NCBI GenBank assembly: GCA_031290985.1
Contig: JARLJW010000098.1
Coordinates: 1-64,000 of the forward strand
DNA: 64,000 nucleotides
Reading direction: 5' to 3'
Origin: Verrucomicrobiia bacterium
GTDB taxonomy: Bacteria; Verrucomicrobiota; Verrucomicrobiia; Limisphaerales; UBA11358
Part shown: one piece after another, positions 1-64,000 of the stretch
Numbering within the stretch: position 1 is the first letter of the stretch
Layout of the letters: each line of letters starts with the position of its first letter
Program-made: the position numbers and the translations under genes
Notes under the pieces: model-generated
Database searches by the model: none
Told to the model about the DNA's origin: nothing
Seen by the model: only the letters and a program-made list of their open reading frames with translations

Positions 1-180
1 CGCCACCCTCCAAACCCATTTTACCGGCTTCTCCCCAAAAACCGAGCCCGACCAGAACGGCATAAAATGCGATCACCCTCTCGAATCAGCAATCTTTCTA
101 AGCATCAAATGACATGATCCCAGCCAAACTCCAGGGCCGGGTTTGGAACCCGGCTTCCATCCCGCCCGATTAAACCAAAT

Positions 181-209
181 AAAAAGGTGCAGCCCGTTCG
201 GGCTGCACC
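181..209 (-). terminator. Rho-independent terminator
   Basis: A perfect 10-bp stem, GGTGCAGCCC / GGGCTGCACC, has a GTTC loop at 186-209. An A run at 181-185 reads as a U tract on the minus strand. It lies 26 bases beyond the stop of the minus-strand basic protein that ends at 236, so it fits as the terminator of that gene. Confidence 0.8.
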
Positions 210-235
210 TGGTTTGATTAAAGGGCTGGTTTGGA

Positions 236-595
236 TCAGGCTTTTTTCGCGGCTTTGATTTTGGCCCAGCGCGCCTTGGCGGCCGCGCCGATCTTGGCCT
301 TGGCGGCCGCGCTCATCGTGAATTTCTTTTTGGCCGGGGCTTTGTCCGCCGGCTTGGCCGCCTTGATCTTGGCCCAGCGCGCCCGCTGCGCCGCTGCGAC
401 CCGGGCCCGGCCGGCCGCGCTCATGCCACCTTTTTTGGAAGCCTTGGCCGGTTTGGCGGCGGCCGCCGTGGAACCAAGGAGGCCGGCCAGTTCGCGGTTC
501 AAATCTTCAATCTGATCCTTGATGGCGGCGGCACGTTTAAGTTGAGTGGAACTTAGAGATAATAGATTACTCATAGGTGGGTTCATGATAGACAT
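236..595 (-). CDS. Ala/Lys-rich basic protein with two RARWAKIKA repeats
   Basis: A 119-residue, strongly basic and alanine-rich protein. The N-terminal ~40 residues look like a short helix (QLKRAAAIKDQIEDLNREL). Two copies of a ~22-residue unit follow, each starting MSAA and ending RARWAKIKAAK, at about residues 57-80 and 93-117, joined by a Lys/Pro/Ala linker. The arrangement resembles histone H1-like or AT-hook-like bacterial DNA-binding tails, so a nucleoid-associated role is inferred, not shown. Methionines at residues 4 and 8 are alternative starts; no good ribosome binding site separates them. A strong terminator follows the gene. No enzymatic motif is visible. Confidence 0.72.
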   Translation of the reverse strand: MSIMNPPMSNLLSLSSTQLKRAAAIKDQIEDLNRELAGLLGSTAAAAKPAKASKKGGMSAAGRARVAAAQRARWAKIKAAKPADKAPAKKKFTMSAAAKAKIGAAAKARWAKIKAAKKA

Positions 596-1064
596 ATATT
601 ATCAGATTTCCATAGAAAAATAAGGGGTGGCGAAAGCCTATATGATGGACCTGCGGCCGGCTGGCCCGGTTATACCGGTTCATCGGGCTGATGGCGGGTA
701 AAATAGAGGATAAGTTGCCGGCAATTTAGCGGGCCATCCGGCCCGGGACACTGATTTAAAAAATGGTCGGGGTGGGGAGATTTGAACCCGGTCGGGCAAT
801 TTCTCGGAACCCTTGAAAGCACCGGACAGGCCATGAAATGAATGATGTTATGAGCTTCTGCAATTCCATTAAGACGCAGCAAAAATGCGGCAAAACAAGT
901 TTTAGACGATGGAAAAGGCTGAAAAACTTGTCTGCGTTGCAGCTAGTGCCTGTCCTTTAATTGACTTATTGAGACTCGCACAATGCCGTGACACGGTGCC
1001 ATCACCGTATTGCGCGAGCCTTAATAATGGCGCTTTGCCAAAGATATCAAGATGCTCGCGACTT
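596..1064. other. Non-coding stretch with tRNA remnant and stem-loop
   Basis: No convincing gene. It contains the partial tRNA-Pro 3' end at 764-787, listed separately. At 973-1020 there is an imperfect stem-loop: an inner ACGGTG-CCAT-CACCGT hairpin and an outer CTCGCACAAT / ATTGCGCGAG stem with one mismatch and a bulge. Open frames here have no recognisable content. Confidence 0.5.
764..787 (-). repeat. Partial tRNA-Pro 3' end, candidate attachment site
   Basis: These 24 bases are identical to 16694-16717, the 3' end (CCA, acceptor strand and T-arm start) of the intact tRNA-Pro(GGG). Beyond the CCA end both copies also share a TTT plus A-run flank. Inward from the repeat, similarity stops inside the T-arm. 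A 3'-terminal tRNA fragment facing an intact copy is the classic trace of site-specific integration. The repeat is seen directly; the integration is inferred. Confidence 0.6.
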
Positions 1065-1157
1065 TCAGTTGCGAGCACGGGTCGCGGGCGCGGCCTTCGG
1101 CTTCTCTTTTTTCGGCTTCTTGATTTCTTTTTTCTGACTGCGATTGCCTTTGGCCAT
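1065..1157 (-). CDS. Small Lys-rich protein (MAKGNRSQKKEIKKPKK type)
   Basis: A 30-codon frame that starts MAKGNRSQKKEIKKPKKEK and ends in RARN before a TGA stop. I recognise the pattern MAKG-N/Q-...-KK-E-KKPK-K from short uncharacterised proteins annotated in many Gram-negative genomes; the function is unknown. It is almost entirely Lys, Pro, Ala and Arg and has no membrane segment. It overlaps longer frames in other phases that show no family resemblance. No strong ribosome binding site is visible, so expression is uncertain. Confidence 0.5.
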   Translation of the reverse strand: MAKGNRSQKKEIKKPKKEKPKAAPATRARN

Positions 1158-1332
1158 AATAAATGTCTCACAGTGTTAAGCCAGAATGACCCAAATGTCA
1201 CTGTTTTTTGCAACTGAACGCACACTTTCACCATTGGCATGGATCGTCAAAATGGCGTGGATTGGCGCGGAAGCGCTCAGGTAAAAGCGGAGCACAAACT
1301 CCAGCAACAGCGCGGCGCGGCCACCTGGTGGA

Positions 1333-1836
1333 TCACGATCCTGCTTTCCATCCAACGACCAATCCATCAGGCAAACGCACGGCGTTCGTTTGGTTGAAGG
1401 CTCCCTCATCCGGCCAGGCGTAGCCGCCCTCGAGGTGGATGATGGTGGTTTGCTGCGGCTCGATTATGACCGGGACGGTCACGCATCCATATCCATTCGC
1501 CTGCGCCAAAACTTGATATTTGCCCGGCGGCAATTGCACTGCTGCGGGGTTTTGCAGCATGGTTCCGGTGTCATTATGCACTTTCTGGAGCAGCTTTCCG
1601 TCGCCGGATAATAGCCGATAATCAGAATGGCTCTGGCCAAATTCGTTGCGGCTGTTGAATTCCGCCCCGGCTTCATAGGCGGAATAAACCACGAGGGTGC
1701 CGTTGGCCGGGCTGATCACCGCCGATTGTGGTGGTTGCGGCCCGACCGTTTCAAGCGCCATGCCGTTCCTGCCGCTGGCGCAACCGGACAAAAGCACGCC
1801 GGTCACGACGGGTAACAGATAGAATATCGATTTCAT
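1333..1836 (-). CDS. Predicted lipoprotein, paralogue 1 of 3
   Basis: 167 residues with a lipobox signal peptide (LLPVVTGVLLSGCAS; acylated Cys about residue 19). The mature part shares a plan with the proteins at 12629-13129 and 13167-13676: a VGPQP/VGPEP start, a strand like GTLVVYSAYE, an LPPGKYQVLAQANGYGCV segment, a VPVIIEPQQTTIIHLEG strand and a final RLPDGLVVGW. This resembles a small beta-sandwich of the carboxypeptidase-regulatory/PEGA type. It lacks the FVPNH...NMDE segment of the other two. A copy of the 11-bp-period box lies about 40-80 bases upstream. Envelope anchored; function unknown. Confidence 0.75.
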   Translation of the reverse strand: MKSIFYLLPVVTGVLLSGCASGRNGMALETVGPQPPQSAVISPANGTLVVYSAYEAGAEFNSRNEFGQSHSDYRLLSGDGKLLQKVHNDTGTMLQNPAAVQLPPGKYQVLAQANGYGCVTVPVIIEPQQTTIIHLEGGYAWPDEGAFNQTNAVRLPDGLVVGWKAGS

Positions 1837-1876
1837 AATATTGCCAAATATCGCCGAGGGTTCGCGCCGGTTGAAG

Positions 1877-1918
1877 TTTCTGAATTCTTTTTAATCATCG
1901 CTTCATTTGCCGTTAATG
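1877..1918 (+). promoter_or_regulatory. 11-bp-period box, copy D
   Basis: TTTCTGAATTCT is followed by TTTTAATC (1889), CTTCATT in the middle unit and CGTTAATG (1911), exactly 22 bp after the first unit. It is the weakest of four aligned copies. It lies upstream of the minus-strand lipoprotein starting at 1836, in the opposite orientation to that gene. Confidence 0.5.
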
Positions 1919-1970
1919 GTGACGTGGCCATTTGAGGCGGCCGCGGCGTTTTGAAGGTGAAAACAGGTTC

Positions 1971-2327
1971 CTAACTCACGGCAATGAGCGAAACCTGTTC
2001 GTCATGCTCGTCGCGTACGACGCCGGTCGCATGCGGATCGAGCATCCGTTTGCCATCCACCAGAAAATGGTACTGGTGATGGCCGTGACACATTTCCACC
2101 TGGGCTGACCACCAGCCGTCCACCGACCGTTGCATTGGCAGCGGATGCCAGTGGTTGAAATCCCCCGCGAGTTCGACTGCCCTGGCGGCGGGCGCGGCGC
2201 AATAAAAATTGACCGGCTTTCGTGTGTTATGGGCGGAATACCGTCCGTGATCTGGACTGTTTTGTGTGGTGTTCATAAAGAATAATTTTTCGGTAGGACT
2301 TTCTTTCCATTTTTGAGGCGTTTTCAT
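1971..2327 (-). CDS. Small CBM48/glycogen-binding-like protein
   Basis: 118 residues. From about residue 38 it forms one carbohydrate-binding module of the CBM48 (AMPK-beta glycogen-binding / isoamylase N-terminal) type: VNFYCAAPAARAVELAGDFN, then HW, a turn, and YHFLVDGKRMLDPHA. The pattern GDFN.W...Y.F.VDG...DP is the family signature. No catalytic domain follows, so it is a stand-alone binding module. The N-terminal ~37 residues are polar and probably disordered. It is the last gene of a four-gene minus-strand cluster and starts 29 bases after the preceding gene. A role in glycogen binding or stress regulation is inferred. Confidence 0.75.
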   Translation of the reverse strand: MKTPQKWKESPTEKLFFMNTTQNSPDHGRYSAHNTRKPVNFYCAAPAARAVELAGDFNHWHPLPMQRSVDGWWSAQVEMCHGHHQYHFLVDGKRMLDPHATGVVRDEHDEQVSLIAVS

Positions 2328-2356
2328 CTTGGTTCATTTCATCATTTCTTTGGCGT

Positions 2357-3019
2357 TTAAGTTGTTGCACGGTGGTGCAGAGGCGTGATTGGCGGCAGTG
2401 GATTGACCGCCGTTGGTTGTGGTGAATGGATTCGCTGGGCGCGCCAGGCGTTTGCCGGGGTTTGTGTGGGTTTGGGGTAGAACGTCAAGCGGGTCAGGTG
2501 GGCCAGATTCAACACGGCTACCCCTCCAGTTCGCATGCGGAAACACAAGCCCGATCCATCCAATGCAATCCCTTTGCTCGTCCATAATTGCGATTGCACC
2601 TCAGCCGGCTTCTCTGTTGCTAGAAAAAAGCATGTGCCATCCGTCATTTGCATTTCCATAAACGTGACCAAGGAGGCATCTTGTGTGACCAGTTGTTCCC
2701 ACTGTTGACGCATCACCGGATCGTGGATTAATGCAAGGAATTCCTCCTCGGTTAATTCAACTGCGTCCACTATTCCAACCGGGAAAACCAAGTGCGAAAA
2801 TTCATCGCAAACCAGTTCGATGCGTGTGATTTTTGAAACCGGCACTGATGTGATGGAATCCTTGTCGGTTATGGCGATCATTTCTTGGTAAAAGACCTGC
2901 GCCGGATGGAAACCATCAATGATCGCACTTGCCTCGTCGGCGGCGTTTTGCTCAAACGTCGTGGTGGTGCCATCCACTTTGTGAATATGGACTTGCAGGC
3001 CGGGTACGTTGTGGTTCAT
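2357..3019 (-). CDS. Hypothetical protein in CBM48 operon
   Basis: 220 residues with no signal peptide or transmembrane segment and no family I recognise. Residues 1-60 (VHIHKVDGTTTTFEQNAADEA) and about 110-165 (VTFMEMQMTDGTCFFLATEKP) look like two related beta-rich halves, each ending in an ISKITRIEL / LAHLTRLTF strand, suggesting an internal duplication. The last ~40 residues are Pro-rich and probably disordered. It overlaps the upstream DUF2934 gene by 4 bases (ATGA), so it is translationally coupled to it. Confidence 0.65.
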   Translation of the reverse strand: MNHNVPGLQVHIHKVDGTTTTFEQNAADEASAIIDGFHPAQVFYQEMIAITDKDSITSVPVSKITRIELVCDEFSHLVFPVGIVDAVELTEEEFLALIHDPVMRQQWEQLVTQDASLVTFMEMQMTDGTCFFLATEKPAEVQSQLWTSKGIALDGSGLCFRMRTGGVAVLNLAHLTRLTFYPKPTQTPANAWRAQRIHSPQPTAVNPLPPITPLHHRATT

Positions 3020-3363
3020 AAGTTGTATTTGGGTTCACAGGTGGAAATTGATTTTCCATTCAATATGGCGGGAGCACGAACGGAAACCTTTGGCGGCAGG
3101 GCTGAAATGATGGTCGCTGGTGTGCGCGCCCTCCGCGAAGCCGGGCGGGCGGGCGCATGACCTGATCGTCGGCTTAAAAATTCCACCACCACCTCATTTT
3201 CAGCCTTAAGCCAGTCGGTTAGCGGTTTGTTCCAGTCACAGCCGTTAGCCAGCCAGAATCGGTATGCACTTCCTTCAATCTCGCGATGCAACCGGAGATG
3301 TTCGTCAACCGTAAATTCGTTTTGCTCCACCCGCCGCATCCAAGTTGCCGGTTGCATTTTCAT
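3016..3363 (-). CDS. DUF2934 domain protein
   Basis: 115 residues. About residues 20-62 (EHLRLHREIEGSAYRFWLAN, G, then W...DWLKAENEV) match DUF2934, a short helical domain with the pattern I...AY..W...G.....DWL.AE.E. The C-terminal half is Arg/Ala/Pro-rich and low complexity. A longer in-frame start exists upstream, but the chosen ATG overlaps the stop of the preceding CBM48 gene as ATGA, and the stop in turn overlaps the next gene as ATGA. That makes three coupled genes. The domain's function is not known. Confidence 0.75.
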   Translation of the reverse strand: MKMQPATWMRRVEQNEFTVDEHLRLHREIEGSAYRFWLANGCDWNKPLTDWLKAENEVVVEFLSRRSGHAPARPASRRARTPATIISALPPKVSVRAPAILNGKSISTCEPKYNL

Positions 3364-3713
3364 GGCTTCACCTCCAAAACCGAGTTTAGCGAACCATAAA
3401 TGTTCGGTACGTTTTCCAAGGCGTCCGGATCGTGCACCCATTTTCCATCCACAAAGTATTTGTATTCATATCGGCCGGGGGCGAGGGGCAGCCGCTTTTC
3501 CCACAGGCCTGCATCCGGGTTGCCGATCATGCGCAGGCTGGTCGGCTGCCAGTTGTTGAAATCGCCGCAGACATAGACTTGTTGTGCTCCGTCGCATTCC
3601 AGGACGAAGTCGATTTCGCAACGGGGTGAGCCGGCAGCGCCGGCCAGTTGTTGAATTGCTTTTCCCGCAGCCGACTGCTTTTTCGATTCAGTTGATAATT
3701 TTGACATACGCAT
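3360..3713 (-). CDS. CBM48/glycogen-binding-like protein
   Basis: 117 residues from this start; an in-frame ATG at 3737 would add eight. A polar Ser/Lys/Gln-rich N-terminus (~35 residues) precedes one CBM48/AMPK-beta glycogen-binding module with the family pattern QVYVCGDFNNWQP...M...G.W....LAPGRYEYKYFVDGKWVHDP. It has no enzyme domain. It heads the minus-strand cluster, is coupled by ATGA to the DUF2934 gene, and is divergent from the response regulator gene; box copy A lies in the shared spacer. Being a second stand-alone CBM48 in one operon is unusual. Confidence 0.8.
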   Translation of the reverse strand: MRMSKLSTESKKQSAAGKAIQQLAGAAGSPRCEIDFVLECDGAQQVYVCGDFNNWQPTSLRMIGNPDAGLWEKRLPLAPGRYEYKYFVDGKWVHDPDALENVPNIYGSLNSVLEVKP

Positions 3714-3854
3714 TTGTTCTTTGGGCCAGGGATACATTTTTTGCCGGACTGGCGTTACCCCGGCGATGTTTTGCCCGTCCTAGATAATTGACGGTCAAAA
3801 GATTAAAACCGCGTGAACTCCTCATTAAATTTGGGTGGCCGCCGGTCTGGCGGC

Positions 3855-3896
3855 TTTCTGAATGAATTTTAATCGAACGTTTACAACCTTTTAATC
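3855..3896 (+). promoter_or_regulatory. 11-bp-period box, copy A
   Basis: TTTCTGAATGAA, then TTTTAATC at 3867, CGTTTACA in the middle unit and TTTTAATC at 3889, exactly 22 bp later. It is 40 bases before the response regulator start, which fits autoregulation by an OmpR/PhoB-type activator. Confidence 0.65.
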
Positions 3897-3935
3897 AACG
3901 TATGGTCTACTTAATTGTCGAAGTTACATAACATT

Positions 3936-4616
3936 ATGAGAATTCTGCTGGCTGAGGACGAAAAGAAAGTCGCCGACATCATTTTGCGCGGCCTCAAGGC
4001 CGAACGTTTTGCCGTGGATATCTGCCCCGACGGCCAGGCCGCCTGGGAAACCGCCGAGGCTTATGATTATGACCTCATCATCCTCGATTTGATGCTGCCG
4101 AAACTGACCGGCACGGAAGTGCTGGAGAAGATCCGGCGCAAAAATCAACACGTGCCCATCCTGATCCTCACCGCCCGCGACGCCATGGCGGACAAGGTTA
4201 AAAACTTTGAAGCCGGGGCCGACGATTATCTGACCAAGCCTTTTGCCTTCGCCGAATTATTGGTGCGCATCAAGGCGCTGCTGCGTCGCGGACCGGTGAA
4301 CCGTTCCAGCGTCCTGCGCGTGGCGGACCTGGAGATTGACCGGCTCTCGCAGAATGTGCGTCGTGGCGGTAAAAAGATCGACCTTACCGCCAAGGAATAT
4401 TCGCTGCTCGAATATCTGGCCACCCATCCGGGCCGCGTGTTTTCCCGCACCATGATCATCGAACACGTCTGGGACCAAAGTTTCCAGGGCCTGACCAACA
4501 TCGTCGATGTTTATGTGCGGCACCTGCGGGAAAAAGTGGATGATGCGTTTTCGATCAAGCTGCTCCGCACCGTGCGCGGGGTTGGCTACAGCCTCAATGA
4601 CGAATCCCAGCCATGA
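3936..4616 (+). CDS. OmpR-family response regulator
   Basis: 226 residues: a receiver domain (about 1-118) with the acidic pair E7/D8, phospho-acceptor D51 in DLIILDLMLPKLTG, and the LTKPF lysine near residue 100; then a winged-helix Trans_reg_C domain (about 130-222) with DLTAKEYSLLEYLATHPGRV and the final LRTVRGVGYSL. It resembles the CusR/QseB group in arrangement. The start is at MRILLAEDE; an upstream TTG is less likely. Its stop overlaps the histidine kinase start as ATGA. It probably activates the efflux operon and, through the repeated boxes, other genes of the region. The stimulus is not readable from sequence. Confidence 0.93.
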   Translation: MRILLAEDEKKVADIILRGLKAERFAVDICPDGQAAWETAEAYDYDLIILDLMLPKLTGTEVLEKIRRKNQHVPILILTARDAMADKVKNFEAGADDYLTKPFAFAELLVRIKALLRRGPVNRSSVLRVADLEIDRLSQNVRRGGKKIDLTAKEYSLLEYLATHPGRVFSRTMIIEHVWDQSFQGLTNIVDVYVRHLREKVDDAFSIKLLRTVRGVGYSLNDESQP

Positions 4617-6019
4617 ACACCCGCTCCATCAGCTTCCGGTTGGTGGCTTGGTATGCCGGCTGGCTCGCGGTCATTTTTCTCCTGCTGTGCGCGCTCTTGT
4701 ACCTCGACCTGCGGCACTTTCTGGAAGGCGATTTGCGCGATTCACAGTTGCGCCGGGCGCACCAGATTGGCGACGCCCTGCTGGCGCACGTCAAACAATC
4801 CGGCGAACCATATGTTGCCAGCCAGGTGAAGGATTGGTACGAGCCCGAGGTCAATGACCGTTTCATCCGCCTCACCCGCGCCGACGGCACTTTGGTTTAT
4901 GCCTCCGGCATGCCCCATGATGGAAGTTTTGACCCCGCCCAGATTTCCGCCCCGCCCCCGTCCAAAACCGAATCGTTCAGCAAACTGGCTTTGCCGGGCA
5001 ACAAAAACATTCTCATTGCCTCGCTCAATTACAAATCGCCGGGCAATCCTGACTATCTGGTGGAATTCGGCCAGTTGTTGGATCCGGTTGACACGATGCT
5101 CGACCACCTTCTATTGCAGTTGATCCTGGGCCTGCCGCTGGCGGTCATCATCATCACGGCCGGCGGTTATTTGCTGGTGCAGCGGGCTTTGAAGCCCGTG
5201 GAGCAGATCACCCGGGCGGCGGAGCGCATCACCCAGCACAACCTGAGCGACCGGCTGCCCATCGCCCAAACCGGCGATGAAATGGAGCGGTTGTCCGTTT
5301 CACTGAACCGGATGATTGCGCGGCTGGACGACGCCTTTCAACACTCCAAGCGTTTTGTGGCTGACGCTTCACACGAACTGCGCACGCCCCTCACGATTCT
5401 GCGTGGCGAACTCGAAAACATGGCGGAAGACACGCGGGTGGATGGCGAGGTGCGTGAACGCGCCGCCAGCATGCTGGAGGAGGCGGTGCATTTGAGCAAG
5501 ATTGTGGAGCAGTTGTTCACGCTTTCGCGGCTGGATGCCGGCGAAGCGCAGGCCGAATGGACCCGTTTCGATCTGAGCGAACTGGCCAAAACCACCGCCG
5601 ACCAGCTCAGCCTGCTGGCGGAGGACAAGGGCATCTCCATCGTGTGTGATGCCAGCCAGCCGATGCCCGTTGAAGGTGACCGGGTGCGGCTCAAGCAAGT
5701 CGTCGTCAATCTGCTCGATAATGCGATTAAATACACCCCGGAGAAGGGGTCCATTAAGCTGCGGGTTCATGGGGTCAACGGCCACGTCATGTTGGAAGTG
5801 GAGGATAACGGCATCGGTATTCCGCCGGACGCGCTGCCTTATGTCTTTGAACGGTTTTATCGCGTGGACCAGATGCGCACCGATGGCTCTGAGAGCGCCG
5901 GGCTTGGTTTATCCATTGTAAAATCGATTTGCGCCGCGCACGGGGCGGAAGTGGAAGCGAACAGTGTTCCTGGGCAGGGTAGCTGTTTTTGCGTCCGGCT
6001 GCCCCTGTCAAAAAATTAA
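4613..6019 (+). CDS. Sensor histidine kinase
   Basis: 468 residues: a membrane segment at about 10-32, a periplasmic sensor region of ~130 residues, a second membrane segment near 165-188, HAMP (ALKPVEQITRAAERI...), HisKA with phospho-accepting H254 in FVADASHELRTPLTILRGEL, and HATPase with the N box NLLDNAIKYTP, G1 VEDNGIGIP and G2 GLGLSIVKSI. The layout matches CusS-type kinases that sense envelope stress, metals or drugs. It is coupled to the response regulator by a 4-base overlap and followed after 17 bases by the efflux fusion protein, so sensor and pump are probably co-transcribed. Confidence 0.93.
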   Translation: MNTRSISFRLVAWYAGWLAVIFLLLCALLYLDLRHFLEGDLRDSQLRRAHQIGDALLAHVKQSGEPYVASQVKDWYEPEVNDRFIRLTRADGTLVYASGMPHDGSFDPAQISAPPPSKTESFSKLALPGNKNILIASLNYKSPGNPDYLVEFGQLLDPVDTMLDHLLLQLILGLPLAVIIITAGGYLLVQRALKPVEQITRAAERITQHNLSDRLPIAQTGDEMERLSVSLNRMIARLDDAFQHSKRFVADASHELRTPLTILRGELENMAEDTRVDGEVRERAASMLEEAVHLSKIVEQLFTLSRLDAGEAQAEWTRFDLSELAKTTADQLSLLAEDKGISIVCDASQPMPVEGDRVRLKQVVVNLLDNAIKYTPEKGSIKLRVHGVNGHVMLEVEDNGIGIPPDALPYVFERFYRVDQMRTDGSESAGLGLSIVKSICAAHGAEVEANSVPGQGSCFCVRLPLSKN

Positions 6020-6036
6020 AGGTCATTCCCTGTTTC

Positions 6037-7212
6037 ATGAAATTCCAATTTCCAAATTTGCCGTTCTGTTCCAAATCCGGCCTGATCGCCACCTTGACCG
6101 GGCTATTGGTGGTCGGTCTTGGCCTCGCGTGGACGGCGCATCGCGCGCAAGCCCAGTCGGCCACAACTGCGGACCCGGCCAACGCGACTGCTGGGGTGGC
6201 CAAAGTGACCCGGGAAGATCTTTTCAAGGAGGTGACCATCCCGGCGGAATTCCGGCCTTATCAAGAGGTCGCGTTAAGCGCAAAAGTATCCGGTTACGTC
6301 GGCAAAATGAATGTGGATTTCGGTGACACCGTCAAGGCCGGCCAACTTCTGGCCACGCTTGAAGTTCCAGAGTTGCAGTCGGAACTGGCCAACGCACAAG
6401 CGACGGAAATGAAGGCCGAGGCGGACAACACCAACGCACACCTGATCTACACCCGGTTGCTGGCGGTCAACCAAGAGCACTCCAATCTCGTCGCCCAACA
6501 GGATCTCGATACTGCGGGGGCAAACGATCAGACCACCGCTGCGGCCATCGCCGCCGCCAAGGCCAACGTCGAGAAGTATCAAACCATGGTCGGTTACACG
6601 CAGATCACCGCGCCGTTTGACGGCGTGGTCACCCATCGCTATGCCGACCCGGGCACCCTTATCCAAGCCGGAACCTCCTCCGACACCCAGGCGCTGCCGT
6701 TGGTGCGCGTTTCGGACAATTACAAGCTGCGCCTCGATTTCCCCGTCGAAGTGGACTATGTGAAGGATGTCAAACTTGGGGATCCCGTCGAGGTCCGCGT
6801 GGAATCCTCCAATGGTAAAACATTTGCCGGCACCATTTCCCGCTTTACGCACCACGTGGATGAAGATACCCGCACCATGATCACGGAAATTGAGGTGCCC
6901 AATCCGAACTTGGAACTGGTTCCGGGCATGTACGCGATAGTTCTTTTGAAGGTGGAGAAACACCCGCAGGCGCTGGCCGTGCCCATCGAAGCCGTGGCCG
7001 GTGAAAAGTCGCCCGTGGTCTATGTCGTCAACCGCGACAACCAGATCGAGGAACATCCGGTCAAACTGGGGCTGGAAACTGCCGACCGATACGAAATTTT
7101 ATCCGGCTTGCACGAAGGCGACCTGGTGGTCATCGGCAGTCATGCCGGTTTTCAGTCCGGACAAAAAGTTGAGCCCAAACTCATTCAACTCTCCTTGCGA
7201 GATGATAATTGA
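6037..7212 (+). CDS. RND efflux periplasmic adaptor (MFP)
   Basis: 391 residues with an N-terminal membrane anchor or signal (LIATLTGLLVVGLGLAWTAH). The adaptor order follows: barrel-sandwich half (VALSAKVSGYVGKMNVDFGD, a biotinyl-lipoyl-like strand), a short alpha-hairpin (about 125-180), the second lipoyl half (VGYTQITAPFDGVVTHRYAD), a beta-barrel and a membrane-proximal domain (ALAVPIEAVAGEKSPVVYVV). This is the HlyD/RND fusion protein linking the inner-membrane permease to TolC. It starts 17 bases after the histidine kinase. An upstream in-frame start would put residues before the anchor and is less likely. Confidence 0.92.
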   Translation: MKFQFPNLPFCSKSGLIATLTGLLVVGLGLAWTAHRAQAQSATTADPANATAGVAKVTREDLFKEVTIPAEFRPYQEVALSAKVSGYVGKMNVDFGDTVKAGQLLATLEVPELQSELANAQATEMKAEADNTNAHLIYTRLLAVNQEHSNLVAQQDLDTAGANDQTTAAAIAAAKANVEKYQTMVGYTQITAPFDGVVTHRYADPGTLIQAGTSSDTQALPLVRVSDNYKLRLDFPVEVDYVKDVKLGDPVEVRVESSNGKTFAGTISRFTHHVDEDTRTMITEIEVPNPNLELVPGMYAIVLLKVEKHPQALAVPIEAVAGEKSPVVYVVNRDNQIEEHPVKLGLETADRYEILSGLHEGDLVVIGSHAGFQSGQKVEPKLIQLSLRDDN

Positions 7213-7364
7213 GATCAAGCCTTTTGACGACCGCGTGCGTTTTACTCCTTTGATTCGTTTCGTGCCCGGCAGACCGCACCGGACAGGGGCCAGAGTGGAT
7301 CAACGTTTTTTAGGGAAGTGCCCGCCCAGGAGGATCCGCAGCGCGCGTAAAACGATATGATGCC

Positions 7365-8060
7365 ATGAATGTCTTGTTGAACCCCACCCAGTTCGAGATT
7401 CTCCGCCGTCTGGATGCTTGTACGCTGGCCAACGCCATCGAGACGTTTCATGTTCGCCTGCGCAACGAGGGGTTCATTGACAACTCGGTGCGTTGTCTGT
7501 TCCCCCGCTTGCAACCCATGCTGGGTTATGCCGCCACCGTGAAAGTCCGCGGCTCCGCACCGCCAACGGCTGACCGGCGCTACGCCGACCGGACCGACTG
7601 GTGGGACTATATTTCGACCCTGCCCGGGCCGCGCGTCGTGGTGGTTCAGGACGTGGCGACGAAAGTTGGACTGGGTTCGTTGCTCGGCGGCGTGCATGTC
7701 AACATCCTGCGGGCCCTGGGTTGCGCGGGCGCGGTGACCAACGGCTCGGTGCGTGATCTGCCGGCCGCCGAAAATCTCGGCTTCCAGCTTTTTGCCGGCA
7801 GCGTCTCCGTCTCGCATGCCTACGTTCACATCGTGGAATTCGGCACGCCGGTCGAAATCGGCGGCATGAGAATCCAGTCCGGCGATCTGTTGCACGGCGA
7901 TCTGCACGGCGTGCAATCCATACCCGCCGCCATTGCCCGGGAAATCCCGCTCGCCGCCGCGAAAATCGTCTCCCGGGAGCAGGAGCTGATTTCGCTCTGC
8001 CAGTCCAAGGACTTTTCGATCGAAAAACTGCGGGCCGCCATCGCAGACGACCGCTGCTAA
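7365..8060 (+). CDS. RraA-like / HMG aldolase-family protein
   Basis: 231 residues of the RraA fold (RraA / 4-hydroxy-4-methyl-2-oxoglutarate aldolase). Signatures are LDACTLANAIETF near the N-terminus, GYAATVKVRG, the glycine-rich LGSLLGGVHVNILRALGCAG with TNGSVRD (Arg-Asp of the metal/substrate site), and a C-terminal GDLLHGDLHGVQSIP. The family includes aldolases of protocatechuate pathways and the RNase E inhibitor RraA; the sequence does not decide between them. It lies between the adaptor (152 bases upstream) and the permease (12 bases downstream), so it is probably co-transcribed with the pump. Such a gene is not a usual part of an RND operon. Confidence 0.85.
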   Translation: MNVLLNPTQFEILRRLDACTLANAIETFHVRLRNEGFIDNSVRCLFPRLQPMLGYAATVKVRGSAPPTADRRYADRTDWWDYISTLPGPRVVVVQDVATKVGLGSLLGGVHVNILRALGCAGAVTNGSVRDLPAAENLGFQLFAGSVSVSHAYVHIVEFGTPVEIGGMRIQSGDLLHGDLHGVQSIPAAIAREIPLAAAKIVSREQELISLCQSKDFSIEKLRAAIADDRC

Positions 8061-8072
8061 CCACCTGCCTTC

Positions 8073-11000
8073 ATGTCACGCTTTGCCATCCGCCTGCCGT
8101 ATCTCATCATCGTCATCTGCCTTATCACCTGCGTGGTGGGGGTGACCAGCCTGGTGCGCATGCCGGTCGATCTGTTTCCGCCCATCAAAATCCCCGTCGT
8201 GGTGGTCGCGACCTTTTTTAACGGCATGCCGCCCGAGCAGATTGAGACGGACATCACCGGTCGGTTTGAACGTTTTTTCACGCTCGCCAGCGGGGTGGAT
8301 CACATCGAATCCCGTTCACTGCCCGGGGTGAGCCTCATCAAAATTTATTTTCAACCCGGCTACAATGCCGACTCCGCCGTGACCAGCATCGGCAACCTGG
8401 CGATGGCGGACTTGCGTAAACTGCCGCCCGGCACCCTGCCGCCGGTCGTTCTGCAATTTGATGCCTCGAGCCTCCCGGTATGTTTGATCACGCTGAAGGG
8501 CGAAGGGCTGAACGAGGCGAAGCTCCGCGACCTCGGCCAGTTTGACGTGCGCAACCAGGTCGCCAACGTTCCGGGCGCTTCGGTGCCGCAGCCGTTCGGC
8601 GGACGCTACCGGCAGATCATGGTTTATGTGGACCCGCTAAAATTGGAATCGCACCAGCTCAGCGTCATGGACGTCGTCCGCACGGTGAACAACGCCAACC
8701 TGATTCTGCCCGCCGGCGACGTGAAGATCGGGCCTTACGACTACAACCTATATGTCAACAGCCAGATTGACGCGTTGAAGGACATCAACCGGATTCCGTT
8801 GAAAACCATCGGCAATGCTTCGGTGCTCGTAGGCGATGTCGGCCACGCGGTGGATGGTTCGCAAATCCAATACAACGTCGTGCGGGTGGACGGCCAGCCA
8901 TCCGTTTATCTGCCGGTCCTCAAACAAGGCGGCGATGCCAATACCATCGCCGTCGTGGACGGCATCAAGACCGCGGTCGCCAACTTGTTTGACGTGCCGA
9001 AACAACTCGTGTCCAAGGTGGTTTTTGACCAGTCGGTTTTCGTGCGCAACGCCATTGAAAATCTCGTCCACGAAGGTTTGATCGGACTGGTGTTGACCGG
9101 CCTGATGATTCTGGTTTTTCTTGGCAGCCTGCGCGCCACCCTCGCGGTGTTTCTTTCCATTCCGCTGTCCGCGCTCGCGGCATTCATCGCGCTGTCCATG
9201 GGCAACGGCACCATCAACGCGATGATCCTGGGCGGACTGGCGCTGGCGTTTTCGCGGCTGATTGACAATTCCGTCGTCGTGCTTGAAAACATTTTCCGCC
9301 ACCTGGAAATGGGCGAGGCGCCCGAAGTCGCCGCCGAACGCGGCGGCCGGGAAGTTGCGCTGCCGGTGCTCGCCGCCACGCTGACGACGGCCATTGTGTT
9401 TTTTCCGGTCATCTTCCTCTACGGCGTGAGCAAATTCCTGTTCATGGCGCTGGCGTCGTCGGTGATCCTTTCGCTGTTTGCCTCATACGTGGTCGCCATG
9501 ACGGTGGTGCCGTTGTTTTGCGCGAAATTGATTCGCGGCCATCAGGAACACAAGGAGGTCGGGCATTCCGAAACTGGCGAATCGAAACCGCTGGGCTGGC
9601 TGGAACGTTTCAACGTGTGGTTTAACCACAAGTTCAACCAGATGTTGAATCGCTACGAAAGCGTTTTGAACCGGGCGCTGCTGCGTCCGCTGGCCACGGT
9701 GCTGGGCATCACGGGCATTTTTGTTTTAAGCCTTGGTCTTTATCCGCTCATCGGCGAGGCGTACTTCCCGCGCACCGACCCCGGCCAGTTTGTCATCAAC
9801 CTCAAGGCCGCCACCGGCACGCGGATCGAACTCACCGACCAACTGGTGCAGCAGGCGGAACAAATCGTCCGCGAAAGCGTGCCCACGAATGATTTGAAAA
9901 TCATCGTCTCAAACATCGGCGTCACGCCCGGTTTCTCCTCGATCTACACTCCAAATTCCGGCCCGCACACGGCGTTCATTCAAGTCGGACTGAATGCGGG
10001 CCATCATTTGAGCAGTTTTGAATGCATGGACCTCGTCCGGGCGCGGCTGAAAAAGGAGCTGCCTCAGGTTGCCGCCTACTTCCAGACCGGCGGGTTGGTG
10101 GATGCGATCCTGAATCTCGGCATGCCTGCGCCCCTGGACATCCAGGTCGCCGGCAACAATCTGGAGGCCACGCACGAGATCGCGGCGGAAATCGCCCGCC
10201 AAGCCTTGGCGTTGCCGGCGGTCAGCGACGTGCTGGTGCCGCAGGACATCGATTATCCCGCGCTGCAACTGGATATTGACCGGCTGCGTACTTCCGAACT
10301 GGGCTTGAACGAAAAAGAAGTGGTTGGTGACGTGATCACGGCGCTGACCTCCGACCAGATGATTGCTCCCAGCTTTTGGGTGGATCCTAAAAGCGGCAAC
10401 GATTACATGCTCACTGTCCAGTATCCGGAAGGTTTCGTGAAGAATTTAGCCGACCTGTCGTCCATCCCGGTGCGCGGCGAAAATTCGGCGCATCCTACGC
10501 GGCTCGACACGTTGAGCGCCATCCATCACCGCACCGCGCCGACCGAGGTCGACCATTATCAATTGCGCCGGGAAATGGATGTTTATGTTTCGCCCAAGAA
10601 CGAGGACCTCGGCCAGGTTTTGAAAGGCGTCAATAAAATCGTGGCGGAGATGAAGCTGCCCTCGAATGTCCGCGTGGTTGTGCGCGGCTCGGCTCACGCC
10701 ATGCAGGTTTCGTTTCGCAGCTTTGGCCTCGGCCTGATTCTGGCCACCGTGCTGGTTTATCTGATCCTCGTCGCGCAGTTCAAATCGTTCATGGATCCGC
10801 TGCTGATTTTGCTCGCCGTGCCAACCGGCTTGACCGGCGTGCTGATCATTCTTTTTGCCACCGGCACCACGCTCAATGTCATGTCGCTGATGGGCATTGT
10901 GATGATGGTCGGCATCGTGGTTTCGAACAGCATCCTCATCGTGGAATTTACCAACCGGCTGCGCGAAGAGGGCCGGCCGCTGCGCGAGGCGGTTTCGCTG

Positions 11001-11231
11001 GCCTGCCGTGTGCGTCTGCGCCCGGTGCTGATGACTTCACTGGCCACGCTCATCGGTTTGATCCCGATGGCGGCCAAACTCGGGACCGGCAGCGAAGCGT
11101 ACGCGCCGTTGGCGCGCGCCATTATTGGCGGGTTGGCTGTCTCGGTGGTGCTCACCGTTTTCATAGTGCCGGCGGCGTATTTCATTTTGTATCGCCGCCG
11201 GGAGCCTGCGGTAAAAGCAATTTCGCCGTGA
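8073..11231 (+). CDS. RND efflux permease (AcrB/CzcA-like)
   Basis: 1052 residues, a full-length RND permease. TM1 is near residues 9-27, a large periplasmic loop follows to about 325, TM2-6 span about 330-480, a second loop runs about 560-870, and the final helices carry GIVVSNSILIVEFTNRLREE and LRPVLMTSLATLIGLIPMA. In TM4 the usual Asp-Asp proton-relay pair appears as D398-N399 (SRLIDNSVVVLEN). The lysine found in AcrB TM10 is replaced by serine, as I recall from several related subfamilies. Substrate (drug, solvent or metal) cannot be assigned. It follows the RraA-like gene by 12 bases and overlaps the TolC frame. Confidence 0.93.
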   Translation: MSRFAIRLPYLIIVICLITCVVGVTSLVRMPVDLFPPIKIPVVVVATFFNGMPPEQIETDITGRFERFFTLASGVDHIESRSLPGVSLIKIYFQPGYNADSAVTSIGNLAMADLRKLPPGTLPPVVLQFDASSLPVCLITLKGEGLNEAKLRDLGQFDVRNQVANVPGASVPQPFGGRYRQIMVYVDPLKLESHQLSVMDVVRTVNNANLILPAGDVKIGPYDYNLYVNSQIDALKDINRIPLKTIGNASVLVGDVGHAVDGSQIQYNVVRVDGQPSVYLPVLKQGGDANTIAVVDGIKTAVANLFDVPKQLVSKVVFDQSVFVRNAIENLVHEGLIGLVLTGLMILVFLGSLRATLAVFLSIPLSALAAFIALSMGNGTINAMILGGLALAFSRLIDNSVVVLENIFRHLEMGEAPEVAAERGGREVALPVLAATLTTAIVFFPVIFLYGVSKFLFMALASSVILSLFASYVVAMTVVPLFCAKLIRGHQEHKEVGHSETGESKPLGWLERFNVWFNHKFNQMLNRYESVLNRALLRPLATVLGITGIFVLSLGLYPLIGEAYFPRTDPGQFVINLKAATGTRIELTDQLVQQAEQIVRESVPTNDLKIIVSNIGVTPGFSSIYTPNSGPHTAFIQVGLNAGHHLSSFECMDLVRARLKKELPQVAAYFQTGGLVDAILNLGMPAPLDIQVAGNNLEATHEIAAEIARQALALPAVSDVLVPQDIDYPALQLDIDRLRTSELGLNEKEVVGDVITALTSDQMIAPSFWVDPKSGNDYMLTVQYPEGFVKNLADLSSIPVRGENSAHPTRLDTLSAIHHRTAPTEVDHYQLRREMDVYVSPKNEDLGQVLKGVNKIVAEMKLPSNVRVVVRGSAHAMQVSFRSFGLGLILATVLVYLILVAQFKSFMDPLLILLAVPTGLTGVLIILFATGTTLNVMSLMGIVMMVGIVVSNSILIVEFTNRLREEGRPLREAVSLACRVRLRPVLMTSLATLIGLIPMAAKLGTGSEAYAPLARAIIGGLAVSVVLTVFIVPAAYFILYRRREPAVKAISP

Positions 11232-11242
11232 AGAATATTTGC

Positions 11243-12544
11243 ATGAAACGATTCCTCCCAGTCCTGGCAATCTGCGTCGCTTGTGCCGGCAGCCTTTATG
11301 CCGGCGGCGCGACCAATGCGTTTCCCGTTCTGACCCTGGAAGCCGCCCAAAAACTGGCCTTGCAGAATCACCCGCAAATCTCGGCGGCAAATTATCGGGT
11401 GCTGGCCGCCCGGGAAGCGGTGAAGGAGGCGCGGGCCGGATTCTTTCCCAACGCTAATCTTTATGCGAACGGTGTGGCGGCGGGTTCGGATAATACACGC
11501 ATCCTGGCCGGCGGCCTGAATAATCCGAGCGTTTTCGACCGGACTGCCGGCGGGCTGGCGGTGAGCCAGCTTATCACCGATTTCGGACACACGGCCAATC
11601 TTGCAGCCAGCTCCCGATTCCAGGCCCAGGCGGAGAACGAAAACGCCAACGCCACGCGCGAAGATGTATTGCTGCGGGTGGAGGTCGGTTATTTCAGCGC
11701 ACTGGAGGCGCAGGCGATCTTGCAGGTCGCGCAAAAGACTTTTGACACGCGACAATTGCTCTCCGATCAGGTGACTCTGCTGGCATCGAACAAACTCAAA
11801 TCTGAACTTGATGTGAGCTTCGCCCGCATCGCCTTGGAGGAGGGGAGATTGCTGATGGAGCGGGCGCAAAATGATGCCCGCGCCGCCATGACCTCGCTTT
11901 CGACCTCGCTTGGTTTGCACGAGCCGAAACAATTTGAACTCATCGAGCAATCACCCACCGACTTTTCGATCACCAACGACGTCTCCAGGCTGGTCCAAAC
12001 CGCGCTGTCGCAACGACCGGAATTGCTCAGCCTCAGGGCCGAACACGATGCCGCGCTCCGGTTTGCCCGGTCACAACGGGACTCGCGGTTGCCAACCGTT
12101 TCGGCCGTCGGTGTGATGGGCGATGCGCCTTCTCATGACAGCCACCTGCCGGATCATTATGCCGCGGGCGGCATCCAACTGAGCCTGCCATTGTTTGCAG
12201 GAGGTTTATACACTGCCCGGCAGCATGCGGCGGAATACCAGGCGCAGTCCGACGATGAACTGCTCCGCTCCGCCGAGGATAATATCGTGCGCGATGTGCA
12301 TATTGGCTGGTTGAATGTGAACAACGCCCTGGAGCAGCTTCAAACCACGGAACAACTCGTCCGGAATTCCGCCGAGGCGTATGACTTGGCCGAGGCGCGT
12401 TATAAAATCGGCAGCAGTTCCATCGTGGAATTGAGCCAGGCCCAGCTCAGCCTGACTTCGGCTCAAATCGCCGATGCCAATGCCCGCTACAACGTGCTCA
12501 TCCAGCAGGCCAATCTGAATCACGCAGTCGGCGCACTGCGCTGA
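11243..12544 (+). CDS. TolC-family outer-membrane efflux protein
   Basis: 433 residues. A signal peptide (MKRFLPVLAICVACAGSLYA) is followed by two outer-membrane efflux repeats: LEAAQKLALQNHPQISAANY opens the first, and SRLVQTALSQRPELLSLRAE opens the second. Coiled-coil helices and the characteristic C-terminal ALEQLQTTEQLVRNSAEAYD...YKIGSSSIVELSQAQ complete it. It forms the outer channel of the pump encoded upstream. An in-frame GTG at 11228 overlaps the permease stop (GTGA) and may be the true coupled start, adding five residues before the signal. Confidence 0.92.
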   Translation: MKRFLPVLAICVACAGSLYAGGATNAFPVLTLEAAQKLALQNHPQISAANYRVLAAREAVKEARAGFFPNANLYANGVAAGSDNTRILAGGLNNPSVFDRTAGGLAVSQLITDFGHTANLAASSRFQAQAENENANATREDVLLRVEVGYFSALEAQAILQVAQKTFDTRQLLSDQVTLLASNKLKSELDVSFARIALEEGRLLMERAQNDARAAMTSLSTSLGLHEPKQFELIEQSPTDFSITNDVSRLVQTALSQRPELLSLRAEHDAALRFARSQRDSRLPTVSAVGVMGDAPSHDSHLPDHYAAGGIQLSLPLFAGGLYTARQHAAEYQAQSDDELLRSAEDNIVRDVHIGWLNVNNALEQLQTTEQLVRNSAEAYDLAEARYKIGSSSIVELSQAQLSLTSAQIADANARYNVLIQQANLNHAVGALR

Positions 12545-12563
12545 TGCAGTTTGCCTGGCCAAA

Positions 12564-12605
12564 TTTCTGAACGGATTTTAATCCGGCGTTCAAGACGTTT
12601 TAATG
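12564..12605 (+). promoter_or_regulatory. 11-bp-period box, copy B
   Basis: TTTCTGAACGGA, then TTTTAATC at 12576, CGTTCAAG in the middle unit and TTTTAATG at 12598, 22 bp later. It ends 23 bases before the lipoprotein start at 12629. With copies A and C it defines the consensus. Confidence 0.65.
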
Positions 12606-12628
12606 GCACGCGACTAAATTGTACCATC

Positions 12629-13129
12629 ATGAAAACCATATTTTTCACTCTTATTGGCGCCGGTGGCATTGCGTTGTTGGCAGGGTGCGCGTCGCCGCCG
12701 GTCGCGGTTTCACCCGTTGGCCCGGAACCGGAAAAACATGTTGTTACGGCTGGGACGGGCTATTTGCAGGTTTATAGTGACACGGAAACGCACGTCATCG
12801 GTGACGGCCTGCCTTACTATCCGCACACCGGCTACAACATCTATGATCAAAGCGGGGCGCGCGTAAAATTTGTGCCCAACCATATTGGCAACATGGATGA
12901 GTCGCCCACCCTGGTTGCCGTGCCAGCGGGGGACTATAACGTGGTGGCCCAGTCCTCGGCCTACGGGCGGGTCACCGTGCCGGTGGTGATTGAAGGGGGC
13001 CGCAAAACGGTCATCCATCTTGACCGCCGCTGGGAGGCCACAAAAAACGTTGCCTCCAACGACCTGGTTCGCCTGCCTGATGGCGAAGTCATCGGGTGGA
13101 GTGGTGCGACCGCACAGTCATCGCAATAA
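12629..13129 (+). CDS. Predicted lipoprotein, paralogue 2 of 3
   Basis: 166 residues with a lipobox signal (GGIALLAGCAS; Cys near residue 18). The mature domain has VGPEPEKH, YLQVYSDTE, GYNIYDQSGARVKFVPNH, NMDE, VPAGDYNVVAQSSAYGRV, VPVVIEGGRKTVIHLD and ends LVRLPDGEVIGWSGAT. The next gene repeats nearly every one of these segments and the protein at 1333-1836 many of them. A PEGA/regulatory-like beta-sandwich is inferred from strand pattern; function is unknown. Box copy B lies just upstream, and gene 3 follows after 37 bases, so a two-gene unit under that box is likely. Confidence 0.78.
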   Translation: MKTIFFTLIGAGGIALLAGCASPPVAVSPVGPEPEKHVVTAGTGYLQVYSDTETHVIGDGLPYYPHTGYNIYDQSGARVKFVPNHIGNMDESPTLVAVPAGDYNVVAQSSAYGRVTVPVVIEGGRKTVIHLDRRWEATKNVASNDLVRLPDGEVIGWSGATAQSSQ

Positions 13130-13166
13130 ACGTGATTAAACTTACATCTCCAAGCCAGCCATACAT

Positions 13167-13676
13167 ATGAGGTTCCCGAACACGGTATTTGTGGGCGCAG
13201 CCAGCCTGCCGCTCTTGATGGGTTGCAACTCCACTCCGGTCGTCCTTCCGCCCGTCGGTCCGGAGCCGGCCGGCCACGCTGCGAAAAGCTTAAAAGGCTA
13301 TTTGCAGGTGTTCAGCGCGACGGAGAAATCACCCCCGGTTGCCAGTGATGACACTACATTTTTCAACCTCCACTCGGGGTACGACATCCATGACGAGTCC
13401 GGTCGCACCGTCCGCTTTGTGCCAAACCACGCTTCCAACATGGATGAATGGCCGGATCAGGTCGCTCTGCCCGCCGGCACCTACAGCATCGTGGCCGAGT
13501 CGGCATGTTGTGGACAGGTCAGCGTACCGGTGGTCATTCAAGCCGGCCAGACCACGGTTGTTCATCTGGATCGGAACTGGTTTCCACCAGCCAATGTTCC
13601 CGCCGGCCGCCTGATCCATCTCCCCGATGGGGAAGCGGTGGGTTGGAGCGGCGCGACTGCGGCGTCTTCAGAATGA
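13167..13676 (+). CDS. Predicted lipoprotein, paralogue 3 of 3
   Basis: 169 residues, a close relative of the preceding gene. It has a signal with LLMGCNS lipobox, then VGPEPAGH, YLQVFSATE, GYDIHDESGRTVRFVPNH, NMDE, LPAGTYSIVAES, VSVPVVIQAGQTTVVHLDRN, and RLIHLPDGEAVGWSGAT. It probably arose by tandem duplication. It is anchored in an outer or inner leaflet of the envelope; no catalytic residues are evident. It converges with the aspartyl protease gene, with 12 bases between the stops. Confidence 0.78.
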   Translation: MRFPNTVFVGAASLPLLMGCNSTPVVLPPVGPEPAGHAAKSLKGYLQVFSATEKSPPVASDDTTFFNLHSGYDIHDESGRTVRFVPNHASNMDEWPDQVALPAGTYSIVAESACCGQVSVPVVIQAGQTTVVHLDRNWFPPANVPAGRLIHLPDGEAVGWSGATAASSE

Positions 13677-13688
13677 AGTCCGTCGGCC

Positions 13689-14846
13689 CTAAATGGCCTG
13701 TTTCAAGGTGAGCTCAATCCGTAGTGCTTCCTCCCCGCGTTTGAGTTGCAACGTGACGGTATCCCCGTCGCTGGATTTCAGCATTCGGCGTATCGCCCTC
13801 ATGGTCATGTCCGCCGCGCTCTGACCGTTCACAACCTCAATGACATCACCTGGCTTGATGCCCTGGGCCGCCGCCGGGCTGTTTTCATCCACGGAATACA
13901 CGATGGTCGTATCGCCTTGCCGGAGCAGATGCAGGCCGCTCATATCCTCCTTGTCGGGAGTTGAAAATCTTTGGCCGGGTTCGAGATAGAGCATCTGGTC
14001 CGGAAAATCGAACACCACGGCATGCCGCCGGAAGAAGCCAAGACCAAGATGGGATGGATCGGCCGGGTTGCGGATGTAGGTCGCGTGCAAGTTGGTGTAC
14101 GCCAGCCCTTCGACGGCCAGCTTGTCCAAAACCTCGATTTTACTTTGAGCCGTCTGATTTCCCATTCCGGCAACCGTGGCATTGAACCCATTGGCTCCAG
14201 CGGCCGCAAACACCTTCTGCCACTCTTCAGGATTCAGTGAAACGGAACTGTTGTCCCCGGTATCCACCAGCAAGTCGATCGGCCCGGCGTGGTTGGCTGA
14301 TGCTTCCACCATGTAGTGGTGGTCAAACCGTTTGAGCGGGATGGCGACATAGGTGTTCTTTACCACGGCCGGCACTTCGCTGCTCAATGAAACCGTTTGC
14401 CGGTCGAAGTCGATTTGGACGATGTTTTTGGACAGAAAATCCATGCCCAAGATGCCGTCGCAGGGCTGTCCGCTGATGAGGCGGGCCATCTTCAGATCCA
14501 AGCTCGTGATATTCCGCAAGCCCAGCGGTTTCCCGGCGATGGAAATGTCCGGGCAATGGAAATAGGATTGAAGCACGTTGGTTCCCAGCGGTGTCTGGGC
14601 ATTGATCGGCGTGGCAGTTTTACCAAGATAGGGCTGATACTTGGAGTCGATGGCGGAAAGCGTGAAACCGGTATCCAGCAAGAAATAAAGCGTCCGCCCG
14701 AAGGCCGATACGGGAACCCGCACCATGACTCCGTCATCGTATAATTTGACCGGCTGACCGGATTGGATTGCGGAATACAAGGTTCCGTGTGCCAAACCCA
14801 CGGCGAGCGCGGTTGCAATCATGAGAAATATCGCTGGGCGTAACAT
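13689..14846 (-). CDS. Secreted aspartyl protease with PDZ domain
   Basis: 385 residues. A signal peptide (AIFLMIATALAVGLAHG) precedes two retropepsin-like halves. The first has the catalytic D58-T59-G60 motif (YFLLDTGFTLSAID); the second has IDLLVDTGDNSSVSL. A C-terminal PDZ domain follows (VYSVDENSPAAAQGIKPGDVIEVVNG). Periplasmic clan-AA proteases with PDZ domains are common in Verrucomicrobiota and Acidobacteria, usually with unknown substrates. The start was chosen at the methionine just before the signal peptide rather than 19 codons upstream. It is divergent from the porin gene across a 301-base spacer containing box copy C. Confidence 0.88.
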   Translation of the reverse strand: MLRPAIFLMIATALAVGLAHGTLYSAIQSGQPVKLYDDGVMVRVPVSAFGRTLYFLLDTGFTLSAIDSKYQPYLGKTATPINAQTPLGTNVLQSYFHCPDISIAGKPLGLRNITSLDLKMARLISGQPCDGILGMDFLSKNIVQIDFDRQTVSLSSEVPAVVKNTYVAIPLKRFDHHYMVEASANHAGPIDLLVDTGDNSSVSLNPEEWQKVFAAAGANGFNATVAGMGNQTAQSKIEVLDKLAVEGLAYTNLHATYIRNPADPSHLGLGFFRRHAVVFDFPDQMLYLEPGQRFSTPDKEDMSGLHLLRQGDTTIVYSVDENSPAAAQGIKPGDVIEVVNGQSAADMTMRAIRRMLKSSDGDTVTLQLKRGEEALRIELTLKQAI

Positions 14847-15147
14847 GTTGGACACGCAATTGTAACTTCCCCGGGTTTCTTGTCTTAAAACCGGCCTTTT
14901 CACGCCCTTAAAACTGGCGGATTCACCGGTTTAAAGCGGGGCGCTTCATGCCTGCTGAACTCTGTAACAAAGCGGGTCGGATGGGAACTTCCTGAATGAA
15001 TTTTAATCTTCGTTCAATCTTACTTTAATGAATTCGTTACAAAGTCTGCCGCCGACAACAGAACCGGCCATAAACCAGCAAAGCTAAATGCGGTCTCGCA
15101 AGTCCGGCTTGGTGGTTTTGTGCGAATTCGAAATCGTTAAACTGAAA
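14847..15147. other. Divergent spacer, protease / porin
   Basis: A 301-base spacer without a gene. It holds box copy C at 14989-15030, followed by CGTTACAAAG, which could include a -10-like TTACAA. It also holds AT-rich sequence before the porin start. Confidence 0.5.
14989..15030 (+). promoter_or_regulatory. 11-bp-period box, copy C
   Basis: TTCCTGAATGAA, then TTTTAATC at 15001, GTTCAATC at 15012 and CTTTAATG at 15023. Three tandem units at exact 11-bp spacing make it the clearest copy. It is 118 bases before the porin start. Confidence 0.68.
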
Positions 15148-16599
15148 ATGATAAATACCTCAAAAGAGACAAAGCATCGGAATGCAGGCAGGAACAGCAA
15201 CGCCGGTCCGGGCAATCCGCTGCCCAAGGCGATGATTGCCGGGGCTGCCACGCTGGCAATGCTTGCGAGCGGCCGGGCGCATGCGCAGTCGGCGGATGCG
15301 TTGATCGACAAGCTGGTGGCCAAGGGGATTTTGACGGCAAAGGAGGCGGAAGATCTGCGCGACGAGTCGGACAAGAATTTCACCACGGCGTTCCAGACCA
15401 AAATGGGCATGCCGGACTGGGTGACCGGTTACAAGTTGAGCGGCGATTTTCGCGGGCGGTTTGAACAGTATTCCAGTTACAACCAGGCGATGGTTGACCG
15501 GACCCGAATCCGCTACCGGCTCCGGTTCGGTATAACGATGAACATGCTGGACAACTTCGAAGCCGGCTTCCGTTTGGGCAGCGGCGACGTGGCCAAGGGC
15601 TATAACACCGCCACGCCCCTCTCGAACAGCAGCACGTTCCAGGATAATTTCAGCAAGAAGGATGTTTTCATCGATACGGCGTATGGCAAATGGACGGCCG
15701 TGAATTCTGGCGGCTGGCTCGTGTCGGCCACGGTCGGGAAGATGGACATCCCGTTCTCGTTCACGCCGATGGTGCTGGACCAGGACCTCACGCCGGAAGG
15801 GGCGGTAATCCAATCGGCCTGGAACATCAACGATAACCACACCTTGTCACTCAATGCCGGGGCGTTTGTGCTGGATGAAGAATCCGGCTCGGTACATGAC
15901 CCGTTCATGTACGGCGGGCAATTTTTGTGGAAAGCCAAGTGGACGGATAAACTGTCGACCACCCTGGGCGTGGGCGGATTTGCCATCGTCAACCAGGATC
16001 AGCTCACCACCGCCAACGTGCCGTATATCAACCAAGGCAATACCCGGATTCCATTTACGCCGGCCCGGCCCCCGGGCTCGCCAACCATGTATGTTTTGCA
16101 AAATAAATACACCCCCGTGATTGCCGATGCCAGTGCCACCTACACTTTGGACAGCTTCCCATTATACAACGGGGCTTTCCCCATCAAGGTTGGCGGCGAA
16201 TACATGAACAACGTCAGCACATCCCAAAACAACACCGGGTATTGGGTGGGCGTGCAGTTCGGCAAATCCGGCACCAAAAAGACCTGGGATATCTCTTACC
16301 GTTACGAATATCTGCAATCGGATGCCTGGTACGATCAGCTCGTCGATGACGACAACGTGGCGTTCTATCCGGGCGACTACCCGGGCGCAAACAGCAGCTA
16401 TGGAACTTACGGCGGCACGAACATCAAGGGGCACCTGGTCAAATTTAACTATTCGTTCACGGACTCCGTGACGTTCACCGTGACCTGCTACATCAACGAC
16501 CTGATCAGCCTCAACGGCCTGCAAGCCGACCCGTTCGTTCCTGACCATAAAACCAGTTCCATGATCCACATCATGGCCGATATAAATTGGCTGTTCTGA
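15148..16599 (+). CDS. Putative porin (Porin_5 type)
   Basis: 483 residues: a signal region (MIAGAATLAMLASGRAHAQS), a short helical stretch (ADALIDKLVAKGILTAKEAE, typical of outer-membrane porins with an N-terminal coiled segment), and then an amphipathic beta-barrel with alternating strands (TRIRYRLRFGITMNML, FEAGFRLGSGD, WLVSATVGKMDIPF, YEYLQSDAWY) ending in the aromatic ...INWLF. The content matches the putative porin family PF16930. It probably forms an outer-membrane channel; substrate unknown. Box copy C precedes it and a strong terminator follows. Confidence 0.85.
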   Translation: MINTSKETKHRNAGRNSNAGPGNPLPKAMIAGAATLAMLASGRAHAQSADALIDKLVAKGILTAKEAEDLRDESDKNFTTAFQTKMGMPDWVTGYKLSGDFRGRFEQYSSYNQAMVDRTRIRYRLRFGITMNMLDNFEAGFRLGSGDVAKGYNTATPLSNSSTFQDNFSKKDVFIDTAYGKWTAVNSGGWLVSATVGKMDIPFSFTPMVLDQDLTPEGAVIQSAWNINDNHTLSLNAGAFVLDEESGSVHDPFMYGGQFLWKAKWTDKLSTTLGVGGFAIVNQDQLTTANVPYINQGNTRIPFTPARPPGSPTMYVLQNKYTPVIADASATYTLDSFPLYNGAFPIKVGGEYMNNVSTSQNNTGYWVGVQFGKSGTKKTWDISYRYEYLQSDAWYDQLVDDDNVAFYPGDYPGANSSYGTYGGTNIKGHLVKFNYSFTDSVTFTVTCYINDLISLNGLQADPFVPDHKTSSMIHIMADINWLF

Positions 16600-16629
16600 G
16601 AAATTGGCTGTTCTGAGTTTGGCCGGATC

Positions 16630-16668
16630 GCGAAGAAACCCCCGTTCTCTGAACGGGGGTTTCTTCGC
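16630..16668 (+). terminator. Strong hairpin terminator after porin
   Basis: A perfect 18-bp stem, GCGAAGAAACCCCCGTTC / GAACGGGGGTTTCTTCGC, with a TCT loop, 30 bases after the porin stop. There is no long U run, but the stem is very stable. It also separates the region from the tRNA-Pro gene. Confidence 0.7.
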
Positions 16669-16693
16669 TAGACTAAAGAAAATCCTTTAAAAA

Positions 16694-16771
16694 TGGTCGG
16701 GGTGGGGAGATTTGAACTCCCGACCTCTTGCACCCCAAGCAAGCGCGCTAGCCAGGCTACGCTACACCCCG
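16694..16771 (-). tRNA. tRNA-Pro (anticodon GGG)
   Basis: The minus strand folds as a complete tRNA: acceptor CGGGGTG / CACCCCG, discriminator A, encoded CCA; anticodon stem CTTGC / GCAAG with loop TTGGGGT, giving anticodon GGG; T-arm with GTTCAAATC. Its 3' 24 bases recur at 764-787. The complement strand can be read as a frame beginning MVGVGRFELPTS, a well-known spurious annotation over tRNAs. Confidence 0.95.
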
Positions 16772-16833
16772 AACCACTGGAGGACGAATCATACCGGTTC
16801 GCCGCGCAGATTCAATGCCTGATTTGGATTGAT

Positions 16834-17712
16834 TTACTTTTTCAATCCCAGCGCCCATTCAATGCCGCCCAGGACATGCGCCTGGTACGCCTTGCTGATC
16901 GCCACGGAATTTCTGCGGTCTTTCAATTCCGGGTCCGCATCAATCACGTCTTCGCGATGACCCAGCGACGTGTAGAAAACCTTGCCCGCGCCGTAAGCCT
17001 TGCACCAGCTCACGGGGAAATGGCCGGTCTGCTCCTTGTGCTCCGGGTGCTTGTCCATGATGAGCAGGTCATGGACTTTGGCCGCGTCGTAATTCTTAAA
17101 CTGGTAGATCTCCTCCTGCGAAATTGTCCACGCCTCCGGCAGGGCGGCCGTGGCCGGATGCGCCTTGTCCTGGTTCAGGCAGACGACCTCGGTCTGCGGG
17201 CCGTGATGGTCAAACTCGCCGCCCAGCATCGCGATGAAATCCGGGTAGCCGTGAAACGTGTCGCTCGCCGCGTGAATGCCGATGAACGCATGGCCGGCCT
17301 TGATCCAGTCCAAAAATCCCTGTTTGTCGGGCAGGGGCAGGTCACCGGTCGTGCTGGCAAAAACCACGCCGTCGTAATTTTTCAAGTTTTCCGGCGAGAG
17401 CTTTTGCAATTCCGCCTGCAAGGCCCCGGTCCACTTTGCCTTGGCTTCTTCAAATGCCTTGGCCTCCTCCGGCGTCGCGTCCTTTTTCAGCTTCGCCGGA
17501 AAGCCGGCCGGCGCTTGTCCGGGCGGCTGCCGCACAAAGTCCACCGTGAACTCCCCGCTGTCCTTGGCGAGCTGCGCCAGCACCTTTTCCAGCGTGGGAA
17601 TTGAGGCGTGGCGGAAGCCGGTCGTCGTGGTGACCACGAGGAGCTTTTTGGGCGCGGCCTGTACGGTGACGGCCAGCAGCGCCACGGCCAGGAGGGCGAT
17701 GATTTTTTTCAT
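16834..17712 (-). CDS. ThuA-like domain protein, secreted
   Basis: 292 residues. A signal peptide (IIALLAVALLAVTVQA) is followed by a ThuA/trehalose-utilisation-like glutamine amidotransferase fold: KKLLVVTTTTGFRHASIPTL, FASTTGDLPLPDKQGFLDWI, HAFIGIHAASDTFHGYPDF, GGEFDHHGP and VSWCKAYGAGKVFYTSLGHR. Such proteins accompany carbohydrate catabolism genes in Planctomycetes and Verrucomicrobiota. It is the third gene of a minus-strand operon with the DUF1080 lipoprotein (24-base gap) and the oxidoreductase. Periplasmic; the exact reaction is unknown. Confidence 0.88.
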   Translation of the reverse strand: MKKIIALLAVALLAVTVQAAPKKLLVVTTTTGFRHASIPTLEKVLAQLAKDSGEFTVDFVRQPPGQAPAGFPAKLKKDATPEEAKAFEEAKAKWTGALQAELQKLSPENLKNYDGVVFASTTGDLPLPDKQGFLDWIKAGHAFIGIHAASDTFHGYPDFIAMLGGEFDHHGPQTEVVCLNQDKAHPATAALPEAWTISQEEIYQFKNYDAAKVHDLLIMDKHPEHKEQTGHFPVSWCKAYGAGKVFYTSLGHREDVIDADPELKDRRNSVAISKAYQAHVLGGIEWALGLKK

Positions 17713-17736
17713 TTTAATTTTTAAAGTTGAAATTTC

Positions 17737-18603
<867 letters not shown>

Positions 18604-18604
18604 T

Positions 18605-19792
18605 TTAGTGTTTGGGAAATTTGGTCCATTTGCCGTTGGACGCGGCCGACTTCACCGCGGTTTCAATAAACGCGATCCCGGTCCAGCCGTCCTCGATGTT
18701 GGCGTATTTGCTGCCGTCGCAGGAAAACTTCCCGCCGGACTTCCATTTGCGAACGTCCGCTTCGAAGCAGCGATGCAGCCGGGCGAAGGCGTCGTGGAAC
18801 GCTTCCGGATGGCCCGCCGGAATGGTCGGCTCGGCCATCAGGTCGGCCGGCAAATCTTTGGGCAGGAAGCCGTCGCCGCCCGTCACCGCGCCGCGCCAAT
18901 AGATGCGATCCGGCTGGTTGGGCAGGCAGATCGTGATGCTTTCCGGTTCCTCCTGACGCCAGCGCAGCGTCCCTTTGCTGCCGGCCACGACGATGCCGAG
19001 GTCGTTCTTGGAGCCGATGCAAATTTGCGATGCGCGGACCAGCGCCCGGCCGCCATTGCTCAATTTGCAGTAGATCGTGAAGTGGTCGTCCAACTGGCGG
19101 CCTTCCACAAACGTTTCCATCTGCGCGGAAACTTCCGTGACGTTCAGGCCGGTGACATAGCGCAATTGCATGAGCGCGTGCGTGCCGATGTCGCCACCGC
19201 AGCCGGAACCGCCCGCGCGCTTGGGATCCACTCGCCAGGTGGCCTGCTGCTGGCCGGTGGCCTCGAGCTTGGTCGCCAGCCAGCCTTGCAGATAATAGCT
19301 GTCCACCCAGCGCACGTCGCCCAGCAAGCCGCTCTGCACCACATAACGGCTGAAACGGCTCATCCAGTGGCCGAGATACGTGTGGGCCACCCCAAAGGGG
19401 ACGTTCAGTTTGTGCGCGGTTTTGACAAGTTCATTGGCTTCCTTGAGATTCAGGCAGAGCGGCTTTTCGCAAAACACCGCGATCCCCGCCTTCATGGCTT
19501 TCATCGCCGGGTCAAAATGCACAAAGTTCGGCGTGACAATCAGGATGTAATCCAGCTTTTCATTTTCCGGCAACGTCTTGTTGGCCGCGATCATGTCGTC
19601 GTACGAGCCGTAGCCCTTGATCGGGTAGGGCCAGTTGGCGGCTTCCTCCAGCGCGATCTTGGGATCCGGAAACAATGCCCCGGCCACGACGCGGCGCGTG
19701 CCGTCAAAGTGGATGGCTTTTTGATGCGGATTGACGATGAACGCGCCCTTGCCGCCGCCGACCAATCCAACGTTAAGAGGTCTGTTTGTCAT
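18605..19792 (-). CDS. Gfo/Idh/MocA family oxidoreductase
   Basis: 395 residues. An N-terminal Rossmann fold ([20 protein letters not shown], dinucleotide-binding GxGGxG-like) is followed by the family motif [20 protein letters not shown], whose EKP lysine is catalytic, and a C-terminal alpha/beta domain ([20 protein letters not shown], with the conserved D-x-x-x-H). The reaction is probably NAD(P)-dependent oxidation of a sugar or sugar derivative, possibly at C3, given the DUF1080 partner one base downstream. No signal peptide or Tat motif, so cytoplasmic. It heads the three-gene operon. Confidence 0.92.
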
Positions 19793-20445
19793 AAATGATG
19801 GTTTAGTTTGAACTGAGCTGTTGGTTCTTCGTTATCTTATAATCGCCACACAATCAGGTGGCCTGACTGCGTCGCCGACCGGCCGTAACAAAATTTGCGT
19901 TTTGCCATACTCAAAGAGAAAGGCAGACTGGAAAGAGCCAAGCTAGGGAAACCGCCGGCTCGAAACAAGTCGCGAGTTTGAATGCCCCGGACATTCCTCA
20001 TCGCAATTTCACCCCGACCAAGTCCGCACAACTCCCATAAACCCCGCCCGCCCTCAAGGTGAACCGGATCGCTGTGCGACCCGTGGCTGGTGAAGCCTGT
20101 CGCGCTGCCATGCTTGTTCCCTTAAAACACACCGGCAACCTGGTCCAGCCCACCCGCGTCATGGGCCGCGGTGGCAAAGCGGAGCGACGACACCGCTTTC
20201 GCCCGCACGCGGACCAATCTTCATCCCGTAACCCACCGCCCGCACCCCCTGCAAATTCCCCAGTTGTGTGCGTCAAGTTCAGCAGTTTGGTTTTCCGGTC
20301 TTGGCTCAGTTGCGGTTCAAATGAATTGTTCCGGCTAAGCCGTCAGAAAAACGTCACCCTGACCGGCAGGATCACCAGCGCCCGCAAACCGTCAACGTCC
20401 GGGCGATCTTTCATGGTCTATGCGGTGATCGGCCCGTTCCGGGCC
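19793..20445. other. 653-base region without a supported gene
   Basis: Several open frames cross this stretch on both strands, but none has a recognisable domain, ribosome binding site or consistent codon usage. A minus-strand frame at 19998-20276 with many Gly/Arg/Thr residues could be a decayed coding remnant; this is not supported further. Confidence 0.4.
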
Positions 20446-20841
20446 TCATGCATATTTTGCCGGCTTCGTGCCGGAGGTTTTTGCCCTGGCTGGGGCGGTG
20501 CCATCAATGTCCGCTTGCAACCGTTCCACTTCCCTTAACAATTTTAGGAACTTTTTGCCGAAGTCCGTCAGGTGATACTCCACGCGCGGGGGGATTTCCG
20601 GGAACTGCACGCGTTCAAAGAGGCCCGCGCGGTTGAACTGCTTCAGCCGGTCGCTCAAGACCTTCGCGCTGATGCCCTCGATATGGCGTTCCAGCGCGCC
20701 GGGCCGGTTCACGCCCTGACCCACGGCGCGCAGCACGCTGATCGTCCAACGGCAGCCCAGGACATCCTCCAGCAGCAGGTCCACCCGCCGCGAGTTCAGT
20801 TTGGGCATGATGGCGAGAAATTTTTTGTCGTTGTCAGTCAT
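20446..20841 (-). CDS. HxlR-family transcriptional regulator
   Basis: 131 residues with a winged helix of the HxlR/MarR-like type: LGCRWTISVLRAVGQGVNRP, FNELxxx-equivalent GALERHIEGISAKVLSDRLK, then FNRAGLFERVQFPEIPPRVE and YHLTDFGKKFL. The usual N-terminal redox or ligand cysteine of some members is not obvious; one Cys lies in LGCRW. It is divergent from the DsrE gene across a 143-base spacer, so it probably regulates that cluster and itself. The C-terminal ~15 residues are Lys/Ala-rich. Confidence 0.9.
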   Translation of the reverse strand: MTDNDKKFLAIMPKLNSRRVDLLLEDVLGCRWTISVLRAVGQGVNRPGALERHIEGISAKVLSDRLKQFNRAGLFERVQFPEIPPRVEYHLTDFGKKFLKLLREVERLQADIDGTAPARAKTSGTKPAKYA

Positions 20842-20984
20842 AAATTTACACCGGTTTGTGGGTACCCCACGTTTTTCTGCCCGCTATCGCGTTTCGCGAA
20901 AGTCATGCAATGTCATCCACGTCGCCAACACCCCGGTGCCGGCGCATTAAACCATAATCACAACATTAAAATAGAAAAACGAAA

Positions 20985-21356
20985 ATGAAAACTGCCATCA
21001 TCATCCTGTCCGACCCCAAAGCCGGCGAAGAAGCCCTTGGCCGCATGTTCAACGCCCTCGCGCTCGCCGACGAATGTCTGAAATCCGGCGACGAAGTCGA
21101 AGTCATCTTCAATGGCGCTGGCACGCGCTGGCCGGAGGAACTTGCGAAGGTCACGCATCCGGCGAACGGGGTCTACAACGCGGTGCGGGAAACCGTCAAA
21201 GGCGCATCCTGTGGCTGCGCTGCGGTGTTTGGCGCAAGCAAGGGTGTGGAAGCCTGCGGTGTGCCGCTGCTCAAAGACAAGGCGCTGGCTGGCACGCCCG
21301 GCATCTCCAACCTGCGACGCTATCTGGCGGAAGGCTGGTCGACGCTGATTTTTTGA
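20985..21356 (+). CDS. DsrE-family protein
   Basis: 123 residues with the DsrE-like Rossmannoid fold: MKTAIIILSDPKAGEEALGR, FNALALADECLKSGDEVEVI, FNGAGTRWPEEL, and the family's CGCAAVFGASKGVEACGVPL. The fold includes sulfur-transfer and peroxiredoxin-like proteins; its cysteines (CGC and the Cys of EACGV) are placed for sulfur chemistry, though function is unproved. First gene of a plus-strand set (PNPOx-like, DUF1348) and divergent from the HxlR regulator, which often controls such redox genes. Confidence 0.87.
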   Translation: MKTAIIILSDPKAGEEALGRMFNALALADECLKSGDEVEVIFNGAGTRWPEELAKVTHPANGVYNAVRETVKGASCGCAAVFGASKGVEACGVPLLKDKALAGTPGISNLRRYLAEGWSTLIF

Positions 21357-21415
21357 CCGGAACAATGTGGCGGGCGATGATGCCAATCGTCGCCCGCCGC
21401 CAACCACGGAATATT

Positions 21416-22012
21416 ATGGCCATCAAATTTCTCGAACTTGCCTTCACCGACTCGGTGTTGAAAGCGCAGGAGCAATACTTCGGCAATTCCCAGCGCATCG
21501 TCGATGCGCCGGAACGCGATGCGCTCACCGATGACGAGGCCCAGTTCATCCAGGCGCGCGACAGTTTTTACCTGGCGACGGTCACCGAGAAGGGCTGGCC
21601 TTACCTGCAACATCGTGGCGGCCCGCCCGGCTTTCTCCGCGTGGTCAGCCCCACGCAGCTCGCGTTTGCTGATTATAAGGGCAACCGCCAGATGCTCTCC
21701 ACCGGCAACCTCGCCGCGAACGACCGCGTCTGCCTGTTCCTCATGGACTACCCGCAGCGCACACGCCTGAAGATCCTCGGCCACGCCCGCGTCGAGGACG
21801 CGCGGATACATCCGGAACTCGTCAAGCAACTGGCCGACCCGGCCTTGCAACGCATCGTCGAACGGTTCTTTTTCATCGACGTCATTTCGTTCGATTGGAA
21901 CTGTCCCAAATACATCACCCCGCGCTATACTGCCGCCGAAGTCGAAGCGGCGATGGCGCCGCTCCGCGAACGCATCGCCGAACTCAAAGCCCAGATCAAG
22001 AAAGACAATTAA
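21416..22012 (+). CDS. Pyridoxamine 5'-phosphate oxidase-like flavoprotein
   Basis: 198 residues with a split-barrel flavin-binding fold: ARDSFYLATVTEKGWPYLQH, RGGPPGFLRVVSPTQLAFAD, GNRQMLSTGNLAANDRVCLF, MDYPQRTRLKILGHARVEDA. The pattern is of the PNPOx-like family (as in pyridoxamine oxidase-related FMN-binding proteins), not canonical PdxH. A C-terminal helix (AAMAPLRERIAELKAQIKK) is added. The ATG was chosen with GGA about 8 bases upstream; other in-frame methionines lie before it. It is followed after 3 bases by the DUF1348 gene. Confidence 0.88.
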   Translation: MAIKFLELAFTDSVLKAQEQYFGNSQRIVDAPERDALTDDEAQFIQARDSFYLATVTEKGWPYLQHRGGPPGFLRVVSPTQLAFADYKGNRQMLSTGNLAANDRVCLFLMDYPQRTRLKILGHARVEDARIHPELVKQLADPALQRIVERFFFIDVISFDWNCPKYITPRYTAAEVEAAMAPLRERIAELKAQIKKDN

Positions 22013-22015
22013 GCC

Positions 22016-22444
22016 ATGAACCCACGCCCGCCCTTGCCGCCGTTCACCGAGGAATCCGCCCGCCAGAAAGTTCAGGCCGCCGAAGATGCCTGGAATTCCC
22101 GCGATCCCGAACGCGTCGCGCTCGCCTACACCGAGGACACCGAATGGCGCAACCGCGCCGAGTTCATCCGCGGCCGCGCACAGGTCGTCGAATTTCTCCG
22201 CCGCAAATGGAACCGTGAACTCGACTACCGCCTGAAAAAGGAACTCTGGGCCTTCACCGGCAACCGCATTGCCGTGCGCTTCGAATATGAATGGCACGAT
22301 GACTCCGGCCACTGGTATCGCTCCTATGGCAACGAGAACTGGGAGTTTGATGAACTCGGCTACATGCAACGCCGCTTCGCCTGCATCAACGACCTGCCGA
22401 TAAAGGAAACCGACCGTAAATTCCGCTGGGAGCGGAAGGTCTGA
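22016..22444 (+). CDS. DUF1348 / NTF2-like protein
   Basis: 142 residues: [20 protein letters not shown] then [60 protein letters not shown] and a final [16 protein letters not shown]. This is the DUF1348 branch of the SnoaL/NTF2-like cone fold, usually ~140-160 residues. Small-molecule binding or isomerase activity is possible but unproved. It starts 3 bases after the flavoprotein gene. The DNA for its last 12 residues and stop is duplicated 225 bases downstream together with a REP pair. Confidence 0.88.
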
Positions 22445-22452
22445 ATTTCAAC

Positions 22453-22573
22453 GGACGGCGGCTGTGGCGGAGCCCAGCCGCAGCGCCTGGCAATGCCGAT
22501 CGCATTCGAGAAATCTTACGCGTTCCAACGTTCGTACGCGCTGCGGCTGGTCTTTCAGACACAGCCGCCGTCC
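22453..22573. repeat. REP/BIME-like palindrome pair, copy 1
   Basis: 121 bp bounded by GGACGGCGGCTGTG and its inverse CACAGCCGCCGTCC. Each end also folds alone: GCGGCTG...CAGCCGC around GGC-GGA-GCC on the left, and GCGGCTG-GTCT-TTC-AGAC-A-CAGCCGC on the right. Two different hairpins in inverted orientation form a BIME-like unit. Confidence 0.8.
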
Positions 22574-22677
22574 ATTGGCAGCGCCGGCACGCGCCATTTT
22601 GCTCGGCTGGTGTTGGCAATATATTTCCAACAAACCGACCGTAAATTCCGCTGGGAGCGGAAGGTCTGAATTTCAAC

Positions 22678-22798
22678 GGACGGCGGCTGTGGCGGAGCCC
22701 AGCCGCAGCGCCCGGCAATGCTGAAAACATTCGAGAAAACTGACGCGTCCCAACGTTCGTACGCGCTGCGGCTGGTCTTCCAGACACAGCCGCCGTCC
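22678..22798. repeat. REP/BIME-like palindrome pair, copy 2
   Basis: Near-identical to copy 1, 225 bp further on, with the same two hairpin types. It ends 2 bases from the stop of the RAYT gene. The 46 bases before it copy the end of the DUF1348 gene and its flank. Confidence 0.8.
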
Positions 22799-22799
22799 A

Positions 22800-23495
22800 T
22801 TAAAGGCACAACCGCCCATACTTGTCCCGAAACCTGGCACTGCTCCACGCCCAATCTTTCGGGTTAGTCACGAGCCTGGCCTTCACCGGGTTATTTTCGA
22901 TGTAGCGCACGATTGTCTGTTCATGTTTGAGGTTGCGCGCGTAAGTGTCGAAATAGCCGGCGGCCCAAAATGCACCTTGTCGTTTCAATGTACGATTCGC
23001 CTTGTTGGCGGTGTGCTTTTTCCACGACTCAATGATTTCCGCCATCGGCACCAGGTCCACTTTGAAAAGAACATGGACATGGTTGGACATGATGGCCCAC
23101 GCGCGGAGATCATAACGTGCGCCATGAAATATTCTTAAGGCAGCCTCAACGATGTTGGCGATTTCAGGTGCGCGCAAATGACGTTCTCCATGTCCCTTAT
23201 CGAGGTAATTTTCCAGTTTCATCCGCCGGTCCAGAACATCTTCGATATTCCAAAGATGCGCCCATTCAGAGCGAAGCGATTCAGGAAAACTATCTATCAG
23301 GCGAAAAGTGACGAATTGAACAAGTCCGGGTTCATCGCGGTGAGGCAGGTAGCCTGACTCATTCCAACCGTTGAAGCCCAGCTTGGCGTCTGCCTGTGTT
23401 GGCGGTGAAGAATACCGGCGCTTGTTCGCGATCAATTCACGCACACCGGGGTTGTGTGGCAAGCCGGTTCGTCGTGGTCTGGCGGGCTCATTCAC
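22800..23495 (-). CDS. REP-associated tyrosine transposase (RAYT)
   Basis: 231 residues of the Y1/HUH transposase type: an early QFVTFRLIDSFPESLRSEW, then DLRAWAIMSNHVHVLFKV with the HUH (HVH) metal-binding pair, and the C-terminal RYIENNPVKARLVTNPKDWA that carries a conserved helix before the WSSAR end. Family length is usually ~150-250. It handles single-stranded REP DNA with a tyrosine nucleophile. It lies between BIME copies 2 (immediately downstream) and 3 (73 bases upstream), the expected RAYT/REP arrangement. It looks intact. Confidence 0.9.
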   Translation of the reverse strand: MNEPARPRRTGLPHNPGVRELIANKRRYSSPPTQADAKLGFNGWNESGYLPHRDEPGLVQFVTFRLIDSFPESLRSEWAHLWNIEDVLDRRMKLENYLDKGHGERHLRAPEIANIVEAALRIFHGARYDLRAWAIMSNHVHVLFKVDLVPMAEIIESWKKHTANKANRTLKRQGAFWAAGYFDTYARNLKHEQTIVRYIENNPVKARLVTNPKDWAWSSARFRDKYGRLCL

Positions 23496-23568
23496 GCCGC
23501 CATTGAATCAAGTTATAAAATCGTCACAAGCTGTTATTTAAATGCCTGCGAAAGCCAGGAATTCCAAC

Positions 23569-23687
23569 GGACGGCGGCTGTGTCTGAAAGACCAGCCGCA
23601 GCGCGTGTATTTGCTGCAATGGTTCGGGTTTTCTAAAGTCACGGGCGGGCCAGGCGCTGCGGCTGGGCTCCGCCACAGCCGCCGTCC
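23569..23687. repeat. REP/BIME-like palindrome pair, copy 3
   Basis: 119 bp with the same ends, but hairpin types swapped: the TCTGAAAGA-type hairpin is on the left and the GGCTCCGCC-type on the right. The unit is therefore inverted relative to copies 1 and 2. The inner spacer differs. Confidence 0.78.
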
Positions 23688-23732
23688 ATTGGGGTGCTGG
23701 CTTCACGGATATTCCATTGGCCAAACGGCTGA

Positions 23733-24776
<1,044 letters not shown>

Positions 24777-25002
24777 AAGGTGTGAAATTTTGTGAAGCGA
24801 TTCTGCCAGAGCCGCGCGCGAGGTCAACCCCGCCATGGCCGGGTTTTTACCGCGGGCTGAACCCGGAAAAAAACCGCAGCGCGCCGGGAATCCCAGACGG
24901 ATTATTTCGACACAACAAATTTTGCGGTGACAAAGGCAAATTACGTTCACGGTGTTTGCTTTTCATCCGGCCCAATTCGTGGGAACCTGTGGCCAGAAAT
25001 TT

Positions 25003-25971
25003 ATGGCTGCTGAACGTCCCATCATCATCTGCACCCGGGGCAGCGCGCTCGCGCTCGCGCAGGCGAATATGATCGCCGCCCAATGCCGCGCCGCTTTTCC
25101 GGGCATGACGTTTGAACTCAAGATCATCAAGACCACCGGCGACAAGCTGCAGAAGGCCTCCATGGCCAAGACCGACCCCAGCCTGCCCAAGGGTCTGTTC
25201 ACCAAGGAACTCGAAATCGCCCTGGCCAACGGCGAAGCCGACCTGGCCGTCCACAGCCTCAAAGATTTGCCCACCGAACTGCCCGCCGGCCTGATCCTCG
25301 GGGCCACGCCCAAGCGCGAGGATGTCCGCGATGTTCTGATCTACCGCGCCGCTGGCGGCAAGGCGCGCGGGTTCAAGCCGCACGCGAAGCTCGCCGATTT
25401 CCCGAACGGCGCGACCATCGCCAGCAGCAGCACGCGGCGCAAGATGTCGCTGCTCGCCGTCCGGCCGGATTTGAACATCGTCGAGATTCGCGGCAATGTT
25501 TCCACTCGGATGCAGAAGGTCGCGGACAAGCCGGAACTGGACGCGACAATTTTAGCCCTGGCTGGATTGACACGGCTGAATTTCAAGATCAACGCCGACG
25601 GCACCTTGAGCGGCGAGGCCGTTCCCGCCGGCATGTTGGCGACGGTGCTCGATTTGGAAGTGATGCTGCCGTGCGTAGGGCAGGGGGCCATCGGCATTGA
25701 GATTCGGGACAAAGACGAGCGCATCGCCAAGATCGTAGCCAAGTTGAATCATGCGGACACGTTTCACGCGGTGACGGCCGAGCGCGCGTTTCTGCGTGGC
25801 ATGGGCGGCGGCTGCCAGAGCCCCGTCGGCGCGCACGCGGTGATAGCCGGCGGCCAGATTTCACTCAAGGCCATCTCCTTTCGCGACGAAACCGTGAAGC
25901 GCGGCGAAGCCAAACGCCCGGTGACCGAGGCCGCCTTGCTCGGCGAACAGATTGCGGCGGAGTTGAAATAG
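25003..25971 (+). CDS. hemC: Porphobilinogen deaminase
   Basis: 322 residues (family ~310). It makes hydroxymethylbilane from four porphobilinogens in tetrapyrrole synthesis. Motifs: IICTRGSALALAQANMIAAQ at the start; AVHSLKDLPTELPAGL; ASSSTRRKMSLLAVRPDLNI; EIRGNVSTRMQKV; CVGQGAIGIE; and the cofactor cysteine (C271) in RGMGGGCQSPVGAHA that carries the dipyrromethane. A small insertion near residues 115-130 (RAAGGKARGFKPHAKLADFP) explains the extra length. The start is the ATG before AAERP. It stands alone; a VapBC pair follows. Confidence 0.95.
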   Translation: MAAERPIIICTRGSALALAQANMIAAQCRAAFPGMTFELKIIKTTGDKLQKASMAKTDPSLPKGLFTKELEIALANGEADLAVHSLKDLPTELPAGLILGATPKREDVRDVLIYRAAGGKARGFKPHAKLADFPNGATIASSSTRRKMSLLAVRPDLNIVEIRGNVSTRMQKVADKPELDATILALAGLTRLNFKINADGTLSGEAVPAGMLATVLDLEVMLPCVGQGAIGIEIRDKDERIAKIVAKLNHADTFHAVTAERAFLRGMGGGCQSPVGAHAVIAGGQISLKAISFRDETVKRGEAKRPVTEAALLGEQIAAELK

Positions 25972-26016
25972 CAGTTTCAAACCGGCGGAGATGCCTTTGC
26001 TTGACTTTGCGGCGGG

Positions 26017-26033
26017 TATATACTAAGTATATA
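26017..26033. promoter_or_regulatory. Palindromic operator before vapBC
   Basis: TATATACT-A-AGTATATA is a perfect 8-bp inverted repeat ending 5 bases before the antitoxin ATG. TTGACT lies at 26001. VapB-type antitoxins normally bind such palindromes to repress their own operon. No Shine-Dalgarno sequence is visible between it and the start. Confidence 0.55.
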
Positions 26034-26038
26034 TATTT

Positions 26039-26272
26039 ATGGATACGGCAAAACTCTTTAAGAACGGCCAAAGCCAGGCGGTGCGCTTGCCCAAGGAATT
26101 TCGTTTCAAGGGCCACGAGGTTTTCATCAAGAAAAGCGGGAATGCGGTGGTGCTGTTGCCGGAAAAAGATTCGTGGCAAACCTTGGTTTCCAGTCTGGAT
26201 CAGTTCTCGCCTGAGTTCATGGCGGAACGCAATCAACCGAAGTCCAACGACAAACGTGAATCATGGGATTGA
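26039..26272 (+). CDS. vapB: VapB-like antitoxin (AbrB/SpoVT fold)
   Basis: 77 residues. The first ~45 form an AbrB/MazE swapped-hairpin domain with the VapB pattern: MDTAKLFKNGQSQAVRLPKE then FRFKGHEVFIKKSGNAVVLL. The C-terminal tail (SPEFMAERNQPKSNDKRES) would wrap the toxin. It overlaps the toxin gene by 10 bases, typical of the antitoxin-first order. A palindromic operator sits at its start, so autorepression is likely. Confidence 0.92.
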   Translation: MDTAKLFKNGQSQAVRLPKEFRFKGHEVFIKKSGNAVVLLPEKDSWQTLVSSLDQFSPEFMAERNQPKSNDKRESWD

Positions 26273-26667
26273 CGCATTTGTTGGACACGAACATTTGTGT
26301 GGCCATCATCCGGCGTCGCGCACCGGGAACCTTGGCGCGTTTACAGCGCATGAAACCCGGCAGTGTTGGTGTTTCCATCATCACCGTTTCTGAACTGGAA
26401 TGCGGTGCGGCCAAAAGCTTGCAACCGCAACGCAACCGCGAAGCCTTGGAGCAGTTTCTTTTGCCTTTGGAGATTCTGGATTATGATGCCGCCGCCGCCC
26501 GGCATTACGGGGACATCCGCTCGCATCTGGAAAAAGCCGGCACGCCCATCGGTCCGCTGGATACCTTGATTGCCGCCCATGCCCGCAGCTTGAATGCCAT
26601 GTTGATCACGAACAACCTTGGCGAGTTTCGCCGGGTTCCCGGGTTGAGAGTGGAAGACTGGATTTGA
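26263..26667 (+). CDS. vapC: VapC-like PIN-domain toxin
   Basis: 134 residues of a PIN ribonuclease. Acidic residues of the metal site are D8 (HLLDTNICVAIIRRR), E44 (VSELECG) and D100 (PIGPLDTLIAAHA), with the usual TNN...EF...PGLRVEDW ending. VapC enzymes cut RNA (often tRNA or rRNA loops) when freed from VapB. It looks intact. The pair is a chromosomal toxin-antitoxin module placed between hemC and pyrH. Confidence 0.93.
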   Translation: MGLTHLLDTNICVAIIRRRAPGTLARLQRMKPGSVGVSIITVSELECGAAKSLQPQRNREALEQFLLPLEILDYDAAAARHYGDIRSHLEKAGTPIGPLDTLIAAHARSLNAMLITNNLGEFRRVPGLRVEDWI

Positions 26668-26688
26668 TCCGGCTTTGGTTTGACCTGA

Positions 26689-27462
<774 letters not shown>

Positions 27463-27471
27463 CCGGATTGC

Positions 27472-28326
27472 ATGCCCGAACTCCCCGAAGTCGAAGTGCT
27501 CGCACGGCACCTGCGCCCGGTCCTGCGCGGGAAGGTCATCCGCCACGTCCGCGTCAACCGCGCCAAAGTCCTCCACCCGACCTCGGAACGACAGTTGCAG
27601 CGCGCCCTCACCGGCGCAAAATTCAAAGCGCTCTCCCGCCGCGGCAAATACCTGCTGTTTAATTTTCAGTCGAAGGCGGCCGGCAAAACCGTGACCGTGC
27701 TGGGCCATCTCGGCATGACCGGCAGGATGTTCGTGGCGGGCAAGGATGAGCCGTTGCCCAAACACGCGGCCGTCGTGTTTGAATTGAACCGGGGCGTGTT
27801 TGTGTTCGAGGACACGCGCTACTTCGGGCGGATGACCCTGGACTTGTCGTCCGTCGACAAACTCGGCCCCGAGCCGCTGGACCAGGATTTTTCACCCGCC
27901 GGTTTTGCCCGCGAACTGAAACGTTCCCGCCAGGCGGTCAAGGTCAAACTGCTTGACCAATCGCTCGTCGCCGGCGTCGGCAACATCTATGCGAGCGAGG
28001 CGTTGTACCGTGCCGGAATTTCGCCGAGGCTCGCCGCGAACCGCCTGACCTTCGCGCAGGTCACCAAACTGCACGGGACCATCCGCGAGGTGCTGGCGGA
28101 GGCGATCGAGTGCGGCAGCACCATTCCGCTGAATTTTTCCGCCGGCAAAAAGTCGGACGGGCTGTTTTATTTTGGTCGCGCCCCGGGCGTGCCGGATTAT
28201 TACGAGGAACGGCTGCTGGTCTATGACCGGGCGGGAAAGCCGTGCTGGCGCTGCAAAACACCCATCAAACGCATCGTCCAGGCGGCGCGCAGCACGTTTT
28301 TTTGTTCCATTTGTCAGAAAGCTTGA
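27472..28326 (+). CDS. mutM: Formamidopyrimidine-DNA glycosylase
   Basis: 284 residues (family ~270-290). It removes oxidised purines such as 8-oxoguanine and nicks the abasic site. P2 and E3 in MPELPEVEVLARHL form the catalytic N-terminus; the conserved lysine is in GKYLLF. The helix-two-turn-helix VKLLDQSLVAGVGNIYASEA is present, and a C-terminal zinc finger has C..C ... C..C in PCWRCKTPIKRIVQ and FFCSICQ. It follows pyrH after 9 bases and is probably co-transcribed. Confidence 0.96.
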   Translation: MPELPEVEVLARHLRPVLRGKVIRHVRVNRAKVLHPTSERQLQRALTGAKFKALSRRGKYLLFNFQSKAAGKTVTVLGHLGMTGRMFVAGKDEPLPKHAAVVFELNRGVFVFEDTRYFGRMTLDLSSVDKLGPEPLDQDFSPAGFARELKRSRQAVKVKLLDQSLVAGVGNIYASEALYRAGISPRLAANRLTFAQVTKLHGTIREVLAEAIECGSTIPLNFSAGKKSDGLFYFGRAPGVPDYYEERLLVYDRAGKPCWRCKTPIKRIVQAARSTFFCSICQKA

Positions 28327-28540
28327 CCCCAGCCAATTGAGGGGCGGAAGCGGGTTTGAAGATTGCGGCCCGTTTATTGTTCCAAATGGCACGGAGGTGA
28401 AGTTCTGAAGTTTTGGGATTAACCAAGGGCCTGGAGGTTCGTTCTGACACTTGCTAGGCCTGAATGGCCGCCGAAAAAAACTCGCCAACCGCCTGAAAAG
28501 GAGCAAAGTCAAGAGAGCAGCACTCGAAGGAAACCGGCCG

Positions 28541-30919
28541 ATGAAAAAGCGTTTGTGGAGCTGGGCATGGAAAACCGTTGTGGTTCTCGTCACGGTTGGA
28601 GCCGTGGGCGTCATCTTGGCATCGCGCCCGGACACCGGCGCGCAGCGGGCGGTGGCCGCCACGCGGCAAAGTTTGCGCGAGCAGGGCTTCAAGACGGATC
28701 TGGCTGATTTTGACTTCTCAACTTCCCCCGAACTGCAGGCGCGGGAGGCGGTTTTGAAAAACACCGAGTACGGCACGAGCCAGGAGCCGTTTCAGGATCA
28801 TCCGAATTTGCTGGAACCCATCGGCAAAGACTCCGCGGTCATCGTTTGGAAGCAGGACGCGGTGAAAAAAACATCCGCTTCGCGGCTGGACGACAGCGAC
28901 AGCTACTCTTGGAGTGAATTTCGCGGTGCCATTAGCGGGAACCAGGCGCAACTGGACGCCGCGTATGCCGCGATTCTGGCCGGGCCCATCCGGTTCAACC
29001 TGGATGCCCGGGGTGGCAACGACATCCGGCTGCCACATTTGGCGGGCATGAAAAAACTTGCCCAGACCGCCGGTGACGAAACGGTGCTGGAATTGCACGA
29101 TGGCAACCGGGCCGCCGCGTGGACCAACCTGCTGGCGGAAACCCGGCTGGTCACAGCCTGGCAGGTGGAGCCGGTGGAGATCGTGCACCTGGTCCGGTAC
29201 GCCTGCGCCGGGCTGGCCTACAACGCCACCTGGCAGGCGCTGCAAGGCGAGGGCTGGACGGATGACCAGCTCGCGCGCTTGCAGACTGAATGGGAGGGGG
29301 TTGATTTTTTCAAGGATCTGCCGGAGACGGTCGCCTTCAAGCGTGCGGGCCTCGTGGCGATGTGCCAGCGGACACGGGATGAGCTTCCCGGAGGAGAAAC
29401 CACGGTGGGCGAATTTTTGCAGCAGGCGGCGCACTATCCGATAAGCACCTTGTCCGAGCTGAAAAGTTACTGGGACCAGGGCGGTTATCGTCGGCACGGC
29501 AGTTACGAGGATGAAAAAAATCTGCTGCTCTTCTACCGCGACCGCGAGGTTGAACTGCGCACGACGGTGCAGGCGCCCACCTGGTTGCAGATGCGCGAGC
29601 TTCCCGGGGTCACCAACACGGCGGTTTTCCAATCACCGTATAAGTCGCGGTTGCAAATCCAGATGAACCTGCGCCAGATCGCGATGCAGGTGCAACGGCG
29701 GGATGTGGGTCTGCTCGCCCGCGCCGCCGAGGCCGAGGCGCGGCGGCGGATTCTCATCACCGCCATCGCGCTCGAACGTTATCACGGTAAGCATGGCGCG
29801 TATCCGCCGACGCTCGCGGAACTCGCGCCGGAATTTCTCAAGGCCGCGCCGGTGGATTTCATGGATGGCCGGCCGTTGCGCTACCGGGTGACGGGCGATG
29901 GCCATTTTTTCCTTTATTCCGTGGGGCTGGATGGCGTGGACAATGGCGGAATGATGCAGACCCGCCAACAGCGGATGCAGGCTTTGCGGGAAAGCCGGGC
30001 CACGGGGGTGGCGCCCGAAGCGGACATTGTCTGGCCGCGTCCGCCCGGCTCCGCCACCCTGCAAGAGGAGGAACAAGTCCAGGCCGACGCCAGAAAAGCG
30101 GCCGCCAAGGCCAGGGAATTGGCGGCAAAGCGCTATCTGACCGACATTTCCGACCGTGAATGGAAGGATTCACCCGCGCGGCAGTCGAGGGTGGCTAAAA
30201 TTTTGGCGATGAATTGGGCGGTTGGTGCCGACGAACCCACGTTCAATGGGCAAAGCATCGAAAAACTGGTTGGCAATGAAGCGGTATACGGGACAAATCT
30301 TTCGCTCCCCACTTTGCTCAAGCCCACGCAGATCATCACCGGCAAAGAGCCCGAGGATATGACGTTTGAATTTCCCATCCGCTACGAGGCTATGACGAAC
30401 GACGACAACCTCCTGAAAGTGGTTGTGGATGCGGATCCGGAGCAGCAATTTCCCATGGACGCCGGAGGAAATGCCTATGACCGCGAGCGCGCGACGAACG
30501 GTGACTATCTGTTTGTCTGGCATACCATCTACGATCCTCCGGGTCCGCACGCCGTGCAGGCCTATTTTGTGTTGGGAGACAAACGCGAAGGGAACCTCTA
30601 CATCAATGGCCCGCCCGTCGCCGTGACCACCAGCAACCTTTGCCAGTTCAGCCTCGATTGCGCGAACTATGATGCCGCGGTTGGCGCGCGCTTCCACGCG
30701 CGGCTGCCGGAGAAGAATGGAAATTTTTCCATTGAATGCGTCACCACCAACGGCGCGCATCTGACCACGCTGACCGGCAGCACGAGCAACGGCGAATTCA
30801 ACGTGGTCTGGAACCTGGTGGATGACCGCGGCCGGCGTTTCCCGGGCGGGCCGTTTAATTCCATCGTGCAACTCACGCTGCCGGATTCCGGCCGGACGCA
30901 GACGCTGAAAGGGCCGTAA
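28541..30919 (+). CDS. Large anchored/secreted protein, unknown function
   Basis: 792 residues. One N-terminal membrane segment (WKTVVVLVTVGAVGVILAS) is followed by a helical region of ~400 residues with no family I recognise. Around residues 395-470 there is a pilin-like C-terminal element: RRILITAIALERYHGKHGAY, PPTLAELAPEFL, FMDGRPLRYR, FFLYSVGLDGVDNGG. This is the Tyr-rich, periplasmic fold seen at the end of many verrucomicrobial and planctomycete proteins, akin to GspG pseudopilins. A C-terminal ~250-residue beta-rich part follows. AGGA lies about 9 bases before the ATG. No catalytic motif is evident. Confidence 0.72.
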   Translation: MKKRLWSWAWKTVVVLVTVGAVGVILASRPDTGAQRAVAATRQSLREQGFKTDLADFDFSTSPELQAREAVLKNTEYGTSQEPFQDHPNLLEPIGKDSAVIVWKQDAVKKTSASRLDDSDSYSWSEFRGAISGNQAQLDAAYAAILAGPIRFNLDARGGNDIRLPHLAGMKKLAQTAGDETVLELHDGNRAAAWTNLLAETRLVTAWQVEPVEIVHLVRYACAGLAYNATWQALQGEGWTDDQLARLQTEWEGVDFFKDLPETVAFKRAGLVAMCQRTRDELPGGETTVGEFLQQAAHYPISTLSELKSYWDQGGYRRHGSYEDEKNLLLFYRDREVELRTTVQAPTWLQMRELPGVTNTAVFQSPYKSRLQIQMNLRQIAMQVQRRDVGLLARAAEAEARRRILITAIALERYHGKHGAYPPTLAELAPEFLKAAPVDFMDGRPLRYRVTGDGHFFLYSVGLDGVDNGGMMQTRQQRMQALRESRATGVAPEADIVWPRPPGSATLQEEEQVQADARKAAAKARELAAKRYLTDISDREWKDSPARQSRVAKILAMNWAVGADEPTFNGQSIEKLVGNEAVYGTNLSLPTLLKPTQIITGKEPEDMTFEFPIRYEAMTNDDNLLKVVVDADPEQQFPMDAGGNAYDRERATNGDYLFVWHTIYDPPGPHAVQAYFVLGDKREGNLYINGPPVAVTTSNLCQFSLDCANYDAAVGARFHARLPEKNGNFSIECVTTNGAHLTTLTGSTSNGEFNVVWNLVDDRGRRFPGGPFNSIVQLTLPDSGRTQTLKGP

Positions 30920-30937
30920 ATGACTATTGAAAAAGCA

Positions 30938-30970
30938 AAACGGCGGTGGTCATCATGACCACCGCCGTTT
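30938..30970. terminator. Bidirectional terminator between convergent genes
   Basis: A perfect 15-bp stem, AAACGGCGGTGGTCA / TGACCACCGCCGTTT, with a TCA loop, between the stops of the 792-residue protein and icd. A runs before and T runs after it serve both strands. Confidence 0.85.
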
Positions 30971-30986
30971 GTATTTTCAGATTCGC

Positions 30987-32252
30987 TTACATGTGGGCGA
31001 TGATATTGTCGCCGAAGGCGGAGCATTTGATCTCCGTGGCGCCTTCCATCTGGCGGGCGAAGTCGTAGGTGACTTTCTTGGAGCCGATGGCACCGTTGAG
31101 GCCTTTCAGGATCAGGTCGGCCGCTTCGTTCCAGCCCAGGTAGCGGAACATCATTTCGCCGGAGAGGATCACGGAGCCGGGATTGACGACGTCCTTGTTC
31201 GCATATTTCGGGGCCGTGCCGTGCGTGGCTTCAAAGATGGCGTGGCCGGAGACGTTGTTGATGTTGCCGCCGGGGGCGATGCCGATGCCGCCCACCTGCG
31301 CGGCGAGGGCGTCGGAGAGGTAATCGCCGTTAAGGTTGAGGGTGGCGATGACTTCGAATTCGTTCGGGCGCGTGAGCACTTGCTGGAGCGTGATGTCGGC
31401 GATGCTGTCCTTGAACACGAGGCCCGCGCCGCGTTTGCCCTCGGGAATCTTGCACCACGGACCGCCATCAATGAGTTCCGCGCCGTATTCTTCGCGGGCG
31501 AGCTGGTAGCCCCATTGCATGAAGGCACCTTCGGTGTATTTCATGATGTTGCCCTTGTGGACGAAGGTCACGGATTTCTTCTTCTGCTCGATGGCGTATT
31601 CGATGGCGGAGCGCACGAGCCGCTGCGTGCCGGTCTTGGATACGGGCTTGATGCCGATGCCGACGACCTCGGGCGTTTCGCCGAAGCGGATCTTCTTAAA
31701 TTCCTTGGGGAAGTTCGTCTTGATGAACTCGATGGTCTTGAGCGCCATTTCCTTGCCGGCCTCGAAATCGATGCCCGCGTAGATGTCCTCGGTGTTCTCG
31801 CGGAAGATGACCATGTTCACCTTTTCCGGATGCTTCACGGGCGAGGGGACGCCGGTGAACCATTGCACGGGGCGCAGGCAGACGTAGAGGTCCAGCATCT
31901 GGCGCAGCGCGACGTTCAACGAGCGGATGCCGCCGCCGGTGGGCGTGGTGAGCGGGCCCTTGATGCCGACGAGATATTCCTTGAATGCATTGACCGTGTC
32001 ATCCGGCAGCCAGTTGTTGAATTTCTTGAAGGATTCTTCACCGGCGAACACTTCCATCCAGGCGATCTTGCGCTTGCCGCCGTAGGCCTTGGCGACGGCG
32101 GCATCCATGACGCGGACGCTGGCGGCCCAGATGTCCGGGCCGGTGCCGTCGCCGCGGATGAAGGGGACGATCGGATTGTTGGGGACGGTGAGTTTGCCGC
32201 CGGTGATGGAGATCTTTTCGCCAGCGGGAACAGTGCAGGTTGTGTAGGCCAT
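30987..32252 (-). CDS. icd: NADP-dependent isocitrate dehydrogenase
   Basis: 421 residues (E. coli enzyme 416). It oxidises isocitrate to 2-oxoglutarate and CO2 in the TCA cycle. Motifs: [20 protein letters not shown] (including the serine phosphorylated by AceK in E. coli), [20 protein letters not shown], the Asp-rich metal region [13 protein letters not shown] then [15 protein letters not shown], and [20 protein letters not shown]. The last motif and [11 protein letters not shown] fit the NADP-type bacterial group. Monocistronic, with a terminator downstream. Confidence 0.96.
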
Positions 32253-32810
32253 ATCCTTTATTTCAATGTTTCAATTAAAACGTAATGAAAACGCCCGGCG
32301 CATGGAAAATCAAGGATAGAAACCAACCATTGATTGAACGGTTCCGGACAAAACTTGCGCAGGCGGGGGAAATCGGGAAATACAGCCCTCAAGCCGGCCG
32401 GAAGATTCTCGGCAATGCAGGGGCAGGCATCCTGCTGCTCTGTAGCAACCTTTATTAAACCTGACGCCTCCGGCCCCCTCTCCGCCGTGCAACGGGGGAG
32501 AGGGCTGGGGAGAGGTGGGGCTTGCTTCTTCAAAAGCACTCCCAACCTCCTTTCGTGAACACCAAACAGCGCCGTTTCTCAACCCGCCTTTGCTTTGCTA
32601 AAAGTTTTCTACAAAGCAGCATCCTGTCTGCCGTAGAGCCAGCGCTTCCAGCGCGGCGGATAGAACCTCACGCAAGGCTGCGTGCTTTGGAATGTTCGTG
32701 AGTTGTTGGCAGGGTCACGATTTTTCCGGGCGGCAGGGATGCCGCCCTCTACGTCAGGCCGGGAGGCCTGACACTACGTCAATCGTTCGCGCAGGTTTTG
32801 AATCGCGGTT
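32253..32810. other. 558-base repeat-rich spacer
   Basis: No gene is supported. It holds a CCCTCTCC / GGAGAGGG hairpin (32476-32504). Nearer the ATP-grasp gene are two REP-like hairpins: GGGCGGCA-GGGA-TGCCGCCC (32728-32747) and GTCAGGCC-GGGA-GGCCTGAC (32753-32772). The latter lies 38 bases past the ATP-grasp stop; a variant occurs at the same distance behind its paralogue. Confidence 0.6.
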
Positions 32811-33983
32811 TCAATCACGGATTTCGGAAAGCTTTTGCAGCAAATCCGGATCATCCACCGGCACATCATGAAAGGCGCTGGTCAGATAGGGGCTGTTGGG
32901 ATCACGCAGTTGTTCCCGGGGGTAGTGCGCCACGACCAGGCCGGCGGCCGGTTCCATCGGCGGCGGCGGCTCCCCGGTGAGGCGGCAGTACAATGCCCGG
33001 CAGACATCTTCCCCGACGCCGGCGCTCAGATGTGAAATGGGCGTGGGGCGGGGGTTGCATTCGATAAGCCAGGCGGCGCCGGCGGGGTCGAGGATGAAGT
33101 CGAATCCGATAAAACCCGCCAAACCCCACGCGCGGATCATTTTTTCCGATGCCTGCCGGATATCCGGGTTATGAATGAAGCGCACGACGCTGCTGGGGCC
33201 CAGTTCGTTCGGAAAACATTGTTCCTTGATGGCCATCACGGCGGCCAGCATCTCGCCGCCATGGGCGGCGGCGAGCGACATCGCGGGCCGGCCGGGGATG
33301 AATTGATTCACCGTGATGGTCAAATCCGCCGGCAGCCAGCGGGTTCCAAGGGCGCGGCCCATGAGGGAATTCCGCCAGTGTCGCAACCGGTGTTTTAAAG
33401 ACGATTGCCGGCGCCAGTTGCGAAAAACGGCGGCCGCCTCCGCTTCGTTCCGGCAGACGGCGACATGCGCGCCCGCCCAACTGAAAGATTGTTTGAGCAC
33501 AACCGGAAAACCGGAGCGCCGGGCAAATTGAAAGATTTCCGCCTCGTCGCGAACCCATTGGCTGGCGGGAACCTTGAGGCCCAGCCGGCGCGCGGTTTCA
33601 ATGGTGTGGCGTTTGCTGGTCGCCTCGCGCAGCGCGGCCGGCTGGCCCAGGGATGATTTCAGCAGTTGGGCCAGTTCACCCTGCGGGTCGGAGATTTCGA
33701 AGACGCGCGAAAGGAAAACCGCCGTCAATTCGTCGCCGGCCACCAAAAATTCGGGATGCCAGTCGCGGACCACCCGGTTGAGAAAACCCGCCAGTGCGCC
33801 GCCGCGCAACGTTGAGCGCCAAAAGCGGCGGCGGTCATAAAAGCGCGTCGTGGCGAGATAGCTTTTTTCAAAGCAAACCAGGCCGACTTCAAACCCGGCG
33901 GCTTGCAGCGCCTTGGGCAGGCGGGCAATGCCGGGCCAGGACGCTTCCAGCCCCACGACCAAAATTTTTGGGCGACGTGGCAC
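32811..33983 (-). CDS. ATP-grasp domain protein, paralogue 1
   Basis: 390 residues. An N-terminal region (KILVVGLEASWPGIARLPKA) resembles a Rossmann-like pre-ATP-grasp domain; an ATP-grasp fold follows with FPVVLKQSFSWAGAHVAVCR (ATP-binding lysine region), PADLTITVNQFIPGRPAMSL and FIGFDFILDPAGAAWLIECN (the E-x-N metal ligands of the fold). Such enzymes ligate a carboxylate to an amine or thiol; the substrates are not known. It is a tandem duplicate of 34180-35349, sharing most residues and the downstream flank. Confidence 0.85.
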   Translation of the reverse strand: MPRRPKILVVGLEASWPGIARLPKALQAAGFEVGLVCFEKSYLATTRFYDRRRFWRSTLRGGALAGFLNRVVRDWHPEFLVAGDELTAVFLSRVFEISDPQGELAQLLKSSLGQPAALREATSKRHTIETARRLGLKVPASQWVRDEAEIFQFARRSGFPVVLKQSFSWAGAHVAVCRNEAEAAAVFRNWRRQSSLKHRLRHWRNSLMGRALGTRWLPADLTITVNQFIPGRPAMSLAAAHGGEMLAAVMAIKEQCFPNELGPSSVVRFIHNPDIRQASEKMIRAWGLAGFIGFDFILDPAGAAWLIECNPRPTPISHLSAGVGEDVCRALYCRLTGEPPPPMEPAAGLVVAHYPREQLRDPNSPYLTSAFHDVPVDDPDLLQKLSEIRD

Positions 33984-34121
33984 TAAGGATTATCTCGTCG
34001 CAGGTTGTTTGGCATTTCGACGGGGCAAATCATTTTTCATGGTGGTGTTGGTGATAAACGGCTTCTCCTTGGCAGTGCGCTGGACTGTCATGGCGGCAAT
34101 AAACTGGAATCCGGCCCGGTC

Positions 34122-34141
34122 GTCAAGCCGGGAGGCCTGAC
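34122..34141. repeat. REP-like hairpin behind paralogue 2
   Basis: GTCAAGCC-GGGA-GGCCTGAC, one mismatch from the perfect palindrome at 32753-32772. It stands at the same distance (38 bases) from its ATP-grasp stop, so it was duplicated with the gene or serves as its terminator. Confidence 0.6.
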
Positions 34142-34179
34142 GCTACGACAATTGTTCGCGCAGGTTTTGAGTCGCGGTT

Positions 34180-35349
34180 TCAACCACGGCTTTCGGAAAG
34201 CTTTTGCAGCAAATCGGGATCATCCACCGGCACATCATGGAAGGCGCTGGTCAGATAGGGGCTGTTGGGATCACGCAGTTGTTCGCGGGGGAAGTGCGCG
34301 ACCACCAAGCCGGCCTCCTGGGCCAGCCGTGGCCGCAACTCCCCGGTGAGCCGGCAATAGAGCGCCCGGCAGACATCCTCCCCGACGCGCGCGCCGAGAT
34401 GGGCAATGGGCGTGGGGCGCGGATTGCATTCAATGAGCCAGGGAAAGCCATCCGCACCTTGGATAAAGTCGAACCCGATAAAGCCGGACAAGCCCCACGC
34501 GCCGATCATTTTTTCGGTGGCCCGGCGCATTTCCTGGCTGTGGATGAAGCGCACGACGCTGCTGGGGCCCGCCTCCGGCGAACCATGTTCCTTCCCGGCC
34601 GTAATGATGGCGAGCGTTTCGCCGCCAAACGCGGCCGCCTGCGACATCGTGAGACGGCCGGGGATGAACTGACTCACGGTGATGGTCCGGTCCGCCGGCA
34701 GCCAGCGGGTGGCCAGTTCGCGACCCTGGAGGACCTTCCGCCAGGAACGAAATCGGCGTCTCAAAGGCGGCTGCCGGCTCCAACCGCCAAAAACGGCGGC
34801 GGCCTCCGCCTCATCCCGGCAGACCGCCACCTGGGTACCCGCCCAGCCAAACGACTTTTTGAGCACGACCGGAAAACCGGAACGGCGGGTGAACTGGAAA
34901 ATTTCTTCCTCCGCCTGAACCCACTGGCTGGCGGGAACCCGGATCCCCAGCCGGCGCGCCGTTTCCATCGTAAGGCGTTTGCTGGTCGCCTCGCGCAGCG
35001 CGGCCGGACGGCCCAGGGATGATTTCAGCAGCCGGGCCAGTTCGCCCCGCGGGTGGGACTTTTCAAAGACGCGCGAAAGAAAAACCGCCGTCAATTCATC
35101 GCCGGCGACCGAAAAATCCGGCTGCCACGCTTGCACCACCGCTTGGAGCGCCCCGGCCAGGGCGCCGCCGCGCCGGCTGGCCGGCCAGAAAAAACGGCAG
35201 TCGCAAAAACGCGTGGCGGCAAGGCCGCTGTCCTTGAAACAAAGGACGCCGACTTCAAAGCCGGCGGCTTGCAGCGCCTTCGGCAGGCGCGCGATCCCCA
35301 CCCAAAACAGCTCCAGCGCCACGACCAAAATCTTTGGGCGCGGAGGCAT
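34180..35349 (-). CDS. ATP-grasp domain protein, paralogue 2
   Basis: 389 residues, with the same plan as the neighbour: KILVVALELFWVGIARLPKA, RSGFPVVLKKSFGWAGTQVA, FIPGRLTMSQAAAFGGETLA, GFIGFDFIQGADGFPWLIEC and NPRPTPIAHLGARVGEDVCR, and LLQKLSESRG at the end. Differences are spread through the whole length, suggesting an old duplication under purifying selection rather than a recent one. It starts 6 bases after the dxs stop, so it is probably co-transcribed with dxs and xseB. Confidence 0.85.
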   Translation of the reverse strand: MPPRPKILVVALELFWVGIARLPKALQAAGFEVGVLCFKDSGLAATRFCDCRFFWPASRRGGALAGALQAVVQAWQPDFSVAGDELTAVFLSRVFEKSHPRGELARLLKSSLGRPAALREATSKRLTMETARRLGIRVPASQWVQAEEEIFQFTRRSGFPVVLKKSFGWAGTQVAVCRDEAEAAAVFGGWSRQPPLRRRFRSWRKVLQGRELATRWLPADRTITVSQFIPGRLTMSQAAAFGGETLAIITAGKEHGSPEAGPSSVVRFIHSQEMRRATEKMIGAWGLSGFIGFDFIQGADGFPWLIECNPRPTPIAHLGARVGEDVCRALYCRLTGELRPRLAQEAGLVVAHFPREQLRDPNSPYLTSAFHDVPVDDPDLLQKLSESRG

Positions 35350-35355
35350 GGAGCG

Positions 35356-37344
35356 TTACACGGCGGTGAGTTGTTTGACCGGCTTCACCGTCGTGTCACC
35401 GAACTGCGCTTTCACCCGGGCGACGGTGTTTTCCACGGACAGGCCATACTTCAAACGGAGTTCGTCCTGCGTGGTCGCGTGTTCGATGAACTGGTCGGGC
35501 CAGCCGATGCGGATGACGGGGGTGGTGACGTTCTTGTCGCTGAACACTTCCAGCACCGCCGAGCCGTAGCCGCCCATGAGGACGTGGTCTTCGAGCGTCA
35601 CGACGAGGTCGGCTTCGTGGCCGTAAGTTTCGTGGGCCAGGACATCAATCGGCTTGGTGAAGCGCGGGTTGATGACGGCGCAATCAAAGCCTTCGTTCGC
35701 AAGCTGGGCGGCGGCCTTGCGCGCGATGGTGTTCATCGGGCCGAGGCCGAACAGGGCAACCTTGCGTTTCTTGTTGTTGGTGAAGGTCTGGACGATCTGC
35801 GCCTTGCCGACTTCGATGAGCTGCGGCTCGGGCTTCATCGGCACGCCTTCCGCCGTGCCGCGCGGATAGCGGATGAAGGTGGGGTGGTTGATGGTCGTGC
35901 AGGTGAGCATCATGTCCGCGAGCTCGTCCTCGTTGGCCGGGGCCATGGCGATGACGTTCGGGAAGCAGCGCAGGTAGGAGATGTCGAACAGGCCGTGATG
36001 GGTCGGGCCGTCGTTCGCGGAAAGCCCGGCGCGATCCATGACGAAGATCACCGGCAGATCCTGCAGGCAGACATCGTGATGGATGCAATCATAGGCGCGC
36101 TGGAGGAAGGTGGAATAGATCGCCACGACCGGGCGGTAGCCCATGGTCGCCATGCCGGCGGCGAAAATGACCCCGTGTTCCTCGGCGATGCCGACGTCGA
36201 AATAGCGGTCGGGCATGGCCTTTTCCAGATGCTTCATGCCGGTGCCCGTGGGCATGGCGGCGGTGAGGCCGACGATGTTTTCATCACGCTTGCAGAGCTT
36301 GACCATGGTCTGCCCCATCACGTCCTGGTAGGCGGGCGGGGTGCCGGGCTTGCTCGCGGGCGTTTCGCCGGTCTTGGCGTCATAAGACCCGAGGCCGTGA
36401 AATTTCTCGGGAAATTTCAGGGCGGCTTCGAAGCCCTTGCCCTTTTGCGTCAAAATGTGGATGACAATCGGATGATCGCACTGCTTGGCGAATTCGAGCG
36501 TGCTGATGAGCAGCGGCAGGTTGTGCCCGTCGATCGGGCCGAGATAGCGCATGCCCATCTCCTCAAAGAACACCGGGCTGCCGTGGCCGCCGCGGCCGTC
36601 GGTATCGATGGCCTGCGCGGTTTGCTGCAGGCCGACGCTGTTGATGGCGCCCTTGAAACCGCCCTCGGCGCGATGCGCGAGCTGCATGGCGACATTGCCT
36701 TTGGGCAGCTTGCGGACGAAGCTTTCAAACTCCTTCGCGAGCTTGTTGTAGGACGGATGCGTGATGAGCTTGTTGAGATAGCCGGAGATGGCGCCGACGT
36801 TTTTGGCGATGCTCCATTCGTTGTCATTGAGGATGCCGATGAATTTCTTCGTCGTGTGCGCGACGTTGTTCATGGCCTCGAAGGAAATGCCGTTGGTCAA
36901 CGCGGCGTCGCCGAAGATGCAGACGACGTTCTCATCCGAGCCGCGTTTGTCGCGGGCGGCGGCCATGCCGAGCGCGGCGGACAGGGCGGTGCCGGCGTGC
37001 CCGGCGCCGAAGCAATCGTGGTCGCTCTCGGTGCGGAGCGCGAAGCCGTTCAGGCCGTCCGTCTGGCGGATGGTGCGGAAGCGGCTTTTGCGGCCGGTCA
37101 GGATCTTGTGGACGTAGACCTGATGGCTGACATCCCAGACAAACTTGTCCTTGGGGGTGCTGAACACCTTGTGCAGGGCGATGGTGAGCTCCACCACGCC
37201 CAGGTTCGGGCCCAGGTGGCCGCCGCCCTTGGCGAGGCCCTCGATCAACTCGGTCCGGATGTCGGCGGCGAGTTCCTGGAGTTGCGGAATGGTGAGTTTT
37301 TTGACGTGCTCGGGCGCGTCAACCATGTCTAGGTAACGACTCAT
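35356..37344 (-). CDS. dxs: 1-deoxy-D-xylulose-5-phosphate synthase
   Basis: 662 residues (usual ~620-640). A thiamine-diphosphate enzyme that condenses pyruvate and glyceraldehyde 3-phosphate, the first step of the MEP isoprenoid pathway. Seen: HLGPNLGVVELTIALHKVF, DVSHQVYVHKILTGR, FGAGHAGTALSAALGMAAAR, GDAALTNGISFEAMNNVAHT then LNDNEWSIAKNVGAI (ThDP and Mg2+ region), the catalytic Glu in DVGIAEEHGVIFAAGMA, and DRAGLSANDGPTHHGLFDIS. Eight bases separate it from xseB; xseB-dxs linkage is common among bacteria. Confidence 0.97.
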   Translation of the reverse strand: MSRYLDMVDAPEHVKKLTIPQLQELAADIRTELIEGLAKGGGHLGPNLGVVELTIALHKVFSTPKDKFVWDVSHQVYVHKILTGRKSRFRTIRQTDGLNGFALRTESDHDCFGAGHAGTALSAALGMAAARDKRGSDENVVCIFGDAALTNGISFEAMNNVAHTTKKFIGILNDNEWSIAKNVGAISGYLNKLITHPSYNKLAKEFESFVRKLPKGNVAMQLAHRAEGGFKGAINSVGLQQTAQAIDTDGRGGHGSPVFFEEMGMRYLGPIDGHNLPLLISTLEFAKQCDHPIVIHILTQKGKGFEAALKFPEKFHGLGSYDAKTGETPASKPGTPPAYQDVMGQTMVKLCKRDENIVGLTAAMPTGTGMKHLEKAMPDRYFDVGIAEEHGVIFAAGMATMGYRPVVAIYSTFLQRAYDCIHHDVCLQDLPVIFVMDRAGLSANDGPTHHGLFDISYLRCFPNVIAMAPANEDELADMMLTCTTINHPTFIRYPRGTAEGVPMKPEPQLIEVGKAQIVQTFTNNKKRKVALFGLGPMNTIARKAAAQLANEGFDCAVINPRFTKPIDVLAHETYGHEADLVVTLEDHVLMGGYGSAVLEVFSDKNVTTPVIRIGWPDQFIEHATTQDELRLKYGLSVENTVARVKAQFGDTTVKPVKQLTAV

Positions 37345-37352
37345 ATATTAAA

Positions 37353-37622
37353 TTATTCTTCGGTCAAGTCGACGGGCTTCAATTTCATCTCGCCCGCGGC
37401 GTTTTTTTCCAGTTGTTGGATCTTCAATTCCGCCTCGGCCAGTTTTTCCTGGCAGATCTTGACCAGCTTGGCGCCTTCCTCATACCGGGCCAGCAATGCT
37501 TCGAGCGGCAAATCGTCAGATTCCATCGCTTCGACGACAGTTTCCAGCTTTTGCAACGCTTCCTCAAACGGCGGGTTTTTTGCGGGAGTGTTCTGTCCCG
37601 CGCCTTTGGTGTGGTTAGGCAC
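37353..37622 (-). CDS. xseB: Exodeoxyribonuclease VII small subunit
   Basis: 89 residues, the usual size. Core PPFEEALQKLETVVEAMESD then LPLEALLARYEEGAKLVKIC and QEKLAEAELKIQQLE form the helical XseB fold. It stabilises XseA in exonuclease VII, which degrades single-stranded DNA. It is upstream of dxs in the same orientation. The large subunit gene lies ~8 kb away at 45437-46786, so the two subunits are not in one operon. Confidence 0.93.
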   Translation of the reverse strand: MPNHTKGAGQNTPAKNPPFEEALQKLETVVEAMESDDLPLEALLARYEEGAKLVKICQEKLAEAELKIQQLEKNAAGEMKLKPVDLTEE

Positions 37623-37721
37623 GGCGTAATCATAAGGAATATTGCTTCACTAGTCCAGTTCACATTCATCTGGAAAAGCCGGCTTGCGTTTGGGGGGCGG
37701 CGGGGTGAAAATGCGAAGATA

Positions 37722-39935
37722 ATGAGGATCATTCCTGACTGTTCGAACGGCATGAAGTGTCTTTTGCTTTCGCTTTTGGGCGGAATATTTCTGCTGACCT
37801 CCGCCTTGGCCCAGAGCAACGTCAATGTCCGCGTCATGGCCGCCAACCTGAACGGCAACACGCAGAGCTACCAGCCGTTTGCGCTGCGTATTTTACAGGG
37901 GCTGAAGCCGGATGTGGTCGCCATCCAGGAATTCAATTACAGCAATAACACCCCCGCCGATTTTCGCTTCATGCTGGACACGGCGTTGGGAACGAACTTC
38001 GTTTATTACCGCGAGCCTTTTAACGGCAGCGGAAACATTCCCAACGGCATCATCAGCCGCTGGCCGATCGTCAGCGCCGGCTCGTGGGCGGATGCGCAAC
38101 AGTCCCAGCCCAACCGCGGTTTTGCCTGGGCGCAAATCCAGTTGCCCGGGACCAATTCCCTGTATGTCGTCAGCGTGCATCTGCTGACGAGCAGCGCCAG
38201 CGCGCGGTCCGCCGAGGCCGCGGCCCTGAAAACCTTGATCCAATCCAATTTTCCCACGAATGCCTGGGTGGTCCTGGCCGGCGATTTCAACACCGACAGC
38301 CGGACGGAATCCACCACCATGACCACCTGTGACAGCTACCTCAGCGATTTTCCCGTGCCGGTGGATAACCTCGGCAATTCCTTCACCAGCCAGAACCGCA
38401 ACCATCCGCATGATTACGTCCTGCCCAGTTTCGCCCTCACCAATTTTGAAACCGCAACCGTGCTGCCATCGCAGGCGTTCCCGAACGGGCTGGTGTTTGA
38501 TTCCACCGTCTATACGCCGTTGAGCGATGTCGCGCCGGTGCAGTTTGCCGATTCCACCAACGCCCAGCACATGGCGGTGATGAAGGATTTTTCGATTCCC
38601 GCCGGCCCGGCCACCAATCCGCCGGCCATCGCCGCGCAGCCGTCGGGCCAGACGAACGCCGTGGGCACAACGATTTCATTTAGCGTCACCGCCACCGGCA
38701 GCGGCACGTTGAACTACCAATGGCTGTTCAACGGCGCGAACCTTGCCGGGGCGGCGTCCAATCCCTTGGTGATTCCCGGCGCACAACTGACGAATAATGG
38801 AAATTACTCGGTGGTGGTCACGAATCTGTTCGGCAGCGCGACCAGTTCCATTGCCGTGCTGCTGCTCACGAACGCGCCGCCGGCCATCGTGACGCCACCG
38901 CAGGGCCAGTCGGTCCTGGCCGGTCAGGGCGCGACCTTCAGCGTCACCGCCAGCGGCACGCCGCTCTTGAATTATCAGTGGCTGTTCAACGGCACGAACC
39001 TGTCCGGGGCGACGACGAATCCGCTGGTGCTGGTGAATGTGCAGCCGGCGAACAGCGGAAATTATTCCGTCATCGTCAGCAATTTTGCCGGCAGCGTGAC
39101 CAGTGCGCCGGCGGCGCTGGCGATCATTTTCACCAACCCCGTGGTTTTCGCGCAGTGGAATTTCAACAGCGTATCGCCGGATAGCAGCACTTCCACCGGT
39201 TCGACCGTGCCCTCCATTGGGAGCGGCACGGCGTCACTGGTTGGCGGAGCCACGGCCAGTTTTGCCGGCGGGGATGCCGCGTACGATCCGGCCGGCAGCA
39301 CGGACAATTCCGGTTGGAACACAGCGACGTATCCGGCCCAGGGAACGGGCAACAAGACGCGCGGTGTGCAATTCGCCGTCAGCACCGCCGGCAAGCAAAA
39401 CATCGTCATTAGCTGGACTTCGCAATCCAGCAGCACGGGCGGCAAGTACGGGCGGTTGCAATATTCAACCAATGGCGTTGATTTTGTGGATTTCCCGGCG
39501 CCGTTCATCAACGGCACGACTTATACGGTGAAGACCAACAGTCTGGCCGGGGTTTCCGGCGTCAACAACAACGCCAATTTCGCATTCCGTTTCGTGGCGG
39601 AATTTGAAAGCACCGCCATCGGCACGGGCAATGCCAATTATGTCGCCGCCGGCACAACTTACGGAACGTCGGGCACGATGCGCTATGACATGGTCACCGT
39701 GTCCGGCACGTCCTTCGTCGTCGCCGGGCCGGCGGTGTTGATGTCGCCGGCCGTGGGCGGCGGGCAATTTGCATTCACCGTCACAGGCAGCGTCGGGGCG
39801 AATTACGTGGTGCAAAGTTCCACCAACCTGTCAGCGACGAACTGGGTGCCGCTTTTGACCAACACTCCGCCGTTTCCGTTTGGCGAAACGAACCTCTCCG
39901 CGCCGCAAAAATTCTACCGGGCGGTTGCGCAGTGA
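37722..39935 (+). CDS. Secreted EEP-type nuclease/phosphatase with Ig-like repeats
   Basis: 737 residues. A signal peptide (LLSLLGGIFLLTSALAQ) is followed by an endonuclease/exonuclease/phosphatase domain (about 35-285): VRVMAANLNG, KPDVVAIQEFNY, GIISRWPIV, VVSVHLLTSSASARS, AWVVLAGDFNTDSRTE, HPHDYVLPS. Two Ig-like domains follow, each with NYQWLFNG and GNYSV. A beta-sandwich comes next, and a C-terminal strand region (NYVVQSSTNLSATNWVPLLT) typical of verrucomicrobial secreted proteins. It may act on extracellular DNA or phospholipids. An ATG ten codons in (37752) is an alternative start. Confidence 0.85.
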   Translation: MRIIPDCSNGMKCLLLSLLGGIFLLTSALAQSNVNVRVMAANLNGNTQSYQPFALRILQGLKPDVVAIQEFNYSNNTPADFRFMLDTALGTNFVYYREPFNGSGNIPNGIISRWPIVSAGSWADAQQSQPNRGFAWAQIQLPGTNSLYVVSVHLLTSSASARSAEAAALKTLIQSNFPTNAWVVLAGDFNTDSRTESTTMTTCDSYLSDFPVPVDNLGNSFTSQNRNHPHDYVLPSFALTNFETATVLPSQAFPNGLVFDSTVYTPLSDVAPVQFADSTNAQHMAVMKDFSIPAGPATNPPAIAAQPSGQTNAVGTTISFSVTATGSGTLNYQWLFNGANLAGAASNPLVIPGAQLTNNGNYSVVVTNLFGSATSSIAVLLLTNAPPAIVTPPQGQSVLAGQGATFSVTASGTPLLNYQWLFNGTNLSGATTNPLVLVNVQPANSGNYSVIVSNFAGSVTSAPAALAIIFTNPVVFAQWNFNSVSPDSSTSTGSTVPSIGSGTASLVGGATASFAGGDAAYDPAGSTDNSGWNTATYPAQGTGNKTRGVQFAVSTAGKQNIVISWTSQSSSTGGKYGRLQYSTNGVDFVDFPAPFINGTTYTVKTNSLAGVSGVNNNANFAFRFVAEFESTAIGTGNANYVAAGTTYGTSGTMRYDMVTVSGTSFVVAGPAVLMSPAVGGGQFAFTVTGSVGANYVVQSSTNLSATNWVPLLTNTPPFPFGETNLSAPQKFYRAVAQ

Positions 39936-40147
39936 GCGGGGCGCGGCCCGGAATGAGCGGCGGCCGGGCCTCGCCGCATGGAGGAAATGGCGAGTCTGCC
40001 GGCAGGCTTTTCACCGGCGCCAACGGCGGCGTTGCCGGCAACGTTTTTATAGTAAGCAAATATTCTTGACTGGCTGGTCGAATCAAATATCTCTTATCTC
40101 AGCTTAACGGTCTCCTGTTCAGTCAAGACATGGAGCAAAAGGTTTTT

Positions 40148-40543
40148 ATGGATATGAAATCATACCGGCTTGCATTGGCGGAGGTTGCCTCATTGTCGGC
40201 GGGTCTCCTCCTGGTGGGCTGCGCCAGTACGGAAAACAGCCATACCAGCCCCTATCATCCCGGCCCGGTCGTGGGGCAGGCGGTGGGCACCGCGGCGGGC
40301 GTGGTGGCGGGCAATGTCGCCGGTGCCGGCGTTGGCGTGGTGGAAGGAGCCGTCAAAGGGGCGGCCGCGCCGTTCGATCCGAGCTACCACATGGTGCGCC
40401 ACTGGACCACGGAAACCACTTCGGACGGACGGGTCATTCAAGTGCCGGTGGATATTTTGGTGGACAAATACGGCCGCCCGGTGGCCATGCCGGCCCCGAC
40501 GGGCAATTCCCCGGTGTCACCCGCAAAGTCGTCCTCCCCCTAG
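40148..40543 (+). CDS. Small lipoprotein, first gene of LpoB cluster
   Basis: 131 residues with a lipobox (SLSAGLLLVGCAS) and a Gly/Val/Ala-rich stretch of about 30 residues (VVGQAVGTAAGVVAGNVAGA) like a small glycine-zipper membrane segment, then a short polar domain ending in Pro/Ser. Function unknown. AAAGG lies about 6 bases before this ATG; an in-frame ATG 18 bases upstream has no such site. TTGACT at 40066 may be part of the cluster promoter. It precedes the PEGA protein by 33 bases. Confidence 0.75.
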   Translation: MDMKSYRLALAEVASLSAGLLLVGCASTENSHTSPYHPGPVVGQAVGTAAGVVAGNVAGAGVGVVEGAVKGAAAPFDPSYHMVRHWTTETTSDGRVIQVPVDILVDKYGRPVAMPAPTGNSPVSPAKSSSP

Positions 40544-40576
40544 CCGGAGCAGCGGTTTTCCCCCCCCGGAGAATTT

Positions 40577-41794
40577 ATGAAAAAAATCATTCATGCCTGT
40601 TTGCTTGCGGCGCTGGCGGCGGTTTTACCCGTTGCCCTCCACGCCCAAAATAATCCGATTGAAACGGATGCCAACCTCAAGGACAGCACGACGCACGTCG
40701 TGGTCGAGCGCAAGGTGATCGAGACCACCAAGACCTATCAGCAGGATACCCCGCGCGAGGGGCAGCGCAAAATCGCCATCATCGTGCAAAACCGCGCCGC
40801 GGCCGGGTTGAATGAAAAAGTTCCGGTGCTGGAAGACCTGGTGGCCAGCCGGGTGGCGGGCAAGGGCTTTGCGGTCATCTCGCGGGACGATGTCACGCGG
40901 TCGATGAAGAATTACGCCAACGGCAAGGACCCCAACGGTGAGCTGGGGGCAATGGACCGTTCGCTGGAGGATAACAGTTCCGCGCTGCGGCTGGCTCAGA
41001 ACCTGGGCGCGGACTATGTCCTGGTGCCTTCCATTGTCAGCCTCGGCACGGAGAAGAAGAATTACAACGGCAACGGCATCAGCACGCTCAACATCACGCA
41101 CCGGCTCCGGGTGAGCTATAAAATCGTGGAGGCGAACCAGGGCGGCGCGGTGAAGGGCGGGGCGTTCACCTCGGAGAAAAACATCCGGCAGACGGCGGAT
41201 TTGCAGACCGAAGACACCGACGTGATCAATGAACTGCTCGACGACGCGGCGGATCAACTGGCCGCGGCGATTGTGTCAAACGCGGCATCCCTGCCGGTGG
41301 AAGTGGCCAAGGCGGCGCTGGTCAATTTCAACGTGGCCTGCACGATGACCGACCCCCGCCAGCAGCCCATTTTGATTTCGGCCATTGGCATCACGGCGGA
41401 CAACAAGATCGTGACCACCAACCAGCCGGTTGCCGTCCAGGCGATGGATGTGACGGTGGAGCTGGATGGCGTGGCGCTCGGCTCCGCCCCCGGCACTTTG
41501 CAGGGCCGGCCCGGCCTCCATAAAATCCGCCTGTCGCGCGAGGGGTTTGACCCCTGGGAACGCACGATCAACGTTTACGAGGGGCAGAATCTGCGGGTGG
41601 CCCTGCAGATGAGCGAGGCCGGTTATGCGCGCTGGAAGGACACCACGGATTTTCTGGCCACGCTGGATGCGAACCGCAAACTCACGGATGCCGAGGTGAA
41701 ACGCATCGAGGGCATCGCCGAATTTTTCAAGAACAGCCATTACCGGGTGGACACCAAGGAAAACGTCCACGTTACTTATAAAAGCCTTTTTTGA
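40577..41794 (+). CDS. Exported protein with CsgG/LpoB-like N-half and PEGA-like domain
   Basis: 405 residues: signal peptide (LLAALAAVLPVALHAQ), then QRKIAIIVQNRAAAGLNEKV, PVLEDLVASRVAGKGFAVIS, RDDVTRSMKNY and LRLAQNLGADYVLVPSIVSL, the pattern of CsgG/LpoB-type proteins (loop, helix, 'gadyvl' strand). From about residue 290 there is a PEGA-like repeat: VTVELDGVALGSAPGTLQGR then PGLHKIRLSREGFDPWERTI. It ends in a short helical tail. No lipobox Cys is seen, so soluble periplasmic or peripherally attached. GGAG precedes the ATG. Probably an envelope scaffold; enzymatic activity is not suggested. Confidence 0.8.
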   Translation: MKKIIHACLLAALAAVLPVALHAQNNPIETDANLKDSTTHVVVERKVIETTKTYQQDTPREGQRKIAIIVQNRAAAGLNEKVPVLEDLVASRVAGKGFAVISRDDVTRSMKNYANGKDPNGELGAMDRSLEDNSSALRLAQNLGADYVLVPSIVSLGTEKKNYNGNGISTLNITHRLRVSYKIVEANQGGAVKGGAFTSEKNIRQTADLQTEDTDVINELLDDAADQLAAAIVSNAASLPVEVAKAALVNFNVACTMTDPRQQPILISAIGITADNKIVTTNQPVAVQAMDVTVELDGVALGSAPGTLQGRPGLHKIRLSREGFDPWERTINVYEGQNLRVALQMSEAGYARWKDTTDFLATLDANRKLTDAEVKRIEGIAEFFKNSHYRVDTKENVHVTYKSLF

Positions 41795-41823
41795 TCCAGC
41801 AACAACCATATCACATCCTCACC

Positions 41824-42726
41824 ATGAAAATTCTCAGCCTCCGTAAAACCGGCCTGGTGCTTTTGGGCGCCCTGCTGTTGCCCCTGCTTGTGACCGCGCA
41901 GGACAAGGCCACCCTCGGGGTTTCGTCCATCAAACCCACGGCTTCGCTGGCGGACAGCACCCGGCCGGACAAAAAAATGGAACTGAACCGGATCGTGGAA
42001 TCGCTGGACAGCCAGTTGATCGACCGCATCAATGCCACCCGGAAGTTCGACGTGGTGGGCCGCAGCGACTTGAACGAGGTCATCAAGGAACAGGACCTGG
42101 GCGCTTCCGGCAATGTGGACGCCAAGACCGCCGCCAAGGCCGGCAAGCTCGCCGGCGCGAAATATCTGCTGGTGGCCACGGTGGATGATTTTCAAGACTA
42201 CGTTGAGAAGGCCACGTTTGAAGGCACGGGGCACACGGCCACCAAGCGGGTGTTCCGCTTCTCCATCATCGGGAAAATTTATGATTCCAGCACCGGCAAG
42301 CCGCTGGAGTCGGCCAATTTCCAGACCGGCAATGACGAGTTCAAACAGATCCAGCAGGAGCGCAATTACTCGGTCAAGGACGGTGAGCTGAGCGATGAAA
42401 TGATGGTGGCGGTTTCCCGGTCGCTGGCGGAAAAAATCGCCAACCGCGTGGCGGACGTGATCTTTCCGGCGAAAGTCATGGTGAAGCGCGATACGCAGGT
42501 CACCATCAACCGGGGTGAAGGCGCCGGGGTGGCGGTGGGCGACACCTTTAATGTTTTTGCGCTGGGCGAGGAGATGATCGACCCGGACACCAAGGAATCC
42601 CTGGGCCGGGAAGAAGTGAAGGTGGGCAAGGTCAAAATTTCGGAAGTCGACCCGAAATTTTCCAAGGCGGACATCCTCGAAGACACCGGCATCACCGCCG
42701 GCGCCGTGTTGCGTAAAGTCAAATAA
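41824..42726 (+). CDS. CsgG-like exported protein
   Basis: 300 residues with signal peptide (GLVLLGALLLPLLVTAQ) and a CsgG-type domain: LNRIVESLDSQLIDRINATR, KFDVVGRSDLNEVIKEQDLG, AKAGKLAGAKYLLVATVDDF, then a strand/helix part and a C-terminal region (VTINRGEGAGVAVGDTFNVF) resembling a flagellar-assembly or FlgT-type beta domain. Known CsgG-fold proteins act as outer-membrane secretion pores or as accessory lipoproteins; here no lipobox is present. It starts 29 bases after the PEGA protein and belongs to the same operon. Confidence 0.82.
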   Translation: MKILSLRKTGLVLLGALLLPLLVTAQDKATLGVSSIKPTASLADSTRPDKKMELNRIVESLDSQLIDRINATRKFDVVGRSDLNEVIKEQDLGASGNVDAKTAAKAGKLAGAKYLLVATVDDFQDYVEKATFEGTGHTATKRVFRFSIIGKIYDSSTGKPLESANFQTGNDEFKQIQQERNYSVKDGELSDEMMVAVSRSLAEKIANRVADVIFPAKVMVKRDTQVTINRGEGAGVAVGDTFNVFALGEEMIDPDTKESLGREEVKVGKVKISEVDPKFSKADILEDTGITAGAVLRKVK

Positions 42727-42765
42727 GGCTTCCGAACCGCCGTTAATTCAAATCAGAGGAAAAAA

Positions 42766-44211
42766 ATGAAATCGATTGGCAGCATGGGGTTGGCAACGGG
42801 CATCCGGCTGGGATTGCTCGCCACGGTGGCCGGTTTGCTGGGCACGGGGTGCCAAACCTATCAGCAGAAAAACAAGGTCATCGCTGATTGGCAGGCGGGC
42901 AACCTGGCCGCCGCCACGGCCGATGCCAAGGTTTTGGCGGACGCAAATGCCAACAACAAGGACGCCATCATCTGGCGTTTGGAGCAGGGGGCGGTGTTGC
43001 GGGCCGCCGGCAAGTATGACGACAGCAATCTGGCGTTCGACCAGGCGCAGGGGAAAATTGATGATTACGCCCAAAAAGCCAAGGTGCGGGTCGGGCAGGA
43101 AGCCGGCGCGCTGCTCTCCAACCAGGCCAATCTTGATTATGAAGGCCGGGCCTACGATGGCATCATGCTCAACACTTACAAGGCGCTGAATTACCTCGCG
43201 CTGGGCCAAACCGACAAGGCCCGCCCGGAGATCATCCATGCCTACCAACGGCAACAGGATGCCGTCGAAGCCAATAAAAAGCGGATCCAGGAAGCCCAGG
43301 ATGCCGCGGAAAAAAGCAAGGACAAGGCGGTCATTGAAAAGGCGCAGAACAACCAGGTTTTGCAGAACCAGTTGTCCACGACCACCGGCAATCTCACCCC
43401 GGTGAAAACCTATGCGGATTATGTCAATCCGTTCACGGTCTATCTGGACGGCCTGTTTTTCATGGCCAATGCCGCCGACGCCTCGGATTTGGAACGCGCC
43501 CACAAGTCGCTGGAGCGGGTTACGGCGTTTGCGGAGGACAATGATTATGTCAAACAGGATCTCGCGACGGTGGATGATCTGATCCGGGGCAAGCCGCTGC
43601 CGGCGCTGACTTATGTGATTTTCGAGACCGGCTGCGCGCCCGAACGCGGCCAGGTGCGCATCGACATCCCCATCATCGTTTCCAAGGTGTCTTATGTCGG
43701 GGCGGCGTTTCCGACGTTGAAGTTGAACGGCAACTATGCAAACCGCCTCACCGTCGCCACCAGCGGCACGAATGCCGCGACGGCCTTGGTGGCCAGCATT
43801 GACGGGGTGGTGGCGACGGATTTCAAAAATGAACTGCCGGTGATCATCACCAAAACCATAGTTTCAACCGTCACCAAGGCCGTGGCCGCCTACGCCATCA
43901 ATGACGCCGCCCGCCAGTCGGGTGGCGGTGATGTCGGGCTGGGCAACAACCTGGCCGGGTTGCTCACCCAGGCCGCCACCGCCGTTTATCAGATCGCCGT
44001 GAACATCGCGGATGAACGCACCTGGACGACCCTGCCCAAGGAATTCCAAGTTGCCCGCGTGCCGACCCCGGCGGACCGCAAAATTGATTTGACCACGCCG
44101 AATGGCATGAAAACATCAGTGACCATCGGTGAGGGCACGGTGAACGTGGTTTATGTCAAATCCATCACCGGCCAGACCCCGTTGCTGGTCAGTCAATTCA
44201 AGTTGAAATAA
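42766..44211 (+). CDS. COG3014-like lipoprotein with TPR-like repeats
   Basis: 481 residues. Lipobox VAGLLGTGCQT near residue 29. The first half is helical with TPR-like pairs: WQAGNLAAATADAKVLADAN, AIIWRLEQGAVLRAAGKYDD, YDGIMLNTYKALNYLALGQT, KARPEIIHAYQRQQDAVEAN. A mixed alpha/beta second half follows (YVIFETGCAPERGQVRIDIP ... LNGNYANRLTV). The plan matches COG3014, which to my knowledge is found beside LpoB and YcfL genes in some gammaproteobacteria, as here. Start codon MKSIGSM is preceded by AGAGGA. Probably part of an outer-membrane LpoB-associated complex. Confidence 0.8.
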   Translation: MKSIGSMGLATGIRLGLLATVAGLLGTGCQTYQQKNKVIADWQAGNLAAATADAKVLADANANNKDAIIWRLEQGAVLRAAGKYDDSNLAFDQAQGKIDDYAQKAKVRVGQEAGALLSNQANLDYEGRAYDGIMLNTYKALNYLALGQTDKARPEIIHAYQRQQDAVEANKKRIQEAQDAAEKSKDKAVIEKAQNNQVLQNQLSTTTGNLTPVKTYADYVNPFTVYLDGLFFMANAADASDLERAHKSLERVTAFAEDNDYVKQDLATVDDLIRGKPLPALTYVIFETGCAPERGQVRIDIPIIVSKVSYVGAAFPTLKLNGNYANRLTVATSGTNAATALVASIDGVVATDFKNELPVIITKTIVSTVTKAVAAYAINDAARQSGGGDVGLGNNLAGLLTQAATAVYQIAVNIADERTWTTLPKEFQVARVPTPADRKIDLTTPNGMKTSVTIGEGTVNVVYVKSITGQTPLLVSQFKLK

Positions 44212-44216
44212 AAAAA

Positions 44217-44630
44217 ATGAAAAGAACACTTTTGCTCTCCGTTGCCGCCGGCCTGTTGGCGCTGGCCGGCTGCACCACGGTCAATACGGTGGAAAACGCC
44301 CAGAAAGAAGGGCAGCGAAACATGATTTCCGACCAGCGGGTCATCACGGACACCAGTCTCGCCCGCAAGGTCGCGATTGTGGGCGTCAACTCGGCGATGA
44401 CGCCGGGCGGATTGCTCAAGGCGCAGGTGGAAATCGAAAACCACACCCATTCGACCCAGCATTTCCTCTATCATTTTGAATGGTTTGACGCCAACGGCAT
44501 GCAGGTCAACAACATCATTTCCGCCTCGGTTCCCGAACAGATCGAGGGCAAGGAAAGCAAATTTATCTACAGCGTCGCCCCCAATCCCGACTGCCGGGAT
44601 TTTCGTGTAAAATTCATCGAAGCCAATTGA
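44217..44630 (+). CDS. ycfL: YcfL-family (DUF1425) lipoprotein
   Basis: 137 residues. Lipobox LLALAGCTT, then RNMISDQRVITDTSLARKVA, VGVNSAMTPGGLLKAQVEIE, NHTHSTQHFLYHFEWFDANG, MQVNNIISASVPEQIEGKES, KFIYSVAPNPDCRDFRVKFI. The NHTHSTQHFLYHFEWFD-type centre is the YcfL/DUF1425 signature. E. coli YcfL is encoded next to LpoB, and so is this gene (16 bases upstream of lpoB). Small envelope lipoprotein of unknown exact function. Confidence 0.87.
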   Translation: MKRTLLLSVAAGLLALAGCTTVNTVENAQKEGQRNMISDQRVITDTSLARKVAIVGVNSAMTPGGLLKAQVEIENHTHSTQHFLYHFEWFDANGMQVNNIISASVPEQIEGKESKFIYSVAPNPDCRDFRVKFIEAN

Positions 44631-44646
44631 TCATCCATCGCAACAT

Positions 44647-45219
44647 ATGAAAACCAAACTCATCCTCCTCCCGCTCCTCGCCGCTGTGCCGGCATTTTTC
44701 ACCGGCTGCGCCACCGACGCCCATTATGTCCAGACCGGCGACAAGGAACAGATTGTCAGCCTGGGGCAGATCAACATCCAGGACTACGCCACCGCCGCCA
44801 ACGACGCCATCAAGGATCTGCTGGCTTCCGGCGCGCTCGACCATGTGGCCAATCCGCCGGCGCTGCTGGAGCTGAGCCGCATTGTCAACAACACCAGCCA
44901 GCAGGTCGACACCGACCTGCTGACCAAAAAAATCAGCATCGCGCTGCTGCAAAGCGGCAAGGCCGTGACCAAGAGCGTTGATGCGAAGGCCACCGGCTTG
45001 CAGCAGGAAAATGAATTCTTGAACGATCAGAAGTCCACCCGCCTGCCGGACTTCACGTTGTCGGGTAAAATCATTGAAACGGTTGACCGGGCCGGCAGCA
45101 CCCGCCGGACCACCTACAGCTTCCAGCTTTCCCTGAATGACACCAAGGCCGGCGTCCAGGTGTGGGAAGGTGAAAAAGAGATCGGCAAGCAGGGCACCCG
45201 CTCCTCGGTGGGCTTCTGA
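44647..45219 (+). CDS. lpoB: LpoB-type penicillin-binding protein activator
   Basis: 190 residues (E. coli LpoB ~213). Lipobox AFFTGCAT, then the core: INIQDYATAANDAIKDLLAS, LLELSRIVNNTSQQVDTDLL, TKKISIALLQSGKAVTKSVD, RLPDFTLSGKIIETVDRAGS, TTYSFQLSLNDTKAGVQVWE, and GEKEIGKQGTRSSVGF. LpoB reaches from the outer membrane through the periplasm to activate PBP1b. E. coli has a long Pro-rich linker after the lipobox; here it is short, so reach to the PBP may differ. Last gene of the cluster. Confidence 0.87.
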   Translation: MKTKLILLPLLAAVPAFFTGCATDAHYVQTGDKEQIVSLGQINIQDYATAANDAIKDLLASGALDHVANPPALLELSRIVNNTSQQVDTDLLTKKISIALLQSGKAVTKSVDAKATGLQQENEFLNDQKSTRLPDFTLSGKIIETVDRAGSTRRTTYSFQLSLNDTKAGVQVWEGEKEIGKQGTRSSVGF

Positions 45220-45235
45220 GCCGGAAGTTTTTGAA

Positions 45236-45417
45236 TTAGAGCGGTTAAGGAAAAACTGCGGCCATTCGGAGCGAGGATTTTTGGGTTTTGGCGAGGCTTT
45301 GGCGAAGGAGCGGGTTTGCATAACCCCGTGACTGAGCCGAAACGAAGCCAAAACCCAAAAAGACCGCCCTCACTCTTTCCCAGCCGAAGGGCCACAGTTT
45401 TTATTTAACCGCTCTAA
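45236..45417. repeat. 182-bp imperfect palindrome (MITE-like or structured RNA)
   Basis: Ends TTAGAGCGGTTAA / TTAACCGCTCTAA are inverse. Inward matches continue: AAAAACTGCGGCC against GGCCACAGTTTTT, and TTTTTGGGTTTTGGC against GCCAAAACCCAAAAA. A small central hairpin GGGTT...AACCC follows. No open frame explains it. It lies between lpoB and xseA. Confidence 0.65.
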
Positions 45418-45436
45418 ACGCCAGCGCGGTGGAATT

Positions 45437-46786
45437 TTATTCCGCCGCGCTTTTGATTTCACCCTTGGCCAGCCGCGTCTTCAACTTCTGCCCGGCTTTG
45501 ACTTTGGCCGCGTCGCGCAGAACTTTCCCCGTCGCGGCATCGGTGGTGATGGAGTAGCCGCGGGCCAAAACCTGCTCCGGGCCGAGCGAATTCAGGCGGC
45601 GTTCAAGCTGCCGCAGCGCCTCGCGCCGCGATTTTATCGCCTGCGATGGCTTGGCGCGCGAAAACCGGCCCGCGAGATTTTCGAGGATCAGGCCGCGTGA
45701 GCGCACGGTGGATTTCAATCCGCGCAGCAGCCCGGATTGCAGGTCATCCAGCCGCTGCAATGATTCATCCAGCCGGCGGCGCGGGTGCAGACGCGACAGG
45801 CGGGCGCCAAGCTGGGTGTAATTATCCATGGCCGAGGCCAAACCGCGCCGGGCCGCCCGTTGCAGGAGGCCGGGGGCTTCCGCCACAAATTCGCGGCTGG
45901 CAAAGACGCCTTCGGTGATGATTTCCGCCGCCGCGCTGGGGGTGGCGGCACGGAAGTCCGCCACAAAATCGGCGATGGTGAAATCAATCTCGTGCCCCAC
46001 GGCGGACACGACGGGCAGGGCGGATTCAAAGATGGCGCGCGCCACGGGTTCCTCGTTGAACGCCCACAGGTCTTCGAGCGACCCGCCGCCGCGGGTGACG
46101 AGGATCAAATCGAGATGCGTTGAAGCGTTGAAAGGTTGAAGCGGATCCGCTCCAGCGCTCCAACGATTTAACAATTTAACCGCGTCAGCGATTTCCCCGG
46201 CCGCGCCGTCGCCTTGCACGCGGGCGGGGACGAGGATGATCTCCAGCGCGGGGTTCCGGCGTTGGATGACGTGCAGGACATCGCGGATGGCCGCGCCGGT
46301 CGGCGAAGTGACGAGGCCGATGCGCTGGGGAAAACGGGGCAGGGGACGCTTGCGTTCCGGTGCAAACAGACCTTCCGCCGCGAGCCGCTGTTTTAATTTT
46401 TCAAAGGCGATCTGCAACGCCCCGACGCCCTGCAGTTCCACGGCGCGGACGATGAGCTGGTATTGTCCGCGCGCCTCATAGACGGTGATGTCGCCCTGGA
46501 GCAGGACTTTTTTACCGTCCGCCAGCAATTCGCGCTGGGAAACTTTTTCGCGGCTGAACAGCACGCAGCTCAATTGTGCGCCCGCATCCTTGAGCGAGAA
46601 ATACATGTGGCCGGAGCTTTGCGCGCGGAGGTTGGTGATCTCGCCGCTGACCCAGACGGAGCCGACGGATTTCTCCAGGAGCGCGCGGACCTTGCCCGTG
46701 AGTTCCGAGACGGACAAGACCTTGCGCGTCTCCTCCGGTGAAAATAATTCACCAAAATCCCACTGCGATTTGGCCGGCTTGCTCAT
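45437..46786 (-). CDS. xseA: Exodeoxyribonuclease VII large subunit
   Basis: 449 residues (E. coli 456). N-terminal OB fold: FSPEETRKVLSVSELTGKVR, VWVSGEITNLRAQSSGHMYF, SLKDAGAQLSCVLF. Catalytic domain: IGLVTSPTGAAIRDVLHVIQ, DLILVTRGGGSLEDLWAFNE, ALPVVSAVGHEIDFTIADFV then RAATPSAAAEIIT. The C-terminal helical domain ends with RGYSITTDAATGKVLRDAAK. Partner of XseB at 37353-37622. The codons at 46111-46176 encode an extra stretch (RWSAGADPLQPFNASTHLDL) with a GCGGATCCGC palindrome. Confidence 0.95.
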   Translation of the reverse strand: MSKPAKSQWDFGELFSPEETRKVLSVSELTGKVRALLEKSVGSVWVSGEITNLRAQSSGHMYFSLKDAGAQLSCVLFSREKVSQRELLADGKKVLLQGDITVYEARGQYQLIVRAVELQGVGALQIAFEKLKQRLAAEGLFAPERKRPLPRFPQRIGLVTSPTGAAIRDVLHVIQRRNPALEIILVPARVQGDGAAGEIADAVKLLNRWSAGADPLQPFNASTHLDLILVTRGGGSLEDLWAFNEEPVARAIFESALPVVSAVGHEIDFTIADFVADFRAATPSAAAEIITEGVFASREFVAEAPGLLQRAARRGLASAMDNYTQLGARLSRLHPRRRLDESLQRLDDLQSGLLRGLKSTVRSRGLILENLAGRFSRAKPSQAIKSRREALRQLERRLNSLGPEQVLARGYSITTDAATGKVLRDAAKVKAGQKLKTRLAKGEIKSAAE

Positions 46787-47110
46787 GCGCGGGAAATTAA
46801 ACCACAGAAGGACACGGTCTGCAAACCCATATCAGAACACCAATAAAATAGCATAAACCCCCGTAAAATAAAGGGAAATTCGCCGTTACGCATCATTATT
46901 TTTCACTACTTTTCATCCCTTGAACTGACACTTTCACTGACAGTCCTTACTGACAGTGGTTTTCTCCGGCAGGCTTTTAGGGTGTGAATTTATCCAGCGC
47001 GAAACGCGCACTCTCAAAGTTAGACTTGGCTCCTGTCACTCTTCGCCGCCGTGACGGGCGGCAGATTTGCCTGACAATTTAGCAACCCAAAAAGCCGCGT
47101 GGCCGGACAT
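46787..47110. other. Spacer with CTGACAGT repeats
   Basis: No gene is supported. CTGACAC / CTGACAGT / CTGACAGT stand at 46925, 46937 and 46950; matching pairs occur at 49152 and 49164 on the far side of the ParA/integrase module. See findings. Confidence 0.55.
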
Positions 47111-47359
47111 TCACTTGCCCTGCTTCAAATTCCAGCCAGTCAGCAATTCCTCGACAAGCTCGCTGAATTCGCGGTTGCCCTGCCGGATGAGATTTACCTT
47201 GGTTTCATCGTGCAAGGTCTTGGGTATGTAGGCCGTCACTTGGGAATAATCGGGATTGCCCCGTTTGCCCTGTCCTCCCGGTCGGCCTCGCTTGGCCGGT
47301 GCTTCCTCGTCCTTGCGGGTGCGGAGCATATCCGCAAACTTGCTTGGTTTCTCCTTCAT
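47111..47359 (-). CDS. Small RHH-type ParA partner
   Basis: 82 residues. A basic linker (MLRTRKDEEAPAKRGRPGGQ) precedes YSQVTAYIPKTLHDETKVNL and IRQGNREFSELVEELLTGWN, the pattern of a ribbon-helix-helix/ParB-like partner of small ParA ATPases: a strand Y-S-x-V-T-A-Y-I-P, then two helices. A perfect GGAGG lies 7 bases before its ATG, and the ATG overlaps the ParA stop as ATGA. Probably binds its own operator and a centromere-like site. Confidence 0.78.
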   Translation of the reverse strand: MKEKPSKFADMLRTRKDEEAPAKRGRPGGQGKRGNPDYSQVTAYIPKTLHDETKVNLIRQGNREFSELVEELLTGWNLKQGK

Positions 47360-47949
47360 CGCAACACCTCCCCGGCTATCGCCTTGTAATCTGCCCATGC
47401 GTCGGCGGCGTGAAGATCGGCCACGTCTTTGACCAGCACGCCGTCCAGTGCCGCTTTCTGAAACACCTTGTAACGCCGAATGACGGTTTGAAAAAACGGC
47501 AGTCCAGCCTCGCGCAAGGTGTTCAATACTTCATCCCCGTCCCGGCTTGGCTTGGGCGGGACGATGGTTAGCAGGATTTTGAAACGGTCTGCGCCTAGTT
47601 TGGTCAGCGCGTCTGTGAATAGAAACAGTGTGTCGAGGCTCAAGGCGTCGGGCGTCAGCGGCACAATCAGCAAATCGCACCCCTCGGCTAGTGCCTTCAA
47701 ATCTTCCTCGGTGGGCCGGGCCTGCGTGTCAATGACGACGTGTTCAAAGTCTTTGGCAAAGCGGACGGCCTGCTTTTCGTCCACGACTTTGAAGGGGAAG
47801 CCCCGGCGTCGGTTCCAACTGGTGGCACTGCGGTTGGGGTCGCCGTCCACCAGTAAAGCCGGGCTGTGCTGGTTAAGCAACGCCGTCAAATGAACGGCGG
47901 TGGTGGTCTTGGCCTGCCCGCCCTTAAAACTTGCTACTGTGACAATCAA
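47356..47949 (-). CDS. parA: ParA-family partition ATPase
   Basis: 197 residues. A deviant Walker box: IVTVASFKGGQAKTTTAVHL (usual KGGVGKTT; here KGGQAKTT). Then LLVDGDPNRSATSW and EHVVIDTQARPTEEDLKALA (Walker B and switch II-like). LLIVPLTPDALSLDTLFL follows. GGGGAGG lies 5 bases before a TTG codon that gives the typical MIVTVASFKGG start; an upstream ATG would add 13 residues. It is of the minimal plasmid/ICE type. Next to an integrase and an RHH partner, it fits partition or maintenance of a mobile element. Confidence 0.88.
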   Translation of the reverse strand: MIVTVASFKGGQAKTTTAVHLTALLNQHSPALLVDGDPNRSATSWNRRRGFPFKVVDEKQAVRFAKDFEHVVIDTQARPTEEDLKALAEGCDLLIVPLTPDALSLDTLFLFTDALTKLGADRFKILLTIVPPKPSRDGDEVLNTLREAGLPFFQTVIRRYKVFQKAALDGVLVKDVADLHAADAWADYKAIAGEVLR

Positions 47950-48016
47950 ATCAAACCTCCCCGCCTTGTTGGATTGTCTTACACGCAAAAGGTTAAAAAT
48001 TCAACAACGCGGAATG

Positions 48017-49030
48017 TCAGCGCGAACTAGGGAGTTCAGAGGCCATGCCTTTGACGCCGGGCTTGGGCTGGCGCAAAGCCCAAAATGAAAAAAGCGGCTG
48101 AACCGTCAGAGGTTCAGCCGCTGCGTTTTTTTGACCAGTCAAACCGTTGCCGTCTCCGGCGTTGCCGTCTCGTGCGTCACGCCAAGGATAGCGGTAGCTG
48201 TGCAACGTCACGCCCGTAACGCCCGCCTTGTGGCAACGGCGGCGGAACCGGCTGGCCCGGTCGTTGGCCGTGAACTTGGACAGGTTCGGAAACAGCGGGC
48301 CGGTGGTCGGCAAGTGGCTCAAGACGGTTTCCAGCTTCTTGCTGATCGTGAATTGCGCCCGCGAGCCGGTTTTCATACGGAAGTAAGTAATTGTCCGGCT
48401 CTGCCAGTCAATGTCCTCGGCGGTCATGGCCGTGGCGTCGCTCTGCGCCGCCCCGGTTTCCCAAAGCAATTCCAGAAACAGTTTCCACTCGGCTTTCTTC
48501 TCGCGGGCAAGGATGGCCTCCTGCTCGTCGTGGGTGATGCCGCGCCGGGCCTTGGCCTCGTATTTGGGCCAAAGGTAGGGCGCAACTATCGGGATGGCAA
48601 TCCAGCCAAGATTCAGGGCGAAGTTATGCAGCCGTTTCAAAAAGTAGGTGATGGCAACCTTGCCGTCTTTGAACACCGCAAAAAAATCGTCGGCGGTCGT
48701 TTCCAACAATTTTTTATTCCGCAGTCCGTTAAAGGACGGCGATTTGAACACGCTGGCGTAACGCTCCCGGCTGCTGTCCTTGCCCCGGCTCTGCAACTGC
48801 TCCATAACGTTTTGCCATGTGCGTTCCACAAAGGCGGGGTCGCTGGCCGTCAGGTAGGCGCGGGCGAGATGCAAGTTTAAGGTGGGCTGACGTTGCGCCG
48901 CGTTGCGGGCTTCCAACAGGCTCTTGGCCTCGGTTTCGTCTTTGGTGCGCAGGCTGGTTTGCTTGCCGTTGCTGGCGTCTTGTGCGTAGAATACGCCGTT
49001 GCGCCGGAATAGTGTGAATCTCGTTTTCAT
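48017..49030 (-). pseudogene. Tyrosine recombinase, C-terminus lost
   Basis: 337 codons from MKTRFTLFRRNGVF; an upstream frame would add 22. The N-terminal part (AYLTASDPAFVERTWQNVME, LKRLHNFALNLGWIAIPI) and core arm (HDEQEAILAREKKAEWKLFL, ELLWETGAAQSDATAMTAED) match phage/ICE integrases. Catalytic Arg and the H..R motif remain (VTLHSYRY), but the protein then runs into unrelated sequence (PWRDARDGNAGDGN...). The box with the nucleophilic Tyr is absent. A bidirectional terminator lies inside the remaining frame, so the 3' end was replaced by a deletion or recombination. Probably inactive. Confidence 0.75.
48093..48122. terminator. Bidirectional hairpin terminator
   Basis: AGCGGCTGAACC / GGTTCAGCCGCT, a 12-bp stem with GTCAGA loop. 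An A run stands before it and a T run after it. It lies inside the foreign tail of the truncated recombinase frame. Confidence 0.75.
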
Positions 49031-49526
49031 AGTGCGTTCGTCTGAACGAGAAAACAGACTGTGACCGGCGGCGTTTTTTAACGCCAGTGGTGGCAAAGTT
49101 TCAGCAAGTTCTAGCCAGTGGTGGCGAGTTGTTTAAGCACTCACCGCTTTACTGACAGTTCCGCTGACAGTGGCCGTCCATCGCATCAAGAAACCCTTTA
49201 TTTATGCGGGTTCTAACAACTTGAACACAGATGGGCACGGATGAACACGGATTAAAAGCGGGACGGAGAGGGGCGGATAAGCGCAGGGACGCCGCGGGCG
49301 CAGAGAAACCCAAAGTTGTGATTTCCTCTCCGCCACCCGCCGCTTTCTCCGCGCCTTTGCGTTTCGTCCGCCGGTCGGAAAAACCTGTTTAACCGTTGAA
49401 AAATATTGTCCGTTTATTCTCCGATCCGTGTCCAGTTGTGTCCGTTCCCGGTTGAAATTATTTTGTCCCGGAAAAAAATTTATGTTGCGCAACCCGTGCC
49501 TCGCGGCTTAAAGAAGAGCGCAACGC
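49031..49526. other. 496-base spacer: element end and dispersed repeat
   Basis: No gene is supported. CTGACAGT copies at 49152 and 49164 mark the right side of the ParA/integrase module. Beyond them is the dispersed sequence ACACAGATGGGCACGGATGA (49217) and a related inverted portion near 49421-49446. topB follows. Confidence 0.55.
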
Positions 49527-52319
49527 ATGGGCAAAGCTCTCATCATCGCCGAGAAACCATCGGTCGCCAGCGACATCTCAAAGGCGCTCGGTAAGTTTCA
49601 GAAACACGAAGATTACTTCGAGAATGACGACTACGTCATCTCGTCGGCCGTCGGTCATTTGCTGACCATCGTGCCGCCGGAGGGCGTCGAGGCCGCCCGC
49701 GGCAAGTGGACTTTCAAATGCCTGCCCGTCATCCCGCCGCACTTTGATCTCACGCCGATCGAGAAGAATGAGAAGCGCCTGAAAGTGCTGGCCAAGCTCA
49801 TCAAGCGCAAGGACGTGGACAAACTCGTCAATGCCTGCGACGCCGGGCGGGAAGGGGAGCTGATCTTCCGCAACATCGTCAAATACACAAAAGCGAAGCA
49901 GCCGATCCAGCGCCTGTGGCTGCAATCCATGACGCCGACGGCCATCCGCGAAGGTTTTGCGACCTTGAAGAGCGATGAATCCATGCAGCCGCTGTCCGAC
50001 GCCGCGACCAGCCGCAGCGAGGCCGACTGGCTCGTGGGCATCAACGGCACGCGGGCGATGACGGCGTTCAATTCCAAGCTCGGCGGCTTTTTCAAGACGA
50101 CGGTGGGCCGCGTGCAGACGCCGACGCTGGCGATCCTGGTGGAGCGCGAGGCGAAGATCCGGAAATTCATCCCGCGCGGCTTCTGGGAAGTCATCGGCAC
50201 GTTCGATGCGGCGGCGGGAAATTACACCGGCCGCTGGTTCGATGAAAAATTTTCCAAATCCGACGAGGACGAACAACTCAAGGCGGAGCGCGTCTGGGAC
50301 GTGGCGAAGGCGGAAGCGATCCGCGCCAAATGCCTCGGCAAGCCCGGCATCGTCACCGAGGAAAGCAAGCCGACGACCTCGATGTCGCCGCTGCTCTATG
50401 ATTTGACCAGCTTGCAGCGTGATGCGAACTCGCGCTTCGGGTTCAGCGCCAAAAACACCCTGGGCCTGGCGCAGGCGCTGTACGAAAAGCACAAGGTGCT
50501 GACGTATCCGAGAACGGACTCACGCGCCCTGCCGGAAGATTACATCAACACCGTCAAGGACACGTTGAAGATGCTGGGCGCAGTAACGGGCTATTCGACT
50601 TTCGCCGACCAGATATTGAAGGGCGGCTGGGTGCATCCCAACAAACGCATCTTTAATAATGCGAAAGTCTCGGATCACTTCGCGATCATCCCCACCATGC
50701 TCGCCCCCCGGGCCTTGAGCGAGCCGGAGCAGAAACTTTACGACCTGGTTACCAAACGTTTCCTCGCCATTTTCTATCCGGCGGCGGAATTTCTGGAAAC
50801 CAACCGCATCACGCGCGTCGAGGGCGAGCCGTTCAAGAGCGCGGGCAAAGTGTTGGTGAGCCCGGGCTGGCTCACCGTTTACGGCAAGCAATCCGACTCC
50901 GACGAGACCCCGAGCCTCGCGCCGGTGAACGCCGGCGAAACGGTCAAGACCAGCGCCGTTGAGGTGAAGGAAAACATCACCAAACCGCCGGCGCGCTATT
51001 CGGAAGCGACGCTGCTCTCCGCGATGGAGGGCGCGGGCAAGCTGATTGATGACGACGAATTGCGCGAGGCGATGAGCGAGAAGGGGCTGGGCACGCCGGC
51101 CACGCGCGCGGCGACCATTGAAGGCTTGATCTACGAAGAATACGTCCACCGCAACGGTCGCGAATTGCAGGCCACCGCGAAGGCGTTTTCGCTGATGGAA
51201 CTGCTCAACGGCCTGGGCATCCCGGAGCTGACCAAGCCGGAATTGACCGGCGACTGGGAATTCCAGTTGAAGGAAATGCAGCGGAAGAAGATCAGCCGCG
51301 AGCAGTTCATGTCCGGCATCGCGGACATGACGCGCCGGATCGTCGAGTGCGCCAAGAAATACGAATATGACACCATTCCCGGCGATTTTGGCGTGCTGAA
51401 GGTTCCGTGCCCGAAATGCGGCGGGGAGATCCATGAGCGTTACAAGCAATTCCAGTGCGAAAAATGCGATTTCGCCTTTTGGAAGACGCTGTGCAGCCGG
51501 ATGTTTGAGCCTGAGGAAGTTGAAAAGATCATCACCGACAAGGTGGTCGGGCCGCTGCAAGGCTTCCGCAGCAAACAGGGATTTCCGTTTGCGGCCGTGC
51601 TCAAGCTGACGCCCGAGTTCAAGGTCGAGTTCGACTTCGGCAATGGCGGCAAAGACGGCGAGCCGGCGGCCGTGGTGGATTTCACCGGCAAGGAATCGCT
51701 CGGCAAATGCCCGAAGTGCGGCGGAAATGTTTATGACAACGGGATGAACTACGTTTGCGAAAAGCAGACCGGCCCCACGCCGACGTGCGATTTCCGCTCC
51801 GGCAAAATTATTTTGCAGCAGGAGATTTCGCCGGAACAGATCAAGAAGCTGCTGGCCGAGGGCAAGACCGACCTGCTCACGAAATTCATTTCCAAAAAGA
51901 ACAACCGCCCGTTCAAGGCGTTCCTGATCGTGAAGGACGGCAAGACCGCGTTTGATTTCCCGCCGCGCGAAGGCAAGGGGCGGACGAAGTCCTCCGAGCC
52001 GCCGCCGAAGATCGATTTCACCGGCAAAGCCGTCGTGGGCAAATGCCCGAAATGCGGCGGCCAGGTGTTCGATACCGAGGCGGGATATGTTTGTGAGAAT
52101 TCGCAGCGCCTGGAAAAGCGCTGCACCTTCAAGCCCATCGGGAAGACAATTTTGGAGCAGCCGATCGACGCGGTGCAGGCCGCGAAAATTCTGGAGACGA
52201 AAAAGAGCGATGTGATGGAAAAATTCATCTCGAAGTCCGGCAAGCCGTTTCCGGCATACCTGGTGATGGACAAGAAGGGCAAGATCACCTTCGAGTTCCC
52301 GTCGCGCGACGACGAGTGA
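49527..52319 (+). CDS. topB: DNA topoisomerase III
   Basis: 930 residues. Toprim: KALIIAEKPSVASDISKALG, then ACDAGREGELIFRNIVKYTK. The active site is LTYPRTDSRALPEDYI with nucleophile Y327 (E. coli TopB Y328). Cleavage-region helices include VGRVQTPTLAILVEREAKIR and RYSEATLLSAMEGAGKL. After the type IA core (to about 620) there is a zinc-ribbon pair (CPKCGGEIHERYKQFQCEKC) and repeated C-terminal domains, each with CPKCGG. This makes it longer than E. coli TopB (~650). Relaxes and decatenates DNA; the extra fingers probably bind DNA. Confidence 0.93.
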   Translation: MGKALIIAEKPSVASDISKALGKFQKHEDYFENDDYVISSAVGHLLTIVPPEGVEAARGKWTFKCLPVIPPHFDLTPIEKNEKRLKVLAKLIKRKDVDKLVNACDAGREGELIFRNIVKYTKAKQPIQRLWLQSMTPTAIREGFATLKSDESMQPLSDAATSRSEADWLVGINGTRAMTAFNSKLGGFFKTTVGRVQTPTLAILVEREAKIRKFIPRGFWEVIGTFDAAAGNYTGRWFDEKFSKSDEDEQLKAERVWDVAKAEAIRAKCLGKPGIVTEESKPTTSMSPLLYDLTSLQRDANSRFGFSAKNTLGLAQALYEKHKVLTYPRTDSRALPEDYINTVKDTLKMLGAVTGYSTFADQILKGGWVHPNKRIFNNAKVSDHFAIIPTMLAPRALSEPEQKLYDLVTKRFLAIFYPAAEFLETNRITRVEGEPFKSAGKVLVSPGWLTVYGKQSDSDETPSLAPVNAGETVKTSAVEVKENITKPPARYSEATLLSAMEGAGKLIDDDELREAMSEKGLGTPATRAATIEGLIYEEYVHRNGRELQATAKAFSLMELLNGLGIPELTKPELTGDWEFQLKEMQRKKISREQFMSGIADMTRRIVECAKKYEYDTIPGDFGVLKVPCPKCGGEIHERYKQFQCEKCDFAFWKTLCSRMFEPEEVEKIITDKVVGPLQGFRSKQGFPFAAVLKLTPEFKVEFDFGNGGKDGEPAAVVDFTGKESLGKCPKCGGNVYDNGMNYVCEKQTGPTPTCDFRSGKIILQQEISPEQIKKLLAEGKTDLLTKFISKKNNRPFKAFLIVKDGKTAFDFPPREGKGRTKSSEPPPKIDFTGKAVVGKCPKCGGQVFDTEAGYVCENSQRLEKRCTFKPIGKTILEQPIDAVQAAKILETKKSDVMEKFISKSGKPFPAYLVMDKKGKITFEFPSRDDE

Positions 52320-52321
52320 TT

Positions 52322-53185
52322 TTACGGCGTCTTCGTGGCGCTGTTTTTGAGCCGGGTGGCCGGTGGAAAAGTGAAGGCCGGTTTTTCCGTGGCGAGGGCG
52401 AGGCCAAAATCCAGCATGGCCTGCTGGCCGCCCGCTTCGATTGAGAGCGGGGGAAGGAACAGGTTTACCGCCACACCTTTGAGGCTGCCGATAAAATTCG
52501 ACCAGAGCCCGTCGCCCGCATCCTTGCGTTTCACCGAGGCCAGGGTGACTTCCATTTTCGGCGCGCCGGTGTTTCGCCGGAATACGAGGGTATTGACCCG
52601 GGCGGTCGTCGCGTTTTCCAACTGCACCTTGCCGTCCTGCTGGCGGATGTCCACCAGGCCGATGCTTACGGGACTGGCATGGCCGTGGCGGTTGAACTGG
52701 AGCCGGACTTCGGTGACCACCCGCTGGCCATTGGTGAGCGTGCCGGTGATTTCCACGCTGCCTTCGCCGGAGCCTTCCACATTGATCGAGTCAAGCTGGT
52801 GGGCTAGCGTCTCGCCGGCGGCAAGCTCTTTTTGGCGCCGTTCGATTTTGGCGGTGTGGTCCAAAATATTTTGCAAGCTGCCCTCCCCCGTGAACTCGAA
52901 ATCGCAGACGGCCAGGAAAGTGGCGTCGTTCGTCTGGCAGCTGAAGGACTGGATGCGCGCGATCTGGGTATTGCCGGCGTTGGTGACGATGGAAACCGCG
53001 TCCGGCGAGATGAGCGGCACGAAATACATGAACTCACTGATGGGGTTGGCCGGCGCGGTGCCGTGCCCGTAGTCGAGCTGCAAGGTCGGGCCGGCGGGCG
53101 CGGCGGCGAGGCGGACCGCTGCAAAAATAAAAAGCAGCAGCAGCGCGCACTGGCGGGGTGCGGTTCCAGCGGGGAATGAAATCAT
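52322..53185 (-). CDS. Secreted hypothetical protein
   Basis: 287 residues. A signal peptide (QCALLLLFIFAAVRLAAAPA) is followed by a beta-rich protein: LQLDYGHGTAPANPISEFMY, FVPLISPDAVSIVTNAGNTQ, TFLAVCDFEFTGEGSLQNIL, and a C-terminal ~60 residues with a short hydrophobic part (LKGVAVNLFLPPLSIEAGGQ) that may pass or dip into a membrane. No family is recognised. GGAAGAC precedes the chosen ATG; an ATG 13 codons upstream has none. Its stop is 3 bases from the topB stop. It is divergent from the alpha/beta hydrolase. Confidence 0.68.
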   Translation of the reverse strand: MISFPAGTAPRQCALLLLFIFAAVRLAAAPAGPTLQLDYGHGTAPANPISEFMYFVPLISPDAVSIVTNAGNTQIARIQSFSCQTNDATFLAVCDFEFTGEGSLQNILDHTAKIERRQKELAAGETLAHQLDSINVEGSGEGSVEITGTLTNGQRVVTEVRLQFNRHGHASPVSIGLVDIRQQDGKVQLENATTARVNTLVFRRNTGAPKMEVTLASVKRKDAGDGLWSNFIGSLKGVAVNLFLPPLSIEAGGQQAMLDFGLALATEKPAFTFPPATRLKNSATKTP

Positions 53186-53277
53186 AAATACGTCTTCCAA
53201 CGAGCGTAGATTGATTTCCAGCATTGAGCAACCGCCTCGTGACTGTTAAAACAGCGCCGGAATTTTTTGACCGAAGC

Positions 53278-54036
53278 ATGCAGCTCCATTTCAAACAACT
53301 TGGTCAGGGTGAACCGCTCGTCCTGTTGCACGGGTTGTTCGGTTCGGCGGACAACTGGTTTGGTGTCGCGCCCAAGCTCGCGGAAAAATTCCACGTCTTC
53401 ATCCTGGACCTGCGGAATCACGGCCAGTCGCCGCATGACGATGAAATGGATTATCCGCTGATGGCGGCCGACGTGGAGGAGTTTTTCGCCGCGCACCAGC
53501 TCGGGCAGGCCGCGGTCATCGGCCATTCGATGGGGGGCAAGGTGGCGATGCAGTTCGCGCTGGATTTTCCGGCCCGGGTGAAAAAGCTCATCGTCGTGGA
53601 CATGGCACCGCGGGCTTACCGGCGCGTGCATGACCACATTTTCGGGGCCTTGCTGGCCGTGGACCTGGAGCAGTTTCAAACGCGGGGAGAGATTGAAGCG
53701 GTGTTGGCACCTGAAATCCCGTCGCTGAACCTGCGGCGGTTCCTGTTGAAAAACCTGGGGCGCGACCCGCACGGGAAATTTTTCTGGAAGATGAACGTGC
53801 GCGGGGTGGCGGAAAACTATGGGCGGCTGGGCGAAGTTCTGGGCGCGGGAAAGCCGTTCGCCGGGCCGGCGCTGTTCATCCGCGGCGGCAAATCAGATTA
53901 CATCACCGCGGCCGATGAGGTGGAAATCCGGCGGCGGTTTCCGGCGGTGAAGATCCAGACCATCGCCACGGCGAACCACTGGGTTCATGCCGAGGCGCCG
54001 GAAGAATTTGTGCGGCTGGTGCTGGATTTTTTGTGA
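53278..54036 (+). CDS. Alpha/beta hydrolase (YbfF-like esterase)
   Basis: 252 residues. LVLLHGLFGSADNWFGVAPK (oxyanion loop), FHVFILDLRNHGQSPHDDEM, the nucleophile elbow VIGHSMGGKVAMQFALDF (Ser), VVDMAPRAYRR, and the final His in ATANHWVHAEAPEEF; the acidic residue is in RGGKSDYITAAD. This is the YbfF / carboxylesterase group. Substrate unknown. Start chosen at MQLHFKQLG; an upstream in-frame methionine lies over the divergent gene's start. The recombinase follows after 13 bases. Confidence 0.9.
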   Translation: MQLHFKQLGQGEPLVLLHGLFGSADNWFGVAPKLAEKFHVFILDLRNHGQSPHDDEMDYPLMAADVEEFFAAHQLGQAAVIGHSMGGKVAMQFALDFPARVKKLIVVDMAPRAYRRVHDHIFGALLAVDLEQFQTRGEIEAVLAPEIPSLNLRRFLLKNLGRDPHGKFFWKMNVRGVAENYGRLGEVLGAGKPFAGPALFIRGGKSDYITAADEVEIRRRFPAVKIQTIATANHWVHAEAPEEFVRLVLDFL

Positions 54037-54049
54037 TAGGCTTGGGTCC

Positions 54050-55024
54050 ATGGACGCGCCGAAACAACCCGAAATGCCGCTGGAAATCCACGACAAATGG
54101 ATTGCCAAGTTTCTGACGCACCTGGCGACGGACCGGGGCGCGTCCATTTATACGCAGCGGAATTATGAGCAGGCGTTGATCGAGTTTGCGCGCTGGCATC
54201 TGACCGAACAGAAGGCCGCCGCCGCCTGGGAGAAATTGCAACGGGATGATTTCCGCAGCTACCTGCGTTACCTGGGCCGGAACCAGTTGAGCCGTTCGGC
54301 CATTCAACTGCGCTTTTCAGCATTGCGGACGTTTTACCGGTTTCTTATCCGGCACGGCATCGTGGAAAGTTTGCCCATCAAAAATATTTCGCTGCCGAAA
54401 TTGGAGAAGCGGCTGCCCAGATTCCTCACGAAGCAGCAGATGGAAGATTTGCTCGTCGCCCCGGCAAAACTGCTCGCGTCACAGAAAGAGCGAAAGGGCC
54501 CGGGACGCCCCCTCTCGCCGGAAGCCTGCGTGCGTGACATCGCCGTGCTGGAGACGATCTATTCCTGCGGCCTGCGCGTGAGCGAGCTTTGCGGGCTGCG
54601 CGTGGATGACATCGACTGGAGCGAGCAGATCGTCCGCGTGCGCGGCAAGGGGAAAAAGGAACGGCTCGTGCCCATCGGCCAGCCGGCGCTGAAGGCGATC
54701 CAGGAGTACTGGGGAATTTTGGCGTCCGCGCCGTTCGGGGCGCAGCCGGTGTTCCGGGTGGACACGGAAAAAGCCGGGCCGCTCGGCCCGTTGCAACTTT
54801 CGCGGCGCCTGAAAAATTACCTGGTCACGGCCGGGCTCGATCCGGGTTTGACCCCGCACAAACTGCGGCACAGCTACGCCACGCATCTGCTGGATGCCGG
54901 GGCAGATTTGCGCAGCGTACAGGAACTCCTCGGCCACGCGCATCTGATCACCACGCAGGTTTACACGCATGTGACCACGGAACGGCTGAAGCGGGCATAC
55001 GATGCCGCGCATCCCCGGGCGTGA
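54050..55024 (+). CDS. XerC/XerD-type tyrosine recombinase
   Basis: 324 residues (XerC/D ~300). N-terminal SAM-like domain: KWIAKFLTHLATDRGASIYT, QRNYEQALIEFARWHLTE, LRYLGRNQLSRSAIQLRFSA. Catalytic domain: LETIYSCGLRVSELCGLRVD (Arg), VRGKGKKERLVPIG (Lys), LTPHKLRHSYATHLLDAGAD (His-x-x-Arg), VQELLGHAHLITTQVYTHVT (His and nucleophilic Tyr). All six residues are present. It probably resolves chromosome dimers at dif; C versus D cannot be decided from one copy. Confidence 0.93.
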   Translation: MDAPKQPEMPLEIHDKWIAKFLTHLATDRGASIYTQRNYEQALIEFARWHLTEQKAAAAWEKLQRDDFRSYLRYLGRNQLSRSAIQLRFSALRTFYRFLIRHGIVESLPIKNISLPKLEKRLPRFLTKQQMEDLLVAPAKLLASQKERKGPGRPLSPEACVRDIAVLETIYSCGLRVSELCGLRVDDIDWSEQIVRVRGKGKKERLVPIGQPALKAIQEYWGILASAPFGAQPVFRVDTEKAGPLGPLQLSRRLKNYLVTAGLDPGLTPHKLRHSYATHLLDAGADLRSVQELLGHAHLITTQVYTHVTTERLKRAYDAAHPRA

Positions 55025-55133
55025 GGCGGGCGGCGGGGCCATTGATTTTTCCATCGACGGCCGGCCGGGGTTTGATTCATCATCGGTTTTCGGAAGGCGT
55101 TTTCCGGTTCAGAAATGGCAATTCAGAAATGAA

Positions 55134-55529
55134 ATGACGCGGCACAAAACCATCCCGGTGCGGGGATTTACGCTCGTCGAAATCATGATCGTCGTGGCCA
55201 TCATCGGCCTGCTGGCGGCGATCGCCGTGCCGAATTTTGTGAAAGCGCGCGCCACCTCCCAAGCCCGGGCCTGCATCAACAATTTACGCCAGATCGATTC
55301 GGCGGTGAATCAATGGGCGCTCGAAAAAGGCAAGTCAACCGGGGCTCCCTGTGGGGTGGATGATCTTACGCCCTACATCAAATTGAACTCGGCCGGGGCC
55401 ATCCCGATGTGCCCGGCGGGCGGCACTTACGACATCGCCAATTGGTACGTCGGCCACACCCCACGCTGTTCTTTGGCGACCAGCGACCCGCCGCACGACC
55501 TTCCTGATCGGTATCCAACCGTGCAGTAA
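55134..55529 (+). CDS. Type IV pilin/pseudopilin-like protein
   Basis: 131 residues. Prepilin cleavage motif RGFTLVEIMIVVAIIGLLAA (cut after Gly, methylated Phe, Glu5) continues into the hydrophobic helix AIAVPNFVKARATSQARACI. A short C-terminal domain with NNLRQIDSAVNQWALEKG then DLTPYIKL and two-Cys loops (MCPAGG..., PRCSLATSDPP) follows, the compact GspG-like plan of many verrucomicrobial pseudopilins. It may be exported by a type II secretion or type IV pilus system not in this window. The start is at the methionine close to the motif. Confidence 0.88.
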   Translation: MTRHKTIPVRGFTLVEIMIVVAIIGLLAAIAVPNFVKARATSQARACINNLRQIDSAVNQWALEKGKSTGAPCGVDDLTPYIKLNSAGAIPMCPAGGTYDIANWYVGHTPRCSLATSDPPHDLPDRYPTVQ

Positions 55530-55740
55530 GCGGCTGGCAAAAGGATTGCCTGAGCGCCGCCGGGCTGGATCCGGGCCGCGTCACAACTCAAAGAGTGAAA
55601 ATGACTTGCGCCGCCGAGCGCCCGCACGCTTGAAGCTTGCACGGGGAAAGCATGGCAATTTATGTAAAGTAAATTCGGTTGAATCCCCGCCCATGCATCA
55701 TAGCATATGATTCAGGAAATTTTCCTTCCTGATGTGAATC

Positions 55741-57555
55741 ATGAAAATCGATTTTTCATTCCGTCCGAAGATCGTGGATACCCTGAAAGGGTATTCGGCG
55801 CCGGCCTTCTTTGCGGACCTCACGGCGGGCGTGACGGTCGGCATCGTCGCGCTGCCGCTGGCCATGGCTTTTGCCATCGCCTCCGGGGTCAAGCCGGAGG
55901 CCGGGATCTTCACGGCGGTCATTGCGGGCTTCATCATTTCGGCGCTGGGCGGCACCAAGGTCGCCATCGGCGGTCCCACGGGCGCGTTCATTGTCATCCT
56001 TTACGGCATCTACGCAAAATACGGGGCGGAAAACCTGGCCATCTGCACCATCATGGCCGGCATCATCCTGTTCATCATGGGCGCGGCGCGGCTGGGCACG
56101 ATGATCAAATTCATCCCGTATCCGGTGACGATGGGTTTCACCTCCGGCATCGCGGTGCTGATCTTCAGCACGCAGATCAAGGATTTTTTGGGGTTGAGCG
56201 TGGAGAAGGTGCCTTCGGAATTCTTTGAGAAGATGCGGGTGCTCTTTGCGCACGCCGGCACCCTTCAATGGCCCACGCTTGCGCTGGCCGCGGCCTCGCT
56301 GGCGATCATTCTCTGCTGGCCGAAATCGTGGCAGCGGCGTGTGCCCGGGTCCATCGTCGCCCTGGTGCTGGGCACGGTGGCGGTCGCGTTGTTTCACCTG
56401 GATGTCACCGCGGGCGTTGAAACCATCGGCAGCAAGTTCGGCGGCATCCCGCAGGCGCTGCCATCGCCGCATATTCCGGCGCTATCGTGGGAAAACATCC
56501 AGCACCTTTTCCAGCCCGCGACCACCATCGCGCTGCTGGCCGCGATTGAATCATTGCTCTGCGCGGTGGTGGCCGATGGCATGATTGACGACCGTCATGA
56601 TTCCAACCAGGAGTTGATGGCGCAGGGCCTCGCCAACATCGTCAGCCCGATATTTGGCGGCATTGCCGCCACGGGCGCGATCGCCCGCACGGCCACCAAC
56701 ATCAAGTGCGGCGCGCGCACCCCCGTCGCGGGAATCGTCCACGCCATCGTGTTGCTGGGCATCATCCTGGTCGCCGCGCCGCTGGCGAAATTCATTCCGC
56801 TGGCCGCGTTGAGCGCCGTGCTGGTCAACGTCGCGCTGAACATGGGTGAATGGCACAATTTCAAGCGGCTGTCCCGGTGGCCGGCCAGCGACGCGGTGGT
56901 TTTCCTGACGGCCTTCAGCCTGACGGTGATCATCGATCTGACGGTGGCGGTGGAGATCGGCATGGTGCTGGCCGCCATTCTGTTCATCAAACGCGTGTCC
57001 GAGACCACGCAGATCACCGCCGTGGATGAGGCGAGCGAAACCGAGGGGCCGCAGCATTCCCTGGTCGGCAAGAACATTCCCCGGGGCGTCATGATTTACC
57101 GCATCTTCGGTTCGTTCTTTTTTGGCGCGGCGGACAAGCTGGAAACGGCCCTCAAGCGCTCGGGGCAGGAGCCGGAAGTGCTCATTTTGCGCATGAGAAA
57201 AGTTCTGGCCATCGACGCGACCGGGCTCAATGCGCTCGAGGACATTTACGAGAAACTGCATGCCCGGGGGAAACATTTGATCCTGAGCGGACCGCATACC
57301 CAGCCGTTGTTCATGATGGACAAGGCCGGCTTTTTGGACCGGTTGGGCCGGGAAAACGTTTGTGCCAACATCCAGCTTTCCTTGGCGCGTTCCCGTGAAA
57401 TTCTTGGCCTCCCGCCCGCGCCCGCGTCCGCGAACGATCCGTTGCTCGTGGAGAAACAGAAAATTGAAGCAGTCCGGAAGGAACTGGCGGTCGCGCTGGA
57501 GCACGCCAGCACCATTCTGAATGCGCCGTCCACAACCGGCACGGGGAAGAAATGA
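55741..57555 (+). CDS. SulP-family anion transporter with STAS domain
   Basis: 604 residues. Ten or more membrane segments of the SulP/SLC26 type: DLTAGVTVGIVALPLAMAFA, GGTKVAIGGPTGAFIVILYG, PYPVTMGFTSGIAVLIFSTQ, FGGIAATGAIARTATNIKCG, AALSAVLVNVALNMGEWHNF. A cytoplasmic STAS domain ends it (about 455-555) with LILRMRKVLAIDATGLNALE. Family members import sulfate or bicarbonate; no specific substrate can be given. A final ~50-residue helical tail (KQKIEAVRKELAVALEHAST) is extra. No operon partner. Confidence 0.93.
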   Translation: MKIDFSFRPKIVDTLKGYSAPAFFADLTAGVTVGIVALPLAMAFAIASGVKPEAGIFTAVIAGFIISALGGTKVAIGGPTGAFIVILYGIYAKYGAENLAICTIMAGIILFIMGAARLGTMIKFIPYPVTMGFTSGIAVLIFSTQIKDFLGLSVEKVPSEFFEKMRVLFAHAGTLQWPTLALAAASLAIILCWPKSWQRRVPGSIVALVLGTVAVALFHLDVTAGVETIGSKFGGIPQALPSPHIPALSWENIQHLFQPATTIALLAAIESLLCAVVADGMIDDRHDSNQELMAQGLANIVSPIFGGIAATGAIARTATNIKCGARTPVAGIVHAIVLLGIILVAAPLAKFIPLAALSAVLVNVALNMGEWHNFKRLSRWPASDAVVFLTAFSLTVIIDLTVAVEIGMVLAAILFIKRVSETTQITAVDEASETEGPQHSLVGKNIPRGVMIYRIFGSFFFGAADKLETALKRSGQEPEVLILRMRKVLAIDATGLNALEDIYEKLHARGKHLILSGPHTQPLFMMDKAGFLDRLGRENVCANIQLSLARSREILGLPPAPASANDPLLVEKQKIEAVRKELAVALEHASTILNAPSTTGTGKK

Positions 57556-57864
57556 CCCGTTCGCAGCCGGCAGCAGGCCGGCCACAATGTTTCATGTATC
57601 TATGGACAAGCATCATCCGCGTCCGAAACTAATCATGGAATTGGTGGCGCACGCCCAGGAAGCTGATCGAATGGATGGGTTTGGCGGGTGGCTTGACCAA
57701 AATTAAAATTAAAATGCTGTTGACAGTAAAATGTCTGTTTCTTAATTTATGTTTGTCAGAGCCGCAAAATTGAAGATTGCCAGCCTCTTAAATTTCGTAA
57801 GAAACGTGAGAGGGGTGGTTTTTTGTCGTTTTGCGAATCGGGTTTGAATGAAAGATTTTTGGAT
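57556..57864. other. Spacer before tRNA-Thr/tuf operon
   Basis: A 309-base stretch with no supported gene. A possible 39-codon frame (57587-57706, MFHVSMDKHHPRPKLIMELV...) has no ribosome binding site or family. A strong promoter is at 57720-57748. Confidence 0.5.
57720..57748 (+). promoter_or_regulatory. Sigma-70-type promoter of tRNA-Thr/tuf
   Basis: TTGACA (57720-57725), 17 bases, then TAATTT (57743-57748): a near-consensus promoter in an AT-rich stretch, 116 bases before tRNA-Thr. It fits strong growth-linked transcription of the translation cluster. Confidence 0.7.
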
Positions 57865-57940
57865 GCCCATGTAGCTCAGTTGGTAGAGCACGTCCTTGGT
57901 AAGGACGAGGTCATCAGTTCAATCCTGATCATGGGCTCCA
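57865..57940 (+). tRNA. tRNA-Thr (anticodon GGT)
   Basis: Acceptor GCCCATG / CATGGGC, discriminator T, encoded CCA; D-arm TAGCTCAGTTGGTAGAGCA; anticodon stem CGTCC / GGACG with loop TTGGTAA, anticodon GGT; T-arm AGTTCAATC. It precedes tuf, as in many bacteria. Confidence 0.96.
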
Positions 57941-57988
57941 TTAAACAAAAAACGCAGCAACCGAGAACAGCAACAACAACAAGATCAC

Positions 57989-59176
57989 ATGGCCAAAGAA
58001 CAATTTCAAAGAACGAAACCGCACGTTAACGTCGGCACCATCGGTCACGTTGACCATGGCAAGTCCACGTTGACCGCCGCCATCGTGGCGGTGCAGAACC
58101 GCAAGGGCATGGCTCCCTTGATCGATTACGCCCACATCACCAAGGGCGGAACCGTGCGCGACGAGACGAAGACCGTGACCATCTCGGTCTCGCACGTCGA
58201 ATACGAATCTCCCAAGCGCCATTATGCGCACGTTGACTGCCCCGGCCACGCTGACTATGTGAAGAACATGATCACGGGCGCCGCGCAGATGGACGGTGCG
58301 ATCCTCGTGGTGAGCGCCGCCGACGGCCCGATGCCCCAGACGCGCGAACACATCCTGCTCGCCCGCCAGGTCGGCGTGCCGAGCATCATCGTTTGCTTGA
58401 ACAAGGTCGACCTCGCTGACGCCGACCTGCTCGAGCTCATCGAAATGGAAATCCGCGAACTGCTCACGAAGTACGGTTTCCCCGGCGACAAGACCCCGAT
58501 CGTCCGCGCTTCGGCGACGGCCGCGCTCGCGGGCAAGCCCGAAGGCGAAAAGGCGATTGCCGATTTGCTCGAAGCCTTGGACACCTTCATCCCTGACCCG
58601 GTCCGCGAAGTCGACAAACCCTTCCTCATGTGCGTGGAAGACGTGTTCACCATTGAAGGCCGTGGCACGGTCGTCACTGGTCGCGTTGAGCGCGGCATCC
58701 TGAAGAAGATGGAAGAAGTCGAGATCGTCGGTTTGAAGGACACCCGCAAGACGGTGGCCACCGACATTGAAATGTTCCGCAAGCTGCTGGATTCGGCGAG
58801 CGCCGGCGACAACGTGGGCGTGCTGCTCCGCGGCACCACCAAGGACGAAGTCGAGCGCGGCATGGTTTTGGCCAAGCCGGGTTCCATCAAGCCGCACACG
58901 AAGTTCAAGGCGGAAGTGTACGTCCTCACCAAAGATGAGGGTGGCCGGCACACGCCGTTCTTCACGAACTACCGTCCGCAGTTCTATTTCCGCACCTCCG
59001 ACGTCACGGGCACGCTCACGCTGCCGCAGGGCGTGGAAATGGTGATGCCGGGCGACAACGTCTCGGTGAACATTGAGCTGCAGAAGTCGGTCGCGATGGA
59101 AAAAGGCCTGAAGTTCGCAATTCGCGAAGGCGGCCGCACCATCGGTTCCGGCATCGTCACGGAAGTCGTTGTCTAA
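57989..59176 (+). CDS. tuf: Elongation factor Tu
   Basis: 395 residues (usual ~394-400). Delivers aminoacyl-tRNA to the ribosome. G1 [10 protein letters not shown]3 [16 protein letters not shown]4 LNKVDLAD, G5-like RASATAAL; domains 2 and 3 are intact ([40 protein letters not shown]; the C-terminal [16 protein letters not shown]). The switch I part is unusual: [20 protein letters not shown] replaces the usual EEKERGITI-type sequence, keeping the Thr. It is followed by a terminator, then tRNA-Trp. Confidence 0.97.
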
Positions 59177-59191
59177 TCGCAACCAGGTTTC

Positions 59192-59230
59192 GGGAGCGCG
59201 GAGATTATTGAACCTCCGTGCTCCCTTTTT
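59192..59230 (+). terminator. Terminator after tuf
   Basis: GGGAGC-G-CGGAG pairs with CTCCG-T-GCTCCC around ATTATTGAAC, then TTTTT. It separates tuf from tRNA-Trp/secE and may allow partial read-through. Confidence 0.85.
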
Positions 59231-59258
59231 GTCCGAAAATGCGGTGGTTTTGACGGTT

Positions 59259-59334
59259 ACGGCAGTAGCTCAATTGGTAGAGTAGTGGTCTCCAAAACCA
59301 TTGGTTGCAGGTTCAAGTCCTGCCTGCCGTGCCA
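59259..59334 (+). tRNA. tRNA-Trp (anticodon CCA)
   Basis: Acceptor ACGGCAG / CTGCCGT, discriminator G, encoded CCA; anticodon arm AGTGGT-CTCCAAA-ACCATT gives CCA; T-arm GGTTCAAGTCC. tRNA-Trp before secE is a widely conserved arrangement. Confidence 0.95.
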
Positions 59335-59345
59335 GTCTGCTAAGT

Positions 59346-59435
59346 GGAGAGGTGGCAGAGTGGTCTATTGCGGCGGTCTTGAAAACCGCTGTGGGTGAAA
59401 GCCCACCGGGGGTTCGAATCCCTCCCTCTCCGCCA
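59346..59435 (+). tRNA. tRNA-Ser (anticodon TGA)
   Basis: 90 bases with a long variable arm (TGTGGGTGAAAGCCCACC). Acceptor GGAGAGG / CCTCTCC, discriminator G, encoded CCA; anticodon stem GCGGT / ACCGC with loop CTTGAAA gives TGA; T-arm GGTTCGAATC. A Ser tRNA at this point is not part of the usual tRNA-Trp/secE arrangement. Confidence 0.95.
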
Positions 59436-59468
59436 GTCCGCGCGAGCGGGCAAAGAGAAAGAATTATT

Positions 59469-59723
59469 GTGAACAGCAGTTGGATACATATTGCGGTCTG
59501 GGCGGTGGTGATTGGCGTTGTCTTCGGCCTCCTCTGGTGGCAGGGACAAATCCAGCGCCTCTCTGTCTATGTGCAGGAAACGCGCGAAGAGCTCAAGAAA
59601 TGCTCCTGGCCGAGCTGGATCGAATTACGCGGCTCGACCATCCTGATCATCGTCTCGGTCGGCTTGCTGAGCCTGTTCGTATTTGTTGTGGATCGCATCC
59701 TGTTCACCATTTTCATCCACTAA
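59469..59723 (+). CDS. secE: Preprotein translocase subunit SecE
   Basis: 84 residues from a GTG start with AGAGAAAG before it. One N-terminal membrane segment (WIHIAVWAVVIGVVFGLLWW), then the SecE core YVQETREELKKCSWPSWIEL followed by the second membrane helix ILIIVSVGLLSLFVFVVDRI. SecE clamps the SecY channel. It starts 33 bases after tRNA-Ser and precedes nusG by 7 bases; that order is universal in this cluster. Confidence 0.92.
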   Translation: MNSSWIHIAVWAVVIGVVFGLLWWQGQIQRLSVYVQETREELKKCSWPSWIELRGSTILIIVSVGLLSLFVFVVDRILFTIFIH

Positions 59724-59730
59724 TAATTTC

Positions 59731-60276
59731 ATGCGTAACCAATGGTTCATCATCCAGACGCTGTCCGGCCAGGAACACAAGGTCAAGGACAGCATCGAGA
59801 AGCGCATCAAGACCGACGAGATGCAGGACTACATCAAGGAAGTCCTCGTCCCGATGGAAAAGGTCGTGGAAGTGCGCAACCAGAAGAAGACGGTGTCCAA
59901 CCGCAAGTTGTGGCCGGGCTATGTCTTCGTGGACATGGTGCTGCTGGATGACGACCGCCGGGTGATTGAAAAGCCCTGGTATTTCATCCGCGAAACGCAG
60001 GGTGTGATCGGCTTTTTGAGCGATCCGCCGCAGCCGACGCCCACGGAAGAAGTGGACGCCATCAAGGTGCAGATCTCGGTCTCGGAAGACACCGAGAAGC
60101 CGAAGGTGAATTTTGCGGTCGGCGAAACGGTGAAGATCAACAACGGCCCGTTCCTGAATTTCAGCGGCGTGATCGAGGAAATCGATCCGGAACGCGGCAA
60201 ATTGAAGGTGACCGTGAATATTTTCGGCCGGAACACGCCGGTCGAACTCGAATACTGGCAGGTCGAAAAATCTTAA
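59731..60276 (+). CDS. nusG: Transcription antitermination factor NusG
   Basis: 181 residues. NGN domain: QWFIIQTLSGQEHKVKDSIE ... KKTVSNRKLWPGYVFVDMVL, GVIGFLSDPPQPTPTEEV; C-terminal KOW domain: VNFAVGETVKINNGPFLNFS then GVIEEIDPERGKLKVTVNIF. Binds RNA polymerase and couples it to Rho or the ribosome. The start is the ATG 7 bases after secE. rplK begins 12 bases after its stop. Confidence 0.96.
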   Translation: MRNQWFIIQTLSGQEHKVKDSIEKRIKTDEMQDYIKEVLVPMEKVVEVRNQKKTVSNRKLWPGYVFVDMVLLDDDRRVIEKPWYFIRETQGVIGFLSDPPQPTPTEEVDAIKVQISVSEDTEKPKVNFAVGETVKINNGPFLNFSGVIEEIDPERGKLKVTVNIFGRNTPVELEYWQVEKS

Positions 60277-60288
60277 TATTTTAATTTT

Positions 60289-60714
60289 ATGGCAAAGAAA
60301 ATTACAGGAATGATCAAGTTGCAGATTGCGGCTGGCCAGGCCAATCCCGCACCGCCCGTTGGTCCCGCGCTCGGTCAGCACGGCGTCAACATCATGGGCT
60401 TCTGCAAGGAATTCAACGCGGTCACGAAAAATGACGCCGGCCTGGTGATCCCCGTGGTCATCACGGTGTATCAAGACAAGTCGTTTACTTTCATCACCAA
60501 GTCGCCGCCCGCATCGATCCTGCTGAAGAAGGCCGCGGGCATCACCGCCGGCTCCAAGGTCCCGAACAAGGACAAGGTCGGCAAGGTGACGCGCAAGCAG
60601 GTTCTGGACATCGTGAAGATGAAGTCCAAGGACATGAATGCGACGAGCGAAGAAGCCGCGTTCCGCACCGTCTCCGGCACGGCGCGCAGCATGGGGATTG
60701 AAGTTGTCGGTTAA
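60289..60714 (+). CDS. rplK: 50S ribosomal protein L11
   Basis: 141 residues. [20 protein letters not shown] then [17 protein letters not shown] is the conserved N-terminus; the C-terminal rRNA-binding part holds [20 protein letters not shown] and a final [12 protein letters not shown]. Part of the GTPase-associated centre of the large subunit. Spacing to nusG is 12 bases and to rplA 59. Confidence 0.97.
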
Positions 60715-60773
60715 TCGGTTACAATAAACAAACGCGGGAGAGCCAAAAGCTCGCATGCACCGCACCAAATAAA

Positions 60774-61466
60774 ATGCCCAGCAAACGATTCAAAAAAGCA
60801 CTCGAAGTCGTGGATGCGAAAAAAGCGTATCTGCTCAAGGAAGCCGTAGGCGTCCTTGCCAAATTCCCCAAGGCGAAATTCAACGAGACCGTTGACCTCG
60901 CGTTCCATCTTGGGGTTGATCCGAAACAATCCGACCAGATGGTCCGGGGCACGGTTCCGCTCCCGCACGGCAGCGGCAAGACCGTCCGCGTGCTGGTGTT
61001 TGCCAAAGGCAACGCGGCGGACGCCGCCAAGGCCGCCGGCGCGGAAAACGTGGGTTTCGAAGACATGATCGCCAAGTGCCAGAGCGGCTGGGCTGATTTT
61101 GACGTGGCGGTCGCCACGCCGGAAGCGATGATCGAAGTCCGCAAGCTCGGCAAGGTGCTCGGACCCCGGGGCCTGATGCCGAACCCGAAGACGGGCACGG
61201 TCACCGAAGACACGGCGAAGGCGGTGAAAGAAGTGAAGGCCGGCCGGGTTGAGTTCAAGACCGACAAGGCGGGCAACGTACACGTGATCGTGGGCAAGGC
61301 CAATTTCAAGCCGGAACAGCTCGAGGAAAACGCCCGCGCGGTCATCGAGGCCGTTTCCAAGGCGCGTCCGCAGAGCGTCAAGGGCACCTATATCCATTCC
61401 TGCACGCTTTCGGCGACAATGAGTCCCGCGGTGCGCGTGGACGTCCGCGAATTCGCAAACAATTAA
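60774..61466 (+). CDS. rplA: 50S ribosomal protein L1
   Basis: 230 residues, the usual size. Motifs: FNETVDLAFHLGVDPKQSDQ, VRGTVPLPHGSGKTVRVLVF, AMIEVRKLGKVLGPRGLMPN then PKTGTVTEDTAKAVKEVKAG. L1 binds 23S rRNA at the stalk and in many bacteria represses the L11-L1 message. It lies 17 bases before rplJ. Confidence 0.97.
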   Translation: MPSKRFKKALEVVDAKKAYLLKEAVGVLAKFPKAKFNETVDLAFHLGVDPKQSDQMVRGTVPLPHGSGKTVRVLVFAKGNAADAAKAAGAENVGFEDMIAKCQSGWADFDVAVATPEAMIEVRKLGKVLGPRGLMPNPKTGTVTEDTAKAVKEVKAGRVEFKTDKAGNVHVIVGKANFKPEQLEENARAVIEAVSKARPQSVKGTYIHSCTLSATMSPAVRVDVREFANN

Positions 61467-61483
61467 TTTAACCAATTTTTCCC

Positions 61484-61996
61484 ATGCGTGCTGAAAAACA
61501 ATTACTGACGAAGGAATACACCACTCGGTTGAACGCCTCGCCGTTCTTCATCGTGGTTGGCTACCAGGGCCTGAAGGTGGAACATCTGACCGAGCTGCGC
61601 AAGCGGCTCACCAAGGCGGGTGCGGAAATCCACATTGTGAAGAACACGGTGTTCCGGATCGCGGCCAAGGAAGCGGGGGTCGCGGACCTGAACGGGTCGC
61701 TCACCGGCCAGCTGGCCGTCGTGACCGGGCAGAAGGACATCTCCGCCGCCGCGAAGGCCGTGAAGAACTTTGCCGCCGAATTCGACAAGCTGAAGCTCAA
61801 GTTCGGTTACTTGAACAATCAGCGCCTCGAAGAGGCGTCGATCCTCGCGCTGGCGGACCTGCCGAGCCTCGATGTGCTGCGCGCCAAGCTGCTGGGCCTG
61901 TTCAACGCCCCGGCGACGAAGCTGGTGACCCTGATCAACACGCCGGCGACGATGCTGGCGCAGGTGCTCAAGGCCAAATCCGAGAAGGCCGAATAA
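61484..61996 (+). CDS. rplJ: 50S ribosomal protein L10
   Basis: 170 residues: RAEKQLLTKEYTTRLNASPF, FIVVGYQGLKVEHLTELRKR, LTKAGAEIHIVKNTVFRIAA, LTGQLAVVTGQKDISAAAKA. The C-terminal helix (ATMLAQVLKAKSEKAE) would bind L7/L12 dimers. The spacer of 148 bases to rplL is longer than within the rest of the cluster and may hold a control site. Confidence 0.95.
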   Translation: MRAEKQLLTKEYTTRLNASPFFIVVGYQGLKVEHLTELRKRLTKAGAEIHIVKNTVFRIAAKEAGVADLNGSLTGQLAVVTGQKDISAAAKAVKNFAAEFDKLKLKFGYLNNQRLEEASILALADLPSLDVLRAKLLGLFNAPATKLVTLINTPATMLAQVLKAKSEKAE

Positions 61997-62144
61997 TAAG
62001 CCTGAACATAATTTCCGGTTTGGGGTCAAATCCAGGCCGGGGAACCAACCAACAACAACAACGTAAATCGTCGGTTCGCAGGCCGTGGACTGAAAACTGC
62101 CGAGGCCGAGGCAGACGACGAGACGACAGAAAGATAAAAATAGT

Positions 62145-62531
62145 ATGGCAGAAATCGCTAACTTAGTGGAAGAACTGAGCAAGCTCACGGTCATTGAGGC
62201 CGCTGACTTGGTCAAACAACTTGAAACCAAATGGGGCGTGTCCGCCGCGGCCCCCGTGGCCGCCGCCGCCGCTCCGGGCGCCGCCGCTCCGGGCGCTGCT
62301 CCGGCCGCCGCCAAAGACACCTTTGACGTGATCCTCGCCTCCGTTCCGGCGGACAAGAAGATCGCCGTCATCAAGGCCGTGCGTGAAATCAAGGCCGGTC
62401 TGGGTCTCGCCGAAGCGAAGGCTTTGGTCGAAGGCGCGCCGAAGCCCTTGCTGGAAGGCGCGAACAAGGCCGATACCGACGCCGCGAAGAAGAAGCTGGA
62501 AGAAGCCGGCGCGAAGGTCGAAATCAAGTAA
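62145..62531 (+). CDS. rplL: 50S ribosomal protein L7/L12
   Basis: 128 residues. N-terminal dimer helix [20 protein letters not shown], an Ala/Pro-rich hinge ([20 protein letters not shown]) and the compact C-terminal domain [40 protein letters not shown]. It recruits translation factors to the ribosome. A GC-rich hairpin follows before rpoB. Confidence 0.96.
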
Positions 62532-62543
62532 GTGTTGCCGTCC

Positions 62544-62579
62544 GGGGCGGCGGTTGCGCCAAAGCGCGGCCGCCGCCCC
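62544..62579 (+). terminator. GC-rich hairpin between rplL and rpoB
   Basis: GGGGCGGCGG pairs with CCGCCGCCCC around an inner GCGC...GCGC and CAAA loop. It has no U run, so it may attenuate rather than fully stop transcription or serve as an RNA processing site. Many bacteria have a control point here. Confidence 0.5.
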
Positions 62580-62745
62580 CTTCCCGTCTCTACGGGAAAA
62601 TAAAATTTTGTTGAAGTCTCAAGCAGCAGTAATGTCGGTAGTGGGTCTGGCAGGCTTGTCGCGAAAGGCGACGGGCTTGCCTTGTGTCGTTAAATAAAAA
62701 TTGCCGGTGCGGCGTGTTGCCGTGCCCCCCGAAAGGAAAATCAAA

Positions 62746-64000
62746 ATGCCATCGCGAGTCACAGAACGTATCAATTTCGGCAAAATCAAAGAGATCGTCA
62801 TTCCGCCGAACATGATCGAATTGCAGACGAATTCCTATGTGGAGTTCCTGCAGGCCGACGCTTCGCCCAAAAAGCGCAACCGTCAAAACGGCCTCGAATC
62901 AGTTTTTCGCGAGGTGTTCCCCATCGAAAGCTATGATGGCAAGGTCACGCTCGACTATGATTCCTACGAGATCGGTGAACCGAAGATCGACTGGCTGGAG
63001 TGCCTGCGCGAAGGCCTGACCTACGGCGCGCCGCTCTATGTCACCTTCCTGCTCAAGGAAGAGGCCAAGAGCGCCAAGGAGGAAAAAGTGTTCATGGGCG
63101 AACTGCCCCTGATGACGCCCCAGGGCACGTTCGTCATCAACGGCGCGGAACGCGTCGTCGTCTCCCAGTTGCACCGCTCGCCGGGCATCGCGTTTGAAAA
63201 GACGCAGCACCCGAACGGCAAGGAGCTGTATTCCTTCCGCGTCATCCCGGACCGCGGTTCCTGGTATGAAGCGCAGTTCGACACGAGCGATTTGCTCTAC
63301 GTTTATCTCGACCGCAAAAAACGCCGCCGGAAATTTTTGACCACGACGTTCTTCCGCGCGCTCTCCTTCCTCGACCACGAGGACAAGGAAAAGGGCAGCA
63401 AGGCGAAGGACAACGGCGGGCTTACCCGCGGCACGGACGAAGAGATCCTGAAGCTGTTCTACACCATCGAAGATCTGTCGGTGAAGGAAGCGGAGAAGAT
63501 CGAGGATTTGCAGAACCGCGTGCTCGTGCAGGACGCCGTGGACGAAGAGAAGGGTCTCGTCGTCGCGCGCGCCTTTGAGCCGCTCTCCAAGGCCGTCGTC
63601 AAGCAGATCGCCGAACTCGGCATCACCAAGATCAAGGTCGTGGACACCTCGGTGGACGAGGGCAACATGATCAAGTGCCTCAAGAAAGATCCGGCAAAAA
63701 ATGAAGAAGAGGCGCTGAAGGATATTTACCGCCGCCTGCGCCCTGGCGATCCCCCGACGGCGGCGAACTCGCGCGCGTTGCTCAAGCGTTTGTTCTTTGA
63801 TGAAAAACGCTATGACCTCGGCCGCGTGGGCCGTTACAAGATCAACCAGAAGCTGGGCATGAAGGCCGAAGGCCGCATCCTGACGAAGGATGACCTCGTC
63901 GCCGCGACGAAGTACCTGCTCAAGCTCAAGAAGGGCGAAGGCTCGCTGGACGACATTGATCACCTAGGCAGCCGCCGCATCCGCACGGTCGGCGAATTGC
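62746..64000 (+). CDS. rpoB: RNA polymerase beta subunit, N-terminal part
   Basis: The first 418 codons; the gene runs past the right edge. MPSRVTERINFGKIKEIVIP then PPNMIELQTNSYVEFLQADA opens the protein. The beta-1/lobe region follows: VFMGELPLMTPQGTFVINGA then ERVVVSQLHRSPGIAFEKTQ and FRVIPDRGSWYEAQFDTSDL, LRPGDPPTAANSRALLKRLF, RYDLGRVGRYKINQKLG. AAAGGA lies 6 bases before the ATG. The rifampicin-binding region is outside this window. Confidence 0.97.
   Translation, partial: MPSRVTERINFGKIKEIVIPPNMIELQTNSYVEFLQADASPKKRNRQNGLESVFREVFPIESYDGKVTLDYDSYEIGEPKIDWLECLREGLTYGAPLYVTFLLKEEAKSAKEEKVFMGELPLMTPQGTFVINGAERVVVSQLHRSPGIAFEKTQHPNGKELYSFRVIPDRGSWYEAQFDTSDLLYVYLDRKKRRRKFLTTTFFRALSFLDHEDKEKGSKAKDNGGLTRGTDEEILKLFYTIEDLSVKEAEKIEDLQNRVLVQDAVDEEKGLVVARAFEPLSKAVVKQIAELGITKIKVVDTSVDEGNMIKCLKKDPAKNEEEALKDIYRRLRPGDPPTAANSRALLKRLFFDEKRYDLGRVGRYKINQKLGMKAEGRILTKDDLVAATKYLLKLKKGEGSLDDIDHLGSRRIRTVGEL

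Follow-up and report, generated by a model that had tools for sequence, protein, structure and literature searches.

The DNA analysed here (the window) is a 64,000-nt stretch of a genome of about 6 Mb from a Verrucomicrobiia bacterium. Between positions 22449 and 23691 it encodes a 231-aa Y1/HUH tyrosine transposase (RAYT) amid REP doublets of 121, 121, and 119 nt. RAYTs, REPINs, and BIMEs are well-known element classes. The six REPs of this locus are the only ones found in the 64-kb window. The features, with their strands, are as follows.

22016..22444 (+), DUF1348 gene, adjoining unit 1 (Pfam)
22407..22801 (+), tandem duplication, 170-nt copies 22407-22576 and 22632-22801, period 225, 95% identical
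22453..22573 (+), REPIN/BIME unit 1, 121 nt, 53-nt linker, DNA fold z -6.8
22453..22485 (+), REP a of unit 1, GGAC foot, inner stem GGC/GCC
22539..22573 (-), REP b of unit 1, GGAC foot, inner stem GTCT/AGAC
22678..22798 (+), REPIN/BIME unit 2, 121 nt, tandem copy of unit 1, fold z -6.7
22678..22710 (+), REP a of unit 2 (covariance model)
22764..22798 (-), REP b of unit 2 (covariance model)
22800..23495 (-), RAYT (TnpA-REP-like HUH/Y1 transposase), ORF of 231 aa with GTG start (Pfam Y1_Tnp, NCBIfam, fold)
22902..22904 (-), predicted catalytic tyrosine codon Y198 (YIENNP), invariant, matches YIYINP of 4ER8
23073..23081 (-), HUH motif codons (H139-V-H141), invariant in relatives, aligned with 4ER8
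23569..23687 (-), REPIN/BIME unit 3, 119 nt, 51-nt linker, inverted with respect to units 1 and 2, fold z -5.7
23569..23603 (+), REP b of unit 3 (covariance model)
23655..23687 (-), REP a of unit 3 (covariance model)
23733..24950 (-), xylose-isomerase-like TIM barrel gene on the opposite side of the locus (Pfam AP_endonuc_2)

The RAYT gene and its REP units

A first-pass annotation, made from the sequence alone, had described three units of about 120 bp with two distinct REP hairpins each and the RAYT gene between units 2 and 3; the layout above agrees with it, and all six REPs were recovered by the covariance model. The annotation put the end of the gene two bases from unit 2, which is right within one base: the stop codon occupies 22800-22802 and the unit ends 1 nt away, at 22798. 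The swapped hairpin order that it saw in unit 3 is an inversion of the whole unit, with arms (22449-22491/23649-23691 and 22536-22578/23564-23606) that are 98% complementary. It missed that units 1 and 2 form a tandem duplication that includes the final codons of DUF1348, and that the 5′ tag is other than GT[AG]G.

Every unit consists of two REPs in opposite orientation. The first type reads GGAC-G-GCGGCTG-T-GGCGGAGCC-CAGCCGC-AGCG and the second GGAC-G-GCGGCTG-T-GTCTGAAAGAC-CAGCCGC-AGCG, so that foot, outer stem (GCGGCTG/CAGCCGC), and one bulged T are alike and the inner stems distinct. The foot is GGAC in all six window REPs and not the canonical GT[AG]G. The folding z values listed are for single strands compared with shuffled sequence, and the unit itself contains no T-run.

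The tandem duplication begins within the DUF1348 gene, and each copy contains the 3′ end of that gene and one REPIN; units 1 and 2 are therefore not independent insertions. The native 3′ end of DUF1348 (DRKFRWERK) is intact and orthologues end in the same way. The foot of unit 1 begins 8 nt past its stop codon, and the REP motif was absent from the compared flank of 11 of 11 DUF1348 orthologues.

The identification of the gene at 22800-23495 as a RAYT, already made in the first-pass annotation, is supported by its sequence and its predicted fold. A Pfam search gave Y1_Tnp (1.1e-10), and the best NCBIfam match was REP_Tyr_transpos (NF047646; 4.4e-20). This is a naming model and not a definition of the RAYT class, and because its score of 72.1 bits lies below the cut-off of 80 we withheld the name as an equivalog and kept the broader class. 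A profile built from six relatives had 4ER8 (E. coli TnpA-REP with a REP hairpin) as its sole PDB match. The same structure was the top match of the AF2 model (pLDDT 88.7), with Z 16.2 and rmsd 2.4 over 141 residues, far above unrelated rows, which points to the Y1 HUH fold of the RAYT/TnpA-REP class. NHVH lies at residues 138-141 and YIENNP at 198-203; H139, H141, Y198, N202, and P203 were invariant across 24 relatives. The protein thus combines HUH with the Y---NP motif of class 2 TnpA-Y1 enzymes, and its gene is low-copy, with REPs on both flanks whose copies are scattered over the genome.

REP copies in the genome and its relatives

The REP counts rest on a search of the genome's contigs and retrieved stretches. 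The exact pattern matched 40 times genome-wide, against 0 for a reversed-pattern control, and a covariance model made from 36 distinct REPs matched 103 times at E ≤ 0.01. Paired cells made up 99.2% of the 36 aligned REPs, and the inner stem had 17 double-change (compensatory) cells, a number that 0 of 500 shuffles reached. Seventy REPs form 35 inverted doublets, all foot-outward, with spacers of exactly 35 nt (n = 17), 51-55 nt (n = 17), or 9 nt (n = 1); two inverted REPs at a defined spacer thus recur, as in REPINs and BIMEs. Genes were predicted around 84 REPs, in retrieved sequence only, by a codon model trained on the genome itself: 79 REPs lay outside predicted genes in stretches that are 63% predicted coding, doublet partners not being independent. 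The intergenic setting was tandem in 21 cases, convergent in 15, and divergent in 15. The first-pass annotation had proposed this count and mapping as a check, and had named two outcomes that would speak against it: no other genomic copies, or repeats tied to a different transposase. Neither was found, given the 103 REPs here and the related hairpins that flank related RAYTs in other genomes.

Three subfamilies have a common stem. The window type has a linker of 53 nt and a GGAC foot, a second type has a linker of 35 nt, and a third combines a 54-nt linker with a GGAG foot. The window type is low-copy. Besides its three units in the window it occurs at C72:21886-22006 and C88:35723-35843, which we counted once because they are segmental duplicates, and in part at C90:110737-110769 and C87:146-178. 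On the left flank of these four copies about 36 nt resemble the DUF1348 3′ end (KFRWERKV-stop), and the copies have more upstream sequence in common that is absent from the window. It is possible that the repeat captured host DNA there. Repeats of like geometry at unrelated intergenic sites, together with the DUF1348-like flank of the four copies, suggest that REP units have moved. Doublets of the GGAG type were also seen within predicted genes whose frames are still open (C29:22063-22190 and C73:32642-32769). Rfam held no family for the repeat; tRNAs alone reached the gathering score.

The genome has other RAYTs. A paralogue (C91:31427-32140; L067:2859-3653) has GGAGC-footed REPs with a different stem, and an inserted REP doublet separates its HUH and Tyr motifs without breaking the frame. 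A third RAYT (C60:1920-2540; L068) has GTAG-type hairpins (GTAGGGCAGGC...GCCTGCC) in an array of their own; GTAG- and GGAS-type systems therefore occur together in one genome.

Among 59 related genomes, 28 had a RAYT relative (E ≤ 1e-20) and 31 had the window REP. At least 10 REPs were present in 8 of the 15 genomes with a close RAYT versus 6 of the 43 without one (Fisher p 0.004, relatedness ignored). Same-stem REPs adjoin the nearest RAYT relative (G029, 67%), and a genome of a different family (G045, 61%) has GGACCGCGACTG...CAGTCGC, a compensatory stem variant. RAYT and REP travel together, since related GGAS-footed hairpins are found at related RAYT loci of other Verrucomicrobiota. One genome (G012) has two close RAYTs and 0 window REPs, with diverged hairpins instead. 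Conversely, the six REP-rich genomes that lack a close RAYT include G038 and G039, with at least about 110 REPs each; these are possibly orphan populations, or may depend on a more distant transposase. The compared relatives, which are too distant for this, showed no transposition event, no target duplication, and no strict pair of empty and filled sites.

A pair of RAYT and REP outside the gammaproteobacteria, as the first-pass annotation put it, is thus borne out at this locus, although as a class such pairs, Verrucomicrobia included, were described in 2013 (PMC3733652).

We consider it very probable that the locus is a REPtron, a RAYT gene with inverted REPIN units on either side whose REP is dispersed about 100 times, working in trans by a single-strand mechanism. 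Wherever single-stranded DNA is exposed, such as on the template of the lagging strand, the REP would fold into a hairpin and leave the GGAS foot unpaired. The HUH/Tyr transposase, expressed from its low-copy gene and acting in trans, would recognize the foot and the bulged hairpin, cleave nearby through Y198, and rejoin the strands, and now and then a paired unit would spread or rearrange into intergenic DNA. Cleavage and rejoining near REPs, and use of the foot as the tag that is recognized, are presumed by comparison with the E. coli enzyme. TnpA-REP binds single-stranded REP, cleaves it, and requires the GTAG foot, with no substitution tolerated (PMC8266576). Movement of the units would follow the same scheme, and the window RAYT may serve all REPs of its genome with the GCGGCTG stem.

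Other readings of the locus have to be set against the REPtron. The hairpins might be ordinary intergenic structures under host selection (terminators, mRNA-stabilizing or protein-binding sites) beside which a RAYT landed by chance. They are intergenic and fold strongly, and REPs are known to gain such host roles (PMC3733652), but this reading is quite improbable: the gene contexts given above have no terminator-like convergent or downstream bias, and related hairpins stand beside RAYTs elsewhere, where the GGAG foot is concentrated near the gene (see below). With unbiased context and a unit without a T-run, the terminator reading was rejected. A further candidate is a classical IS200/IS605 insertion sequence with subterminal hairpins, which would have the Y1 fold and flanking hairpins in common with the locus. 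We find it barely credible, since YIENNP is of the class 2 signature Y---NP and not the Y---Q of IS200 (PMC6006769), the IS200 model scored 30.4 bits on the RAYT against an NCBIfam cut-off of 55, and the hairpins are dispersed without the gene, of which the genome has no near-identical copy, the next being 64% identical. Neither the Y---Q motif nor near-identical copies of a whole element, as expected for IS200/IS605 membership, were found.

An inert relic, with RAYT and REPs formerly active, the copies fixed and the gene decaying, is a minor possibility. The window RAYT is the sole intact one of its subclade, a sister copy (C72:175982-176697) being broken across frames; the codon model trained on its own genome fails to recognize it; and the window-type units are few. 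Set against this, its frame is intact with all invariant residues present, units 1 and 2 have kept their 95% identity, and sister RAYTs are under purifying selection (dN/dS 0.06-0.19), so that such proteins do something useful or self-serving.

A GGAG/GGAC foot and the proposed reading of the guide

We scanned all 256 tetramers as hairpin feet at 80 RAYT loci from named genomes, mostly Verrucomicrobiota. The top tetramers were GGAG and the overlapping GAGC, with GGAG at 42 of 80 loci near the RAYT versus 10 of 80 far from it; the GTAG foot was found at 4 loci near and at 1 far. A strict foot scan that required perfect stems gave no information, as the REPs bear a bulge. A tree of 113 RAYTs placed the window protein within a 74-row clade (support 100/98). 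Feet were labelled automatically, and some loci were missed or mislabelled; 51 rows of this clade were labelled GGAS and 2 GTRG, the latter being mislabelled copies of one locus (L127/G_L089) that has a GGAGCGCGGGTC...GACCCGCAGCA hairpin. A distinct 12-row clade had 8 GTRG and 0 GGAS labels. The 5′ tag is thus GGAG/GGAC, not GT[AG]G, across the supported 74-row clade. No GGAG- or GGAC-footed REP family was found in the main texts of open-access papers.

Residues of the window protein that align with the guide contacts of 4ER8 differ from them (Q95 to A178 and H101 to T184). GGAS-labelled loci have T, R, I, C, or N at the place of E. coli H101, with H in 0 of the 55 that are readable, whereas 7 of the 14 readable GTRG-labelled loci have H; as this contrast tracks phylogeny, it is a hint only. 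We give even chances to a guide switch in a Verrucomicrobiota-wide RAYT clade, in which the GGAG/GGAC foot replaced GT[AG]G and the guide-reading residues changed to match. If true, it would offer a natural series for the evolution of guide specificity in a single-strand transposase. To our knowledge, RAYT biochemistry has dealt with GTAG-footed REPs throughout. A large clade without GTAG provides matched protein/DNA pairs for testing co-evolution of guide reading, in a phylum whose REPs have had little study.

Among the known systems, the nearest by HuH/Y motifs is subclass 2.4 (Bertels group 4; PMC6006769), with NH[IFV]H, YIxNNP, and flanking hairpins. It differs in its GT[AG]G foot (GGAC/GGAG here), in WQ instead of WA, and in a shorter N-terminal part (median 194 aa versus 231), and because of WA and the GGAC foot we did not place the window RAYT in it. 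E. coli TnpA-REP (4ER8, subclass 2.2; y/z BIMEs) is alike in fold and HUH/Tyr core, in having REPs of two subtypes that form inverted pairs on either side of the gene, and in a stem irregularity (one bulged T here), whereas identity is 19%, its foot is GTAG, and the guide contacts differ. The REPs of Opitutus terrae come from the same phylum and include dimers and intragenic examples, but their tag is GTAG or GTGG, and GGAG is absent from the text of that paper (PMC3733652). Pseudomonas/Xanthomonas REPs (GTAGGAGCG...; PMC2817692, Table 1) likewise have GGAGCG directly 5′ of the stem, whereas GTA is unconserved upstream of GGAG/GGAC in the window clade. Going by the sequences, the GGAGCG found here may derive from a string of that type by loss of GTA.

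RAYTs in frame inside housekeeping genes

In many genomes of the order Limisphaerales, RAYTs of the GTRG-footed clade are frequently enclosed in long open frames of host genes. One such RAYT was searched against 293 genomes of the order, and of its 46 best matches 38 were in frames of at least 550 aa. In PriA, DnaE, ClpB, and a DinG/XPD-like helicase, Y1_Tnp has host Pfam domains before and after it within a single unbroken frame. Further host genes encode a SNF2 helicase, UDPGP, and an N6 methyltransferase; some host names come from motifs read by eye, without Pfam. The insertion site is constant within each host gene. Chimeric RAYT-host proteins are predicted from these open frames. No report of a RAYT inside housekeeping genes was found in the main texts of open-access papers. 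We rate this side finding as stronger than the RAYT/REP finding itself, and it raises the question of how a transposase is tolerated within essential genes such as PriA, DnaE, and ClpB.

PriA-RAYT frames were found at L107:1-2922(-), L206:2246-5368(-), L207:3118-6435(+), and L208:3189-6368(+) (genomes G018, G031, G085, and G113). The RAYT enters PriA in frame just ahead of the Walker A motif and has PriA domains before and after it in one open frame. It is complete, with HUH and YIxxNP intact and REP-coded peptides at the borders. In each of the four genomes the chimera is the sole PriA found, and its helicase motifs are kept. An AF2 model of the chimera, run with four sequences, had a pLDDT of 39.8, too low for use.

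The remaining hosts were DnaE (L109, L221), ClpB (L112, L211, L217), DinG/XPD-like helicases (L210, L212, L213, L214, L218), SNF2 helicases (L220, L222), UDPGP-like (L223-L225), methyltransferase-like (L209, L216), and HsdR-like proteins (L215, L219). The genome of the window has an example of its own on contig C44 (L069:702-3578(-)), where a RAYT lies in frame near the end of a 959-aa HsdR-like frame. Two distant records, L192:1568-2890(+) from Methylococcaceae and L162 from 1895(+), have a RAYT in frame at the corresponding site of a DUF1156-type methyltransferase.
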